In this document: positions 1 through 64,000 of the stretch, piece after piece | Numbering within the stretch: position 1 is the stretch's first letter | How the letters are laid out: each line of letters starts with the position of its first letter | DNA from: Hysterangium stoloniferum | Taxonomy: Eukaryota > Basidiomycota > Agaricomycetes > Hysterangiales > Hysterangiaceae | Reading direction: 5' to 3' | Assembly (NCBI GenBank): GCA_015178975.1 | Contig: WHVD01000197.1 | Span: 62,001-126,000 of the forward strand | Length of the DNA stretch: 64,000 nt | Notes under the pieces: model-generated | Told to the model about the DNA's origin: nothing | The model's input: only the letters and a program-made list of their open reading frames with translations | The model's database searches: none | Position numbers and translations under genes: made by a program

Positions 1-468
1 CCTTCTGGCGCGTTCGAATTATGGCGCGAACGCAATCAGCAGAAGCATCAGTTATACGGGCAATGAGAGGGGGTCGAGGGTGTAGTGATGGCGGGGTAGG
101 AGTGATGAGCGGTGTGGAGCTCATGTCTCCCCCAGAGGGGATTCCTCTCGAAGTGTCCGAATCTGGCAACAGTTGCTCCAACAAGTCAACAAGGTCCACT
201 GCAGAGTGGGTTGGTGTGTGGTCAGGAAGAACACAAGAAGAGTTGACAAGTAAGGACCGAAACATAGAAAGTTCCACCCGTTCGATATCCTCCGCTAAAC
301 GCAGCTGTTCCTTAGGGTCATTGACGCATAAATAAAATGTGCTCATGCGGTCCGACAACGTGAGAGACTTGCTATACCCCTGGATATGCCCTTTAAGAAG
401 GGGGTGCCACAGGGTTGGTCCCAGTCGCATTAATGTGCGTCCCACGGTGAAGATGTCGGAGGGGTAAT
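1..468 (-). CDS. Partial gypsy ORF3 (C-terminal part), truncated at both ends
   Basis: Read on the minus strand from 467 this is one open frame of about 155 codons without a stop, running off the window start and cut at 468 by the Copia-1 LTR. It begins YPSDIFTVGRTL and continues through MSTFYLCVNDPKEQLRL, ELSMFRSLL and SAVDLVDLLEQLLP to DCVRAIIRTRQK. The same order of motifs occurs in the third ORF of the gypsy elements at 18332-20452 and 31603-34093 (NYPS, FYLCVNDPKEQLRL, SMF, VDLLE). Function is unknown. That this copy is still open, while the 33.5-kb copy is broken by frameshifts and stops, is the best sign in the window that the frame is a real protein. Confidence 0.7.
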
Positions 469-716
469 TGTTAGAGTATGATATTACAGCTCTTACATAG
501 TCTATGATGTTCCCTATATTTTTCTGATATTTGTAGTATTTTTCCCAGCACTGTAGGTGCAGTATTGAGTGAGTTACCTAGTAAGGTAACTGATGTGTAG
601 GTGCTTAGGTAAGCACCCTGTAGTATACTCCGCTGTGGGTGTGGGAAAGTCTCCTTAGTGTTTACTTTCCTCACACTCACAGGGTGTTTGTCAAGAGTTA
701 TTCAACTGTTTCAACA
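469..716 (+). repeat. Copia-1 5' LTR (248 bp, short form)
   Basis: Starts TGTTAGAGTATG and ends GTTTCAACA. It holds two adjacent perfect 7-bp hairpins with 4-nt loops: GTTACCT/AGGTAAC at 573-590 and GGTGCTT/AAGCACC at 600-617. Compared with the copies at 5584-5888 and 24241-24545 it lacks a 57-bp tandemly repeated block ending TTTCCTCACACTCACAGG. Confidence 0.92.
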
Positions 717-730
717 GGTTATGGGCCCCG
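717..730 (+). other. Primer binding site, half tRNA-iMet type
   Basis: GGTTATGGGCCCCG directly follows the LTR. Its complement, CGGGGCCCATAACC, has the CAU anticodon loop of initiator tRNA-Met. Drosophila copia and yeast Ty5 are known to prime from a cleaved half of that tRNA; I infer the same here. The identical 14-mer follows two other LTR families at 13919 and 22380. Confidence 0.75.
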
Positions 731-1317
731 GCTTCTAAACCGGTACATCCAGTTGTCATCTGTGCAATCCATCACTTTGCACATCTTTTCTGACAACTTC
801 TACTTGTCCAAAACACTCTACATTGGGTTTGGATTTTATTTTGGTTATATCTCCTTGGATTTTGGCCTGATTTGGTCGCTTTTTGGACTCACATCTCACA
901 CCTGTGATTGTGCGCATTTTTCGCCCATTTAGGCGCCCGTGTCCATAAAAGGAAATATATTCCCACGCTCCAAATCGCTTGTCGTCGCTCAATTTCCCTT
1001 TTTTGGGCAACTTCATTTTTATCACCCTTGTGACTCACCCTGTCACACCCTGTCACCTCTCTCTCCAGTCACACTCTTCCCTCACACCTCAAGCACTTCA
1101 CAGTATCATCTGGGTCTGTGCCACGTCATTTTCCCTTTTTAACACGGTCTTTTAGATACATTGAACTTGAACTGTTGGCATTGTGCTCTTCAGTGGGCCT
1201 TTGTTTTTACCTTCCTTGCAATATCACGGTAACCCTGTTGAGCAAGGCGGTGTTACAACTGCGAGTCCAATTACTTAGTTCTTTTTAAGTTAAATTCTTG
1301 GTGGATATTGACGTGTC

Positions 1318-4300
1318 ATGGCATCCAGTGATACTTACAAACGTAGTGTCATATTGGGAGAGAATAATTATGAGGATTGGAGACATGACGTAATTGGTCT
1401 TTTGCGTATGGAGAACTGTCTCTCTATTGCCACTGGCAAAGAAAAACAACCTAGTGAGACTAGTTTACAGTCTGCCTGGTTGGAGCGCTCCAATAAAGCA
1501 GCTGGTATCATATGGCGCTCTCTTGGACCTACACAGCGCACCCATGTTGACATTGATGATGGTCCTGATGATATGTGGTCTAAAATTGACAAGGCACATA
1601 ATAAACAACTCCCTGCAATTCGTTTTAGTGCCTACAATGACCTCTTTAATATTCGGAAGGAACCTGATGAATCTCTAACTTCATTAATGAGTCGTGTTGA
1701 CAAGGTTTGTGCACGTGTCCAGAACTTGCGTCCAAAGGGGTACACTCTTGCCATGCTGGATGATGAGCTTGCTGCTCTCACTTTACTTCGTTCTCTGCCT
1801 GAATCTGACTCTGTGTGGACTTCATCTTTAATGATGAATACTGCTATCACATTCTCTGATGTCAAAACTCACTTTGCATCACAAGAGAGTTTGCAGTCTG
1901 CCAGAAGTTTAGAGACGGCGAACAAAATTGTGTCAAAGACTTCCAACACTTCTGGTAAAGTTCCTTGCACATTCTGCAATGGTTCCACCCACACCCAAGA
2001 CAATTGTTACGAGTATGCAAATGCACAGAAACAGGCAAAGGCCAAAGTTGAGCAGAAGAAAAAGGAGTATAAAGAAAGAAAGACTGCTAAGGCTGACAAA
2101 GCTAATGCGTCTGACAAGGTATCAGAGGAGAAGAAACCAGAGAGTGCTGGAAATGCAAGTGTTTCTATCCCTGACTCTACCGATCCATCTTGTGCTCTCC
2201 TTGTCAATGCTAGTTCTGACTGGACTGCTGACACAGGTGCTTCTTCGCACATGACTCCCCATCGTCATTGGTTTTCAAGTTATACCCCGTTTCAAACACC
2301 TATCCAAGTTGCAAATGGACAAATAGTTATGTCTGCAGGGATAGGAGCAGTGCGGTTTAAGCCTAAAGGGAATGGAAATGTAATAATAGAGTTTGAAAGG
2401 GTTCTCCATGTTCCCCATCTCACAAGTAACCTCCTCTCCGTCTTGTATTTGACAAAGAGAAAGAATTTCCGTGTCTCTATCTTTCATTCCACCATGTCTT
2501 TCTATTTGAGAAAGGTCTTGCGTTTCACTGCCACAGTCAATGAACATAACCAGGCCTATTTGGATGGAATGACGGTACCTATGACGGATTATGCAGGTCT
2601 TGTTACAACCTGTCCCTTGGACTCCACACTTTGGCATCGTCGCTTTAATCATCTCAATCATGCCGATATCCAGAAGCTCCTCAAAGGTGATTTGGTTGGT
2701 GGGATAAAGATTGACTCTCACACGTCTCCTGATCCTATTTGTGAACCTTGTTTGGCTGGAAAACAGAACAGAGTGATTAATAAAATAGCAACAACACGCT
2801 ATACTAAACCACTTGCACTCATTCACAGTGATGTTCATGGTCCCTTGCCTACACAAACTGTGGAAGGGTTTCGCTACTGGATCACTTTCATTGATGATGC
2901 CTCACGCTATGCTTCGATTGCATTACTCAAAAATAAGAGTGATGCCTTTCAGGCATTTAAGCAATATAAGGCTAAAGTGGAGAACTTGCTTGGTCAGAAG
3001 ATCAAGATATTCAGAGATGACAAGGGTGGAGAATATATGTCTAAGGAGTTTGATACCTTCCTTTCCACTGCTGGCATCAGCCGGCAGCATACTGTGCGGA
3101 ATGAACCACATCAGAATGGGGTTGCTGAACGCTTCAACAGAACATTGGAAGAAGGGGCTACTTCAATTATGGCTGAATCCCACCTCCCTCCCTCATTCTG
3201 GGGACATGCTGTCATTGCCATTACTCATGTGCGCAACTGCTCACCTACCACTGCTCTTAAGCATTCTGTGCCTTATACTGTTTGGCATAGTAGGAAACCA
3301 GAAGTATCACATCTTAGGGTATTTGGCTGTACTGCTTATGTGCATGTACAGAAGGACCAACGTATTGGACTTGGCTCTCATACACAGAAATGTGTCTTTA
3401 TTGGATATCCTCCAGATTATAAGGGTTGGATGTTTTACAATCCCTTGACTAAGAAGACTATTATCAGTAATAATGCTGTCTTTGATGAGAGAGTCTTACC
3501 AGGCTTGTCTAAACCTGCCATACCTTCTACTCCTACTGCTCCTGATGTTCTTCCTGATACTCCACAATTTATTGATTTGTTTATTCCTGGACCCTCTAGG
3601 TCTATTCAGGTGGGAGCCCAGCCTAATCAGATGGGAGCTCCACAGGAACCAAATCCAGTGGGAGATGGTCAGAATAATGCTTTGCCTCCTGGTCCTAGTT
3701 CCAACTCTGATTCTAATTCTGAACATTCTGAACGTTCACCGAGTCCTCCTCCTCAACCACGTCGCAATCCACCCAGAAACAGAGTTCCTCCTAAGCGTTT
3801 CTGGCAAGTTGACCCTGCTCACATCCACAACTATAGAGAATCTACTCCTGTAGTTGAGTCCAGTGATGAGGCAGAGGATTCTCCACTACATTCTCCTCCT
3901 CCAGTTGAGTCTGAGGAAGAAGCCCTAGCTGCCAGTGAGGGAGATCTTTACATTGGTGTGGATGAAGCCTTTGAGTTTGCCTACAAGGCCAGTGCTCGTG
4001 ATGATGCACCGAGAACTCTCAAAGAGGCCTTACAAAGTCCTGATGCTGACAAGTGGTATGACGCTGCATATGCAGAAATGCAATCCCTGCTTGAAAATGG
4101 CACTTTTCGCCTTGCTAAACTACCTGAGGGTCGTAAAGCTATTGGCTCTCGTTGGGTGTTTGTGATCAAGCGTAAGAAGGATGGGTCAATTGACAAGTTC
4201 AAAGCTCGTCTTGTTGCAAAAGGCTATGCACAACGACCAGGGTTTGACTTCACTGATACCTTTGCTCCTACTGCCAAATGGGCCACTTTGCGTGCTGTCC

Positions 4301-5562
4301 TAGCATTGGCTGCACTGGAGGACATGGAACTTGAGAGTGTAGATATCTCCTCTGCATTCTTGAATGGTGAACTTGAAGAGGAAGTATACTTGCAGCAGCC
4401 TGAAGGTTTTCACCAAGGTGCTCGTGATGAGTTCTTACTTCTTCTGAAAGGACTATATGGTTTACGCCAGTCACCTCGTATCTGGCACAAGAAGTTGAAT
4501 GCTGTCCTGCTCAGTTTGGGTTTCAAACAAGTGCTATGCGATCATAGCATTTGGGTCTTCCAAAAGGGTGATGTCAAAGTCATTATACCAGTATTTGTAG
4601 ATGACATGACTATTGCATCTAAATCCAAGGAGGCTATCAAAAAGCTCAAAGATGATCTAAAGAGCCACTTCAAATTGCATGATCTTGGTCCTACTTCTTA
4701 CTTGTTAGGTGTTGGCATTGAAAGAGACAGGACAAAGCGTACTATTACTCTATCACAGCGTCAATACATCTTGGACATGTTACAGCGTTATGGTCTTGCT
4801 GACTGCAATCCCATTGGTACACCTATGATACCTAACTCAAAATTGAGTAAAGACCAGGCTCCAGTGTCTCCTGAAGAGATTGCATACATGAAGGACATTC
4901 CATACATCCATGCTGTTGGTTCTCTTATGTATTTGGCTGTTGCCACTCGTCCAGACATTGCCTATACTGTTGGAGTATTAGCCAGATTTAATCACAATCC
5001 AGGAAAGGCTCATTGGCTAGCAGTACAACATCTCTTTCGATATCTCAAAGGCACCCTTGACTTGGGCTTGACTTTTGGCCCTAGTAATGACAGGGAATTG
5101 TTTGTGTCTTATTCAGATGCTGACCATGGAGGTGATAAGTCAACTGGAAAATCTACTGGTGCATATGTGGTTAAGATGGGTACTGGAGCCATTAGCTGGC
5201 AGAGCAAACTCCAGACTATTGTAACTCTCTCTACTACTGAAGCAGAGTATATTGCAGCAGTGTCAGCTGGTCAGGAAGTGCTATGGTTGCGAAACTTATT
5301 TGAGGAATTGGGATATCCTCAAAAGACTGCATCCACTTTGTATCTTGACAACCAATCTTCTATTGCAGTTGCCAGAGATCCTGAACATCATGGCCGTATG
5401 AAGCATCTGGATTTGAGAACATATTGGTTAAGGCAGGAAGTTGATAGTGGGAAGATCAAAGTTGTTCATCTCCCTACTTCAGAGATGCCTGCTGATTTAT
5501 TGACAAAACCATTGGCTAAGCCAAAGGTAGAATACTTACGAAAACTACTGGGACTAGCATAG
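1318..5562 (+). CDS. Copia-1 gag-pol polyprotein, intact (1,414 aa)
   Basis: Domains in order: gag of the UBN2 type (about residues 10-200); zinc knuckle CTFCNGSTHTQDNC (CX2CX4HX4C, about 218); aspartic protease WTADTGASSHMT (about 303); GAG-pre-integrase LWHRRFNHL with CEPCLAG (about 440-485); DDE integrase with HSDVHGPL, FIDDASRY and NGVAERFNRTL (about 500-610); reverse transcriptase from RWVFVIKRKKDG with FVDDMTIA as the catalytic site (about 945-1190); RNase H with SYSDADHGG and STTEAEYIAA (about 1265-1395). No stop or frameshift is visible. One frame encodes gag and pol together, as usual for copia. The ATG at 1318 is the first one in frame ahead of the gag domain. Expected to make virus-like particles and copy its own RNA. 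Confidence 0.95.
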   Translation: MASSDTYKRSVILGENNYEDWRHDVIGLLRMENCLSIATGKEKQPSETSLQSAWLERSNKAAGIIWRSLGPTQRTHVDIDDGPDDMWSKIDKAHNKQLPAIRFSAYNDLFNIRKEPDESLTSLMSRVDKVCARVQNLRPKGYTLAMLDDELAALTLLRSLPESDSVWTSSLMMNTAITFSDVKTHFASQESLQSARSLETANKIVSKTSNTSGKVPCTFCNGSTHTQDNCYEYANAQKQAKAKVEQKKKEYKERKTAKADKANASDKVSEEKKPESAGNASVSIPDSTDPSCALLVNASSDWTADTGASSHMTPHRHWFSSYTPFQTPIQVANGQIVMSAGIGAVRFKPKGNGNVIIEFERVLHVPHLTSNLLSVLYLTKRKNFRVSIFHSTMSFYLRKVLRFTATVNEHNQAYLDGMTVPMTDYAGLVTTCPLDSTLWHRRFNHLNHADIQKLLKGDLVGGIKIDSHTSPDPICEPCLAGKQNRVINKIATTRYTKPLALIHSDVHGPLPTQTVEGFRYWITFIDDASRYASIALLKNKSDAFQAFKQYKAKVENLLGQKIKIFRDDKGGEYMSKEFDTFLSTAGISRQHTVRNEPHQNGVAERFNRTLEEGATSIMAESHLPPSFWGHAVIAITHVRNCSPTTALKHSVPYTVWHSRKPEVSHLRVFGCTAYVHVQKDQRIGLGSHTQKCVFIGYPPDYKGWMFYNPLTKKTIISNNAVFDERVLPGLSKPAIPSTPTAPDVLPDTPQFIDLFIPGPSRSIQVGAQPNQMGAPQEPNPVGDGQNNALPPGPSSNSDSNSEHSERSPSPPPQPRRNPPRNRVPPKRFWQVDPAHIHNYRESTPVVESSDEAEDSPLHSPPPVESEEEALAASEGDLYIGVDEAFEFAYKASARDDAPRTLKEALQSPDADKWYDAAYAEMQSLLENGTFRLAKLPEGRKAIGSRWVFVIKRKKDGSIDKFKARLVAKGYAQRPGFDFTDTFAPTAKWATLRAVLALAALEDMELESVDISSAFLNGELEEEVYLQQPEGFHQGARDEFLLLLKGLYGLRQSPRIWHKKLNAVLLSLGFKQVLCDHSIWVFQKGDVKVIIPVFVDDMTIASKSKEAIKKLKDDLKSHFKLHDLGPTSYLLGVGIERDRTKRTITLSQRQYILDMLQRYGLADCNPIGTPMIPNSKLSKDQAPVSPEEIAYMKDIPYIHAVGSLMYLAVATRPDIAYTVGVLARFNHNPGKAHWLAVQHLFRYLKGTLDLGLTFGPSNDRELFVSYSDADHGGDKSTGKSTGAYVVKMGTGAISWQSKLQTIVTLSTTEAEYIAAVSAGQEVLWLRNLFEELGYPQKTASTLYLDNQSSIAVARDPEHHGRMKHLDLRTYWLRQEVDSGKIKVVHLPTSEMPADLLTKPLAKPKVEYLRKLLGLA

Positions 5563-5583
5563 AGCTGTCTCATCAGGTGGGAG

Positions 5584-5888
5584 TGTTAGAGTATGATATT
5601 ACAGCTCTTACATAGTCTATGATGTTCCCTATATTTTTCTGATATTTGTAGTATTTTTCCCAGCACTGTAGGTGCAGTATTGAGTGAGTTACCTAGTAAG
5701 GTAACTGATGTGTAGGTGCTTAGGTAAGCACCCTGTAGTATACTCCGCTGTGGGTGTGGGAAAGTCTCCTTAGTGTTTACTTTCCTCACACTCACAGGTA
5801 TGTAGTTATTTCACAGTTGAATACACTTAGTGTTTACTTTCCTCACACTCACAGGGTGTTTGTCAAGAGTTATTCAACTGTTTCAACA
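5584..5888 (+). repeat. Copia-1 3' LTR (305 bp, long form)
   Basis: Matches the 5' LTR except for an additional 57-bp block that repeats the stretch TTTACTTTCCTCACACTCAC, so that stretch occurs twice. The solo LTR at 24241-24545 has the same long form. Followed directly by Copia-2 pol sequence. Confidence 0.92.
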
Positions 5889-6502
5889 GGATACTCACAA
5901 CGTCCTGGCATTGACTACAATGAAGTGTTTGCACCTACTTTTAGACCTGCCACTCTGCGTTTGATTCTGGCCCTAGCTGCCATTGAAGACATGGACTTGC
6001 GCTCTGTTGACATTTCTGCTGCTTTCACCCATGGTGACCTTGATGAGACAATCTATATGAGACAACCTGAAGGCTTCCATCAAGGAGGTCCTAATAAGGT
6101 TCTCAGACTCTTGAAATCACTTTATGGTCTCAAGCAGGGATCTCGTCAATGGAACATCAAATTACATAGTGCACTTACTGAAATGGAGTTCAAACGAATT
6201 GAATCTGATACCTCTGTTTACATTTATTCAAATGGAGAGGTGAAGATCTTTGTACCCATTTACATTGATGATATTACATTTGCATCCAAGTCCACTCTTG
6301 CCATTGACAAAGCTGTCAAGCAATTGTCCCTGCATTTCAAATGCCGTGATCTTGGATCCACTGTTTATTTACTTGGTGTGGGAGTTAGCAGAGATCGCTC
6401 TAAGCGACTCCTTACTCTTGATCAGCGACAGTTTATTCTCAACATGCTTGAGCGTTATAAAATGTCTGATTGTCATCCAGTTCTCACACCTATGACACCT
6501 GG
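5889..6502 (+). pseudogene. Copia-2a reverse transcriptase fragment
   Basis: The frame opens GYSQRPGIDYNEVFAPT and continues with VDISAAFTHGDLDETIYM, PIYIDDITFA (the YIDD catalytic site) and DLGSTVYLLGVGV, to MLERYKMSDCHPVLTPMTPG, where the inverted LTR begins. It is well conserved against Copia-1 (GYAQRPGFDFTDTFAPT) but clearly another family. It has no start codon and no upstream domains. Confidence 0.9.
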
Positions 6503-6851
6503 TGTTAAAAGTGACCTGTGACTTACTGTGACACGTGACACACACAAGTCTGAGGAAAGTTGTTACTATTCAGGTCACTAACTACAAGCTTATATATGTT
6601 ATACATCAGTAGGCTTGTCAGCTGTCATAAGTGACAGCTGGTTGACAGCTGGTTGACAGCTGTCATAAGTGACAGCTGATTGACAGCTTGAATGGAAACT
6701 GACAGCTGATTGACAGCTGGAATACAAAGTGACAGCTGATTGACAGCTGTCATGGGAAATGAACTGGGAATACCCTGGAACATGCTGGAAGCTTCTAGAA
6801 GGTTCTAGAAGGTTCCAGAAGGTTTTGGAGACAGTGGAGGCAGTTTTAACA
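6503..6851 (-). repeat. Copia-2 LTR, inverted, inside Copia-2a pol
   Basis: Complete LTR in opposite orientation (+ strand TGTTAAAAGTG..TTTTAACA). Flanks are CCTGG and CTATT, so there is no target duplication, and about 100 codons of pol expected between MTPG and YTDAAHGD are missing. Insertion therefore went together with, or was followed by, a local deletion. It holds the seven-unit heat-shock array at 6788-6820 and the AGCTGTCA array. Confidence 0.88.
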
Positions 6852-7319
6852 CTATTCACCACATACACTGATGCTGCTCATGGTGATTGCATTGATTCTG
6901 GAAGATCCACTGGTGGTTATGTCACTATGATGGCTGGAGGTGCTATTGGCTGGAGTAGTAAACTGCAAAGTATTGTCACACTTTCTACAACTGAAGCAGA
7001 ATTTGTCTCTGCTGTAGAAGCTGGCAAGGAGATTGCCTGGATGCGGCAAATCCTAGGTGAATTTGGCTACCAAGTTGATCAACCCTCCACTCTACACATT
7101 GACAACCAGTCTGCCATCAGTGTTGCTAAGAATCCTGAGCATCATGGAAGGATGAAACATCTTGACCTGCGCTACTATTGGCTTAGGGATGCTGTAAATG
7201 CCAAGTGTATTGCTCCTTCCTATATTCCTACTGCAGAACAAATTGCAGATATTCTAACCAAGCCTCTATCCACTCCCAAGGTTCAATTTTGCCGTGATGG
7301 AATGGGTATAAGGACTTAG
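6852..7319 (+). pseudogene. Copia-2a RNase H and pol C-terminus
   Basis: In frame: YTDAAHGDCIDSGRSTGGYV, STTEAEFVSAVEAGKEIAW, LHIDNQSAISVAKNPEHHG, ADILTKPLSTPKV, stop at 7317-7319. This is the canonical C-terminal part of copia pol and a close relative of 15412-15786. It is separated from its reverse transcriptase by the inverted LTR. Confidence 0.9.
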
Positions 7320-7451
7320 TTTCTTGTTTTCTTTCTTACTCTCTGTAGTTTAGCAAAGTCTCTCTCTCTCTCTCTCTCTCTGTTTCTTTTTCTTTGGAGA
7401 CATGTGAGATCAGGGGGGTCTGTTAAAACTGCCTCCACTGTCTCCAAAACC

Positions 7452-7484
7452 TTCTGGAACCTTCTAGAATCTTCTAGAAGCTTC
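7452..7484 (+). promoter_or_regulatory. Seven-unit heat shock element array in Copia-2 LTR
   Basis: Strictly alternating TTC and GAA triplets every 5 bp: TTC 7452, GAA 7457, TTC 7462, GAA 7467, TTC 7472, GAA 7477, TTC 7482, with further in-register TTC at 7492 and 7502. This is the established HSF recognition pattern (inverted nGAAn units); three units normally suffice for a trimer. That it drives heat-induced transcription is inference. Confidence 0.75.
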
Positions 7485-7519
7485 CAGCATGTTCCAGGGT
7501 ATTCCCAGTTCATTTCCCA

Positions 7520-7655
7520 TGACAGCTGTCAATCAGCTGTCACTTTGTATTCCAGCTGTCAATCAGCTGTCAGTTTCCATTCAAGCTGTCAATCAGCTGT
7601 CACTTATGACAGCTGTCAACCAGCTGTCAACCAGCTGTCACTTATGACAGCTGAC
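7520..7655 (+). promoter_or_regulatory. AGCTGTCA tandem array with TGACAGCTGTCA palindromes
   Basis: Nine AGCTGTCA units and a tenth variant (AGCTGACA) in 136 bp, with two perfect 12-bp palindromes TGACAGCTGTCA at 7520-7531 and 7607-7618. Each unit has a CAGCTG E-box or close variant. The palindrome matches the known target of animal TALE homeodomain proteins (TGACAG half-sites). Unit number differs between LTR copies. A binding factor in this fungus is not known to me. Confidence 0.6.
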
Positions 7656-7769
7656 AAGCCTACTGATGTATAACATATATAAGCTTGTAGTTAGTGACCT
7701 GAATAGTAACAACTTTCCTCAGACTTGTGTGTGTCACGTGTCACAGTAAGTCACAGGTCACTTTTAACA

Positions 7770-10132
7770 TGGGGGCAGTCGATCTTGAAATGCTCTAAGC
7801 TCCCACAAATCCAACACTCCTTCGGAGGCTTGGCGATGCTTTTCTTGTCACTTCGTTCGAAAAAGAACTTGCCGTGTTTCTTACCCTGCTTAGCGTTCGA
7901 TCTCCTAGGGACGGTTTTATCCTCGAGTTCGCCGAGGAGGACATGGCCTCGATTAGTGGAGTCAATTTTTCCAGAGTGCTCCTCCTCATGCCAGAGATCC
8001 GACTCGTCTTGCTCGGCGATCATGACTCTGGGTTTCTGAAACCGATAACGTTCTCGATGTGTTTGAACCCAAGCGTTAATCAGAGCCTCTTGTAAATTGT
8101 TCGCGTAAGTCTGTAGGCTCATGATGTCGTCGATAGGTTGTCCCTGTAGAAGATAAAGCCATTCCGTGGGTAGTGTCAGGATAAGTCTGTGCGTTTCGTC
8201 CTTCCAGTTTTGGTGGAACCCGTACAAGAATCGATAGAGCTTGACCCTTCGCTGAATGTAATGAACGGGTGTCTCATGATTGTGACCGGCCTGTCGAAAT
8301 TTCATGGCTTCCCATTCTAGAGCCAAGGATTCGCACCAACGAGTTCCGAGTAGTCCTTCTACGATGCCCCAAAGAAACGATCCGTGAGATCGACTAAATT
8401 CAGTGCGATGTTCACGGTCTAGGGTGCTCCACCAGATCTTGGCACCGCCAGTGAGTCATCTTGGCAGAGCGACTCCCAACAATGTACTCATGGAGTCAGA
8501 GATCTCCGAGAGGCTCATAATATCCATGATGTAATCCAACGCCTTGCATTGAGTCCCATCGTATTCGGGAAGGTCTGACCATTTGATCTTGATGTCGTTG
8601 GTGTTAAGAGCGATCCTTTTATCTTTAGGTAAGTCATCGATAGGCACGCTGGCTCGAGGCTGCATCGGAGTTCGAAAGGGAGAGTTAGGTACTCTACCGT
8701 GACACCCCCCACATCCCGAATTCCCTCCATAGCTTGAGGTACTAGAACTCCCAGATGAATTACTAGGAGGTCCTCCTGATGGCAAAAAAGGGTTGGAAGA
8801 GATCGGCAGGGAATGGCGAGGATCGACTTGATTTAGCGATCCTCGACCAGCAACCTGACCAGCTATACCCTCGGTGAATGCAGTGGAGAAAGACGGTCGA
8901 CCCCTGTTGGCGACTGATCGATATCTAGTTGTAGTTGGTTCATCACCCATGTTCGTATTGCCAGGGGTTCATTCGAACGCGACGCAGGAGTGGTGACTTT
9001 CCTGATGGGGGGTAGGGCTAGGTTCCATCGCGATCCCTCTCTCGATTTCGACCGTATTCAAAGGTCGAGGAGGTTGAGGCTGATAGAGGGGGATGCATAT
9101 TTCCATTCCTTTTTCTTGAAGACGTTCCACCACCTGCATCCTCATGTCAGATGGGAAGTCTTGCAAAATAATGGGACGATTGAGTGAATGAAGGAAACAA
9201 GTGTTGGGAGAGCCATTCAGGGTACAAACAAACGAACTTGTTGTGGAGATGGGCGAATCGGGTACCTGGATGGAATCACCATAAGGGTAAAGCACTTCCA
9301 AAACCATCTTATCGAGTCTTCTCTGATTTCGCCTTAACCAACCCCTTAAAGTGAAATACGCAAACGAAGAATTCCGAGTAATCCCGTTAAGAGACTCCTC
9401 CAGTATCCGAATATATATATACTGGTAGTCGACTTTGGGGACGATGTGATCCCCACCGAGTAGGACGTGAAGGATTTGTAACGCGTCATCGTGCATGTGG
9501 AGCGTGTCGAGGAATGAAGAGAACACCTCTTGTTTAAGAACTGTCCTCCCTCCTTCCATAACAGAAGTAACTTCACTCAACCATTCGGGAATCGAGCGAG
9601 TCAAGTCCTCAAGGGTTCCAGGTCGTAAGAATAGATCCTGCGCCAATAAAATAGCCTGATAATGACCTAACCAGACTGCTACAGTCACCGGTAAGAGGGG
9701 GTAGTACGTATTGTACTCCTCCACAAAGGGAGTAACCTGATCCGTAGAAATTCGGTCGGCGTAGTACGCATCCCATTGTAAGTCGATGGGCTGGGCGTAA
9801 ATCATATGACCCCTAAAGAATTGCTTAAGGATGACCTGTTTAGGCGGGAACGAGAGAACGGGTTCAGAAGCATGGGTAATTTCAACCTTAGCTCCAGGCA
9901 CGTTCAACTGCTCAGTTGATGGATGTTCTTCTCATGGACTTGGAGGGGCATCCGTTGATGGTCCAGCTACTGCTTCGACGGGACTTCCGGGAGGAGCTGG
10001 TTTTTGAAAAGTCAACGAAGACTTCCTCATGGTGACATTACGGGGTGGTTCCAGACTTGCAGGTCTTTGACGAGGTTTTGAACTACTCGGGGCCACAGAG
10101 GATCTCGGCGTTTGGTTCTTGCCAGTGGTCAT
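7770..10132 (-). pseudogene. gag: Gypsy gag, interrupted by in-frame TGA codons
   Basis: Begins MTTGKNQTPRSSVAPSSSKP at 10132. One reading frame seems to hold throughout, with three TGA stops (about 9929, 8966 and 8453). Segments in order: Pro/Ser-rich N-terminus; a long region with QVILKQFFRGHMIYAQPI and LVGGD/LLGGDHIVPK-type sequence; a low-complexity Ser/Gly part; the usual retrotransposon gag core (WEAMKFRQAG, LQTYANNLQEALINAWVQ); zinc knuckle CWICGSLEHFKIDC (CX2CX4HX4C). The protein would be about 780 aa, long for a gypsy gag because of the 400-residue N-terminal part. The + strand copy at 21119-23449 is the same family. Confidence 0.85.
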
Positions 10133-10190
10133 TTACGTGTTTAGAATTTGATAGTTAAAATAAATTTTTTTCTTCGTAGGGAAAGAGTGG

Positions 10191-10207
10191 TCCGGCCCAG
10201 ATCACCA
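10191..10207 (-). other. Gypsy primer binding site
   Basis: On the minus strand TGGTGATCTGGGCCGG begins one base after the LTR end CTTCACA. Starting with TGG (complement of CCA) and lying next to the 5' LTR is the standard layout for priming by the 3' end of a full tRNA. I did not identify the tRNA. Confidence 0.6.
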
Positions 10208-10208
10208 C

Positions 10209-10836
10209 TGTGAAGAGTGGTAGAAGTTCTAACCGTTCTATATACGAAGAATATCGACCGTTGAAGTACGATACCACGATGTATTGACTGTCTAAGTCTA
10301 ATACGGACCGAATACATATTGACTACTTAGTTCAATATGGTATAGAGAAGTAGCTATCTAAAGTAAGGTAGATAGCTAGAACGAATAAGCAGAATCGACT
10401 GGTTAAGTGTGATTCTGGACAACTGCTCGAGTGCAAGTAGAGTAGTTAGAGAGTCGAATAATAGAGTAGCGTGGATGTAGTCCACGCGAGTTGAGATAAG
10501 GATTGAGTTTTGACTGATACAGTTTGAAACTCAGTTTGAATGAGTAGCTAAAGCCCGTCTGTGACAGTCGAGACGATACACCAATCACAACTTACAGGAC
10601 ACTAACGGGTGTCTGGGTAAGTCGTGGTTGCGGTGTAAAAAGTGTCTGAGTTCTAAACTACCGGCGCTAGAATACATAAGTCTGCGTGTGTGCCCACAAG
10701 AGTTGATGTACCGCATACATAGGTCATCAAACTAATTATAGATATAATAAAAGAGAGAAAATAGAAATAATAAGGGAGATATAGTAAGAGCTCATCTGAC
10801 TATATTTCCTGAGTGTATTTCGCCATACCTCTCACA
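10209..10836 (-). repeat. Gypsy LTR A (inverted, 628 bp)
   Basis: On the + strand runs TGTGAAGAGTGG..CCTCTCACA; forward copies are at 34119-34774 and another inverted one at 27394-28000. It shares its 3'-terminal 45 bp type (TTCTTCGTATATAGAACGGT..CTCTTCACA) with LTR families B and C. Confidence 0.9.
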
Positions 10837-11111
10837 CCCAGCACACACTCCCTCAGCCCCAATTCTAACGCCGCATCTACCTCCCTCCCCAAAGCGGTAC
10901 CAGTCCCTACCTCACTTAGGATGTTGAGGCCCCCTCCCATCCTTCACCCGGCACACACTCCCTCAGCCCAACGTGAACCTTCCCCGATTCCAGTCCCACG
11001 CCTTTCACCAACATCGAGGCCCCTTCCCATCCTCCTTCCGGCACACACTCCCTCAGCTCCGATTCTGGCGCCTCATCTCTCTCCCTCCCCGAAGGCTGTA
11101 CCGGTCCCGAC

Positions 11112-11460
11112 TGTTAAAACTGCCTCCACTGTCTCCAAAACCTTCTGGAACCTTCTAGAACCTTCTAGAAGCTTCCAGCATGTTCCAGGGTATTCCCAGT
11201 TCATTTCCCATGACAGCTGTCAATCAGCTGTCACTTTGTATTCCAGCTGTCAATCAGCTGTCAGTTTCCATTCAAGCTGTCAATCAGCTGTCACTTATGA
11301 CAGCTGTCAACCAGCTGTCAACCAGCTGTCACTTATGATAGCTGACAAGCCTACTGATGTATAACATATATAAGCTTGTAGTTAGTGACCTGAATAGTAA
11401 CAACTTTCCTCAGACTTGTGTGTGTCACGTGTCACAGTAAGTCACAGGTCACTTTTAACA
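11112..11460 (+). repeat. Solo Copia-2 LTR with perfect target duplication CCGAC
   Basis: 349 bp, TGTTAAAAC..TTTTAACA, flanked by CCGAC at 11107-11111 and 11461-11465. Lies within gypsy ORF3 and splits it. Heat-shock array at 11143-11175 with all seven units perfect; TATA box and AGCTGTCA array are as in 7421-7769. A clean solo LTR implies insertion of a full element followed by LTR-LTR recombination. Confidence 0.93.
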
Positions 11461-12366
11461 CCGACCCCACTTCCGCCGTCACCGGGTATCCCTCCCGACT
11501 CTCCGTATTCATATTGCGTGTCCTTAGGTAGCCCTATCCACGACCTTCCACAAGAGTGAATGGATGTCGATTTGGACCTTCCTACACTGGACGTCATTGT
11601 TCCCATGACAAGCGGAAAGGCGAAGGAGATGCAGAAGGCCACCACTCCTCTCCGAGAGCGATCCCCTATTCCCATCCCCGACAGCCCACTTCCCCCCACT
11701 GAGCCTGTATCCACAATGTTCTGGATGCGAGTAGCTGTCAACTACCCTTCCGAACAGTTTCCTGTCAGAAGGGTGCTATCACAGCTAGTGCCGGTACTTC
11801 AGCAACCGGTCCTTCACGGGAGCCTTAAGGGTTGTCACGGTCTGGCTCCATTGTCGGAGATAATGGAGGATTTCTATCTCTCCTTCGAGGATCTCGCAGA
11901 GGGGAAGAACTGTGTGCGAGCAGCTCAGGAGATTAAACTCTCTATGTTTCGGCACATCATAGTGGAGCTTCACCCTCTGCCCCCAGACTCAGCGAGTGTC
12001 CTCTCTATTGCTGGCTTCGTAGATTTACTCGAGGCCCTCGTCCTGACGCCTCCCACAGAGACCACTACGCAGCCACACGTTCCTGCCCCGCTACCCGTGT
12101 CTTCGTTTCCCCTCCCCAATGCTCCTCTTCTCGCGCGGATTTCCGCTCTGCCAGTTAGTGTCCGTGCAGTCATTCGTTGCAGAGAGAAAGCCTACAGACG
12201 ATGGGCCGACTCCTTGTACAGGAATTCTAGTGATTTGGCTCGGGCGAGAATAGCCAAATCCTTCAGAGTAAAAAGGGAACGATGGGGAAACATCATTTTG
12301 GACCTTGGGGGATCCTCACAGGAGGCTTGGGGCGGCATCCCAGATGCTCTTCGACACCTTGTATAG
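11461..12366 (+). CDS. Gypsy ORF3, C-terminal part (split by a solo LTR)
   Basis: After the LTR the frame continues through SLGSPIHDLPQE, an in-frame TGA (ATG next at 11560) and MDVDLDLPTLDVIVP, MRVAVNYPSEQFPVRRVL, DFYLSFEDLAEGKN, IKLSMFRHII, GFVDLLEALVL and REKAYRRWADSLYRNSS, to the C-terminal signature RWGNIILDLGG / SSQEAWGGIPDALRHLV. It is close to 100% the same as the copy ending at 20452. No known domain, signal peptide or membrane segment is visible. The upstream part of the same frame lies at 10837-11111. Confidence 0.7.
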
Positions 12367-12432
12367 CACATCCCTTCGAACTGGGGGGCACTGTGAAGGG
12401 TATGTATATATGTTAAAGGCATAGAAAAGAAT

Positions 12433-12507
12433 TGACCCAGCCTGGGATTGAACCAAGGACCTCCTGGCTTTATATGCAGGTGCTCTTAACCACTGAGCTA
12501 CTGGACC
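12433..12507 (-). tRNA. tRNA-like unit in TRIM LTR
   Basis: 75 nt: 7-bp acceptor (GGTCCAG/CTGGGTC with two G-U pairs), D arm GCTC/GAGC, T arm CTTGG-TTCAATC-CCAGG. A box TAGCTCAGTGG and B box GGTTCAATCC fit Pol III consensus. The anticodon arm CCTGC-ATATAAA-GCCAGG has an extra C and no standard anticodon, so decoding by a mature tRNA is doubtful. Confidence 0.5.
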
Positions 12508-12749
12508 TATAGTCTAGTATTATATGATGGATTATATATACATATATATCAGGACTTATGTTGCCAACTTGTGCTCTTATAACAGTTTATATAACTGATG
12601 GCAAACCTGGGTCTTGTAACAGTCTGTCACATATAGATATTGTATTTTCCCATTTCTAACACTTCCCCTGAAATCAATATCTAGTCTATACCCTATGCAG
12701 CGCACCAAGCTCACGGGGCCCATAACCTGTTAAAGGCATAGAAAAGAAT

Positions 12750-12824
12750 TGACCCAGCCTGGGATTGAACCAAGGACCTCCTGGCTTTATATGCAGGTGC
12801 TCTTAACCACTGAGCTACTGGACC
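12750..12824 (-). tRNA. tRNA-like unit in TRIM LTR
   Basis: Identical 75-nt unit in the second LTR of the same TRIM; followed on the minus strand by the T-run TTCTTTTC, suitable as a Pol III terminator. Confidence 0.5.
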
Positions 12825-13580
12825 TATAGTCTAGTATTATATGATGGATTATATATACATATATATCAGGACTTATGTTGCCAACTTGTGCTCTTATAAC
12901 AGTTTATATAACTGATGGCAAACCTGGGTCTTGTAACAGTCTGTCATATATAGATATTGTATTTTCCCATTTCTAACAATATATGCATAATTGGACAGTG
13001 GATTAATATGCACATTATAGTACTTTATTATCTAGTTTCTATTTCTTTTCTTTAATTCTCTATATCCTTCGAGCATACCCGTATTTCTTAGTTCGAAGTC
13101 TTGTGTATACCTATGGGCGCTCTCGGCGCCAAACAACAGACATCTTTTTACCCAGCAGACACCACCTCGTAAACGACCCAGACGTCGAATAGCGAGAGGT
13201 GTCAAGGGTAACGTCTCAGTTACCTATAAAGGTAGCGTTTTCTCGCATACTAACAGACTTTGAACTCGAACCGCGAAGGTCGAGTTTCACTCTAAGGTCT
13301 TTGCGCTCCTCGACACTATAGTCGACTTGCGCTACTATCTCTTTACTTTAGATATCCAGCCTCTCGTTGATTATCTATTTTACATCTAGCTGCGAGTGGT
13401 ACCGTAAAGGTCAACTCTTTCATTCTCTCATTCTAGCTGTCAAGAGCAACTGTATAGTTGCTCTTGTGACGTGTAGCGTGTCTCCTTCCTAGTACTGTCA
13501 GTCTAGCAATCTACAGTATTGTACTGAACGGTCAATACCTGCTAATAGTAGTTGAATAAACACTATACTTCATATATTGA

Positions 13581-13918
13581 TGTTAAAACTGCCTCCACTG
13601 TCTCCAAGACCTTCTGGAACCTTCTAGAACCTTCTAGAACCTTCCAGCATGTTCCAGAGTATTTCTAGTTCATTTCCCATGACAGCTGTCAATCAGCTGT
13701 CAGTTTGTATTCCAGCTGTCAATCAGCTGTCAGTTTCCATTCAAGCTGTCAATCAGCTGTCACTTCTGACAGCTGTCAACCAGCTGTCACTTTTGACAGC
13801 TGACAAGCCTACTGATGTATAACATATATAAGCTTGTAGTTAGTGACCTGAATAGTAACAACTTTCCTCAGACTTGTGTGTGTCACGTGTCACAGTAAGT
13901 CACAGGTCACATTTAACA
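13581..13918 (+). repeat. Copia-2b 5' LTR (338 bp)
   Basis: Followed directly by the primer site, which fixes orientation. Heat-shock array 13612-13644 is perfect in all seven units although neighbouring bases differ from other copies; the AGCTGTCA array is one unit shorter than in 7421-7769. Confidence 0.9.
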
Positions 13919-13932
13919 GGTTATGGGCCCCG
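13919..13932 (+). other. Primer binding site, half tRNA-iMet type
   Basis: GGTTATGGGCCCCG, the same 14-mer as at 717, here behind a Copia-2 LTR. The following GCGCTCTAAGCGC can fold into a small hairpin. Confidence 0.75.
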
Positions 13933-14248
13933 CGCTCTAAGCGCTCTAGTACAGTATAACGTTTTGCAAACTCGCTTCTTTTGAGTAAGTTTCAACCTAT
14001 ACTTTATATTCCCCTGCCAGGCCCAGCCTTATTGCTGTTGCTAGTAGGGAGGAACTTGTAAGCCACTAAGGCTGAGTTTCCCTCGAGACTACCGTCTGGA
14101 CCTCGAGTTAAATACCTTTTTTCCCAACTTCTTTGCGAGTTTGCTCTCTCTATACTTGTATACAATGTCATCTTCCATCCCCCAATTCCCTAAACTCAAC
14201 TCTCATAACTACAATACCTGGTCTGGTGAGATGCAGGCTTGGCTTCGT

Positions 14249-14499
14249 TGTTAGAAATGGGAAAATACAATATCTATATGTGACAGACTGTTATAAGACC
14301 CAGGTTTGTCATCAGTTATATAAGCTGTTATAAGAGCACAAGTTGGCATCATAAGTCCTTATATATATGTATATATAATCCATCATATAATACTAGACTA
14401 TAGGTCCAGTAGCTCAGTGGTTAAGAGCACCTGCATATAAAGCCAGGAGGTCCTTGGTTCAATCCCAGGCTGGGTCAATTCTTTTCTATGCCTTTAACA
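14249..14499 (+). repeat. Solo TRIM LTR (251 bp) in Copia-2b gag
   Basis: TGTTAGAAATGGG..CCTTTAACA, flanked by TTCGT and TTCAT (one mismatch, consistent with a 5-bp duplication that has since mutated). Removing it restores the gag reading AWLR-AQGVW. Confidence 0.9.
14403..14477 (+). tRNA. tRNA-like unit in solo TRIM LTR
   Basis: Same 75-nt unit as in the other TRIM LTRs, no substitution seen; T-run TTTT at 14482-14485. Confidence 0.5.
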
Positions 14500-14923
14500 T
14501 TCATGCCCAGGGTGTATGGTGCATTGTTGAGGCTTCCTCCATTGCCCCTGCACTATCCTCATCTCCTACAGAGGCCCAGCAAACTGCATTTGATGCTTGG
14601 GCTCTCAAATCAGACAAAGCAGCAGGTTGGATGTACTTGAGTGTTGAGGATGATCAAAAGATTCATCTTAAAGGGATTGAGGGTGATCCGGTCAAGATGT
14701 GGACCAGTCTGTGTGATGTACACTTGCAGAAGCGCCCTGGCATGCATTTCAATGCATATGATGATCTCTTCTCCATCAGAAAGGAAGAGAATGAGAATTT
14801 GCAAACTCTGATGAATCGGGTGGATATAGCCATCTGTGCCATCCAGGATCTGCACCCATTGAATTTTGATCTTGCCAAACTTGATGAGGAGCTTGCATCA
14901 ATGGCAATGATCAGGGCACTTCC

Positions 14924-15160
14924 TGTTAAAACTGCCTCCACTGTCTCCAAAACCTTCTGGAACCTTCTAGAACCTTCTAGAAGCTTCCAGCATGTTCCAG
15001 GGTATTCCCAGTTCATTTCCCATGACAGCTGTCAATCAGCTGTCAGTTTCCATTCAAGCTGTCAACCAGCTGTCACATATGACAGCTGACAAGCTTACTG
15101 ATGTATAACATATATAAGCTTGTAGTTAGTGACCTGAATAGCAACAACTTTCATCAGACT
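14924..15160 (+). repeat. Truncated Copia-2 LTR
   Basis: Starts TGTTAAAACTGCC and stops at CATCAGACT where an inverted TRIM LTR begins. Heat-shock array 14955-14987 perfect in seven units. The AGCTGTCA array is reduced to about five units. Confidence 0.88.
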
Positions 15161-15411
15161 TGTTAAAGGCATAGAAAAGAATTGACCCAGCCTGGGATTG
15201 AACCAAGGACCTCCTGGCTTTATATGCAGGTGCTCTTAACCACTGAGCTACTGGACCTATAGTCTAGTATTATATGATGGATTATATATACATATATATA
15301 AGGACTTATGTTGCCAACTTGTGCTCTTATAACAGTTTATATAACTGATGGCAAACCTGGGTCTTATAACAGTCTGTCACATATAGATATTGTATTTTCC
15401 CATTTCTAACA
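15161..15411 (-). repeat. TRIM LTR, inverted, at a deletion junction
   Basis: 251 bp; + strand TGTTAAAGGC..TTTCTAACA. Left flank is the truncated Copia-2 LTR, right flank is Copia-2 RNase H; no target duplication (AGACT versus ATTGG). All of Copia-2b between gag and RNase H is missing at this point. Confidence 0.87.
15183..15257 (-). tRNA. tRNA-like unit in inverted TRIM LTR
   Basis: Same 75-nt unit, apparently unchanged. Confidence 0.5.
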
Positions 15412-15786
15412 ATTGGCTGGAGTAGTAAACTCCAAAGTATTGTCACACTTTCTACAACTGAAGCAGAATTTGTCTCTGCTGTAGAAGCTGGCAAGGAGAT
15501 TGCCTGGATGCAGCAAATCCTAGGTGAATTTGGCTACCAAGTTGATTAACCCTCCACTCTACACATTGACAACCAGTCTGCCATCAGTGTGGCTAAGAAC
15601 CCTGAGCATCATGGAAGGATGAAACATCTTGACCTGTGCTACTATTGGCTTAGGGATGTTGTAAATGCCAAGTGTATTGCTCCTTCCTATATTCCTACTG
15701 CAGAACAAATTGCAGATATTCTAACCAAGCCTCTATCTACTCCCAAGGTTCAATTTTGCCGTGATGGAATGGGTATAAGGACTTAG
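15412..15786 (+). pseudogene. Copia-2b RNase H fragment
   Basis: Parallel to 6946-7319: STTEAEFVSAVEAGKEIAW, IDNQSAISVAKNPEHHG, ADILTKPLSTPKV, stop at 15784. One CAA to TAA change at about 15546 adds an internal stop. Confidence 0.88.
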
Positions 15787-15887
15787 TTTCTTGTTTTCTT
15801 TCTTACTCTCTGTAGTTTAGCAAAGTCTCTGTCTCTGTCTCTGTCTCTGTTTCTTTTTCTTTGGAGACATGTGAGATCAGGGGGGTC

Positions 15888-16181
15888 TGTTAAAACTGCC
15901 TCCACTGTCTCCAAGCCCTTCTGGTACCTTCTAGAACCTTCTAGAAGCTTCCAGCATGTTCCAGAGTATTCCCTGTTCATTTCCCATGACAGCTGTCACT
16001 TTTGACAGCTGTCAACCAGCTGTCACTTTTGACAGCTGTCAACCAGCTGTCACTTTTGACAGCTGACAAGCCTACTAATGTATAACATATATAAGCTTGT
16101 AGTTAGTGACCTGAATAGTAACAACTTTCCTCAGACTTGTGTGTGTCACGTGTCACAGTAAGTCACAGGTCACATTTAACA
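15888..16181 (+). repeat. Copia-2b 3' LTR (294 bp)
   Basis: Preceded by the same GGGGGGTC purine tract as 7421. The AGCTGTCA array is rearranged and short. In the heat-shock array at 15919-15951 one GAA has become GTA; the other six units are intact. Confidence 0.9.
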
Positions 16182-17971
16182 CAGCCTTCATGAGCCCTAT
16201 TAGAGATGATTTACAAGCTATCACCTCAACCTCTCTGGACAAGAGTACTGAGGAAAAACTATGGAAGGACGAACCTGCTAAGAAGGCGGTCTTCTCGATC
16301 ATAAACAATTCCATGGAACCTTTTGGAGTAACTCAGAAGGTCCGACAGTCAGAATGGGATTCTCATAATGCAGTAAGGGACGATCAGGAGGACGAGTCTG
16401 ACTTTGCATTGCGTCATCCTCAGCTGCTAATCAGTATTGAGGAGGGATACATAAAGAAATTTCTAGAGGGATACATAAAGAAATTTCTAGAGGGATACTC
16501 GAAAGACCCCGTTTTCAGGAATCTCTACGCTCTAGATACCCCTTCACCCAATGCAGTTGTTACTCCTTCTCACTACTTTGTGGGAGCAAACAGACTCCTG
16601 TACTTTCATGACTCGGACTGGAAAAGTCGAGTCTGTGTGCCCAGTACCATGACTAACTCTATCTTAAGGTTGGGATATGATAACCCTTTTGAGGGAGCAC
16701 ACGCCAGAGGTCAGCAGTTGTTCAACCTGATGAAAGACCAGTTCTTTTGGCCAAAAATGCTGCAAGATTGCATGTCGTACGTGCATACCTGCAACATCTG
16801 CCAAAAGACCAAAATCGATCGCACTGCTCGTCAAGGAGCCCTCAGACCTGCTGACATACCTTTTAGGCCTTTCAAAGTAGTTTCTATGGACCTGATCACT
16901 GGACTACCCGACTCGGGAAAGGATTTGTATTCAGCAGTTTTCATCGCCGTTGATAAATTAACGCGTTTCGCTATTACAATACCTACTTTCTCGATCCTTA
17001 CGGCTGAAGGATTTGCATGAATGTTTGTCAAACAGGTGGCCAGCCCCTTCGGACTGCCCTCTCGAATAATCTGCGATCGGGACAAGAGATGGACCTGCAG
17101 GTTCTGGCAGGAAGTCTGTAAGATTTATGGTACCACCCTTGCAGTATCTTCTGCCCATCATCCCCAGACGGATGGACAGACGGAGAATATGAATGTGACC
17201 ATAGAACAAATGCTTCGAGCTTATTGTGCTTCTGCTAAGGAGAGCTGGTCCCAATGGATTGAGGTGGTAGTCCACATGTACAACTCAACCGTTCACAGTT
17301 CCACGAACTACACTCCGGCCTTCTTATTAATGGGATACCTTCCGAGAGGGATGTCTCGAGTTCTAGGAGGTGACGAACCCCTAGTTCCTAGAGAACTATC
17401 AGACAGCCCTATGGCTGACCAATGGATTCTCGAACTAGAAAATCATCGGCAGATGGCGTGGGATTCAATTGCTCGAGCCCAAGAGATTCAAGTACGAGCG
17501 TATAACAAGAAGCAAAGACCTGTAGAAGATATCTCCGAGGGAGACTTTGTATTGGTGAACCCCCACTCCCTCGAACTGGTGGAAGTCAAGGGAACAGGGA
17601 AGAAACTAATACAAAGATGGATTGGACCGTTTGAGGTCCTTGAGAAATTGAACCCTCAAGTATTTAGGCTTAAGATTCCCCCAGAGTATCTGATGCATCC
17701 AGTCATTAATCGGGACCATCTACGGAAATATCAACCCTCTCCTCCCAACCTCAGTCCAAGACCCCAACTTGAGAACCTAAGAGAGTTGAAATCAGATCAT
17801 GAAGAATATGAAGTCGAAGCTATTGTTGGACATAGAAAACAGCGAAATCGTCTGCTATTTAGGGTGCGCTGGAAAGGTTATGGACCCGAAAAGGATTCGT
17901 GGTTAAACAGTACTAACCTCAGAAATACTTCGGCACTTCTGAGGGCATACAAGGCACTGTTCAAAATCTAA
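16182..17971 (+). pseudogene. pol: Gypsy integrase with C-terminal chromodomain, one in-frame TGA
   Basis: Order: linker downstream of RNase H; zinc-binding region ending QFFWPKMLQDCMSYVHTCNICQKTK; catalytic core with first Asp in VSMDLITGLP, second in IICDRDKRW, Glu in TDGQTENMN; GPFEVLEKLNPQVFRL module; chromodomain EYEVEAIVGHRKQRNRLLF, WKGYGPEKDSWL. The chromodomain marks a chromovirus and usually directs insertion to heterochromatin. A TGA at 17018-17020 splits the frame (EGFA-stop-MFVKQ); the 28.9-kb copy has TGA at the same codon. A 24-bp tandem duplication (GYIKKFLE twice) lies near 16444. Confidence 0.88.
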
Positions 17972-18331
17972 CGGTATATATGCGCTCAAGGAATCATCTA
18001 TTCTATCATTTATTCCATTTCTTTCGTAACTTCCTTTCAGAAACATCTCAGTCATTCAGTGAGCCATCTCATTGGCTTTTATTCTCTTTCATTTTTCTAT
18101 CCCTCCGGTCAATTGGGACAACCACTAATTGGCGGTGGACACATTTACCCAAAACCTAGCCACAATTAATGAATTTCATTTAATGACCAACTGAGCGGAG
18201 TTTCAATTCAATATATATATAAAAAAAGTACACGTAAATTTGCATAAATTTTCTTTATCTTTCATACCACGTCCTTCACCTATCTACAGCCCTTCCCTCT
18301 ACCTTCAACTTCACCACTTTATCGTGCTACA
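17972..18331 (+). other. Untranslated spacer between pol and ORF3
   Basis: About 360 bp, A/T-rich towards its end, no frame. ACACGTAAAT at 18232 also occurs in the gag leader (minus strand near 10137), and ACGTAAAT recurs ahead of ORF3 at 31530; a shared leader signal is possible but the match is short. Confidence 0.5.
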
Positions 18332-20452
18332 ATGCTCCCATTCCAACAAAACAAGCAAGTCCTCCCTAAGTTCAAAAAGGTCCCGCAGGCCCCGACAGCC
18401 AGTACATCCACAACTGGTGGGAGATTCATCATCCGCATGCCTCCTACAGACAATGTCGAGAACAATTGGAGTACCCAAGAATCAACCCCCCTGTCGACTT
18501 TCTCCTTTGGTGCTGAGCCGGGGGGGAATACTGGTACGGATTGGAGTAAGCCGTTAGGGCCCTCCTTCAGACTATCATCAGAGGAAGTCGCTGCTACTAT
18601 GTGGAGGCAGGAAACATTTATGGAAGAACACAACGCAAGGAGGCTCACCCGCAGAAGAGAAAGGCGCACTGAGTATAGAAGTCAACAGGAGGCGAGGGGA
18701 GCAAGAGAAGGAGTCCCCTCCAAGTGACAGCGGCGTGAGGACAGAGCACGATTCGGAAGCAGAGCTTCCACGCCGATCCTTCCCCCCCTGGGAGAGAAAT
18801 GGGCCGACTTTGCGGAGACCGATGATAGTGAGAGTGGGACACCTTGCATTAGGATGACGGGAACCAAGAGCTGGAAGGAAAAGGAGGGTACTATCTTTTG
18901 TGACTGGGAACTACTTCGACGTATTAAGTTGCAACGAATAATTCTTACCCGGGGGGACGGTCAAGCATTGCCCCAGCGAGAAAAGGGATATCGTAGGGGA
19001 CCAATCGATTTTTCCTCGGATGAGGATAAGGAGGAAGACGAGAATAGGAATGGTGCGTACAGCATCCGATATCTAGGAGAGGATTGCCACGAAGGGTTCC
19101 TCCTCCCATCAAAAGTTCGCTTCGTAAGCAGTGACCCCAACCAAAGACAAACACGGAAACCGTCATCCAAAGTATGGAGGGGTCATCGCCCTAGTCAACC
19201 GTCACAGGAACGTGAACCTTCCACGATTCCAGTCCCACGCCTTTCACCAGTGTCAAGGCCCCCTCCCATCCTTTACCCAGCACACACTCCCTTAGCCCCA
19301 ATTCTAACGCCTCATCTACCTCCCTCCCCAAAAGCTGTACCGGTCCCTACCCCACTTAGGATGTCAAGGCCCCCTCCCATCCTCCACCCAGCACACACTC
19401 CCTCAGCCCAATGCGAACCTTCCCCAATTCCAGTCCCACACTTTTCGCCAATGTCGAGGCCCCCTCCCATCCTCCTCCTGGCACACACTCCCTCAGCTCC
19501 GATTCTGACGCCTCGTCTCTCTCCCTCTCCGAAAGCTGTACCGGTCCCAACCCCACTTCCACCGTCACTGGGTATCCCTCCCGACTCTCTGTATTCATAT
19601 TGCCTGTCCTTAGGTAGCCCTATCCACGACCTTCCACAAGAGGGAATGGACGTCGATTTGGACCCTTTTACACTGGACGTCATCATTCCCATGACAAGTG
19701 GAAAGGCGAAGGAGATGCAGAAGGCCACCACTCCTCTCCGAGAGCGATCTCCTATTCCCGTCCCTGACAGCCCGCTTCCCCCCACTAAGCTCATCTCCAC
19801 CACTTTCTGGATGCGAGTAGCTGTCAACTACCCTTCCGAACAGTTTTCTGTCAGAAGGGTACTATCACAGCTAGTGCCGGTACTTCAGCAACTGGTCCTT
19901 CAAGGGAGCCTTAAGGGTTGTCGTGGTCTTGCTCCATTGTTGGAGATAATGGAGGATTTCTATCTCTCCTTTGAGGATCCCACAGAGGGGAAGAACTTTG
20001 CGCAAGCAGCTCAGGAGATTAAACTCTCTATGTTCCGGCACATCATAGTGGAACCCCACCGTCTGCCCCCAGACTCAGCGAGTGTCCTCTCTATTACTGG
20101 CTTCGTAGATTTACTCGAGGCCCTCGTCCTGACACCTCCCACAGAGACCACTATGCAGCCACATGTTCCTGCCCCACTACCCACGTCTTCATTTCCCCTC
20201 CCCAATGCTCCTCTTCTCAAGCGGATTTCCACTCCGCTGGTTAGTGTCCATACAGTCATTCATTGCAGAGAGAAAGCCTACAGACGATGGGCCGACTCCT
20301 TGTACAGGAATTCTAGTGATTTGGCTCAGGCGAGAATAGCTGAATCCTTCAGAGTAAAAAGGGAACGATGGGGAAACATCATTTTGGACCTTGGGGGATC
20401 CTCACAGGAAGCTTGGGGCGGCATCCCAGATGCTCTTCGACACCTTGTATAG
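18332..20452 (+). CDS. Gypsy ORF3, unknown protein, about 700 codons with one TGA
   Basis: One frame from MLPFQQNKQVLPKFKKVP to IPDALRHLV, broken only by TGA at 18725-18727. Features in order: Arg-rich stretch RRLTRRRERR; ADFAETDDSESGTPCIR; FCDWELLRRIKLQRI; GPIDFSSDEDKEED; LGEDCHEGFLLP; SSDPNQRQ; VWRGHRP; a Pro-rich repeat built of HTPSAPILTPHLPPSPKAVP-like units; SLGSPIH; MDVD; MRVAVNYPS; VDLLEAL; WGNIILDLGGSS. The divergent copy at 31603-34093 keeps nearly all these motifs in the same order, so the frame was selected as protein. It sits where env would be, but no signal peptide, hydrophobic segment or Cys pattern is visible. Basic N-terminus plus Pro-rich linker could suit nucleic-acid or particle binding (inference). 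Confidence 0.75.
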
Positions 20453-20477
20453 CACATTCCTTCGAACTGGGGGGCAC

Positions 20478-21118
20478 TGTGAAGGGTATGCATATATGCA
20501 TGATTGGACAGTGGAATAATATGCATATTATAGTACTTTATTATCTACTTTCTATTCCTTTTCTTTAATTCTCTATATCTTTCGAGCATACCCGTATTTC
20601 TTAGTTCAAAGTCTTGTGTATACCTATGGGCACTCTCGGCACCAAAAGACAGACACTTTTTACCCAGCAGACACCACCTCGTAACGACCCCGACGTCGAA
20701 TAGCGAGAGGTGTCAAGGGTGACGTCTCAGCTACTTATAAAGGTAGCAACTTCTTGCGTAATAGTAATCTTTGGACTCGAACCGCGAAGGTTGAGTCTCA
20801 CTCTCAAGTCTTTGTGCTCATCGACACTCTAGTCGATTCGCGCTGCTATATCTCTATCTCTGATATTCAGTCTTTTGCTGACTATCTTTCTTACGTCTAG
20901 TTACAAATTGTACCGTAAAGGTCAACTCTTCTTTTCTCCGGTCCTTATCGTCATGAGCAACTGTACAGTTGCTCTTGTGACGTGTAGTGTGTCTCTTTAC
21001 TAGTACTATCAGTCTAGTAATCTACAGTATTGTACAGGATGGTCAATACTTAATAATAGTAGTTGAATAAATACTATTCTTTGTACATCGAGTGGTCAGA
21101 ATCTATCGACTCTTCACA
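20478..21118 (+). repeat. Gypsy LTR B (641 bp), complete
   Basis: TGTGAAGGGTATG..GACTCTTCACA, right behind the ORF3 purine tract. Contains the perfect 20-bp palindrome at 20955-20974 (GAGCAACTGTACAGTTGCTC). It is followed at 21119 not by a primer site but by gag codons (KNQ-like, codon 4-5 of gag), with no target duplication (GGCAC/AGAAC), so the join is a recombination or deletion junction. Confidence 0.9.
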
Positions 21119-21820
21119 AGAACCAAATACTGAGATTTTCAACAACCCTAAGTAGTTCAAAACCTCATCAAAGACCTGCTAGTCTGGAACCACCCCGTAA
21201 TGTCACCATGAGAAAGTCTTTGTTGACTTTTCAAAGACCAGTTCCTCCTGGGAATTCCCCCAGAGCAGCAGCTGGACCATCAATGGATACTCCCCCTGAT
21301 CCACATGAAGAACATCCATCAACCAGGCAGTTGAGCACCCCTGGAGCTAATGTCAAGCCTACCTGTGCACCTGAGCCCATTCTCTTGTTTCCCCCAAGGC
21401 AGGTCATCCTCAAGCAGTTCTTTGGGGGTCCTATGGTTTATGCTGAGCCTATCGATGTGAAGTGGGTCATGTACTACACTGATTGAATCTCCGCTGATCA
21501 GATTACTCTTTCATGGAGGAGTACAATACAGATTACCCTTCTTTACTGGTAACTGTAGCAGTCTGGTTAGGTCGTTATCAGGCCATCTTATTGGCGAAGG
21601 ACTTATTCACATGACCAGGAACCCTTGAGGATCTGACCCGCTCGATTCCTGAATGGTTGAGTGAGGTTATATCTGTTATGGAAGGGGGAAGGACGATTTT
21701 CAAGCAGGAAGTGTTCTCTTTATTCCTCAAAGCACTCCGTGCACATGATGATGTGTTGCAAATCCTTCACATCCTACTTGGTGGGGATCACATCGTGCCC
21801 AAGGTTGACTACCAGTATAT

Positions 21821-21881
21821 TGTTAAAGGCATAGAAAAGAATTGACCCAGGCTGGGTCAATTCTTTTCTATACCTTTAATA
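21821..21881. repeat. Near-perfect inverted repeat of the TRIM LTR end
   Basis: The last 30 bp of the TRIM LTR are present twice head to head: TGTTAAAGGCATAGAAAAGA.. followed by ..TCTTTTCTATACCTTTAATA, no spacer, about three mismatches. It can form a 30-bp hairpin. It stands where the 5' LTR of the outer TRIM should be. Confidence 0.9.
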
Positions 21882-22282
21882 GGTTATGGGCCCCAATCAG
21901 CTTTATCTGCTGCATAGGGTATAGACTAGATATTGATTTCAGGGGAAGTGTTAGAAATGGGAAAATACAATATCTATATGTGACAGACTGTTATAAGACC
22001 CAGGCTTGCCATCAGTTATATAAACTGTTATAAGAGCACAAGTTGGCAACATAAGTCCTTATATATATGTATATATAATCCATCATATAATACTAGACCA
22101 TATGTCCAGTAGCTCAGTGGTTAAGAGCTGTTAGAAATGGGAAAATACAATATCTATATGTGACAGACTGTTATAAGACCCAGGTTTGCCATCAGTTATA
22201 TAAACTGTTATAAGAGCACAAGTTGGCAACATAAGTCCTTATATATATGTATATATAATCCATCATATAATACTAGACTATA

Positions 22283-22357
22283 GGTCCAGTAGCTCAGTGG
22301 TTAAGAGCACCTGCATATAAAGCCAGGAGGTCCTTGGTTCAATCCCAGGCTGGGTCA
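22283..22357 (+). tRNA. tRNA-like unit in inner TRIM 5' LTR
   Basis: Cloverleaf as at 12433-12507. A box TAGCTCAGTGG, B box GGTTCAATCC, T-run about 5 nt after the 3' end. Loop ATATAAA would place ATA (or TAT/AAA with another stem register) as anticodon, none of them a usual eukaryotic choice for this arm. Confidence 0.5.
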
Positions 22358-22600
22358 ATTCTTTTCTATGCCTTTAACAGGTTATGGGCCCCGTTCAGCT
22401 TCATCTGCTGCGTAGGGTATAGACTAGATATTGATTTCAGGGGAAGTGTTAGAAATGGGAAAATACAATATCTATATGTGACAGACTGTTATAAGACCCA
22501 GGTTTGCCATCAGTTATATAAACTGTTATAAGAGCACAAGTTGGCAACATAAGTCCTTATATATATGTATATATAATCCATCATATAATACTAGACTATA

Positions 22601-22675
22601 GGTCCAGTAGCTCAGTGGTTAAGAGCACCTGCATATAAAGCCAGGAGGTCCTTGGTTCAATCCCAGGCTGGGTCA
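22601..22675 (+). tRNA. tRNA-like unit in inner TRIM 3' LTR
   Basis: Identical to 22283-22357. A further copy is split by the inner TRIM (5' part ends 22128, 3' part resumes 22703). Confidence 0.5.
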
Positions 22676-23580
22676 ATTCTTTTCTATGCCTTTAACAAGA
22701 GCACCTGCATATAAAGCCAGGAGGTCCTTGGTTCAATCCCAGGCTGGGTCAATTCTTTTCTATGCCTTTAACAGACAACCCATTGACGATATCATGAGCT
22801 TGCAGACTTATGCTAACAATCTACAAGAGGCTTTGATTAATGCTTGGGTCCAAACACATCGAGAGCATTATCAGTTTCAGAAGCCCAGAGTCATGATCGC
22901 CAAACAGGAAGAATCAGATCCCTGGCAGGAGGAGGAGCACTCCAGAGGAATTGACCCCACTAATCGAGGCCATGTCTTTCTCAGCAAAGCCGAGGATAAA
23001 ACCGTCCTAGGAGATCCAACATGAAACAGGGTAAGAAACACAGCAAGTTCTTTTTTGAACGAAGTGACAAGAAAAGCATCGCTAAACCCCCAAAGGAGTG
23101 CTGGATTTGCGGGAGCTTAGAGCATTTTAAGATTGACTGCCCTCATGCTGGTAGGATGTTGCACTATGTCTCTATTAACAAATGCTCCACACAGAACCCG
23201 ACTGAGGAGGTGGAGGATCAGAGGGTTTACGAAACGGTTTATGGATTAAGCATACAGGGACAAGTACATAACGTTGATGAGGAATCAATTTTCATTTCTG
23301 TCTACCTTCCTCAATCAGAGGATGACATTGTTTTAGTTCATCCCCAAATGAGAACAAAGCATCGCAAGTCTATGTTTCTATATCAGACTGTGATTTCCTT
23401 GAGAAAGGAGACTGGCTGGATGCTCATTGTCAGAACTGGAAAGGTCTGACTGAGACAGGAGCCTTATTGCGATCTAAACCTCCTACCATTATGGAAATCG
23501 TCGACGAGGAAGTATTTGCAAACTGATCTAAAGAAATAAGTCAGACCTACATTATAGAAGACCCCTCTTAGTTAGAGGGA

Positions 23581-24246
23581 TTGGAGGAGGAGAACTTCCC
23601 CTTCAACCCAGGGCAGTTACCCAACCTAATTCCTTGTGAGGAGTTGGATTCTGAAGCGGACAACTTTGTTCCAATCATACCTAATGATAGACATGTCAGG
23701 AGGGATGTCAAACTAGCCGCAAGAAAGGAAAGCAAAAGACCCAGGGTCCAATACCCTCGATCCAGTCAGCTTATGAAAGAGGATTCGACCATCATCTACT
23801 GCAGAAGGGATCCCCCAGGTGAATACTCCAGTATTGGGATTTCAGCATTACATATCTATGGACATGTAGGGGACTCAGAGGCCTCTAATCCTATTAAAAT
23901 CAGGCTGGACACTGGAGCCAATCTTTCCTTAATTTTGGAGGATTTCTATAAGGAACTAGTGGACCGCCCCAAGCTCAAGCAAGGACTCAAATTATGCCTC
24001 GTACAGCTTATCGGTAATGCTAAGGTCTTAGGATACATCAATATCCCCATTTACCCTGAAGACGACACTGGTATGCTCTTTAAATTTACCACCGAAACGT
24101 ACGTTGTCCGAGGCATGACTGTCCCAATTCTTCTTGGAGAGGACTTTCACGTGAACTATGAAATCAGAACACTACGAGACCAGCCGTTGGGCTCTAGATT
24201 AATTCTGCCAGGGAGGGTGGGGTCTATCCCAGCCAGTTCCTGTTAG
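23581..24246 (+). pseudogene. Gypsy aspartic protease region, cut by a solo LTR
   Basis: Frame from GLEEENFPFNPGQLPNLIPC. The protease core is IKIRLDTGANLSLI (catalytic DTGA) with a flap-like region and PILLGEDFHVNYEI near the end, as in Ty3/gypsy proteases. Stops separate it from gag, and the Copia-1 LTR at 24241 cuts its C-terminal linker, which resumes at 24546. Confidence 0.82.
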
Positions 24247-24545
24247 AGTATGATATTACAGCTCTCACATAGTATATGATGTTCCCTATATTTTTCTGAT
24301 ATTTGTAGTATTTTTCCCAGCACTGTAGGTGCAGTATTGAGTGAGTTACCTAGTAAGGTAACTGATGTATAGGTGCTTAGGTAAGCACCCTGTAGCATAC
24401 TCCGCTGTGGGTGTGGGAAAGTCTCCTTAGCGTTTACTTTCCTCACACTCACAGGTATGTAGTTATTTCACAGTTGAATACATTTAGTGTTTACTTTCCT
24501 CACACTCACAGGGTGTTTGTTAAGAGTTATTCAACTGTTTCAACA
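24241..24545 (+). repeat. Solo Copia-1 LTR, long form, TSD GTTCC
   Basis: TGTTAGAGTATG..TTTCAACA, flanked by GTTCC at 24236-24240 and 24546-24550. Has the 57-bp repeat block and both small hairpins. A few substitutions against the Copia-1 LTRs, so older than the element at 469. Confidence 0.94.
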
Positions 24546-26372
24546 GTTCCTCCAAGGAGCCGCAGCCTTTAGCCTTCTCAATTAGCAAGATCCCCCTTAA
24601 AGAACTAGCCAATGACTCACCTGAATTGACTTCCAAACCAGACAAAGAGGTGCATACTGAAAGAGTCGCATGGGCCCTACAGGATTGTACTATAGAGCCG
24701 GAATCAGCTCGACTAGTACCAATTTTTATCGGAGATCTTATTGGTGACCAATGGATAGTCAAGGGAGTCATCCTGCAGAATGACGATGGAAGTATACTAG
24801 CTGCTCCCACCACTGCTATCTCTAGGGAATGCACTGCGATACCTCTCACTAACCCCTCTCTGACACCAAGAATCATTAGACAAGGGGAAACTGTTGGATT
24901 AATTCACAACACGAATGAATGGGACCAGATGCCTAGATCTTCAACTGAGAAGGCATCAATGCAGTCAACGGCAACCAAGATCGCTCACCTCATAGAGAGT
25001 CTATCAAAAATAGAAGAGGAGCATGTCCTTAATCCTTGACCTTCCAGACAGCCCCCAGAATGGGAACTTGCAGATGATTTCGACCCAGCAGGCCCTAAAA
25101 TGTCAGAAGTCGCCACCACGGAAACATTTCGGGCAGAGGATCTACATAAGTTGGTTAACTTAGGACCTGACATTCCTGCTGACGTCTCCTCCCACCTGGA
25201 GTCGGTATTGACTAAGAATGTCCAAGCCTTTGGAGTAGATGGGCATTTAGGACAAGTAGACGTCAACGTCAAAGTCCTGTTGAAAGAAGGCGTCCAACCT
25301 ATTTCGATGTCAATGTTTCCAACTTCCCCAGCCAATAGGAAGGTCATTGATGAACAAATGGATACTTGGTTTCAACAGGGAGTAATCAAACCATCCAAAA
25401 GTGCTTGGGGGGTGCCAGCCTTTGTCATCTATTGCAATGGGAAACCGAGAGTGGTGATTGACTATAGGAAGTTGAACAGCCTAACAGTTCCCGACAAATT
25501 CCCGTTGCCGTGCCAGTCTGAAATCGTGCAAGCGCTTTCAGGATCCAACATCCTATCTTCCTTTGACATACTAGCTGGCTTTACCCAACTTGAAATGTTA
25601 GAAGAAGATAAACCAAAGACCGCTTTCAGATCCCATCGAGGACTGTGGCAATTCAGGAGTATGAGTGTGAGGAGTATACTTTTACCACAGTTTCATTATA
25701 GTAAAACACTCCTTTTATTTTATTTATATTTTACACATTTTATTCATATTTTTCTATTCTTTATATTCTTCAAATATTGCACCATTTCATTAGTTCAAAG
25801 CTTTGTGTATACTTGTTGGTGCACTTGGCACTAAATGAAACTCAGACACACTTTTACCCAAGCACCACCACTTGTAAGATATAAACTAGGTCTACAGCAA
25901 GCAGTGATCAGGGTAACGTGTCAGGTACCACATATGTAGGTAGCATTATCTGAGCTATCTAACACTTCAGGCCTCGAACTATAGCAGTCGAGGCCTCCAC
26001 TCAAATCATCCATCTTCCCATTCCACTCATTTCTTCGTATATAGAACGGTCAAAACTTATACCACTCTTCACAAGGAGAATGCCCTTTGGACTTCATAAT
26101 GGACCCTCTATATTCCAGAGAGTTATGCAAACTGTACTTGCACCTTACTTATGGATATTCGGTCTAGTCTATATTGATGACATCGTGATCTTTTCTAAGA
26201 CATGGGATGATCATTTAGAGCATCTAGACCAGGTTTTACAAGCCATAATTGCAGTGGGAATCACTCTCTCGCCCAAAAAATGCTACATGGGGTATAACTC
26301 GATTCTATTACTAGGACATAAGGTGTCTAGACTCAGTTTTTCGACCCATCAAGAGAAGGTGCTGCCATACTG
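24546..26372 (+). pseudogene. pol: Gypsy reverse transcriptase, split by solo LTR C
   Basis: RT motifs: QGVIKPSKSAWGVPAFVIY, RVVIDYRKLNSLTVPDKFPL, SSFDILAGFTQLEM, TAFRSHRGLWQFRSM, [LTR C 25666-26073], MPFGLHNGPSIFQRVMQ, LVYIDDIVIFSK (catalytic YIDD), LSPKKCYMGY. Removing the LTR rejoins the classical RT block. The connection upstream (24626-25039) is a pol linker with no recognised domain. Confidence 0.87.
25666..26073 (+). repeat. Solo gypsy LTR C (408 bp)
   Basis: TGTGAGGAGTATAC..CTCTTCACA. Flanks ATGAG/AGGAG differ by one base, so the duplication is imperfect. Starts with a hairpin TTTTACCACA/T..TGGTAAAA. No internal region of family C is present anywhere in the window. Confidence 0.88.
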
Positions 26373-26776
26373 TGTGAGGAGTATGCTTTTACCACAGTTT
26401 CATTGTGGTAAAACACTCCTTTTATTTTATTTATATTTTACACATTCTATTCATATTTATTTATCTTTTATATTCTTTGAATATTCCATCATTTCATTAG
26501 TTCGAAGCATTGTGTATACTTGTGGGTGCACTTGGCACCAATTAGAACTCAGACACACTTTTACCCAAGCACCACCACTCGTAAGATACAAACTAGGTCT
26601 ACTACGAGTGGTGATCAGGGTAACATGTCAGCTACCACTTAGGTAGCATTATCTGAACTACTGAATACTTCTGGCCTCGAACTGTAATAGTCGAGGCCTC
26701 CACTCGAATCATCCATCTTCCCATTCCACTCAATTCTTCGTATATAGAACGGTCAGAACTTCTACCACTCTTCACA
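26373..26776 (+). repeat. Solo gypsy LTR C, TSD TACTG
   Basis: TGTGAGGAGTATGC..CCACTCTTCACA flanked by TACTG at 26368-26372 and 26777-26781. Confidence 0.93.
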
Positions 26777-28240
26777 TACTGGAACTAGCTACACCTTCCA
26801 AGATAGCAGATCTTCAACACTTCCTCGGGATGGTTCTGTACTTTTCAGCTTATATACCATTTTATTCCTGGATGGTTGCTCCACTCTTCAACCTCTTAAA
26901 GAAAGGAGTCCATTGGACTTGGGATTCTGAACACACCCGAGCTTTTGAAGACATCAAGGTTGCATTGAGCTCTGCTCCTGTACTCGGACACCCCGCGAGT
27001 GGCTTGCCTTATCAGCTATACATAGACGCTTCGGACTTCACACTAGGATGTCGTCTTCAACAAATACAGAAAATGACGCTTAGGGATCTAAAAGATACTA
27101 AAATCTACGCCCAAGCAAGATTAGCCTTCGATCAATCTCAAGACGTGCCCATTTTTGTTACTCATTATAAAACCAAAGAGCCGGAATTCACTTGGGCGGA
27201 TTCCTGGGTTTTGGATTTTGATAATATCAGTGTTATTGTTGAGCGCGTTATTGCTTATTGGAGTTGTATGCTTAAGAAAGTGGAATGTAATTACTCAGCC
27301 ACAGAGCGAGAAGCATTAGCTGCTAAAAAAGAGGGACTAGTATATTTCCAGCCCTTTATTGAAGGAGAACATATCCTTTTGATCACTGCCCATTGTGAAG
27401 AGTGGTGGAAGTTCTAACCATTCTATATACAAAGAATATCGACCATTTAGGTACAACACTAAGATGTATTGACTGTTGAAGTCTAATACAGAACGAACAC
27501 ATATTGACTACTCAGTTCAATACGGTAGAAGGAAGTAGCTATCTAGAATAAGGTAGAGAGCTAAAATGAATAAGTAGAATCAACTGTCTAGTGCAATTCT
27601 GAACGACTGCTCGAGAGTAAAGTAGAGTACTAGAGAGTCGAATAATAGAATAGCGTGGATGTGGTCCACGCGAGTAGCAATAAGGATTGAGTTTCGACTG
27701 GTACAGTTTGAAACTCTGATAGAGTTGATAGCTAAATCCCATCTGTGACGGTCAAGACAATAAACCAATCACAACTTACAGGACATTAATAATTGTCTGG
27801 GTAAGTCGTGGTTGTGGTGTAAAAAGTGTCTAAGTTCTAAACTACGGGCGCTAGAATACATAAGTCTGGCGTGTGTGCACCCACAAGAGTCGATGTACCG
27901 CATACATAGGTTGTCGAACTAATTATAGAAATAATAAAGGAAATATAGTAAGAGCTCATCCGACTATATTTCCTGAGTGTATTTCGCCATACCTCTCACA
28001 CCCATGCAGCATTACAATGGGCCAGATCTTATGAGAATACCAATCGTCGACTGGCCACATGGGGGGTGGTATGTATATGCTGCATACCCCAGTCTGGAAA
28101 TCTTACATCGAGCGGGACGGATACACAGCAACATTGACCCACTGTCTAGACTTCCTCAAGTACCTGACTGTGCTAGTCCCACGAAAGATGACCTCTTACC
28201 AATCGTAGCGGATTCTCACAACCGGAATGACAACAAGACA
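26777..28240 (+). pseudogene. pol: Gypsy RNase H, split by inverted LTR A
   Basis: LQHFLGMVLYFSAYIPFYS, PLFNLLKKGVHWTWDSEH, YQLYIDASDFTLGCRLQQI (RNase H Asp), NYSATEREALA, then LTR A inserted in the ITAH/TDH motif, then after 28006 EILHRAGRIHSNIDPLSRLP. The order and motifs are the standard RT-RNase H connection of Ty3/gypsy; a frame change is needed across the LTR. Confidence 0.83.
27394..28000 (-). repeat. Solo gypsy LTR A, inverted, TSD CCCAT
   Basis: + strand TGTGAAGAGTGG..CCTCTCACA, flanked by CCCAT at 27389-27393 and 28001-28005. Confidence 0.93.
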
Positions 28241-28985
28241 TTATGGGAGAACAAACCAGTGGAAAAGGCCGTCTTTCTCACTCACCACAAGTTAGTTGAA
28301 CCAGTTGGGACAATGGAAGAGGTCCTCCAAACGAAATGGGATTTGCACAACCTCCCCAGAAACGATGAAATTGATGAGGCAAACTTTACCCTCTTGAACC
28401 CCCAATTGCTTATAGAAATTGATGAGAATTATGTCAAGGAACTTTGCGACGGATATCAGAAAGATCCCACCTTCAGAAATCATTACACCACCAATCCCAT
28501 TTCCCCAAATATGGTAGCTACCCCCTCGCACTATTTCATCAGCAAGAATAAGCTATTATTCTTTCGAGATTTGGACTGGAAAAGTCGAATCTGCATACCT
28601 AGCAGTATGACGTCAACCATACTCAAATTGATACATGACAACCCCTTCGAAGGAGCTCATGCAGGTGGTCACTGACTTTTTCAGCTGATGAAGGACCAGT
28701 TTTTCTGGCCAAGGATGTTACAGGACTGCATGGTGTATGCTCACAGCTGTGACATATGTCAGCAAACTAAGGTTGATCATTCCGCTCAACAGGGAGCTCT
28801 TCGACCTGCAGATGTACCTTCAAGGCCATTTGAGGTTGTCTCAATGGACCTGATTATTAGATTGCCTCCTTCTGCCGAGAGTGCTTACTCAGCCATCTTT
28901 GTTGCTGTGGATAAACTCATGCATTTTTTAATTTGTGAGCCCATGACTTCAGATCTATCCACAGAAGGATTCACATGAATCTTTG

Positions 28986-29390
28986 TGTGAAGAGTGGTAT
29001 AAGTTCTGACCATTCTATATATGAAGAAATGAGTAGAATGGGAAGATGGATGTTTTGAGTGGAGGCCTTGACTGCTATAGTTTGAGGCCTGAAGTGTTAG
29101 CTAGCTCAGATAATGCTACCTATGTGGTAGCTGACACGTTACCCTGATCACCGCTCGCTGTAGATTTAGTTTATATCTTATGAGTGGTGGTGCTTGGGTA
29201 AAAGTGTGTCTGAGTTTCATTTGGTGCCGAGTGCACCCACAAGTATACACAAAGCTTCAAACTAATGAAATGGTGAAAATATTCGAAGAATATAAAGGAT
29301 AGAAAAATATGAATAAAATGTGTAAAATATAAATAAAATAAAAGGAGTGTTTTACCACAATGAAACTGTGGTAAAAGCATACTCCTCACA
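28986..29390 (-). repeat. Solo gypsy LTR C, inverted, TSD CTTTG
   Basis: + strand TGTGAAGAGTGG..ACTCCTCACA flanked by CTTTG at 28981-28985 and 29391-29395. Confidence 0.94.
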
Positions 29391-29468
29391 CTTTGTGAAT
29401 AAAGTAGCCGCTCCTTTTGGCTTACCCTCAAGGATAATCTGTGATCGAGACAAGAGATGGACCTGTAG

Positions 29469-30112
29469 TGTGAAGAGTTGATAGATTCTGACCGTTCGAT
29501 ATACGAAGAATAGTGTTTATTCAACTACTATTAGCAGGTATTGACCGTACAGTACAATACCGTAGATTACTAGACAAGCAGTACTAGTAAGAAGACACGC
29601 TATGCGTCACAAGAGCAACTGTACAGTTGCTCTTGACGGCTAGAATGAAAGAATGAAAGAGTTGACCTTCACGGTACAACTTGTAGCTAGATGTAAAATA
29701 GATAATCAACGTGAAGCTGAATATCTAGAGTAAAGAGATAATAGCACGAGTCAACTATAATGTCGACTAGCGCAAAGACCTTAGAGTGGAACTCGACCTT
29801 CGCGGTTCGAGTCCAAAGTATGTTAGTATGTGAGAGAACACTACCTTTATAGGTAGTTGAGACGTTACCCTTGACACCTCTCGCTATTCAACGTCTGGGT
29901 CGTTTACGAGGTGGTGTCTGCTGGGTAAAAAGTGTCTGTCATTTTGGCACCGAGAGCGCCCATACGTATACACAAAGCTTTGAACTACAAAATAAAGGTA
30001 TGCTCGAAATATAGAAAGAATGTAAAGAAAGAAAATAAAAGATAAATAATAAAGTACTATAATCCAACTATTATTCCTTAGTCCAATTATGCATATATGC
30101 ATACCCTTTACA
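29469..30112 (-). repeat. Solo gypsy LTR B, inverted, TSD TGTAG
   Basis: + strand TGTGAAGAGTTG..ACCCTTTACA flanked by TGTAG at 29464-29468 and 30113-30117. Includes the same 20-bp palindrome (29613-29632). Confidence 0.93.
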
Positions 30113-30202
30113 TGTAGGTTTTAGAGAGAGGTCTGCAAAGTATACGGAAGCGCCCTCGCAGTATCCTCCTCTCATCATCCTTAAACTGACGGTCAAACAG
30201 AG

Positions 30203-30619
30203 TGTGAGGAGTATGCTTTTACCACAGTTTCATTATGGTAAAACACTCCTTTTATTTTATTTATATTTTACACATTCTATTCATATTTTTCTATCTTTTA
30301 TATTCTTCGAATATTGCATATTTCATTAGTTCGAAGCATTGTGTATACTTGTGGGTGCACTCGGCACCAAATGAAACTCAGACACACTTTTACCCAAGAA
30401 CCACCACTCATGAGACATAAACTAGGTCTACTACGAGCGGTGATCAGGGTAACGTGTCAGCTACTACATAGGTAGCAATATCTGAATTATCTAACACTTC
30501 AGGCCTCGAACTATAGCAGTCGAGGCCTCCACTCGAATCATCCTTCTTGAAACATCCTTCCTCCCATTCTACTCATTTCTTCGTATATAGAACAGTCAGA
30601 ACTTATACCACTCTTCACA
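30203..30619 (+). repeat. Solo gypsy LTR C, TSD CAGAG
   Basis: TGTGAGGAGTATGC..CCACTCTTCACA flanked by CAGAG at 30198-30202 and 30620-30624. Confidence 0.94.
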
Positions 30620-31602
30620 CAGAGAATGCCAATGCCATCGTCAAGCAAATGCTCAGAGCATACTGCACTTCTTCGAAAGAGGAATGGTCTAAATGGACTC
30701 AGGTGGTGGCTCATACCTACAATTCGATGGTTCAGATTTCAACAAGTTACACACTGGCCTTTTTACTGATGGGATACCTACCGAGAGGAATGTTCGCTGC
30801 CTAGGAGGGGATGACCCTGTGGTTCCCAAGGAACTGTCAGATAGCCCTTTAGCCGACTAATGGATTCTAGAATTGGAAAACCATTGACAGGTGGCGTGGG
30901 ATTTGATTGCGTGAGCACAAGAAATGCAAGCTCACAGCTACAATAAGAAAAGGAGATCAGTGGAAGATATCTCAGAAGGAGATTATGTTCTAATCAATCC
31001 CCATTCCCTCAAGCTTGTCGAAGCCAAAGGACCTGGGAGGAAACTTATACAAAGATGGATAGGACCGTTTGAAGTCTTGGAGAAGATCAATCCTCAAGTC
31101 TTTCGACTCCATGTTCCCTCGGAATATCAACTACACCCAGTGATCAACCGAGACCATCTTAAAAAGTACCATTTCTCCCCCAAGGAATTCAGATCAAGGG
31201 AGCTACTTGAGAATCCTCAGGAACTAGACCGTAACGATGAGGAGTATGAAGTAGAAGCTATAGTAGGACACAAAAAGCATTGAAATTGACTCCTCTTCCA
31301 AGTTTGATGGAAAGGGTATGGACTGGAAGAGGACACCTGGTTAAATGGCAACAACCTTCATAACATCCCTGCTCTTCTCAGAGCTTACAAAACTATTCAT
31401 CAAATCTAATGATCATTTCACCTTTTCACGACGACAACACTGTTTATTTACTTTAACTCTACTCCTCACTATTCATCCCCCTCGGCCTTTCACCTCAATA
31501 ACCGAGTGGAGCTTGAAATTAATATAAAATACGTAAATCCACTAAAGAAAATTTTATCCCCCTATCTCTTCCCTCCACATCAAACTCTCAAATCAGTACA
31601 CT

Positions 31603-34093
31603 ATGTTGCAGGACCAACAACCCAAACCCAAATTCCCCAACTTCAAAAGAATACTGTGACCTCAACCTATTAATACTTCTACCACGTTGTCTCATACTGA
31701 AAATGTCGAGCACTGTACGGGTAATTCTGGAATGCCATCGTCGATGCACTCCACCTTGCAGGACAACATGGCAGGCACCTCCACCAACTCAGGGAGTGGC
31801 ACTGCTTTCACTCCATATACTCTGTCCCCCAGACCCCGACTCCCCAACTTCAAAAGGATACCTCGACCCCAAACAATGGTTCCTCCTCCCCCACCACCTC
31901 GAACAGAAATTGTCAAGCACCTGGGGGAAGCCTCTTCATCCATATATCCTATGCGGATGGACCGTACCCACCCTATTTAAACAGCTGCACCCCAGTCCAC
32001 TGGCACTTGGGGGCTCCCACAGGAACATGGAGCGCAACCCCCACCCCCTTGTAGCATCTTCCCTTCCACCAAAGAGGAGATCAGGAAAAAATGGCAGTCC
32101 AACATGTTCTACAGGTTCAAGAAGATTAAAAACACTCAAGAGGAAGAGGAGGGAGTACTTAGAAGGACAGCGAAAGATGGGTGCTAGGGATCATATCCCC
32201 TGAAGACAGATACGACAGGACTGGAGAAGAATGGAAGGAAACAACAATCCTTCAACCATCGCTCCCCCCCAGGGCCATAAATAGACGGATTTTGGTGAGA
32301 CAGATTGCAGTGATGGGGGCACACCATGTGTTCGGAGTGTGAGACAGAAAAGCAGAAAAGGAAAAGACAGGGTCACCTTTTACGATTGGGACAAAGTACA
32401 GAGGATCAAGCTACAAAGCATTCTATTGTGATGTGGGGATGGAGTTACACTATCTCCCAGACCTCCTTCCCAATGTGGGCCTCAGGAACAAACCTACCAG
32501 ATGGGACCCATCAACTTCTCATCCAATTTGGAGGATGACCGATCATGCTACCCCGCCTACGATGGCAAGTACCTCGGTGCTGATTGCCATGAAGGTTTTT
32601 TACTTCTGGACAACATTCACTTCTTCATGAGTGACCCTAATCAATGACAAAAACTGCCGACTTCCATCAGAGTTTGGAGGGGGTATCGTCCAACTGACAC
32701 TGTGATACCATCCAACTCTACTCCCCTCCCTCCACCTCCATCTGTTTCTTCCGTGCCCTCACTGCAGTGCTTTACACCCTTTTCAGAGCTGCCAGGAGAT
32801 CATGAACCATCTACCAACCCACCTTCTCTTCCCCCCATACCATTGCCCCTCCCCCCTGCAGGATCTTCCCTCATACCACCACCCTCACCTGCACTCAAGC
32901 CCTCTCTGACACCGCAGCCAACCCCACCCCTCCACACGTCTCCTGACCCCCTTGTCGTCACCTGCTCTACCCCGGCACCATTTTTCCCTGTGGTGTCGGA
33001 CACTTCCCTTGTTCCCCTGCCAGCGTGGAGCCCACCTTCCATCTCTCCTTGCTCACCTTGCATTTCCCTGGGGAGCCCCATTCATCAACCCAATGTTACA
33101 TTGATGGATGTCGATCACCCTATCCAGGAAATCCTCGCAGCACCTTCCTCAGTCATGGAGAAAGTCCTCGAGGCACCTCCCTCAGCCATGGATGTCTTCA
33201 AGGAACCCCCCCCCCCTGCCACAGAGGTCTTCAAGGAACCTCCCCTAGCCATAGAAGTCTTCGAGGAGCCTCCCCCCTTAAGTGAAAAAGTGAAGGGGAA
33301 GCGGAAAGCTGATGTTCAGGTTGACAAGCTCCTTGCCATTGACCCTTTCCTGGCAGACCCCATTTGCCGCCCCCCACCACAGCCACCCTCTCCCCCTCAC
33401 TCTCAAGACACGGCTGACTTGGCTCGTTTCTTACAGACCAGTTGGATGTGGTTGTCCATTAACTACCCCTCCAACATTTTCACTGTGGGACACACCTGGG
33501 GCCAACCTTGCAGCACCCCCTTCTTAAAGGGCATATCCAAGGGCATAGCAGGTCTCTCACACTGTCAGATCGCATGAGTACCTTTTACTTATGTGTCAAC
33601 GACCCTAAGGAACAGCTGCGTTTAGTGGAGGATATTGAATGGGTTTAGCTCTCCATGTTCCAGTCCCTGCTTGTTGACTCCTCTTGTGTCCTTCCTGAGC
33701 ACGCACTGGTCCACTCGGCTGTGGACCTAGTTGACCTGTTGGAGCATCTGTTGTTGGATTCTGACCCCTTGGGAGGACTTCCCTCTGGTGGAGATGTGGG
33801 CTGCGCACCCTTCTCCCGCCATCACTACACCCCTGGCCTCCTCTCATTGCCCATATTATTGATACCTCCGCTGATTGTATTCGTGCTGTCATTCAAATGC
33901 ACCAGAAGGCCTACGGCCATTGGGTCTCTTCAATCTAGAAACTGGACAGGTTGACATCTACCACTGACGTTTTGAAGCAGGAAGACATTTTTGTGCCAAG
34001 CGTCTCACCTGGGGAAATACTATCCTGCACCTCAGAGGTTCCTTGCAGGACACATGGGGAGGAGTTCCAAGCATCCTTTGACACCTTCTTTGA
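31603..34093 (+). pseudogene. Gypsy ORF3, diverged and broken copy
   Basis: Starts MLQDQQPKPKFPNFKRI (compare MLPFQQNKQVLPKFKKV at 18332). Matching motifs, across several frameshifts and stops: TDFGETDCSDGGTPCVR, FYDWDKVQRIKLQSIL, GPINFSS, LGADCHEGFLL, SDPNQ-stop-Q, RVWRGYRP, long Pro-rich part, SLGSPIH, MDVD, SINYPSNIFTVG, FYLCVNDPKEQLRL, SMFQSLL, SAVDLVDLLE and the C-terminal WGNTILHLRGS / QDTWGGVPSIL. An acidic/Pro repeat (EAPPSAMDVFKEPP, EVFEEPP) replaces the HTPSAP repeat. Conservation at motif level with turnover of the linker is what one expects of a real protein family. Confidence 0.72.
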
Positions 34094-34118
34094 CATAGCT
34101 CTTTGACCTGGAGGGCAC

Positions 34119-34774
34119 TGTGAGAGGTACAGTGAAATATACTCAGGAAATATAGTCTGGATGAGCTCATACTATATTTCCATTATTATTTCTACTTTCT
34201 CTCTATTTTATTATACACTTATATTTAGTTCAATGACCTATGTATGCAGTACATCGACTCTTGTGGGCACATACATGCCAGGCTTATGTATTCTAGCGCC
34301 TGTAGTTAGAACTCAGACACTTTTTACCCTGCAACCACAACTTACCCAGACACCAGTTAGTGTCCTGTAAGTTGTGATTGGGGTATTGTCTCGACCGTCA
34401 CATACGGGCTTTACTATCTATGCAATCAGAGTTTCGAACTGTACCAGTCGAAACTCCATCTATATCTCAATCTGCATGGACTATATCCATGCTACTCTAT
34501 TATTTGACTCTTTCGTTACTCTCTTCTACACTCGAGCAGTCATTAGGAGTCATACTTAACAGTCGATTCCCTTTATTTGTTTTAGCTCTCTACTCTACTC
34601 TAGATAGCTCTCTACTCTACTCTAGATAGCTATTTCACTCAACCGTATTGAACTAAGTAGTCAATACCCGTTCGGTCTGTATTAGACTTAGACAGTCAAT
34701 ACATCTTTGTGTTGTACCTAAACAGTTGATATTCTTCGTATATAGAACGGTTAGAACTTCCACCACTCTTCACA
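34119..34774 (+). repeat. Gypsy LTR A, 3' LTR of the long element (656 bp)
   Basis: TGTGAGAGGTACAG..CCACTCTTCACA, preceded by the purine tract CTGGAGGGCAC at the end of ORF3. A 20-bp stretch with CTCTACTCTACTCTAGATAG is duplicated near 34610. Confidence 0.9.
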
Positions 34775-34869
34775 CATAGACAGGTTTGATGTCCAGGTCC
34801 CAGCAGGTTTTCCAGTTAACTGTAGCCTGCAGAGAGTTGGGTGCATGTACATAGAATGGGGTCCAGAGC

Positions 34870-35605
34870 CTGGTGGGTTTTCTGGTCCTATGTAACACAG
34901 CTGTTCTGAGTACCTAAGGCAGAGTTCAAAGTTTAAAAAGAAAATTCCACTTTCAACCTATAGACAAATTGTGCTGTATCTCAGGAAAGGGATCCAATTA
35001 AGACAAAATGATTTGGGGTGTGTACTGTATAATATAAGTCTATATATTTACATATGTATATAGGCCTTATGAGATGCTATTTAATATTCAGTCAAATATC
35101 AGTGCAATGGTTCCCTTTCATTCAATTCTTCCTTGATTTGAATATAAGCTGGTGGGACTAATACTATATATATATTGTGTAGGAATATACATACCCTGAT
35201 CTGTGAGGCCCTTTGAACAAGTTGTGTCACTTACTGTATGCACACTTGATAGCGAGTAGTATAACTTGTTCAAAAGAAAGTATTAGGCCTCACAACTCCA
35301 GTTATGTTTAGATACAATACATAGTATTAATTTCACTGGCTTATATGCAAATATAAAGAAAATTGAATGAAGGAGAACCATTGCAATGGTATTTCAATGA
35401 ATATTAAATAGCCTGTCATAAAGCCAAATATATACATATATATATAGATCTACAATATCATGTATATGTAGTATGTTGTTATGTCTTAATTGCCACTCAT
35501 TCTGGAGATATGGCACAATTTGTCTGTGGTGGGATTTTTTTAAATTCTGAACTCCACCTTAGGTACTTGGAACAGCTGTAATATCCAATAGGATTTTCAA
35601 GCATA
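34870..35605. repeat. Foldback element: long imperfect inverted repeat
   Basis: Two arms of about 350 bp meet near 35235. Examples of matching arm segments: CAGCTGTTCTGAGTACCTAAGG (left, 34919) against its complement at 35555-35580; GACAAATTGTGC (34963) against 35513-35524; CTATTTAATATTCA (35080) against about 35398-35411; TTTGAACAAGTT (35211) against AACTTGTTCAAA at 35264. Divergence of arms is roughly a fifth by eye. No coding frame. Confidence 0.8.
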
Positions 35606-35769
35606 TGCTTGACATGTGATCTCACCCTACCTTGCCTACAATTCGACGATTTATCTTTCACCGTTGACCTTGACCTATATAGTTCAGGATACACGGTTCA
35701 ATATACTGTTCTGCATTGACAATCCCAGTTTTTATTGACATCTAATCAAGACAGTTATCCAAGGAGTGC

Positions 35770-37830
35770 TTAACACATACTGTACGCATTGCTTTGTCTT
35801 GAAGCAGTTTCAAGAGCATCATCCTGACTTGTCCCAAGACACTGAAACTAGGATGCGAGAGAACGATGTCCGAGCGGATATTTTGGATACTTACTCCCAT
35901 CTCGACTTGCACCAGCTACAAATTTTCCTTTGAATATGCTCTTTACCAATTACAGGCTCGCCCTATGAACTCGCAACTCATTTAACCAAGCATGACCTCA
36001 AAACTTACTCCCCAATTGAAGTGGCTTTCTCACATTCTATATCTCCTCCCTCTGTCACTCCAGTCCCGTCACGCACACCCTCACTTCCAGTATATTCACC
36101 CTCTTCACCTGAACCTCACCTTCTCTCTGCACTTCCTATCAACATTATATCCGAGATCCTTGATCATATAGGGTCCTGGGAACTTTCTAAGTCTGTAGGG
36201 GTACCTACGTCACTTCTGACGCCACTAGAATGGAATACTTCAGCCACACCACTTGATCGCACTATTCTGTTCTCATCTCTGTCTGCAGTTTGCTCAACCC
36301 CAGCATCCCCACCTGTGAAGAGTGGTATAAGTTCTGACCGTTCTATATACGAAGAAATGAGTAGAATGGAAGGATATTGACCTATTTGGTGCAATATAAG
36401 AGAAAGTGAGAGAGAGAGCACGAGATGACACAGTAGTCAAAGAGTGCGATGGATCGAGTGGAGCCTCAACTGTTATAGTTTGAGGCCTGAAGTGTTCAGT
36501 AGTTCAGATATTGCTACCTATGTAGTAGCTGACACATTACCCTGATCACCGCTTGTAGTAGACCTAGTTTATGTCTTACGAGTGGTGGTTCTTGGGTAAA
36601 AGTGTGTCTGAGTTCTAATTGGTGCTGAGTGCACCCACAAGTATACACAATGCTTCAAACTAATGAAATGATGGAATATTCAAAGAATATAAAAGATAGA
36701 TAAATATGAATAGAATGTGTAAAATATAAATAAAATAAAAGGAGTGTTTTACCACAATGAAACTGTGGTAAAAGCATACTCCTCACACCACCGTTCACGC
36801 GCCTTGGGGCAGAGCTTCTAATAGTGTTTAAACTTGTTGATGTTCTAAACCATTTGTGGAGAGTTGATTCCCTTCACCCCATATTTAAAAAATATTACGG
36901 TGAATCCTTTGTGAAAATTCCCACCCTTGCATGCTCCCACAACCAGTCCCATATACTCGACTGGTGGCTCTCAGAACCCTCCATTACACCAAAATATTAT
37001 ACCTCGGAGGCGATCAATATTGCATGTCGTAATCTTGCCATTGATGTACTGGAGTGGTGGGATATTAATTCACGATCGGAGAAGATACCAGCCCTTTCTT
37101 TCCCACCGTTAAACACTTCCTTAGCTCTAGAATCTGCTTCACTCAAGGCTCATATTCCTATATTGACATTTTTCTCTACACATTCCTGGCCGTTCATGCC
37201 AGGACATTCAATTGACATGGCCTCCGCAGCAGGCCACATTGCTATACTCAACTGGTGGGCCTTCGCAGCGGGTTAGAACTAGGCAAGGATGTCAAATATG
37301 ATAAGAATGCTGTATACCATGCGAGCTGTGGTGGTAAAGTTGAGGTGCTTCAATGGTAGAAGGAACAGAGCGAAAGAGGCCATGGCATCCAGATATTATT
37401 TGATGGAGATGCATTGGTCGGTGCCACGAGGCACAATAAGCCAGAAGTAAGTATTCTGTATGCTTTTAGTTATTATATTTGCTCCTTATGTGACCTTCGA
37501 TCTCCTTGTTTGTTTCCATTTTCCTCCATTTCCACCTTTGCCTCCCCTCATCCTTTCTATAGTCTTCAGCATTCCAGATTCAATTGTTGACATGGCTTAG
37601 GTTCTAACTTGGAATAATTCTGGCCTGCCCATCTCTTATCGGATGTGCGATATCAAGGAAGCCCTTGAAGATTCAATTGGCGGTGGAATGGCTGTGCGTG
37701 CATGGTGGGCAAGGAAAGGGGTTAATTTTAGAGCTGGTGATTCAGAATGGATGAGAGTGAGAAGCTTAAATTAGGGTGGCAGGATGGATGGAACTTCCGG
37801 AAAAAGATCAGCCACCAGGCCAGATCCGTG
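35770..37830 (+). pseudogene. Host F-box / WW-rich (ankyrin-like) gene, disrupted by a solo LTR
   Basis: Exon-like frame at about 35808-35930 (EHHPDLSQDTETRMREND), splice acceptor TTACAG at 35954, then SPYELATHLTKHDL and an F-box-like LSALPINIISEILDHIGSWE. After the LTR (36314-36787) the protein goes on with LVDVLNHLWRVDSLHPIFKK and repeats LDWWLSEPS, VLEWWDINS, ILNWWAFA, VEVLQW, the pattern of fungal ankyrin-type repeat proteins. A frameshift near 37275, a TGG to TAG change near 37361 and a stop at about 37600 show it is dead. A GTAAGT donor at 37448 and a CTATAG acceptor near 37562 remain visible. Family assignment is tentative. Confidence 0.6.
36314..36787 (-). repeat. Solo gypsy LTR C, inverted, TSD CCACC, in host gene
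   Basis: + strand TGTGAAGAGTGG..ACTCCTCACA, flanked by CCACC at 36309-36313 and 36788-36792. 474 bp, about 65 bp longer than other C copies (extra GAGAGAGAG-containing part near 36400). The only gypsy LTR in the window that sits in non-transposon sequence. Confidence 0.93.
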
Positions 37831-39025
37831 TTCACGGTACTTGAAAAAAAAATATGTACTTTATCATTTCTTATTTCTCATCAGCTTATCACACGCGTAA
37901 CATACAAATTGGTTGTTAATAATAATTGGTGTACAGTAAACTAATCTTCATTCTGTTCTGCATGCTTAGATGACTGATGGTACCTGACTGTTGAAAAGTT
38001 TCCCTATATCAACTTAATGCTATTAACCAGGGCTCACTATGTCGCCTAAATCTTGGATGGGCCCAGATCCCAGAGACAGGGATCTGCACAGACACTTGCA
38101 CTTCTAAAAGTGCTTTAGCTGATGATTATTGTTGAGAAATGTGCATCTGCATATCTATCATGGTTTATGTTTTTTTATGTTTGAAAAAACAGCTGGCACA
38201 ATAAATCCATTCCTTTATAGTAGCTATTATCATTGTTAAAGAGTGTTATGACCAGAAATCCCACTGGACTCTAGGCACTAACTTATATGCACCCACACCC
38301 TATACACACCAATTATCAGTTTACCAGAATACCTGCTGGACTCCATATGTCAGACCTGTCCATGCTTGACCTTCGTTACTTCATGTATCAGTCACTGGAA
38401 TACCCACCAGACTCTGCTCCTGTCTATCTCCAACTCTGTCCCATACACCAGTCACTGGACCCTGCTCAGAAAACCCGACAACTCTCTAACTGAGCCCCAT
38501 TCCCATTATGGTCAAATGATCTGTCACGATTTGGACTCCACTCCCACCCCATTTCCATTATGGTTTTACAACCTGTCACGATTCAGATTCCACTCTGCTC
38601 CATTCCATTCCTAACACCAAGTTTGGTGTTTACTTATCTTGTTTCATGTTTGCTAGTTTAGTTTTCATTATTACTGGATTTCATATGTTATTCATTCCAC
38701 AGTCTATATAGTCTAGCAGATGTTGTATGTACATACAATCCAGTCAGAAAATTAGCTTAGATTCTCCCCAGTAATCTCAGTATATTTTCCACTCTATTCT
38801 CCTCTTTGAAACACACCGCTCTTACTTGTCGAAGCCCACAGGCTCCAATCCTTCTATCACTCGACCTCTGACTCGTCACTGCCCAACCTCTCGACCTCCA
38901 ACTACTCCTGGACTCCTTGGGATTCCCATCCACCCATCTGAAATTGGATGACATGATCTCATGAGGGTGCAGCCTATAAGCTGAAGCCAAGTCCTACCGG
39001 CTTTCCTATGGGTTTCTCCGGAAAC
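37831..39025. other. Non-coding stretch, nothing recognised
   Basis: A/T-rich and Pro/Ser-codon-rich low-complexity sequence with short frames only. The stretch 38290-38600 repeats blocks such as CACGATT(T/C)GGA-TTCCACTC twice. I see no gene, LTR or RNA. Confidence 0.5.
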
Positions 39026-39026
39026 C

Positions 39027-39137
39027 GGAGCTCATGCAGGTGGTCACAGACTTTTTCAGCTGATGAAGGACCGGTTTTTCTGGCCAAGAATGTTGCAGGA
39101 CTGTGTGGTGTATGCTTGCGACATATGCCAGAAACTG
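39027..39137 (+). pseudogene. Gypsy integrase zinc-region fragment
   Basis: About 110 bp encoding GAHAGGHRLFQLMKDRFFWP and RMLQDCVVYACDICQK, close to the 28.7-kb copy (which has TGA for the Arg). Both ends are abrupt. Confidence 0.85.
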
Positions 39138-39511
39138 TATTCCCATTTCAGAATACTTATCCTAATCTGTCCTATTGTGATCCTAGTTTGTAACAATAAC
39201 AAAAGAACCTATATTAGTTTCCACAAATTTGTACTCTACCTTATGTAGATCTGATATCAACTTAGTTTCTTATTCCTTCTCTTTCTTTCTGTATGCTCAA
39301 TATTTGGAACTCTTTGGAACTCTTTGGAACTCTGAATATCTGTAATTTTCCAGCATAAATTCTCCTCTGAAATTAAGGACATTCCAAGCATTTGTGTAGA
39401 GGTGTAGCACATAAGCTGAAGCCATCATCTTGACCCTATCCAGAAGTTTCCAAGTTCCTGGTTATTTCCCAATAGTTCTGGAATAAATTCCTGACACAGC
39501 ACTTAACAGTG

Positions 39512-39680
39512 GACTTCTATCTGCTCATTGACAATGCAACCAAAAAAGAACAATTGGGTGAAGACATTGAGAAGGTCAAACTATCAATGTTTAAACAATT
39601 GCCTGTGAATCCATCCTGCTCTCCCCGGAAAACTTAGCTATACTCCTCATCAGTAACTTCATAGACTTGCTCTAGTAGAG
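39512..39680 (+). pseudogene. Gypsy ORF3 fragment
   Basis: Encodes DFYLLIDNATKKEQLGEDIE, KVKLSMFKQLPVNPSC, then after a shift ENLAILLISNFIDLL, matching DFYLSFEDLAEGKN..IKLSMF..GFVDLLE of ORF3. Diverged from both main copies, so a third lineage. Confidence 0.7.
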
Positions 39681-39865
39681 GAGCTGTTATTGAGACAGGA
39701 AATGCTGGTAACCACTTTTTGCCTGGTGAGATCTGCTGAAACTAAGTTATCGATTATACACACAAACCGTCCTATCATAATATTTTCAGATTCTCTTCAT
39801 TTGCCACTTAGGGATAATAGGTAATATGTACAAGCTAACAAAACAAACACGCCGCCGAATGATTA

Positions 39866-41370
39866 CTATAGCTCATCTTTTAAAGTACTTTCTGCCTGGG
39901 AATCTGTTGCCTCGTAAGAGGCAGCGTTCGAGTCTGAAGAAGCCGTGGCCGATGAAGATGCAACTAGGGAAGAGCTTGAAGAGGTTGCGGCTGATGGCGA
40001 CGAGGACACCGAAGAAGAAGAGGGTGAAGACGAAGATGAACTATTAGCCTTTTTCGAGGTATTGGGCTTCTTAGGCGTTGTTGGCTTTTTGCCTGCAGCA
40101 CCCGGGTGGTCAGCACCATGAGGGTTGAAGCCGCCATTCATTTTCATTAATTCATCTAAATCAACACCTTCGTGAGGGTTAAACCCGCCGTAGCCTGATT
40201 CATCAATCGCTGTTTCGTCCTCCAAACCATCGGATCCATTCTCTACTTCAGGAGTTTTGAAAACTTCTTGTTTTGCGTCGTAATTAGTGCGACTAACGTC
40301 GATGTTACCCTCGAGGACTTGGTCAAAGAAATCTGAAAGAATCGAGAACTTCATGACACCTGACATTAGGAAGAATGATGAGTATATTATATTGGTAATA
40401 TCATAGGGCGTAGTGCAAACCATCGTAAAGTATCGGTTCGGTTTCGTGCTTGCCGTATATGAGAACATTGTGTTTCTTATCGCCAGCTTCAAAACCCAAT
40501 GCGACAGATTCTCTCCCTTGACGGTCACGGCAGTTTACGAAAACGATCTGGTCACCGAATTTGTTCGACAACACTTTCCATAAAAGTGGCATCTTGTTTG
40601 ACTTGTTCATTAAAACTGCCTTTACTTTGCCAGGGTTCTGGTGGATGATGGGCGGCATTAGTGTGACAAGGCCCCCTTTTAAAGACATAATACACACTTT
40701 CCGTGCGATGTCCTGGACACCCTTCGCGGTTTGAGAACGCTTCAGGTTGAACGGGATGGCTCCGGAGGTCCAGTAGAAGAGGCTACTACCAGTGCGAGTT
40801 CCGCTGAATTCAATCGGTTTCATTTTTGTGCCTTTGGGAAACAGCTGGATGGCTTATTAGTAAATGGGGCTGAGTTACCGGAGTCAGGACTACCTTAACC
40901 GTTGGGAATCCTTTCACATCCTGAATCGAGGTTGAACGGATACAAAGGTGAGAGGAAGCAATGGCTAACCTGTTCCGCGCAAAGTGGTTTGTTCTGAGCA
41001 TCCTCGCAATCTACCGCATATACGGGGACGAGGGGATGCAAACCATTGGCGGCACGAATGAGTTCTGGAACAAGCCTCTGACAGTGCTAGATTGAGTTGT
41101 GATTAGAGATGTGAGGTGGTCGAGTGGTTTATTAGCAACTTACTCCACACCAAGGTGCAACAAATGCCGTCACAAACGCTTGCTGGAATATGATAAAAAT
41201 GCAATCGACTTTTTTTAGACTAAACTACACACTTCTGTTTCAAGTGCAGCTAGGAACTGTTTCGAGTCGATGTGTTTCACACTTGACTTCTTTGGAAAGA
41301 GGCCAGCGTCAGCTGCAGGGAGAAGAGAGAAAGCGAGTGCTATAATGAGGGTAGGCAACTGAGGCACCAT
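39866..41370 (-). CDS. ER protein disulfide isomerase with KDEL tail
   Basis: Forms and shuffles disulfides in secretory proteins in the ER lumen. Six exons on the minus strand: 41370-41233, 41182-41144, 41086-40970, 40920-40894, 40844-40421, 40359-39866. Start MVPQLPTLIIALAFSLLP gives a signal peptide. The thioredoxin site APWCGHC is split by an intron between CG and HC; the cis-Pro region is VKGFPTVKLFPKG. A second, inactive-looking thioredoxin-like part follows (FVNCRDRQGRESVALGFEAG), then a region with GGFNPH twice, a Ser-rich low-complexity stretch of about 60 residues and the C-terminal STLKDEL. One active site only, so closer to Mpd1/PDIA6-like than to Pdi1. KDEL rather than the yeast HDEL is seen. 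Exon limits read by eye. Confidence 0.9.
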
Positions 41371-41518
41371 TGTAGGGGTGAGGGAGAGGTTAAATGAGGT
41401 ATCTGTGCTTGTGATATTTTATATGGCTGCAGAGACTTGAATCAGCGGGTGACCATTGGTAGACGTGTCACCACGATCGTGTGAACTTACTTACACGGCT
41501 TTGCCCTTTCCAGCCATC

Positions 41519-44233
41519 ATGTCCCACCAGGTCAACTTATCGTCCAGAGAAATAGCTACAGGATACCAGTCAATCGTCGATGGCACAGATATCGACTGGA
41601 TGTTACTGACATACGACAAGGGTTCAAATGATCTCAAGGTGTGTTACAGTGTTGGTGTAGTCAATAAGTAATGGTTAACATTCTCGTAAGGTACAAGGTC
41701 AAGGTTCCGGTGGCCTGGAAGAGCTTGGAGAGCAGTTTTCGGATGGCAGGTTCGTATCGAACGAGCATCCAATCACCACGTATCCATCTTTGAACATCAT
41801 CGTATCTAGAATACAATACGCCTTTGTCCGCGTTGAAGATCCCAATGTACGCTTTGTATCTACTTTTCTAACCTCGACGACTTACACACACCTATATTTC
41901 AGACCCAACTACCCAAGTTCGTGCAGATAAATTGGTGCGGTGATGGTGTTCCAGAAACAAAGAAAGGCCTGTTTCGTATGTGTCATTCGTGTCCCCACAA
42001 TCTTTTATGGCCTCACTAATCCGCGCAGATAACCACTCGAGTGCCGTCTCTCGATACCTGAAGGGAACCCACGTTGTCGTCAATGCACGTAATGAAGTCA
42101 GTCCAGTCATCTCTTCACGTTCATACATCTTGTTTATCCGCAGCTTAGGGCGATGTAGATCCGGACCTTATCATGAAACGCGTACGAAATGCTTCGGGCT
42201 CAAAGTACTCTGTGCATGGCGAGACTGCGCGACGCGCAGAACCCATTGCACCAGTTGGTACGAGCTATACGCCTGTAGGAAAAGTGGACATAGCTGCTCT
42301 AAGGAAAGTTACTACACCGAGTGCAAAAGTGGCAAGTCTACCTACCATTCCCCATCCACCATGTATACTCATCTTTTTTTTTCAAGGGCTCGGCACCTCC
42401 ACCAGCAAGAGAGGCGCCATCTATTTCCACATCTGCGCCAGTCGCCCTGCCACCATCAGGACTGAAACCAGTCGTCAAGTCGACAACGCCAGCCTGGGAT
42501 GATGATGCGTCTCCGTCTACACCTCTCCCTCCGCCTGTCGCTTCCCAGCCAATCCCATTTGCCGGTTCTCGCTCGTTCCAACCTACATCCCGACCGTCTG
42601 TTCGTGTTTTGTTATCATTTTGCACATACGCCTTCTGACAATCATTGGTCAGGCTGTTGTCTCACCTGCACAGTCCGTTAGACAACAACCTGCACCCACA
42701 AAACCTGTAGAGGAGGATCGAATTGGACCTGTTGTGAGCATTATTACCAAATTTCCCTTAGCCTTAGGTTCATGACACAGATCGGAAGGGCACGGCATAT
42801 ACTCCGGTTTCCCTACCCCAACCCAAAAAGCTCGTTAATCCGTTTGCAGCCCTCCAGCAGGCCACGTCTGATGTAACTTCTCAGCGAAGTATCCCCACGG
42901 AGGGTATTAAGAAACTGACATGGTCAGAACGTCAAGCCCTCACCAAGAAACAGCGGGAAGAGGAAGAGGCAAAGTCTAAGGCTGCCATCGCCGCAGTCAC
43001 TGTTGGCGATGTCCCCGTTGTGAGAGCTATCCCGCAAGAAGAAAAGAAGGAGTGGCGTGATGATGGCAAGGATGAAAGTGTCCGTGGTATACCAGAGACT
43101 ACTATTGTTGCCCCGCCTCCGCCACCACCACCGCCTGCTGCCCTCCCTCCACGGCCACCGCCTGCTATAGCAGAACCGGAGCTGGTGCCAGAGCCAGAGT
43201 TTGAGCCTCCGCCGCCGCCACCTCCTCCGCCGCCACCCCCGCCGCCACCAGCTGTGAGTTAGTCTTATTCTTGAACAACTGTTGCAGTCCTTACTGTATG
43301 ATTTATAGGCCGCTGCAGCACTTACCATACTGGATCGAGAGTCCGAGTCAGAGCCAGAAGAACAACATATCGAGGAGCCTGTAAGTATCTGCACATACTT
43401 AATGCTGTACTCTGAGACCATTGACTCGGCGATTTTAGCCGACACATGGTCATGGTCATGGTCAGGGGCTCGTTGCAATTGTGCAGTTCGCATATGAGGC
43501 AACTGAAGACAATGAGATGGAACTGATAGAGGGTGAACTCATTGAACAGATTGAACAATTGGACGATGGTGAGTGATATGATTAAGATGGTAATACTAAT
43601 AATACTTTCTTTGATAGGCTGGTGGCATGGCGTTGGAAATGGTGGAGAGAAATCAGGATTGTTCCCTGGTATATGGTGCTAATTTGTCAGAGAAATTGTC
43701 ACCTAATACTGCCGTTATTCCTCAGCTAACTATGTGGAGGTTGTCGAGCAGTCGGTTTATGAGTCTGAGCCTGAAGTTGCTGCGCCTCCTCCTCCTCCTC
43801 CCCCACCGGTCAGTATAATATCTTTCAATGTTACAATCCATCCTTATGTGTTTTACTTTGCGAAGCCACCCCCGCCTCCACCAGTAGCGGCTCAGTCACA
43901 TCCGCCTCCGGAGCCTGAACCTGAACCAGAGCCCGGGGTTGACCTTGGTGTCGTTGCAGTAGCCCTCTACGAGTTAGTTTTCTTATAGTTTTATTTCGTG
44001 GGTTATTCCGACTCCTGACTATCTTCATCAGCTATGAAGCCGGCGAGGACAATGAGATCTCATTTAAAGAGGGAGACACTATCGCATATATTGAAGCTGC
44101 GTCAGACGATTGGTGGCAAGGTACAGCCCCCGATGGTATGGTTGGGCTATTCCCTGGTGAGAAGATGTTTTGATTGAAGGTTTGTGGTTTGTTAACAATA
44201 TTACTAGCCAACTATGTCAAAGTTCAAGAGTAA
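41519..44233 (+). CDS. ABP1: Abp1/drebrin-like actin-binding protein
   Basis: Links F-actin to endocytic coats and Arp2/3. ATG at 41519; about a dozen short introns. N-terminal ADF-homology domain (exons to about 42230): SSREIATGYQSIVDGTDIDW, IQYAFVRVEDPN, FVQINWCGDGVPETKKGLF, AVSRYLKGTHVVVNA, DVDPDLIMKRVRNASGSKYS. Middle: low-complexity Pro/Ala linker with Lys/Glu-rich IKKLTWSERQALTKKQREEEE helix (about 42905) and poly-Pro runs. Two SH3 domains: FAYEATEDNEMELIEGELIE (43490-43740) ending ANYVEVVE, and YEAGEDNEISFKEGDTIAYI (44035-44230) with DDWWQGTAPDGMVGLFPANY. Yeast Abp1 has one SH3; two are common in filamentous fungi and basidiomycetes as far as I know. Stop at 44231. Confidence 0.88.
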
Positions 44234-44475
44234 CTTTCGGATTTCCATAGGGACGTTAAGTGTTGCAAGGGTTAGAATTTGCCCCGAACATCGTCACAGG
44301 TTTTATACGTCCAACAAACCGTAGTAGCTTGAATTAATATATTTTTATGTGAATACCGGTTTATGCTATCATTTATTTGTGTTATACTGTGTCACGTGCC
44401 ACAAAACCTCAATGTAAGTAATTTCGAAGTCAGCAGCTTTTTAAGTTGCCACCAGAACTTCAACGTTGAACCATC

Positions 44476-47400
44476 ATGTCTGGCCGCAAGCCCGATCTAT
44501 CAGGCTACAACTATGGTGCTATCTCCTCTCTCGTCTTGACGGCAGATAGGTCCGCTTTACCACGTAGAGACAAGGAGCCAGATGGCGCACCGGAATCTTT
44601 AGTTGGTCGTATTGATCCAAAAGAAATGGGATCGCGTGTTCAAAGGCAAGCTCCTAAGGACGTGGACAAAAAGAAAAAGAAACAGGATCGTGCAGATGCA
44701 GCGAGTGACCGTCCTGCCAAACGCCGACCTATTGAGACTCCTGGCTTTGCTTATACAGATATCATTGAAGCGACTGAGGAGGTCGAAGGGCTGACCTACC
44801 GTCCACGTACGGCAGAGACTCGAGAAGTCTACGAGCTGATTCTTTCTGTCGTTCATCAGGCTCTAGGTGACCAGGCTCAAGATATAATTCGAAGTGCAGC
44901 TGATACTGTACTTGAAACGTTGAAAAGCGACAATCTCAAGGATTTCGACAAGAAGAAAGAGGTGGAGACTATAATGGGGCCTATCTCCAATGAGGTATTC
45001 TCTCAGCTCATTAGTCTTTCCAAAAAAATTACAGATTATGGCGCGGAAGACCAAGCCGAAGTTGATCCGGACATTGAACGAAAGGATGCAGAGATTGACG
45101 AGGGAGTTGGCGTAGCTGTGGTTTTTGAGGATGAAGAGGAGGAGGAAGATGATGACGAGGGGGGCTTTGAAATTCGAGACGAATCGGATGAAGAAGAAGG
45201 CCAAGAGGACGGCGGCGAGGGTTCCGTAGAAGGTGCAGATGAAGGCGATAACGGCGCACTTATATTTGGAATTGGGTCCTCAGCTCATACGACCAAAGCC
45301 TCGAAGTCTGACTCCGACCGTGTTTCACCACATGAGATCGACGGTTTCTGGCTTCAACGTCAGATTGCGGAAGTCTATTCAGACCCTGTCACGGCTACAG
45401 ATAAGACCACGGAGGCGCTCAGCATCTTAAGCTCAGAGTCGAACCTTCGGGACTGTGAAAATGCTCTTATGGAACTTTTTGACTATAACCATCGTCTCGT
45501 CATGGTCCTCTCGCATAATCGAGATGTTATTGTGTGGTGTACAAAACTCGCTCGTTCTGATCGAGACGAGCGTGTCAATGTCGAAGTTGCCATGCGGGAG
45601 AAGAATGTTGGGTGGATTCTGAAAGAGTTGGCCGGAGATCGTAAAGCGAAGGCAGCGCGTGGTGATGTTGACGCTATGGATGTTGATGTGAAGAAACCTG
45701 CAGACGTTCCATCAACTGCTACAATCGCTCTAGGTTCCACTCCCACACCACGACGTGTGCTTGACCTTGAGGGCATGGTCTTTAGCCAAGGTGGTCATCT
45801 CATGTCCAATAAAAAGTGCAAGCTTCCTGAAGGATCGTTTAAACGATCTAAGAAAGGTTACGAGGAAATACATGTGCCTGCTCCCAAACCGAAACCGGTT
45901 ACGACAAGTGAAATAGTTCCTATAGATAACTTGCCTGAGTGGGCAAGAGAAGCTTTCGGGACTATGAAGACTTTGAACCGAGTCCAGAGCAAACTATTCC
46001 CCGTCGCCTTTGGCACAGACGAGCCTATCCTGTTATGCGCACCTACTGGGGCGGGGAAAGTGAGTAAATCCAATGCCAGATATGCCATGGTGAATCCCTT
46101 ACTAAAGGCCTTATCTGACAGACAAACGTTGCGATGCTAACCATTCTTAACGAGCTGGGGAAGGTACGCGATGAAGTGACTGGCGGCTTCGATTTGGATT
46201 CGCTGAAGATTGTATACGTCGCACCTATGAAAGCATTGGTACAAGAAATGGTGGGGAACTTCAACTCAAAATTGGCCCCGTACGGTGTAAAAGTTGGGGA
46301 ACTAACTGGCGACAATCAGCTCACAAAGCAGCAGATTGCTGAAACACAAATCATTGTTACCACTCCCGAAAAGTGGGATGTCATTACACGTAAAAGCACT
46401 GACACCAGCTATACAAATCTTGTTCGTTTGATCATCATCGACGAGATCCATTTACTTCATGACGAGCGTGGCCCCGTTCTGGAAAGTCTCGTCGCCCGAA
46501 CCATTAGACGCATGGAACAGACACAAGAGTACGTTCGTTTGGTTGGCCTTTCGGCGACCCTGCCAAATTATCAGGATGTCGCGAAGTTCCTCAGAGTTGA
46601 CGAGAGCAAAGGCTTGTTTTATTTCGACGCGTCCTTCCGTCCGTGTGGACTGCAACAAGAGTTTATTGGGGTCACGGAGAAGAAAGCTATCAAACGCTAC
46701 CAAGTTATGAATGAAGTGTGCTATGAAAAGGTGCTGGACAACGCGGGGAAGAATCAGGTCCTGGTGTTCGTACATTCCCGCAAGGAAACCGCCAAGACGG
46801 CGCGATTTATACGTGATATGGCGGTGGAAAAGGCGACTATTACCCAGTTTATCCGACCTGATTCGGCGACGCGTGAGGTCCTGGCGGATGAAGCAAATTC
46901 CGTACAGGACTCTCACCTGCGGGATCTTTTACCGTTTGGATTTGCCATCCATCATGCTGGTATGACGCGCGGGGATCGCGCCAATGTTGAAGACCTCTTT
47001 CTGGCAGGCCATGTTCAAGTGCTCGTTTGCACTGCAACGCTGGCTTGGGGTGTCAATTTGCCGGCACATACTGTCATTATCAAGGGAACGCAAATTTACA
47101 ACCCAGAAAAGGGTCGCTGGGTGGAGCTCTCATCCCAAGATGTTTTACAGATGCTAGGACGTGCCGGTCGACCACAATTTGACACATATGGAGAGGGTAT
47201 TATCATCACAAATCATTCAGAGCTGCAGTATTATCTCAGTCTAATGAACCAGCAGCTACCTATTGAGTCGCAGTTCGTCTCGAAACTCACTGATAACCTC
47301 AATGCCGAAATTGTACTTGGTACCATCCGAAACAGGGACGAAGCTGTTCAATGGCTGGGTTATTCATATTGGTGCGTCAATTTATGCCATATGATTATCT

Positions 47401-50400
47401 ATTGATTCACAATTGCCGATGCTTATAGGTATATTCGTATGTTACGTGACCCAGTCTTGTATCATGTCACAGTCGACTATCAAGATGACGATCCGCTCCT
47501 TGTTCAGAAACGGTCAGATATCGCGCATTCTGCCGCAGTCTTACTTGAGAAGTGTAATCTTATCAAGTACGAACGCCACTCAGGCAAGTTCCAGTCAACC
47601 GAGCTAGGTCGCATCGCATCGCACTACTATGTGACATATAACTCGATGGCAACGTATAATCAGCACCTACGCCCTACTATGTCAACGCTCGAGTTATTCA
47701 GAGTGTTTGCGTTATCGAACGAATTTAAGCTTATACCTGTCCGGCAAGATGTGAGCTGCACTATTTTTCCAAGGGCAGAACGAAAAGCGCTTACCCATTA
47801 ACATCAGGAAAAGGTAGAACTCGGTAAACTTCTGGAAAAAGTTCCGATCCCAGTCAAGGAGTCGGTCGAAGAGCCCGCAGCAAAGATCAACGTCTTACTT
47901 CAAGCATACATCTCTCAACTTAAGCTTGACGGTAACCAATTACCGTATTTGACAGTTCCAATACTGACATCCACATACAGGTTTCGCTCTCGTTGCTGAT
48001 ATGGTTTTTATTCAACAATCGGCTGGGCGGTAAGCATTGGTATCGTTTTTACTGAGGAGAATACTTAGACTAGCCTTAGCATTATAAGGGCCTTATTTGA
48101 GATCTGTCTTAAGCGTGGGTGGTCGATTCCCGCTCGAGCCGCCCTTGACTTATGTAAGATGGTGAACAAAAGACTGTGAGCATCTTAAGACCCACAACAG
48201 TGTTCACTATTATTAAATGATTCATAGATGGCTTTCTAATACACCTCTTCGCCAATTCCGAGGAGTACCAGCTGATGTTATTCGTAAAGCAGAAGGCAAA
48301 CAATTCGTGAGTTCCCGCTTCCTGTTTGTATTTATGTATTAACACCTTTCGTTCAGCCTTGGTATCGTTATTTTGATCTCGTAAATACAACAGTTTTTTG
48401 CTTGATTTGTAATATTCTAACTTTGTACAGTCACCGCCAGAACTTGGTGAATTGATTGGCCTTCAAAATGCGGGCAAGCTTGTCCATCGATTGGTGCACA
48501 ATTTCCCTAAACTTGAGTATGTCATTTGAAATGGAATGATAATCTCTGCTGACAAAGCTACAGCATTCAAGCACAAGTTCAGCCTATCACCAGATCGCTT
48601 CTTCGAATCGATCTTACTATAGCGCCCGATTTCCGGTGGGATGAAAAGGTCCATGGAGGGGCAGAGTCATTCTGGATTTTGGTGGAAGACGTCGATGGCG
48701 AGATTATTCTTTTCCATGATCAATTTATGCTCCGACAACGCTACGCCGAAAGCAAAGATAATGAACACGTTGTATCGCTGAGTGTACCGATGTTCGAACC
48801 GGTACCGCCGAACTACTATGTCTCTGTAATCTCAGATCGATGGTTGCACTCTGAGACACGACTACCCATCTCATTCAAACATCTCATTTTGCCGGAGAAA
48901 TTCCCCCCGCCTACTGCACTCCTCGACCTCCAACCCCTTCCGCTATCAGCACTCCATAATAAAGAATTCGAAGACATATATTCGTCGACAATCCAAACTT
49001 TCAACAAAATTCAAACACAAGTCTTTCAAGCTTTGTATACCCAAGATGAGAATGTTTTCATCGGTGCGCCTACTGGCAGCGGGAAGACCATTTGCGCCGA
49101 ATTCGCTCTCCTTCGACTGTGGAGTAAACGAGATCCTTCTAGAGCCGTGTGTATCGAACCCTTCCAAGAGATGGTTGATCAACGAGTAGACGAGTGGCGG
49201 AAGAAATTCAGCAAACTCCAAGGCGGTAAAGAGATTGTCAACTTGACCGGTGATCGCAATGCGGACTTACGTCTCCTTGCGAAGGGTGATGTTATTGTGT
49301 GTACACCGACACAAGTAAGTTCTGCGGTTATGCCGCTTGCTCAGCTTTAGAATTGATATTGTTTACTCAGTGGGATTTGATCTCGAGACGCTGGAAGCAA
49401 CTCAAAAATGTCCAGAGTATAGGGTTGTTGATCGCCGATGAAGTGCAGCTTCTTGGTGGTGAAATTGGTCCAACGTACGAAGTTATCATCTCTCGCACTC
49501 GGTATGTTTCCGCCCAGACCGAGATAAAGACCCGGATTGTGGCTTGTAGCGTCTCTTTGGCGAACGCGCGTGATCTAGGTGAGTGGATGGGTGTGCGGAA
49601 TCACGATGTTTTCAATTTCCCGCCAAGGTATGTTACAGTAATGCAGTTTTTCAGACGATAATTATTAACTGTCCATAAAGTGCTCGTCCTCTCGACATGG
49701 ACATCCATTTGCAAAGCTTCGCGATCCCACATTTTCCTTCCCTAATGATTGCTATGTCAAAGCCCGCATATCTAGCCATTGTCGAATATTCGCCTACAAA
49801 GCCCGTCGTTATCTTTGTACCATCGCGACGTCAATGTCGCACATCAGCTTCAGATCTTCTCCTACATTGCCTTGCCGATGGGAACGAAGACCGATTTTTA
49901 AACATCGAAGGCGCAGATTTGCAGCCCCATCTGGACCATGTATCAGAGACAACCCTTGTTGACACACTCAGACATGGTATTGGTTATTACCATGAAGCTA
50001 TGAGCAAGCAGGACAAACGTATTGTGGAAAGACTGTTCGAGTCTGGAGCCATTCAAGTAGTGATTGCTTCTAGAGTATGTATCCTTCACGTATATTCTCC
50101 TATGCTGCATACCCACTCTATCGCAGGACACGGCATGGAGCCTCCCTGTAGCCTGTTACATGGTCATCATCATGGGTGTCCAATATTTCGAGGGCAAAGA
50201 GCATCGATATATTGATTATCCTATCACGGATGTACTGCAGATGATGGGTTGTGCTTGCCGCCCGACTGTGGATGACAAGAGTAGATGCATTCTGATGTGT
50301 CAGCAAACACGTAAAGACTTCTATAAGAAGTTTTTGAATGAGGGCTTACCCATCGAATCACATCTTCCTACACATATGTTGCATGATTACTTCCTTGCGG

Positions 50401-51909
50401 AAATTATGGCTAAAACGATTGAAAACAAACAGGATGCCATGGTTTGTGTTCTAATAATTATTCAAGCTACCTAGTAATTCTTTGACTTTAGGACATCCTA
50501 ACCTGGACGTATTTCTATCGCCGTATGACCCAAAATCCCAACTACTACAACTTGAGCAACGTCAGTCACCAACATTTATCGGACCATCTCTCCGAGCTTG
50601 TGGAAACAACACTATCAGACCTTGTGACCGCCAATTGCATCTCGATTGGTAAGTTTAATATATTTCTTGCTTCACTTTTTTTTGATCAGGTAAGCAGAGG
50701 ATGAAATGGACGTGTCAATCACCAATACCGGAATGATCGCTGCTTATTATAATGTATCCTGTGAGAGATTAGCTTCTGTTATTGTCACTGACACTCATGT
50801 CATCTGTAGATGTCACTGTTGATATCTATACTACTTCGTTGAAGAAGACAACGAAATTAAAGGGACTGCTCGAGATCGTGTCCTACTCCACAGAATTTGA
50901 GTCTGTACCGATTCGTCGTCACGAAGACGGCATCCTTAGACGGATTTATGACCGAGTGCCTGTCAAGCTACCAGACCGGGTCAACTACGACGATCCTTCG
51001 TTCAAGACATTCATTCTCTTACAAGCTCACTTTTCCCGCCTACAATTACCCCCTGACCTGGCTTCAGATCAATCTATAATCTTGAGCAAGGTGTTGAATC
51101 TACTTTCGGCCTGTGTCGATGTCATGTCATCCAATGCATGGATGAATGCCTTGGGAGCCATGGACTTGTCACAGATGTGTGTGCAGGCCATGTGGGAGAC
51201 AGACTCTCCACTGAAGCAAATACCCCATTTCGAACCTGAGGTAGGTCGTTCTCCCCTGCAATATTCCATCCGGTAATCGATTCTTTCAAATTTCAGGTTA
51301 CAAAACGGTGCATCGAGGCGGGAGTGGAATCTGTGTACGACGTGCTTGAACTAGAGGAAGACAAGAGGAACGAGTTGCTGCAGATGGATATCCGCCAATT
51401 GTGCGTCTCGTTGTCTCGAGTTGATAGCCCTGGAACACTAAGTCTTTGACAGGAACGACGTGGCTACATTTGTGAATTCTTATCCCAGCTTGGAGGTCGA
51501 ACACCAGTTCGAGAAGGATGATTACAATACATTTACACCGATCACGCTCCAAGTAACTCTCAGCATTGACGCTGGAGAGGATGATGCATCGGATGGCCAG
51601 GCCGTTGTAGCCCCTTTCTATCCTGTGAAGAAGGTGGCAGACTGGTGGCTGGTGGTCGGAGATGTCACGAATCCAAATGACCGACAATTACTGGTGGTTA
51701 AGCGAGTTAATGTAAAGCGGGAACTCACAGCAAAACTGGAATTCCCAGCTTCGGAAGGAACGCGGCGATTGAAGTTATATGTGATCTGTGACTCGTACTT
51801 TGGTACAGACCACGATATTGACCTGGGTGTTGTGGAAGTGGCTAAGATAGATAGCGATGAGGACAGTGACGGTTCTGAGGAAGCCTCTGATGACGCGATG
51901 GAAGAATAA
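44476..51909 (+). CDS. BRR2: Brr2-type U5 snRNP helicase (Ski2-like, two cassettes)
   Basis: Unwinds U4/U6 to activate the spliceosome. [20 protein letters not shown] at 44476; about 14 introns; roughly 2,150 aa, the normal Brr2 size. N-terminal region, then cassette 1: Walker A APTGAGKTNVAML (intron between K and T at 46060-46121), [26 protein letters not shown], then Sec63-type domain ([15 protein letters not shown]). Cassette 2: [14 protein letters not shown] (about 49064), DEVQLLGG in place of [12 protein letters not shown] in place of SAT, and MGCACRP in place of GRAGRP, followed by the second Sec63 domain with C-terminal FN3/Ig-like part and acidic tail ending ASDDAMEE. The degenerate second cassette agrees with its known role as an inactive interaction platform. 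No frame damage seen. Confidence 0.95.
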
Positions 51910-52213
51910 AGGAGACATGATGTGATGGTAAGATGAAGATGATATGTTTTGATAAATATAAAATGCTGTCATTGACTATTCCTTAACAATAATGTATTTT
52001 TATTTTAAAAATTTGACGCGAACAGTCGTGAGAATAACATGATCGGAGATTGAAAGCTAATTCGCATAACCGGTGCTTCAAATTCCAGTACTTACTCAGT
52101 GTTGCCTCTTGTTCCTAACTTCCGTGCTCCTTCGTCCCTACCCTCACCGTTTTCTTCGTCCCTGACGTATCTCTCTGCACCTGCAACGTACGGTGGGTAT
52201 TTTCCATCCGGAA
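51910..52213. other. Intergenic, promoter of CNOT9
   Basis: About 300 bp: 3' end of BRR2 (A/T-rich, ATAAATATAAAATG near 51953) then a C/T-rich stretch 52100-52190, typical of a basidiomycete core promoter. No other element seen. Confidence 0.5.
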
Positions 52214-53544
52214 ATGACCCTTCCTCTTTCTCCAAAACCAATACCGTACGGTCAATACAACCCCTATTCAGTCTCTAGACTCGCCTATCCTTCTCCCCCT
52301 CCACTTCATGTCTCTGGACATCCTCCAGGAAATCAGTCCGCATTCAACAATATTATTTCGAACAGCGTCATGAATAACAATTCCCTTGCTCAAGGTGGTC
52401 CTATTAATCCTGCCGCGCAGCTTGCGGCTGAGGAAGAAGCGAAAATCTACGCACTTGTCATTGAGCTGTTGGACTCGAACACGCGTGAAGGAGCACTATT
52501 GGAACTTAGCAAAAAGAGAGAACAGTTTGACGACCTTGCTCTCGTTTTGTGGCATTCTTTCGGTGTGTTCCTATATGAGAATGTCTACCTAAAAATGGCT
52601 AACGATATTACTTCAAGGTGTTATGGCGGCCTTACTTCAAGAAATAGTCGCGGTTTACCCTTTATTATATCCTCCCGCTTTGACAGCTCATGCTTCTAAT
52701 CGAGTTTGTAATGCACTCGCTCTTTTGCAGTGCGTTGCTTCCCACTCTGAAACTCGGCAGCTTTTTTTGACTGGTATGTACTCATGTAACTGTCTCTCCA
52801 TTCAATATTGTTGATTTTGATGTTCAGCCCACATCCCTCTTTTTCTTTACCCTTTCCTCAACACAACCTCGAAAACGCGCCCGTTCGAATATCTGAGACT
52901 GACCTCTCTGGGTGTAATCGGTGCTCTCGTCAAGGTATGTGGTATTCTTTTGCAATTCTTTTTTTCGTTGTTAATGACTGTCTTTTCTATTTTCACAGCA
53001 AAATGACAATAATTCTGTGATTCACTTCCTTCTGTCCACAGAAATCATTCCCCTCTGTCTCAGGATTATGGAAACCGGATCCGAGTTGTCGAAGACTGTG
53101 GCCATTTTTATTGTTCAGAAAATACTTTTGGATGAAACCGGTCTCACTTATATCTGCCATACGTATGAACGTTTCTATGCTGTTGGCACGGTTCTGAGCA
53201 GCATGGTCAATCAACTGGTCGAGACTCAGGCCGTTAGACTTCTTAAACATGTTGTAAGGTGCTATCTGAGGCTTAGTGACAATATGCGGTGCGTCTGGTA
53301 TTTTACTTGGTGCGTTTGTTGCTGAAGGTTGTGTCAGTGCCCGAGAAGCTCTCCGTGCATGCCTTCCAGAACCCTTACGCGATGCCACGTTCGCTAATCT
53401 CCTCAAGGTAAGTTCAAAACATCGGGATTGCTTTATAGTGCTAATTTGTCTTCTTTTTTGGGGTAGGGTGACATGGTTACAAAAAGATGTCTTTCGACAT
53501 TGCTTGCCAACTTATCTCAGCCGGAAGGGGGCCTCAATAATTAA
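52214..53544 (+). CDS. CAF40: CCR4-NOT subunit CNOT9/Caf40 (Rcd1 family)
   Basis: Scaffold subunit of the deadenylase complex that binds RNA-binding proteins through an armadillo-repeat surface. Six exons: 52214-52562, 52618-52773, 52828-52934, 52999-53288, 53338-53407, 53467-53544. ATG at 52214 ([19 protein letters not shown]); the N-terminal 75 residues are a Pro/Asn-rich extension. Core: [140 protein letters not shown]. This is among the most conserved eukaryotic protein cores and is complete here, ending [13 protein letters not shown]. Exons by eye, consistent in frame. Confidence 0.95.
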
Positions 53545-54372
53545 CTCGAACCGTCCATTATTCATCGCTCTTTTGTTTTGATTCAGAAAAGTTCTACCCC
53601 TTCTGTCATCCAAAACGTTGCCCGACACCATTGTATAACCTCACCGCACAACTATTTGCTATTGAATTGGAAAACCCCTTTGGACGTTTGCTTCTTGTAC
53701 CCTCTAGGTAAACGGCCAGCCTAGATTCTCTTGTTTTGGGTATACCTCACACTCCGTTATATTGGTCACTGGTTGCTGATGAAGGACTGATGATGTCTAT
53801 AATTTTCATTATGGTGTAAGAAATGGGTTTTGTAGTAGTTCTAATGTACGATACTTTGATCGATGTGGTAAATGTTTGGATTATAAAGAAGAATTCTTCA
53901 AATGGAATAAAACACTGGGATATGGCCATACCTAGGTGGTGAAGCAAAGTTTGATGACCAACCATGTGAATAAGGAAAGAATCCCTAAGTTGTTATTATC
54001 TTGACCAGGTGATACAGGGCTGAGATCGACCGGATTATCCTCTGAAATTTGTGGAAAATATAAAGTTCATCTGAATTTTTATGGGCACGTTGTAAATTAG
54101 ACATTCCCAATCCCGGAATATGTATGATACATCTACGACCGATTTCTCAATTGCGATCAGAATACACTGATGCCCTGGCGGAAACATTACATGTCTCATG
54201 CATATTCCGGATGTCTCAAAGTGCCCGGAAATTTCTTTAGAATTTGAATATTCTCAGGCAAACATAATCATTACTTGGCTTGCCGCTCGCAAGTACTAAT
54301 GGAACAGACGCGGATTCTATTGGTACAAACGGAGAACATACAGGAATAAGTAATTACACAAATGGTCCGACA
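53545..54372. other. Intergenic between CNOT9 and the RING gene
   Basis: About 830 bp between two gene 3' ends (convergent). A/T-rich, with degenerate short frames and no recognisable gene, LTR or tRNA. Confidence 0.5.
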
Positions 54373-55681
54373 TCACACCTCCGCAACCGCACTCAATATT
54401 GTTTTCATTTTCTTTTGGGGCATGCCTGGCTTGCCCTGACCGCTTTCACCAGGAGACCGTCTTCCGCACTTGTCGGGAATGGCCTGGACGATCTCTTCCT
54501 TTAGTCTTGCTTTATCATCAGCCGTCGATCGTAACTGGGAGCCGTGAATTGAAATGATTTCCAGCGAATCGTCTGAGAGCTCTACTTCGGGCATTGCTTC
54601 TTCAAGATAACCAGCTTGCGTTTGACTTTCCATTAATTTCTTGAGATTTTTTATTTCCTGCGAAGTAGCATGGTACTATGCAATCCCCGTCAAGTGCATG
54701 AACTTAGACAATCACAGAGTAGTTACCTTCTTTTCAAATTTAATCGATTTGGCTTTCTGCTTTTCCAGTTCCTCCGTGAGAGTTTCCATGGCCAATTTCA
54801 TAGCTGCCAACTCCCTTCTCTCTTTGTTTTGGAACACTTCAAGTTCAGAGTTTGTTCGTTTCAGCCGCCTCCCTAGCCGTGATTGGGCTTGTGCTGCCTC
54901 GTCTGCTTCCCTTACTTGATCAATGATAACCTGACGTAAGGAGTCTCTCTCTTCCGTCAAAGATATCACCTTTTCTTGAAGTTCATTAAGGCGACTGAAT
55001 AGTTTTAGTCTCTGTAAAATAGTGCATAAATACCACATTAACATGAGAGGCGCGTCTAGTTACCTTTCTGAGCCCTTGTAGGCTTGTGCCGAGTGATTGA
55101 AGCAGGCTCTAGAGTGGGAAAAAATAGCATAACTTGGGTTTACAGCACAAACAACTTAAGCATAGAGTCTGTGGATACCTCTGATTCTGTGTCTGTCAGT
55201 GTTCGATATAGATCGACGAGTACCTTCTCTCCACTAAAATGGTCGATTAAAGGTGTGCACTATGTTTCGGGGTACAACGCACTGTACAACCGTTTTAAGT
55301 ACTTGTTCCGCTTCACATTCCTCGTCGACAGTCTCTGATGCTGTGATAAAGGCGTTTATCGTTTCTTTCTGAGATGCCAATAGTGTACTCGTTGAACCCC
55401 TTGAAGGCTCTTCGTATTCCAAAAATAATTTGATAACTGCAGCTATTTGAAAAGGGTATCGACACATAGCGCAGTTGCTTCTCTCGCGAGTTCGGGCCAT
55501 GGCATCCAAACAGTTGCGACAGTAGACGTGCTGTTTGATTAAGGATAGTGCAAAGGTGAATGAGAAAGTGACATACCCCACAAGGAGCCACTACGGGTTC
55601 TCTGTTTGGGAATTGCAATATATCGAGACATATTACGCATCTTAGTTTAAGCATCAGGAGGAAGTTGAGGTGGTTGCTCAC
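54373..55681 (-). CDS. RING finger and coiled-coil protein (putative E3 ubiquitin ligase)
   Basis: Minus strand, start MSNHLNFLLMLKLRCVICLD at 55681 (a second Met lies 9 residues on). C3HC4 RING at residues about 15-60: CVICLD, APCGHVYCRNC, CAMCRYP; an intron splits PCG and HVYC. Then a helical part (ETINAFITASETVDEE), VLVDLYRTLTDTES, a long coiled coil (NELQEKVISLTEERDSLRQV, QSRLGRRLKRTNSELEVFQN, LEKQKAKSIKFEKK), and a tail ending KTILSAVAEV. About five introns. The RING-plus-coiled-coil plan resembles TRAIP-like ligases, but I see too little to name it. Confidence 0.75.
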
Positions 55682-56217
55682 TCACGGACGCGTCTAGGCA
55701 CGTGATTTATGTTTGCTGTGTGGATTTCTCAAATTCTTCCCCGTGCGCACAGCAATAACTTTGTGTAAGATCTGGGTTACGTTTTAGGATATAGCAATGA
55801 TATCACACGCCAGAGAAACGCCCAAGTCTAGTAGAGTCCATTTCGCATACCGGGGGACCGTACTTGATATAAACTTGGAATCCATGATTTATGATCCATG
55901 AAGCTAATATTCTCCTGAACTCCATATCCCTTTAACATAATTTGCTGGTGTTTTCTCCAAAATTTTTGTCTTGGGAAGTTATGTCTGATCGGAGTCTGAA
56001 TGGACTTGTGCACCTACTTTCCCCCTCCCTATCCTCCACTCCCGTCAACCCACCGACCCGTCCTTCATTTCTTCTCCCCTCTCATTCACGCCGCATTGAG
56101 CTCCTGGTCACAGCTCACAGCTCCTGCTTTATACACATACATTCAATACCCTGCCTTGCAATTCTAGCCGTGGAATTTCCTTCATATTAGCTGCTTTTCC
56201 CTTCTGTTTGTTAGTAA
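55682..56217. other. Intergenic, divergent promoters
   Basis: About 535 bp between the RING gene and kinase 1, with C/T-rich stretches near 56010-56090. No gene. Confidence 0.5.
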
Positions 56218-58006
<1,789 letters not shown>

Positions 58007-58359
58007 TACCACGCTCTTATTTCTTTATCCATGATGTCTCAAATGCACAAGACGTAGGTTTGCGCTTGTGTCATCCCTCTTCGTCCGACCTATATAGCTG
58101 ACCCTTGTCTTTTTGTTTATGATGGCTCCTGTGATGTCTTCCATTACATCCTCACTCGATACCACATGTATCTGTTCCATACAGCCTTATTCCTAACAGT
58201 AGGTTAGACATTCAAACTCACGCATAAACCACTCCTTAGCCGTTCTTTTGGTTGCTTAATTTCTTTGCGGTGGCACAGTCTAGCTTGGCTTTTAATGTGT
58301 ACAATCTTTCTTTTTCTGAAAGGGACGGTTTTCTTTTCTCTTAGTGAGATATCAGTTCG
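58007..58359. other. Intergenic, 3' region of kinase 1
   Basis: About 350 bp, T-rich, no frame or element seen; the methyltransferase frame ends at 58360 from the other strand. Confidence 0.45.
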
Positions 58360-59475
58360 CTATAATGAAATTGCTCTCCACGAATGCAGGTTGTCCCGTT
58401 TGTGCAGCTGGATAACTTTGTCGTTGAGGGCTGCATACATTGCTATCAAACCATATACACAAGGCATCTTCAACCATTTCAACAACGAATCGTTAGCTAA
58501 TGAAATCATCTGTAAGGTCGTCAGGTAGAAGCGACACGCTGGTGAGCAAGAAAGCCACGTAACTTGGGGGAGACCATATAGATCCAATGAAGTGTGGTTC
58601 CACCTTAGAACCATCCATACGATCCACTTTCGACGGTCACTCTCTTCTTCCCCTTCGCGTTCCAGCATCCAGTCACGCGCCATTGGACGGCCATCTACAG
58701 CATCAGAGTCGAATGTGCTGTCAACTTTCCTTTCTACCATCAGGTCGATCTCAAAGTGAAACTGTGGAAGTATCTCTAGAAATCGATGGATTGTCCATCG
58801 ACCGGTATGTAGGCCGGCGACTAGGAATATTCTGGCCTTGGACGTACGCCGCAAGACTCGTGAAAGGGTCTGACAAAATGGAAAGTGCTGGTCAGGGTTC
58901 CAGAGTGTATCCGCGGCCATGACAAGGTCGAATAAACCCAACTGCGTTGTGTCTAGACCCCATGTATGTCCTATTACTCGCGTTGAGGCGTCAGGAATGT
59001 TGTTCCTTTTGATATTTTCTTTCAAGCAGGCGAGGATGGCATCATCGGGGTAATCGCTGAGAGTGACGGTAATGTTTGGATAGGAAAGTTTAGCGAGCAA
59101 GATTCCAGGCATGCCAGAAGCTGCACCAAGTTCAAGGACGGAAGAGGTGGATTGTTGGGGGGAAAATAGTAATGAGGCGACGTCGCGGATGTGGTTTGCG
59201 AGGAACAAAGAAGCAATCCATATTGATGATGCGTGTAACTCCCAGTTAGACGGGGACGTGTTCGGTGCAACAAATGTTAGACCCGAGGGTTTGTGGATGA
59301 AAGTGTTGCCTGTGAATGTGATTGGAGTGTGGGAATACAGGGTATGGAGAGAGGAGGAGAATATCTCAATCTCGTCAACAGGAGAATCAGGAGGGGATGT
59401 GGTCACTGTCGTCGATGACGAGGATGTCGCCGATGTCGCTGCTGCTGCGCTCACCGACGTGGCTATCTTCGCCAT
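58360..59475 (-). CDS. EFM7/Nnt1-type protein methyltransferase
   Basis: Minus strand. Probable start MAKIATSVSAAAATSATSSS at 59475 (an in-frame Met lies further up at 59568). After a Ser/Thr-rich leader: HTPITFTGNTFIHKPSGLTF, WELHASSIWIASLFLANHI, SAM motif I SSVLELGAASGMPGILLAKL, motif post-I ITVTLSDYPDDAI, NIPDASTRVIGHTWG, LFDLVMAADTLWNPDQHFPF, VAGLHTGRWTIHRFL. LELGA(A/G)SG plus DYPD is characteristic of the EFM7/Nnt1 group of seven-beta-strand methyltransferases; yeast EFM7 modifies eEF1A. The frame runs about 70 residues past the family's usual end (IVWMVLRW), which may be an unspliced or unrecognised 3' intron. Lies between the two kinase paralogues on the opposite strand. Confidence 0.82.
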   Translation of the reverse strand: MAKIATSVSAAAATSATSSSSTTVTTSPPDSPVDEIEIFSSSLHTLYSHTPITFTGNTFIHKPSGLTFVAPNTSPSNWELHASSIWIASLFLANHIRDVASLLFSPQQSTSSVLELGAASGMPGILLAKLSYPNITVTLSDYPDDAILACLKENIKRNNIPDASTRVIGHTWGLDTTQLGLFDLVMAADTLWNPDQHFPFCQTLSRVLRRTSKARIFLVAGLHTGRWTIHRFLEILPQFHFEIDLMVERKVDSTFDSDAVDGRPMARDWMLEREGEEESDRRKWIVWMVLRWNHTSLDLYGLPQVTWLSCSPACRFYLTTLQMISLANDSLLKWLKMPCVYGLIAMYAALNDKVIQLHKRDNLHSWRAISL

Positions 59476-59847
59476 CGTGAATGTCGTCGTGGTCGTCAAC
59501 GGTATCCGATCAAGCGCTTCGAAAATTTGCTCAATCAAGCAAGTAGCAACCCGACAGATTGTCGGCAAGCGCTCCCTCTCTGAATCCAGATTCGATGCTC
59601 TTCGTGACTGTCCCTTGCTCGCGTCAGATCTGGTATGCTCACTTCATTCCTATTAATACGAAGACCTTATCGACATCGTTTGTCGTCTCAGATTACCACC
59701 ATCGGCCTGAAGCTGCCTGATACCCATTCTCTTATTCGCCTTCTTTAATTATTCCGTTCTACAATCACTCCCACACCTTCAAAGGAGCTTCTAACAAGCT
59801 CTTTACATTAAAGCTTCCTATCTCCTACTTCCCCACTTTTACGTATA

Positions 59848-61543
<1,696 letters not shown>

Positions 61544-62242
61544 TTTATGCGTGATAAAGATTATATTTCGACTGGTTATTGAACGGAAGTACCAGGGCAT
61601 GTTCTGACACAAATAGCCAGTCACTTATTTCAAAGGTCATGAATGGGACGGTCCCATTGTATATGGCCGGGAGCTTGTCGTTGTGATTGTTGCCTTCCAC
61701 GGGCTGCATGTTCTTTCAATGCGACCTTCTGCGTCGTTCCCAGGTTACTATTAATACCTCAGCTCAGACTCATTTGTACATACGTATTGCGAATTTCATT
61801 TGCAAGATTTTGACTGATCTAATCGTAAACACCAATTATCCCACAAACCCCTGCTGGAAACCCTGGAACGTATCACTGCTGCTCCTTACTAGAAACTTGA
61901 CGTTAATGCTGGTACTCGTTCCCATTGCAGAAAGTGTCATTTAACAAGGCCTTCGTTACTGTTGCATGTGATTACATGCCACTATGACACAAGGGTCGCC
62001 ATCACACTCTCCATAGCCATTCTATAAGCTGTCTGATATATGTACACGATGCAGCTAACGGGTCCTTAAAAGCAGATTTACTGAGACATAATGATCAAGA
62101 TTAGGGAGATATTGCATGAGCGAAATTGTATGTATGTGTCGATAGATATGAGAAGACGCAAGGAATTGAATATTGCTACCACTCGAATTCTCTAGAAAAA
62201 AACAGATCGATGAGTAGCAGAATGATCCAAGCTGCATCCAAC
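61544..62242. other. Intergenic between kinase 2 and TFIIA large subunit
   Basis: About 700 bp between two 3' ends (convergent). No gene or repeat recognised. Confidence 0.5.
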
Positions 62243-63301
62243 CTACCCGGTGCATTTTGCAAAGAGGTAATCTTTCCCATTGACATGGACCATCCCATCC
62301 TTGAGAACACACTTCCACTTGTTTTTAACGCGAGCAACCTTTTTAGGACGGTGAAAAAGGGTGAGAATAGTTAGTTGGATGTACTTGCCTTGTCATAAGT
62401 GCAGAAGACTATGTCTTGCTCAGGTCCTCCCGTTTCAGTTTCTTCAGCTCCTTCTCCATCCGAATCCGAATCATCTAGGTCCGAATTTATCTCTTCAGAT
62501 GGGCCGTTTCCCGGAGGCTGGGCCTGACTTGACGTTGGGCCGGAAAGGCCAGCTCCAGGAGGCGGGGTTGACGAGGAAGCCGATGACGTAGACGATGGGC
62601 CGTCAAGTTGGGGAATGCGAGGAAGGTCGCCTTGCCGAGCCTTGCCTTTGGTGGAACTTGGTTCAGACCAAGGAGGCGCGCCACCGCCTCGCCGTTGCTG
62701 TTGTTGAAATTGTGAGACTGACTCATTACCGCCTGGCTGCCCCGAATGAGGCGCCTGAAGCGGATGAGGCGGGTGTGGGAGAACGAAGGTCTGTAGGTGC
62801 ATAGCCTGGCCAACGGTAAGAGGATAACGTGGTTCATTAACACCTGGCTCAGTTTTGACAGATATAGGAGGCAGAGGACCGCTGTTCTGGTACTGGTGGT
62901 GAGGATGTGGTGGATAAAGGTGCTGGTATGGAGATGGGTGTGGGGGAGGCGGAGGCGGCGGGAATGATGGTTGAATGGGAGGGATCGAAGGAGGAGTGTC
63001 TGCATTCTGTGTTTGTTTAGGGTCGGATTCGAACTCTGCGACATGTGAAGCCATTATCTTGGCTTCCCAACGCTGGGTGGCGGAGCGGGTCAAGCATATC
63101 CGAAAGGGCAAATGAGTTCACCTTACGGTTTGTAGATCACCAAGTACATCTTCTGACACGCCATAAGCATCAAATTCCGACCTAATGTTATTGATCACGT
63201 CGTCGATGACACTTCTGTACGTTTGGGGCTATTGGCGGTCTCAACGATCAATATGCAGGCAACGGTAGTTCGGGCTGACTCACTACTATCTTATTAGACA
63301 T
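62243..63301 (-). CDS. TOA1: TFIIA large subunit (alpha/beta)
   Basis: General transcription factor that stabilises TBP on TATA DNA. Minus strand from MSNKIV at 63301; intron after IV; then YRSVIDDVINNIRSEFDAYG and VSEDVLGDLQT (helical N-terminal domain), intron, RWEAKIMASHVAEFESDPK; a long Pro/Gln/Ser-rich spacer; acidic LDDSDSDGEGAEETE; then EQDIVFCTYDK, an intron, and VARVKNKWKCVLKDGMVHVN, GKDYLFAKCTG at the stop (62243). The last intron (62388-62339) has the donor AAG|GCAAGT: a GC-AG intron with otherwise perfect consensus. The C-terminus ends at CTG, a few residues shorter than the usual TG-E-F/A-E-W. 125 bp from the divergent neighbour at 63427. Confidence 0.93.
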
Positions 63302-63426
63302 GCTGAGATATACTACAGCTCGTCGACGCTACAGAGAGCTAGTAAAACTCCAATCGGCGATGTTGTGCGTCGAGTTGTGGACAAAAGGCTGTACGGAGTT
63401 TACAACTCCGACACCCTCTACACCCC

Positions 63427-64000
63427 ATGAGCGACTCATTTGGCGACTTATGGGCTTCCTCCAACCCTGTTAAATCACAATCACAGTCTCTTGGAAGACT
63501 CGCATCGTCCACCACAGCTGAAAACTCTGGTGTTACCAGTCGAACAACCTTAGATGCATTTAGTGTGCTAGCCTCTACTAGTTCTTCTCGATCAAATAGC
63601 AGACCAGTTACTCCTGTTATAAAACCTCAGCCAGCTGCGTCGAGGTCACCAATTAGTACTACTGGAGATGCCTTTGGCGGCCTGGTTTCCTTTGGCGATA
63701 CGTCTGGGTCGAGGGATGGATCTTTGACTATTGCTGAACGCGCTGCGAAAGCGGAAAGGGAGCGTAGGGAGAAAATCGAGAAGGATAACATTGCACTCAA
63801 ATCTCAAAAATTATTTTGGGATAAATATGATGTTTCACTACCAGACAAAGGATCCGGCACGATCGCACCAACTATATCTGCAGGAGAATGGGACTTTGAC
63901 CTTTTAACGCCGGTCAACACCACCTCAAAGCCCCAAAGGCTCTCACCATCCATCCAGCGAGACACCACATGGGAGTTGGACTTCACAGTTTCTGACTCTG
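63427..64000 (+). CDS. Auxilin/Swa2-like protein, N-terminal part (runs off the window)
   Basis: MSDSFGDLWASSNPVKSQSQ at 63427, continuing open to the window end (191 codons seen, no intron yet). Short aromatic/acidic boxes FGDLW, DAFGGLVSFGD, WDFDLL and WELDF in a Ser/Thr-rich chain resemble clathrin/adaptor-binding motifs; ERAAKAERERREKIEKDN is a charged helix. This layout fits the N-terminus of fungal auxilin-like J-proteins (Swa2/Ucp7). The UBA, TPR and J domains would lie beyond 64,000, so the name is a guess. Confidence 0.5.
   Translation, partial: MSDSFGDLWASSNPVKSQSQSLGRLASSTTAENSGVTSRTTLDAFSVLASTSSSRSNSRPVTPVIKPQPAASRSPISTTGDAFGGLVSFGDTSGSRDGSLTIAERAAKAERERREKIEKDNIALKSQKLFWDKYDVSLPDKGSGTIAPTISAGEWDFDLLTPVNTTSKPQRLSPSIQRDTTWELDFTVSDS

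Follow-up and report, generated by a model that had tools for sequence, protein, structure and literature searches.

Helenus-type TRIMs of Hysterangium stoloniferum and their chimeras with a Copia family as genomic evidence for a likely helper element

Known tRNA-bearing TRIMs and the element at 22129..22697

TRIMs with tRNA-derived sequence in their LTRs were named Helenus by Kojima (2024, PMC10886601), who counts 113 families in Pucciniales and also records them from Agaricus, Coprinopsis, and Amylostereum. According to the passages of that paper on fungal families, these elements are 311-1263 bp long, have a 5-bp target site duplication (TSD), and carry a primer site and a purine tract between the LTRs (PMC10886601). 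Their tRNA-like unit contains a box A with TRGCY and YGG and a box B with GGTTC, and shows no complementarity to the primer site, which pairs with a tRNA's anticodon half, in most cases that of initiator Met (PMC10886601). The same passages leave a functional RNA polymerase III (Pol III) promoter unproven, rely on primer sites, and once on internal similarity, to infer helpers, and mention tandem arrays for the zebrafish family LTR-11_DR alone (PMC10886601).

For the plant element Cassandra, Kojima's discussion describes an RNA that starts in 5S and ends in 5S, and finds no indication of a helper (PMC10886601). Template switching is one proposed origin in the account of Cassandra tandem arrays (PMC7215508). 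In Triticeae, the portion of Sabot and Schulman (2007, PMC1950507) on complex insertions describes cases with three LTRs, the outer two being alike, and a single 5-bp TSD, and explains them by switching between two RNAs packaged in one particle. Part of a further plant study also describes LTR elements in tandem, some of them flanked by perfect TSDs (PMC11899658).

The window, i.e. the whole analysed stretch of 64,000 nucleotides, contains a complete element of this kind, inserted into an older copy of the same family. A BRR2 gene piece in the window matches Coprinopsis, Amylostereum, and Ceratobasidium at 68-71% among its named hits, and unnamed sequences at up to 82%.

22129..22697, forward strand: complete Helenus-type TRIM (LTR-internal-LTR) without coding capacity, 569 bp
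22124..22128, unstranded: left copy of the TSD AGAGC, 5 bp
22129..22379, forward strand: 5' LTR, 251 bp, TGTTA...TAACA
22380..22446, forward strand: internal segment, 67 bp
22380..22393, forward strand: primer-binding site, 14 nt, exact complement of the anticodon half of initiator-Met tRNA genes
22437..22446, forward strand: polypurine tract TCAGGGGAAG, adjoining the 3' LTR
22447..22697, forward strand: 3' LTR, same sequence as the 5' LTR
22698..22702, unstranded: right copy of the TSD AGAGC, 5 bp
21846..22128, forward strand: remnant of the older Helenus copy (LTR end 21846-21879, internal 21882-21948, LTR 21949-22128)
22698..22773, forward strand: remainder of the LTR of the older copy (LTR 176-251)

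The initial annotation had described a 251-67-251 bp element that lacks coding capacity and has the duplication AGAGC as well as a primer site and a purine tract, and this description is confirmed throughout. It had also held that a tRNA equivalent in a fungus was not a named family, which is incorrect, as the relevant passages of Kojima already name tRNA-bearing TRIMs Helenus (PMC10886601). The element combines a length of 569 bp and no coding capacity with tRNA units in the LTRs, TAGCTCAGTGG/GGTTCAATCC boxes, a primer site, a purine tract, and a 5-bp TSD, and is a Helenus, the assignment being made against Kojima's description. Its insertion point lies in the D arm of the older copy's tRNA unit, a nesting that the initial annotation had missed. 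The 5' edge of this older copy is a foldback in the region 21805-21882, where its own LTR end forms an inverted repeat (21821-21856 on the reverse strand, 21846-21879 on the forward strand).

The genome contains many further copies. The LTR search lists 62 matches, obtained from the best 40 of 318 first-look candidates, and 19 of the 62 matches listed, including the copy at 22129, are full-length identical LTRs. The search with the internal segment yields at least 40 matches, the best 40 of 84 candidates having been scored. The copy sample, composed of the window and 52 loci fetched around LTR and internal matches, holds 104 complete LTRs, which represent 57 distinct sequences, together with 55 complete internal segments (main subtypes of 67 and 66 bp). 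Copy diversity is understated in this sample because the searches favour the best-matching copies. The sample comprises 69 units, namely 41 single LTRs, 24 two-LTR elements, and four arrays of 3, 3, 4, and 5 LTRs, with an exact TSD around 16, 12, and three of them, respectively. Thus, 15 of the 28 units with at least two LTRs have an exact 5-bp TSD, and the failures are partly chimeras, parts of rearranged arrays, and truncated copies. Arrays with outer TSDs are found at L050, L060, and L079. The outer LTRs are alike in L050 (two columns differ) and L060 (five), whereas those of L079 and of L042 differ from each other at diagnostic sites. L045 (G000:C534:47000-50600) contains a more extended series of Helenus LTRs and internal segments, in which some LTRs are internally rearranged. 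Three more Helenus copies lie in the window itself:

12411..12978, reverse strand: second complete Helenus copy, 66-bp internal subtype, TSD intact
14249..14499, forward strand: Helenus solo LTR within a Copia fragment, without exact TSD
15161..15411, reverse strand: Helenus solo LTR adjoining the Copia LTR 14924-15163, without exact TSD

Chimeras with a Copia family and unlike LTRs

The Helenus primer site is complementary, without mismatch over 14 nt, to the anticodon half of the initiator tRNA genes L095, L096, and L105 of this genome, which are three among 19 places matching the search pattern. The same initiator tRNA matches the primer site of a Copia family with a 338-bp LTR (LTR_C), which is present in the window as follows:

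13581..13918, forward strand: LTR of the putative helper Copia family (LTR_C, 338 bp, TGTTA...TAACA)
13919..13935, forward strand: primer-binding site of the LTR_C Copia, 17-nt exact complement of the same initiator tRNA as for Helenus
14502..14921, forward strand: Copia-type gag remnant between two LTR_C copies (Retrotran_gag_2, E 1.4e-10)

Copia LTR_C and Helenus have a stretch of 21 bp in common, consisting of TTTAACA and the first 14 nt of the primer site. The LTR_C Copia, i.e. the family of 13581-13918, is the likely helper of Helenus. Another Copia of the window, with an LTR at 469, carries at position 717 a 14-nt primer site for initiator tRNA identical to that of Helenus, and LTR_C is therefore a likely, not necessarily the sole, helper. 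This second Copia family is nearly complete in the region 469-5890, with LTRs from 469 and 5584 and an open frame of 1414 aa at 1318-5562 (gag, integrase, and RVT_2). A search for further Copia relatives by purine tract was uninformative, matching 15 places compared with 12 for the reversed control pattern.

Helenus and the LTR_C Copia are physically joined at several loci. At 11 fetched loci, the Helenus internal segment is preceded by a Copia LTR of the 338-bp type in place of the Helenus LTR. Altogether, 16 junctions between LTR_C and the Helenus internal segment were recorded, 13 in 12 fetched loci and three more by pattern search. As far as read, the order throughout is Copia LTR end, Helenus internal segment, Helenus LTR, the last being known from its end only in the chimeras at C108 and C514:401500. 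L058 contains, in addition, a second chimera that is older and truncated.

An exact 5-bp TSD surrounds the whole chimera in 10 of the 12 with both outer flanks read, two of these TSDs being weak; this tally leaves out L051, L077, C514:401500, and the older L058 chimera. The duplicated sequences are ATCCA, CTGTC, AAAGA, CAATC, TTTAT, GGTTG, ACGCG, CCTGG, TTTTT, and ATCAC, and a cross-pairing control of left flanks with the right flanks of other loci gave 0 matches in 132. The two weak cases are TTTTT at C2, which is of low complexity, and CTGTC at L058, where the chimera lies within a Copia LTR that itself repeats the CTGTC motif. No TSD was found at the chimeras L052 and L086. The chimera at L042:6340-6710 (G000:C543), flanked by GGTTG, has a 5' Copia LTR of only ~50 bp with an internal deletion, both LTR ends being kept.

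Two of the ten chimeras with an exact TSD are longer composites. C2 is arranged as Helenus LTR, Copia body, Copia LTR, Helenus internal segment, and Helenus LTR (TSD TTTTT), and C259 as Copia LTR, Helenus internal segment, Helenus LTR, Copia body, and Copia LTR (TSD ATCAC). The Copia body is mostly unread in both, and for C259 the reading of the last Copia LTR covers the 11 bases at its end.

Helenus copies nested ordinarily in LTR_C, with a TSD, are also present, at L042, L068, and L071. At L062, a Helenus LTR is joined to a partial LTR_C, off the primer site and without TSD, an exception that counts against the strand-transfer model described below. As a separate observation, a repeated motif of the Copia LTR, CAGCTGTC, adjoins four Helenus or chimera insertions (L042:844-1412, L071:829-1079, L058:443-1098, and L062:784-1353). 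The first three of these have an exact TSD CTGTC beside CAGCTGTC, which is possibly an insertion hot spot.

In the genome, where junction counts are exact-pattern counts or lower bounds, 48 native junctions of Copia LTR and Copia internal segment (primer site) and 10 of LTR_C with the Helenus internal segment match the exact patterns, and six junctions of the Helenus LTR with the Copia internal segment are found with at most two mismatches, three of them in L077, C2, and C259. At the other end of the internal segment, allowing at most two mismatches, the genome holds 0 junctions of the Copia purine tract with the Helenus LTR and 0 of the Helenus purine tract with the Copia LTR. Likewise, the exact pattern of a Helenus internal segment behind an LTR without the TAACA end occurs 0 times in the genome. 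The occurrence of Copia/Helenus junctions at the shared primer site, with none detected at the purine tract, points to co-packaging of the two RNAs and intermolecular plus-strand transfer. A Helenus primer site preceded by a complete Copia LTR, from its U3 start onwards, is the product expected from Copia plus-strand strong-stop DNA annealing to a Helenus minus strand.

The composites could also have a different origin. Yeast Ty5 cDNA reportedly integrates by homology, and one-LTR circles integrated in the same manner into resident copies would fit C259, C2, L050, and L060, which retain a TSD and have outer LTRs that match each other in kind but not the inner ones. Two-LTR chimeras in the order LTR_C, Helenus internal segment, Helenus LTR with a TSD are, however, hard to produce in this way, because a solo LTR_C has no primer site, and circle integration is a possible but doubtful source of the composites.

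Crossing-over or gene conversion between genomic copies after integration, acting at the shared 21 bp, is an improbable source of the chimeras and unlike LTRs. Recombination is common in this family, as indicated by the solo LTRs with exact TSD (16 of 41), and both the missing TSDs of L052 and L086 and the weak linkage described below are compatible with it. Yet crossing-over would join unlike flanks, and DNA recombination is disfavoured because the chimeras carry TSDs, exact in 10 of 12 (two weak); conversion at 21 shared bp is likewise not expected to exchange a whole 5' LTR with precise ends.

Intermolecular transfer may also explain a feature of the Helenus copies themselves. Standard reverse transcription produces identical LTRs. 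In 10 of the 12 TSD-flanked two-LTR Helenus copies, the two LTRs disagree at positions for which each of the two letters is also present at other loci. The 12 copies together show 26 differences at such shared sites and 10 private ones, four of the 36 being located in the tRNA unit. When all LTR pairs around an internal segment are taken, arrays included, 29 of 35 differ, by 3.4 columns on average compared with 4.0 for random pairs. Gene conversion could account for unlike LTRs as well as intermolecular transfer.

The strand-transfer model predicts that the internal segment is linked to the 3' LTR and not to the 5' LTR. In units composed of Helenus only, this linkage has a Mantel r of 0.078 (permutation P 0.19), versus -0.089 for the 5' LTR, and label swapping gives P 0.054; the direction is as predicted and the signal weak. 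Among six sites tested singly, site 57 alone falls below 0.05 (uncorrected P 0.034 for the 3' LTR, 0.43 for the 5' LTR).

The tRNA-like unit and its conservation

Each LTR of the element at 22129..22697 contains a tRNA-like unit together with Pol III-type motifs.

22283..22357, forward strand: tRNA-like unit of the 5' LTR (LTR 155-229; ARAGORN; Rfam RF00005, 48.6 bits)
22601..22675, forward strand: tRNA-like unit of the 3' LTR (ARAGORN; Rfam RF00005)
22290..22300, forward strand: box A-like TAGCTCAGTGG, at LTR 162, a motif match
22336..22345, forward strand: box B-like GGTTCAATCC, at LTR 208, a motif match
22362..22365, forward strand: T4 run, candidate weak Pol III terminator, sole T4 of the 5' LTR

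Six such units in both orientations had been read from the sequence, and ARAGORN and Rfam RF00005 each recover all six in the window (22283-22357, 22601-22675, and 14403-14477 on the forward strand; 12433-12507, 12750-12824, and 15183-15257 on the reverse strand), one call for each of the six complete LTRs. At the gathering threshold, Rfam matches in the whole window are to tRNA only, with no 5S rRNA in the LTRs. The claimed A and B boxes and T-run are likewise present, with the boxes at LTR 162 and 208 and one T4 per LTR, and the anticodon arm is abnormal, with an extra C, as had been read.

The claim of tRNA-like folding holds in part. The covariance model gives the unit 48.6 bits (E 2.4e-7), far above chance and above the gathering score of 29. 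The minimum-energy fold, however, is another structure, at -21.4 versus -18.3 kcal/mol for the cloverleaf (a gap of 3.1), and the stability of the unit shows no excess over shuffles (z -0.30). Support for the cloverleaf comes from the tRNA covariance model, and free energy gives none.

The T4 runs on the forward strand of the element are restricted to one per LTR (22362-22365 and 22680-22683), just past the tRNA unit, and at least one T4 run is kept in 104 of 104 LTR copies. In 14 tRNA genes of the genome, the first run of at least four T has length 4 in three and 5-8 in 11, and T4 therefore lies at the weak end in this genome. Avoidance of T-runs as a sign of Pol III gives no signal, with 1 T4 per 318-bp unit versus 0.93 expected.

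A possible parent of the unit is the tRNA-Cys gene L019 (G000:C217:40505-40577), a candidate by sequence similarity that matches the first 18 nt of the unit exactly. L019 has the best global score of ten tRNAs, narrowly (26.0 versus 25.0 and 24.5), with 53 of 75 identities.

Among the 104 complete LTRs, the tRNA unit has a per-site diversity of 0.0049 versus 0.0179 outside it, i.e. 3.7-fold lower. Letters found at two or more loci amount to 2 over the 75 unit sites versus 18 over the 176 outside sites (2 versus 22 when shared letters are counted per copy and not per locus). Letters found at one locus only number 14 in the unit versus 30 outside, with no depletion in the unit. Even new mutation together with fewer transmitted changes is suggestive of selection on the tRNA unit during replication. 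The allele test comparing the unit with the rest of the LTR gives a Fisher P of 0.071 and a binomial P of 0.053. Given these values, the case that the initial annotation had set against retention, a unit varying as fast as the rest of the LTR, is disfavoured, although weakly. Retention of the unit is suggested by the lower diversity, the allele test being suggestive only (P 0.05-0.07).

It is unlikely that the tRNA unit is a passive passenger of an LTR driven by a Pol II promoter further upstream, its low variation reflecting chance or recent origin. This explanation would suit the youth of the copies (19 of the 62 matches listed identical over 251 bp), the marginal allele test, the minimum-energy fold that does not favour the cloverleaf, and the lack of avoidance of other T4 runs, and it would dispense with the read-through that a T4 between the 5' unit and the primer site otherwise demands. 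Nevertheless, the 3.7-fold lower diversity with undepleted one-locus letters fits selection on moving copies, both boxes lie inside the unit, and T4 is retained in 104 of 104 copies. In addition, Kojima's presentation of the families indicates that the same layout recurs in Helenus of fungi, animals, and plants (PMC10886601).

Other tRNA-rich repeats of the genome were considered as further Helenus families and set aside; the high-scoring 94-95-nt units on C112, C68, C410, C526, and elsewhere resemble intron-bearing tRNA copies. Units of this length (C112, C68, C410, C526, C98, and C290; L015, L018, L022, and L025) are clustered, several pairs being ~370-430 bp apart. ARAGORN assigns the anticodon tta to most of them, and they look like lysine-type tRNA copies with an apparent intron. 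In a repeat check of six such loci, L025 is a tandem repeat, L015, L018, L022, and L033 contain repeated copies, and L014 shows no repeat.

Proposed replication and comparison with known systems

Taken together, these observations probably reflect a young Helenus family that is driven by Pol III, packaged by Copia, and subject to intermolecular strand transfer. RNA polymerase III would bind the A and B boxes and start near the tRNA unit of the 5' LTR, read through the weak T4 in this LTR, and terminate at the corresponding T4 of the 3' LTR. The tRNA unit would thereby double as the repeated R region of an RNA of ~400 nt, a layout analogous to that of Cassandra. The Helenus RNA would enter particles of the Copia with 338-bp LTRs, where the 5' half of initiator-Met tRNA would prime at the shared site, a site that is itself observed, and integration would give rise to the 5-bp TSD seen at the copies.

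The strand-transfer part of the model uses the known steps of reverse transcription. Inside the particle, plus-strand strong-stop DNA would often pair with the primer site of another molecule. The predicted products, in the order LTR_X-internal_Y-LTR_Y, would include both Helenus copies with unlike LTRs and the Copia-LTR/Helenus chimeras. Furthermore, the plus strand may recopy the attached primer and hop again, which would lead to three-LTR composites and to tandem arrays with one outer TSD. Such a relay, in which plus-strand DNA hops via the common initiator-tRNA primer site and one integration contains a chain of LTRs and internal segments from different parents, is a proposal with even chances. 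If it is true, the genome records which RNAs shared a particle, wherever Helenus and its helper share a primer site.

Helenus itself is an already named kind of element, and what is added here is genomic evidence, strong but indirect in the case of the Copia helper, for such a helper and for frequent intermolecular strand transfer. A search of the openly licensed literature, mostly at the level of titles, gave no report that we recognised of Copia/Helenus chimeras or of a Pol III-type TRIM joined to its helper, which is a weak form of absence. TSD-flanked chimeras are more direct traces of co-packaging than inference from primer sites, and here point to one helper family. A search for chimeras may thus serve as a general route to the helpers of TRIMs with unrelated LTRs. 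Dating by LTR-LTR divergence, on the other hand, can fail in this family, because paired LTRs often differ at sites that vary between loci.

The rice pair Dasheng/RIRE2 is similar in combining a non-autonomous element with a partner, and its chimeras have reportedly been taken as evidence of partnership; Dasheng is, however, a large Gypsy-type element without a tRNA unit. Cassandra resembles the present family as a TRIM with Pol III gene sequence in the LTRs and with tandem arrays, as the portion of the literature on its structure describes (PMC7215508), but carries 5S rRNA sequence in plants, whereas the sequence here is tRNA-derived and the host a fungus. For Helenus in Kojima's study, helpers were proposed from primer sites or internal similarity, whereas here the helper is indicated by chimeras, and the unlike LTRs within TSD-flanked copies are a difference from Helenus as portrayed in the relevant passages (PMC10886601). 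The closest parallel to the composites is provided by the complex insertions of Triticeae, four of which are described in the corresponding part of that report, each within one family (PMC1950507), whereas the present insertions connect a TRIM with a Copia that has an unrelated LTR, joined at the primer site.
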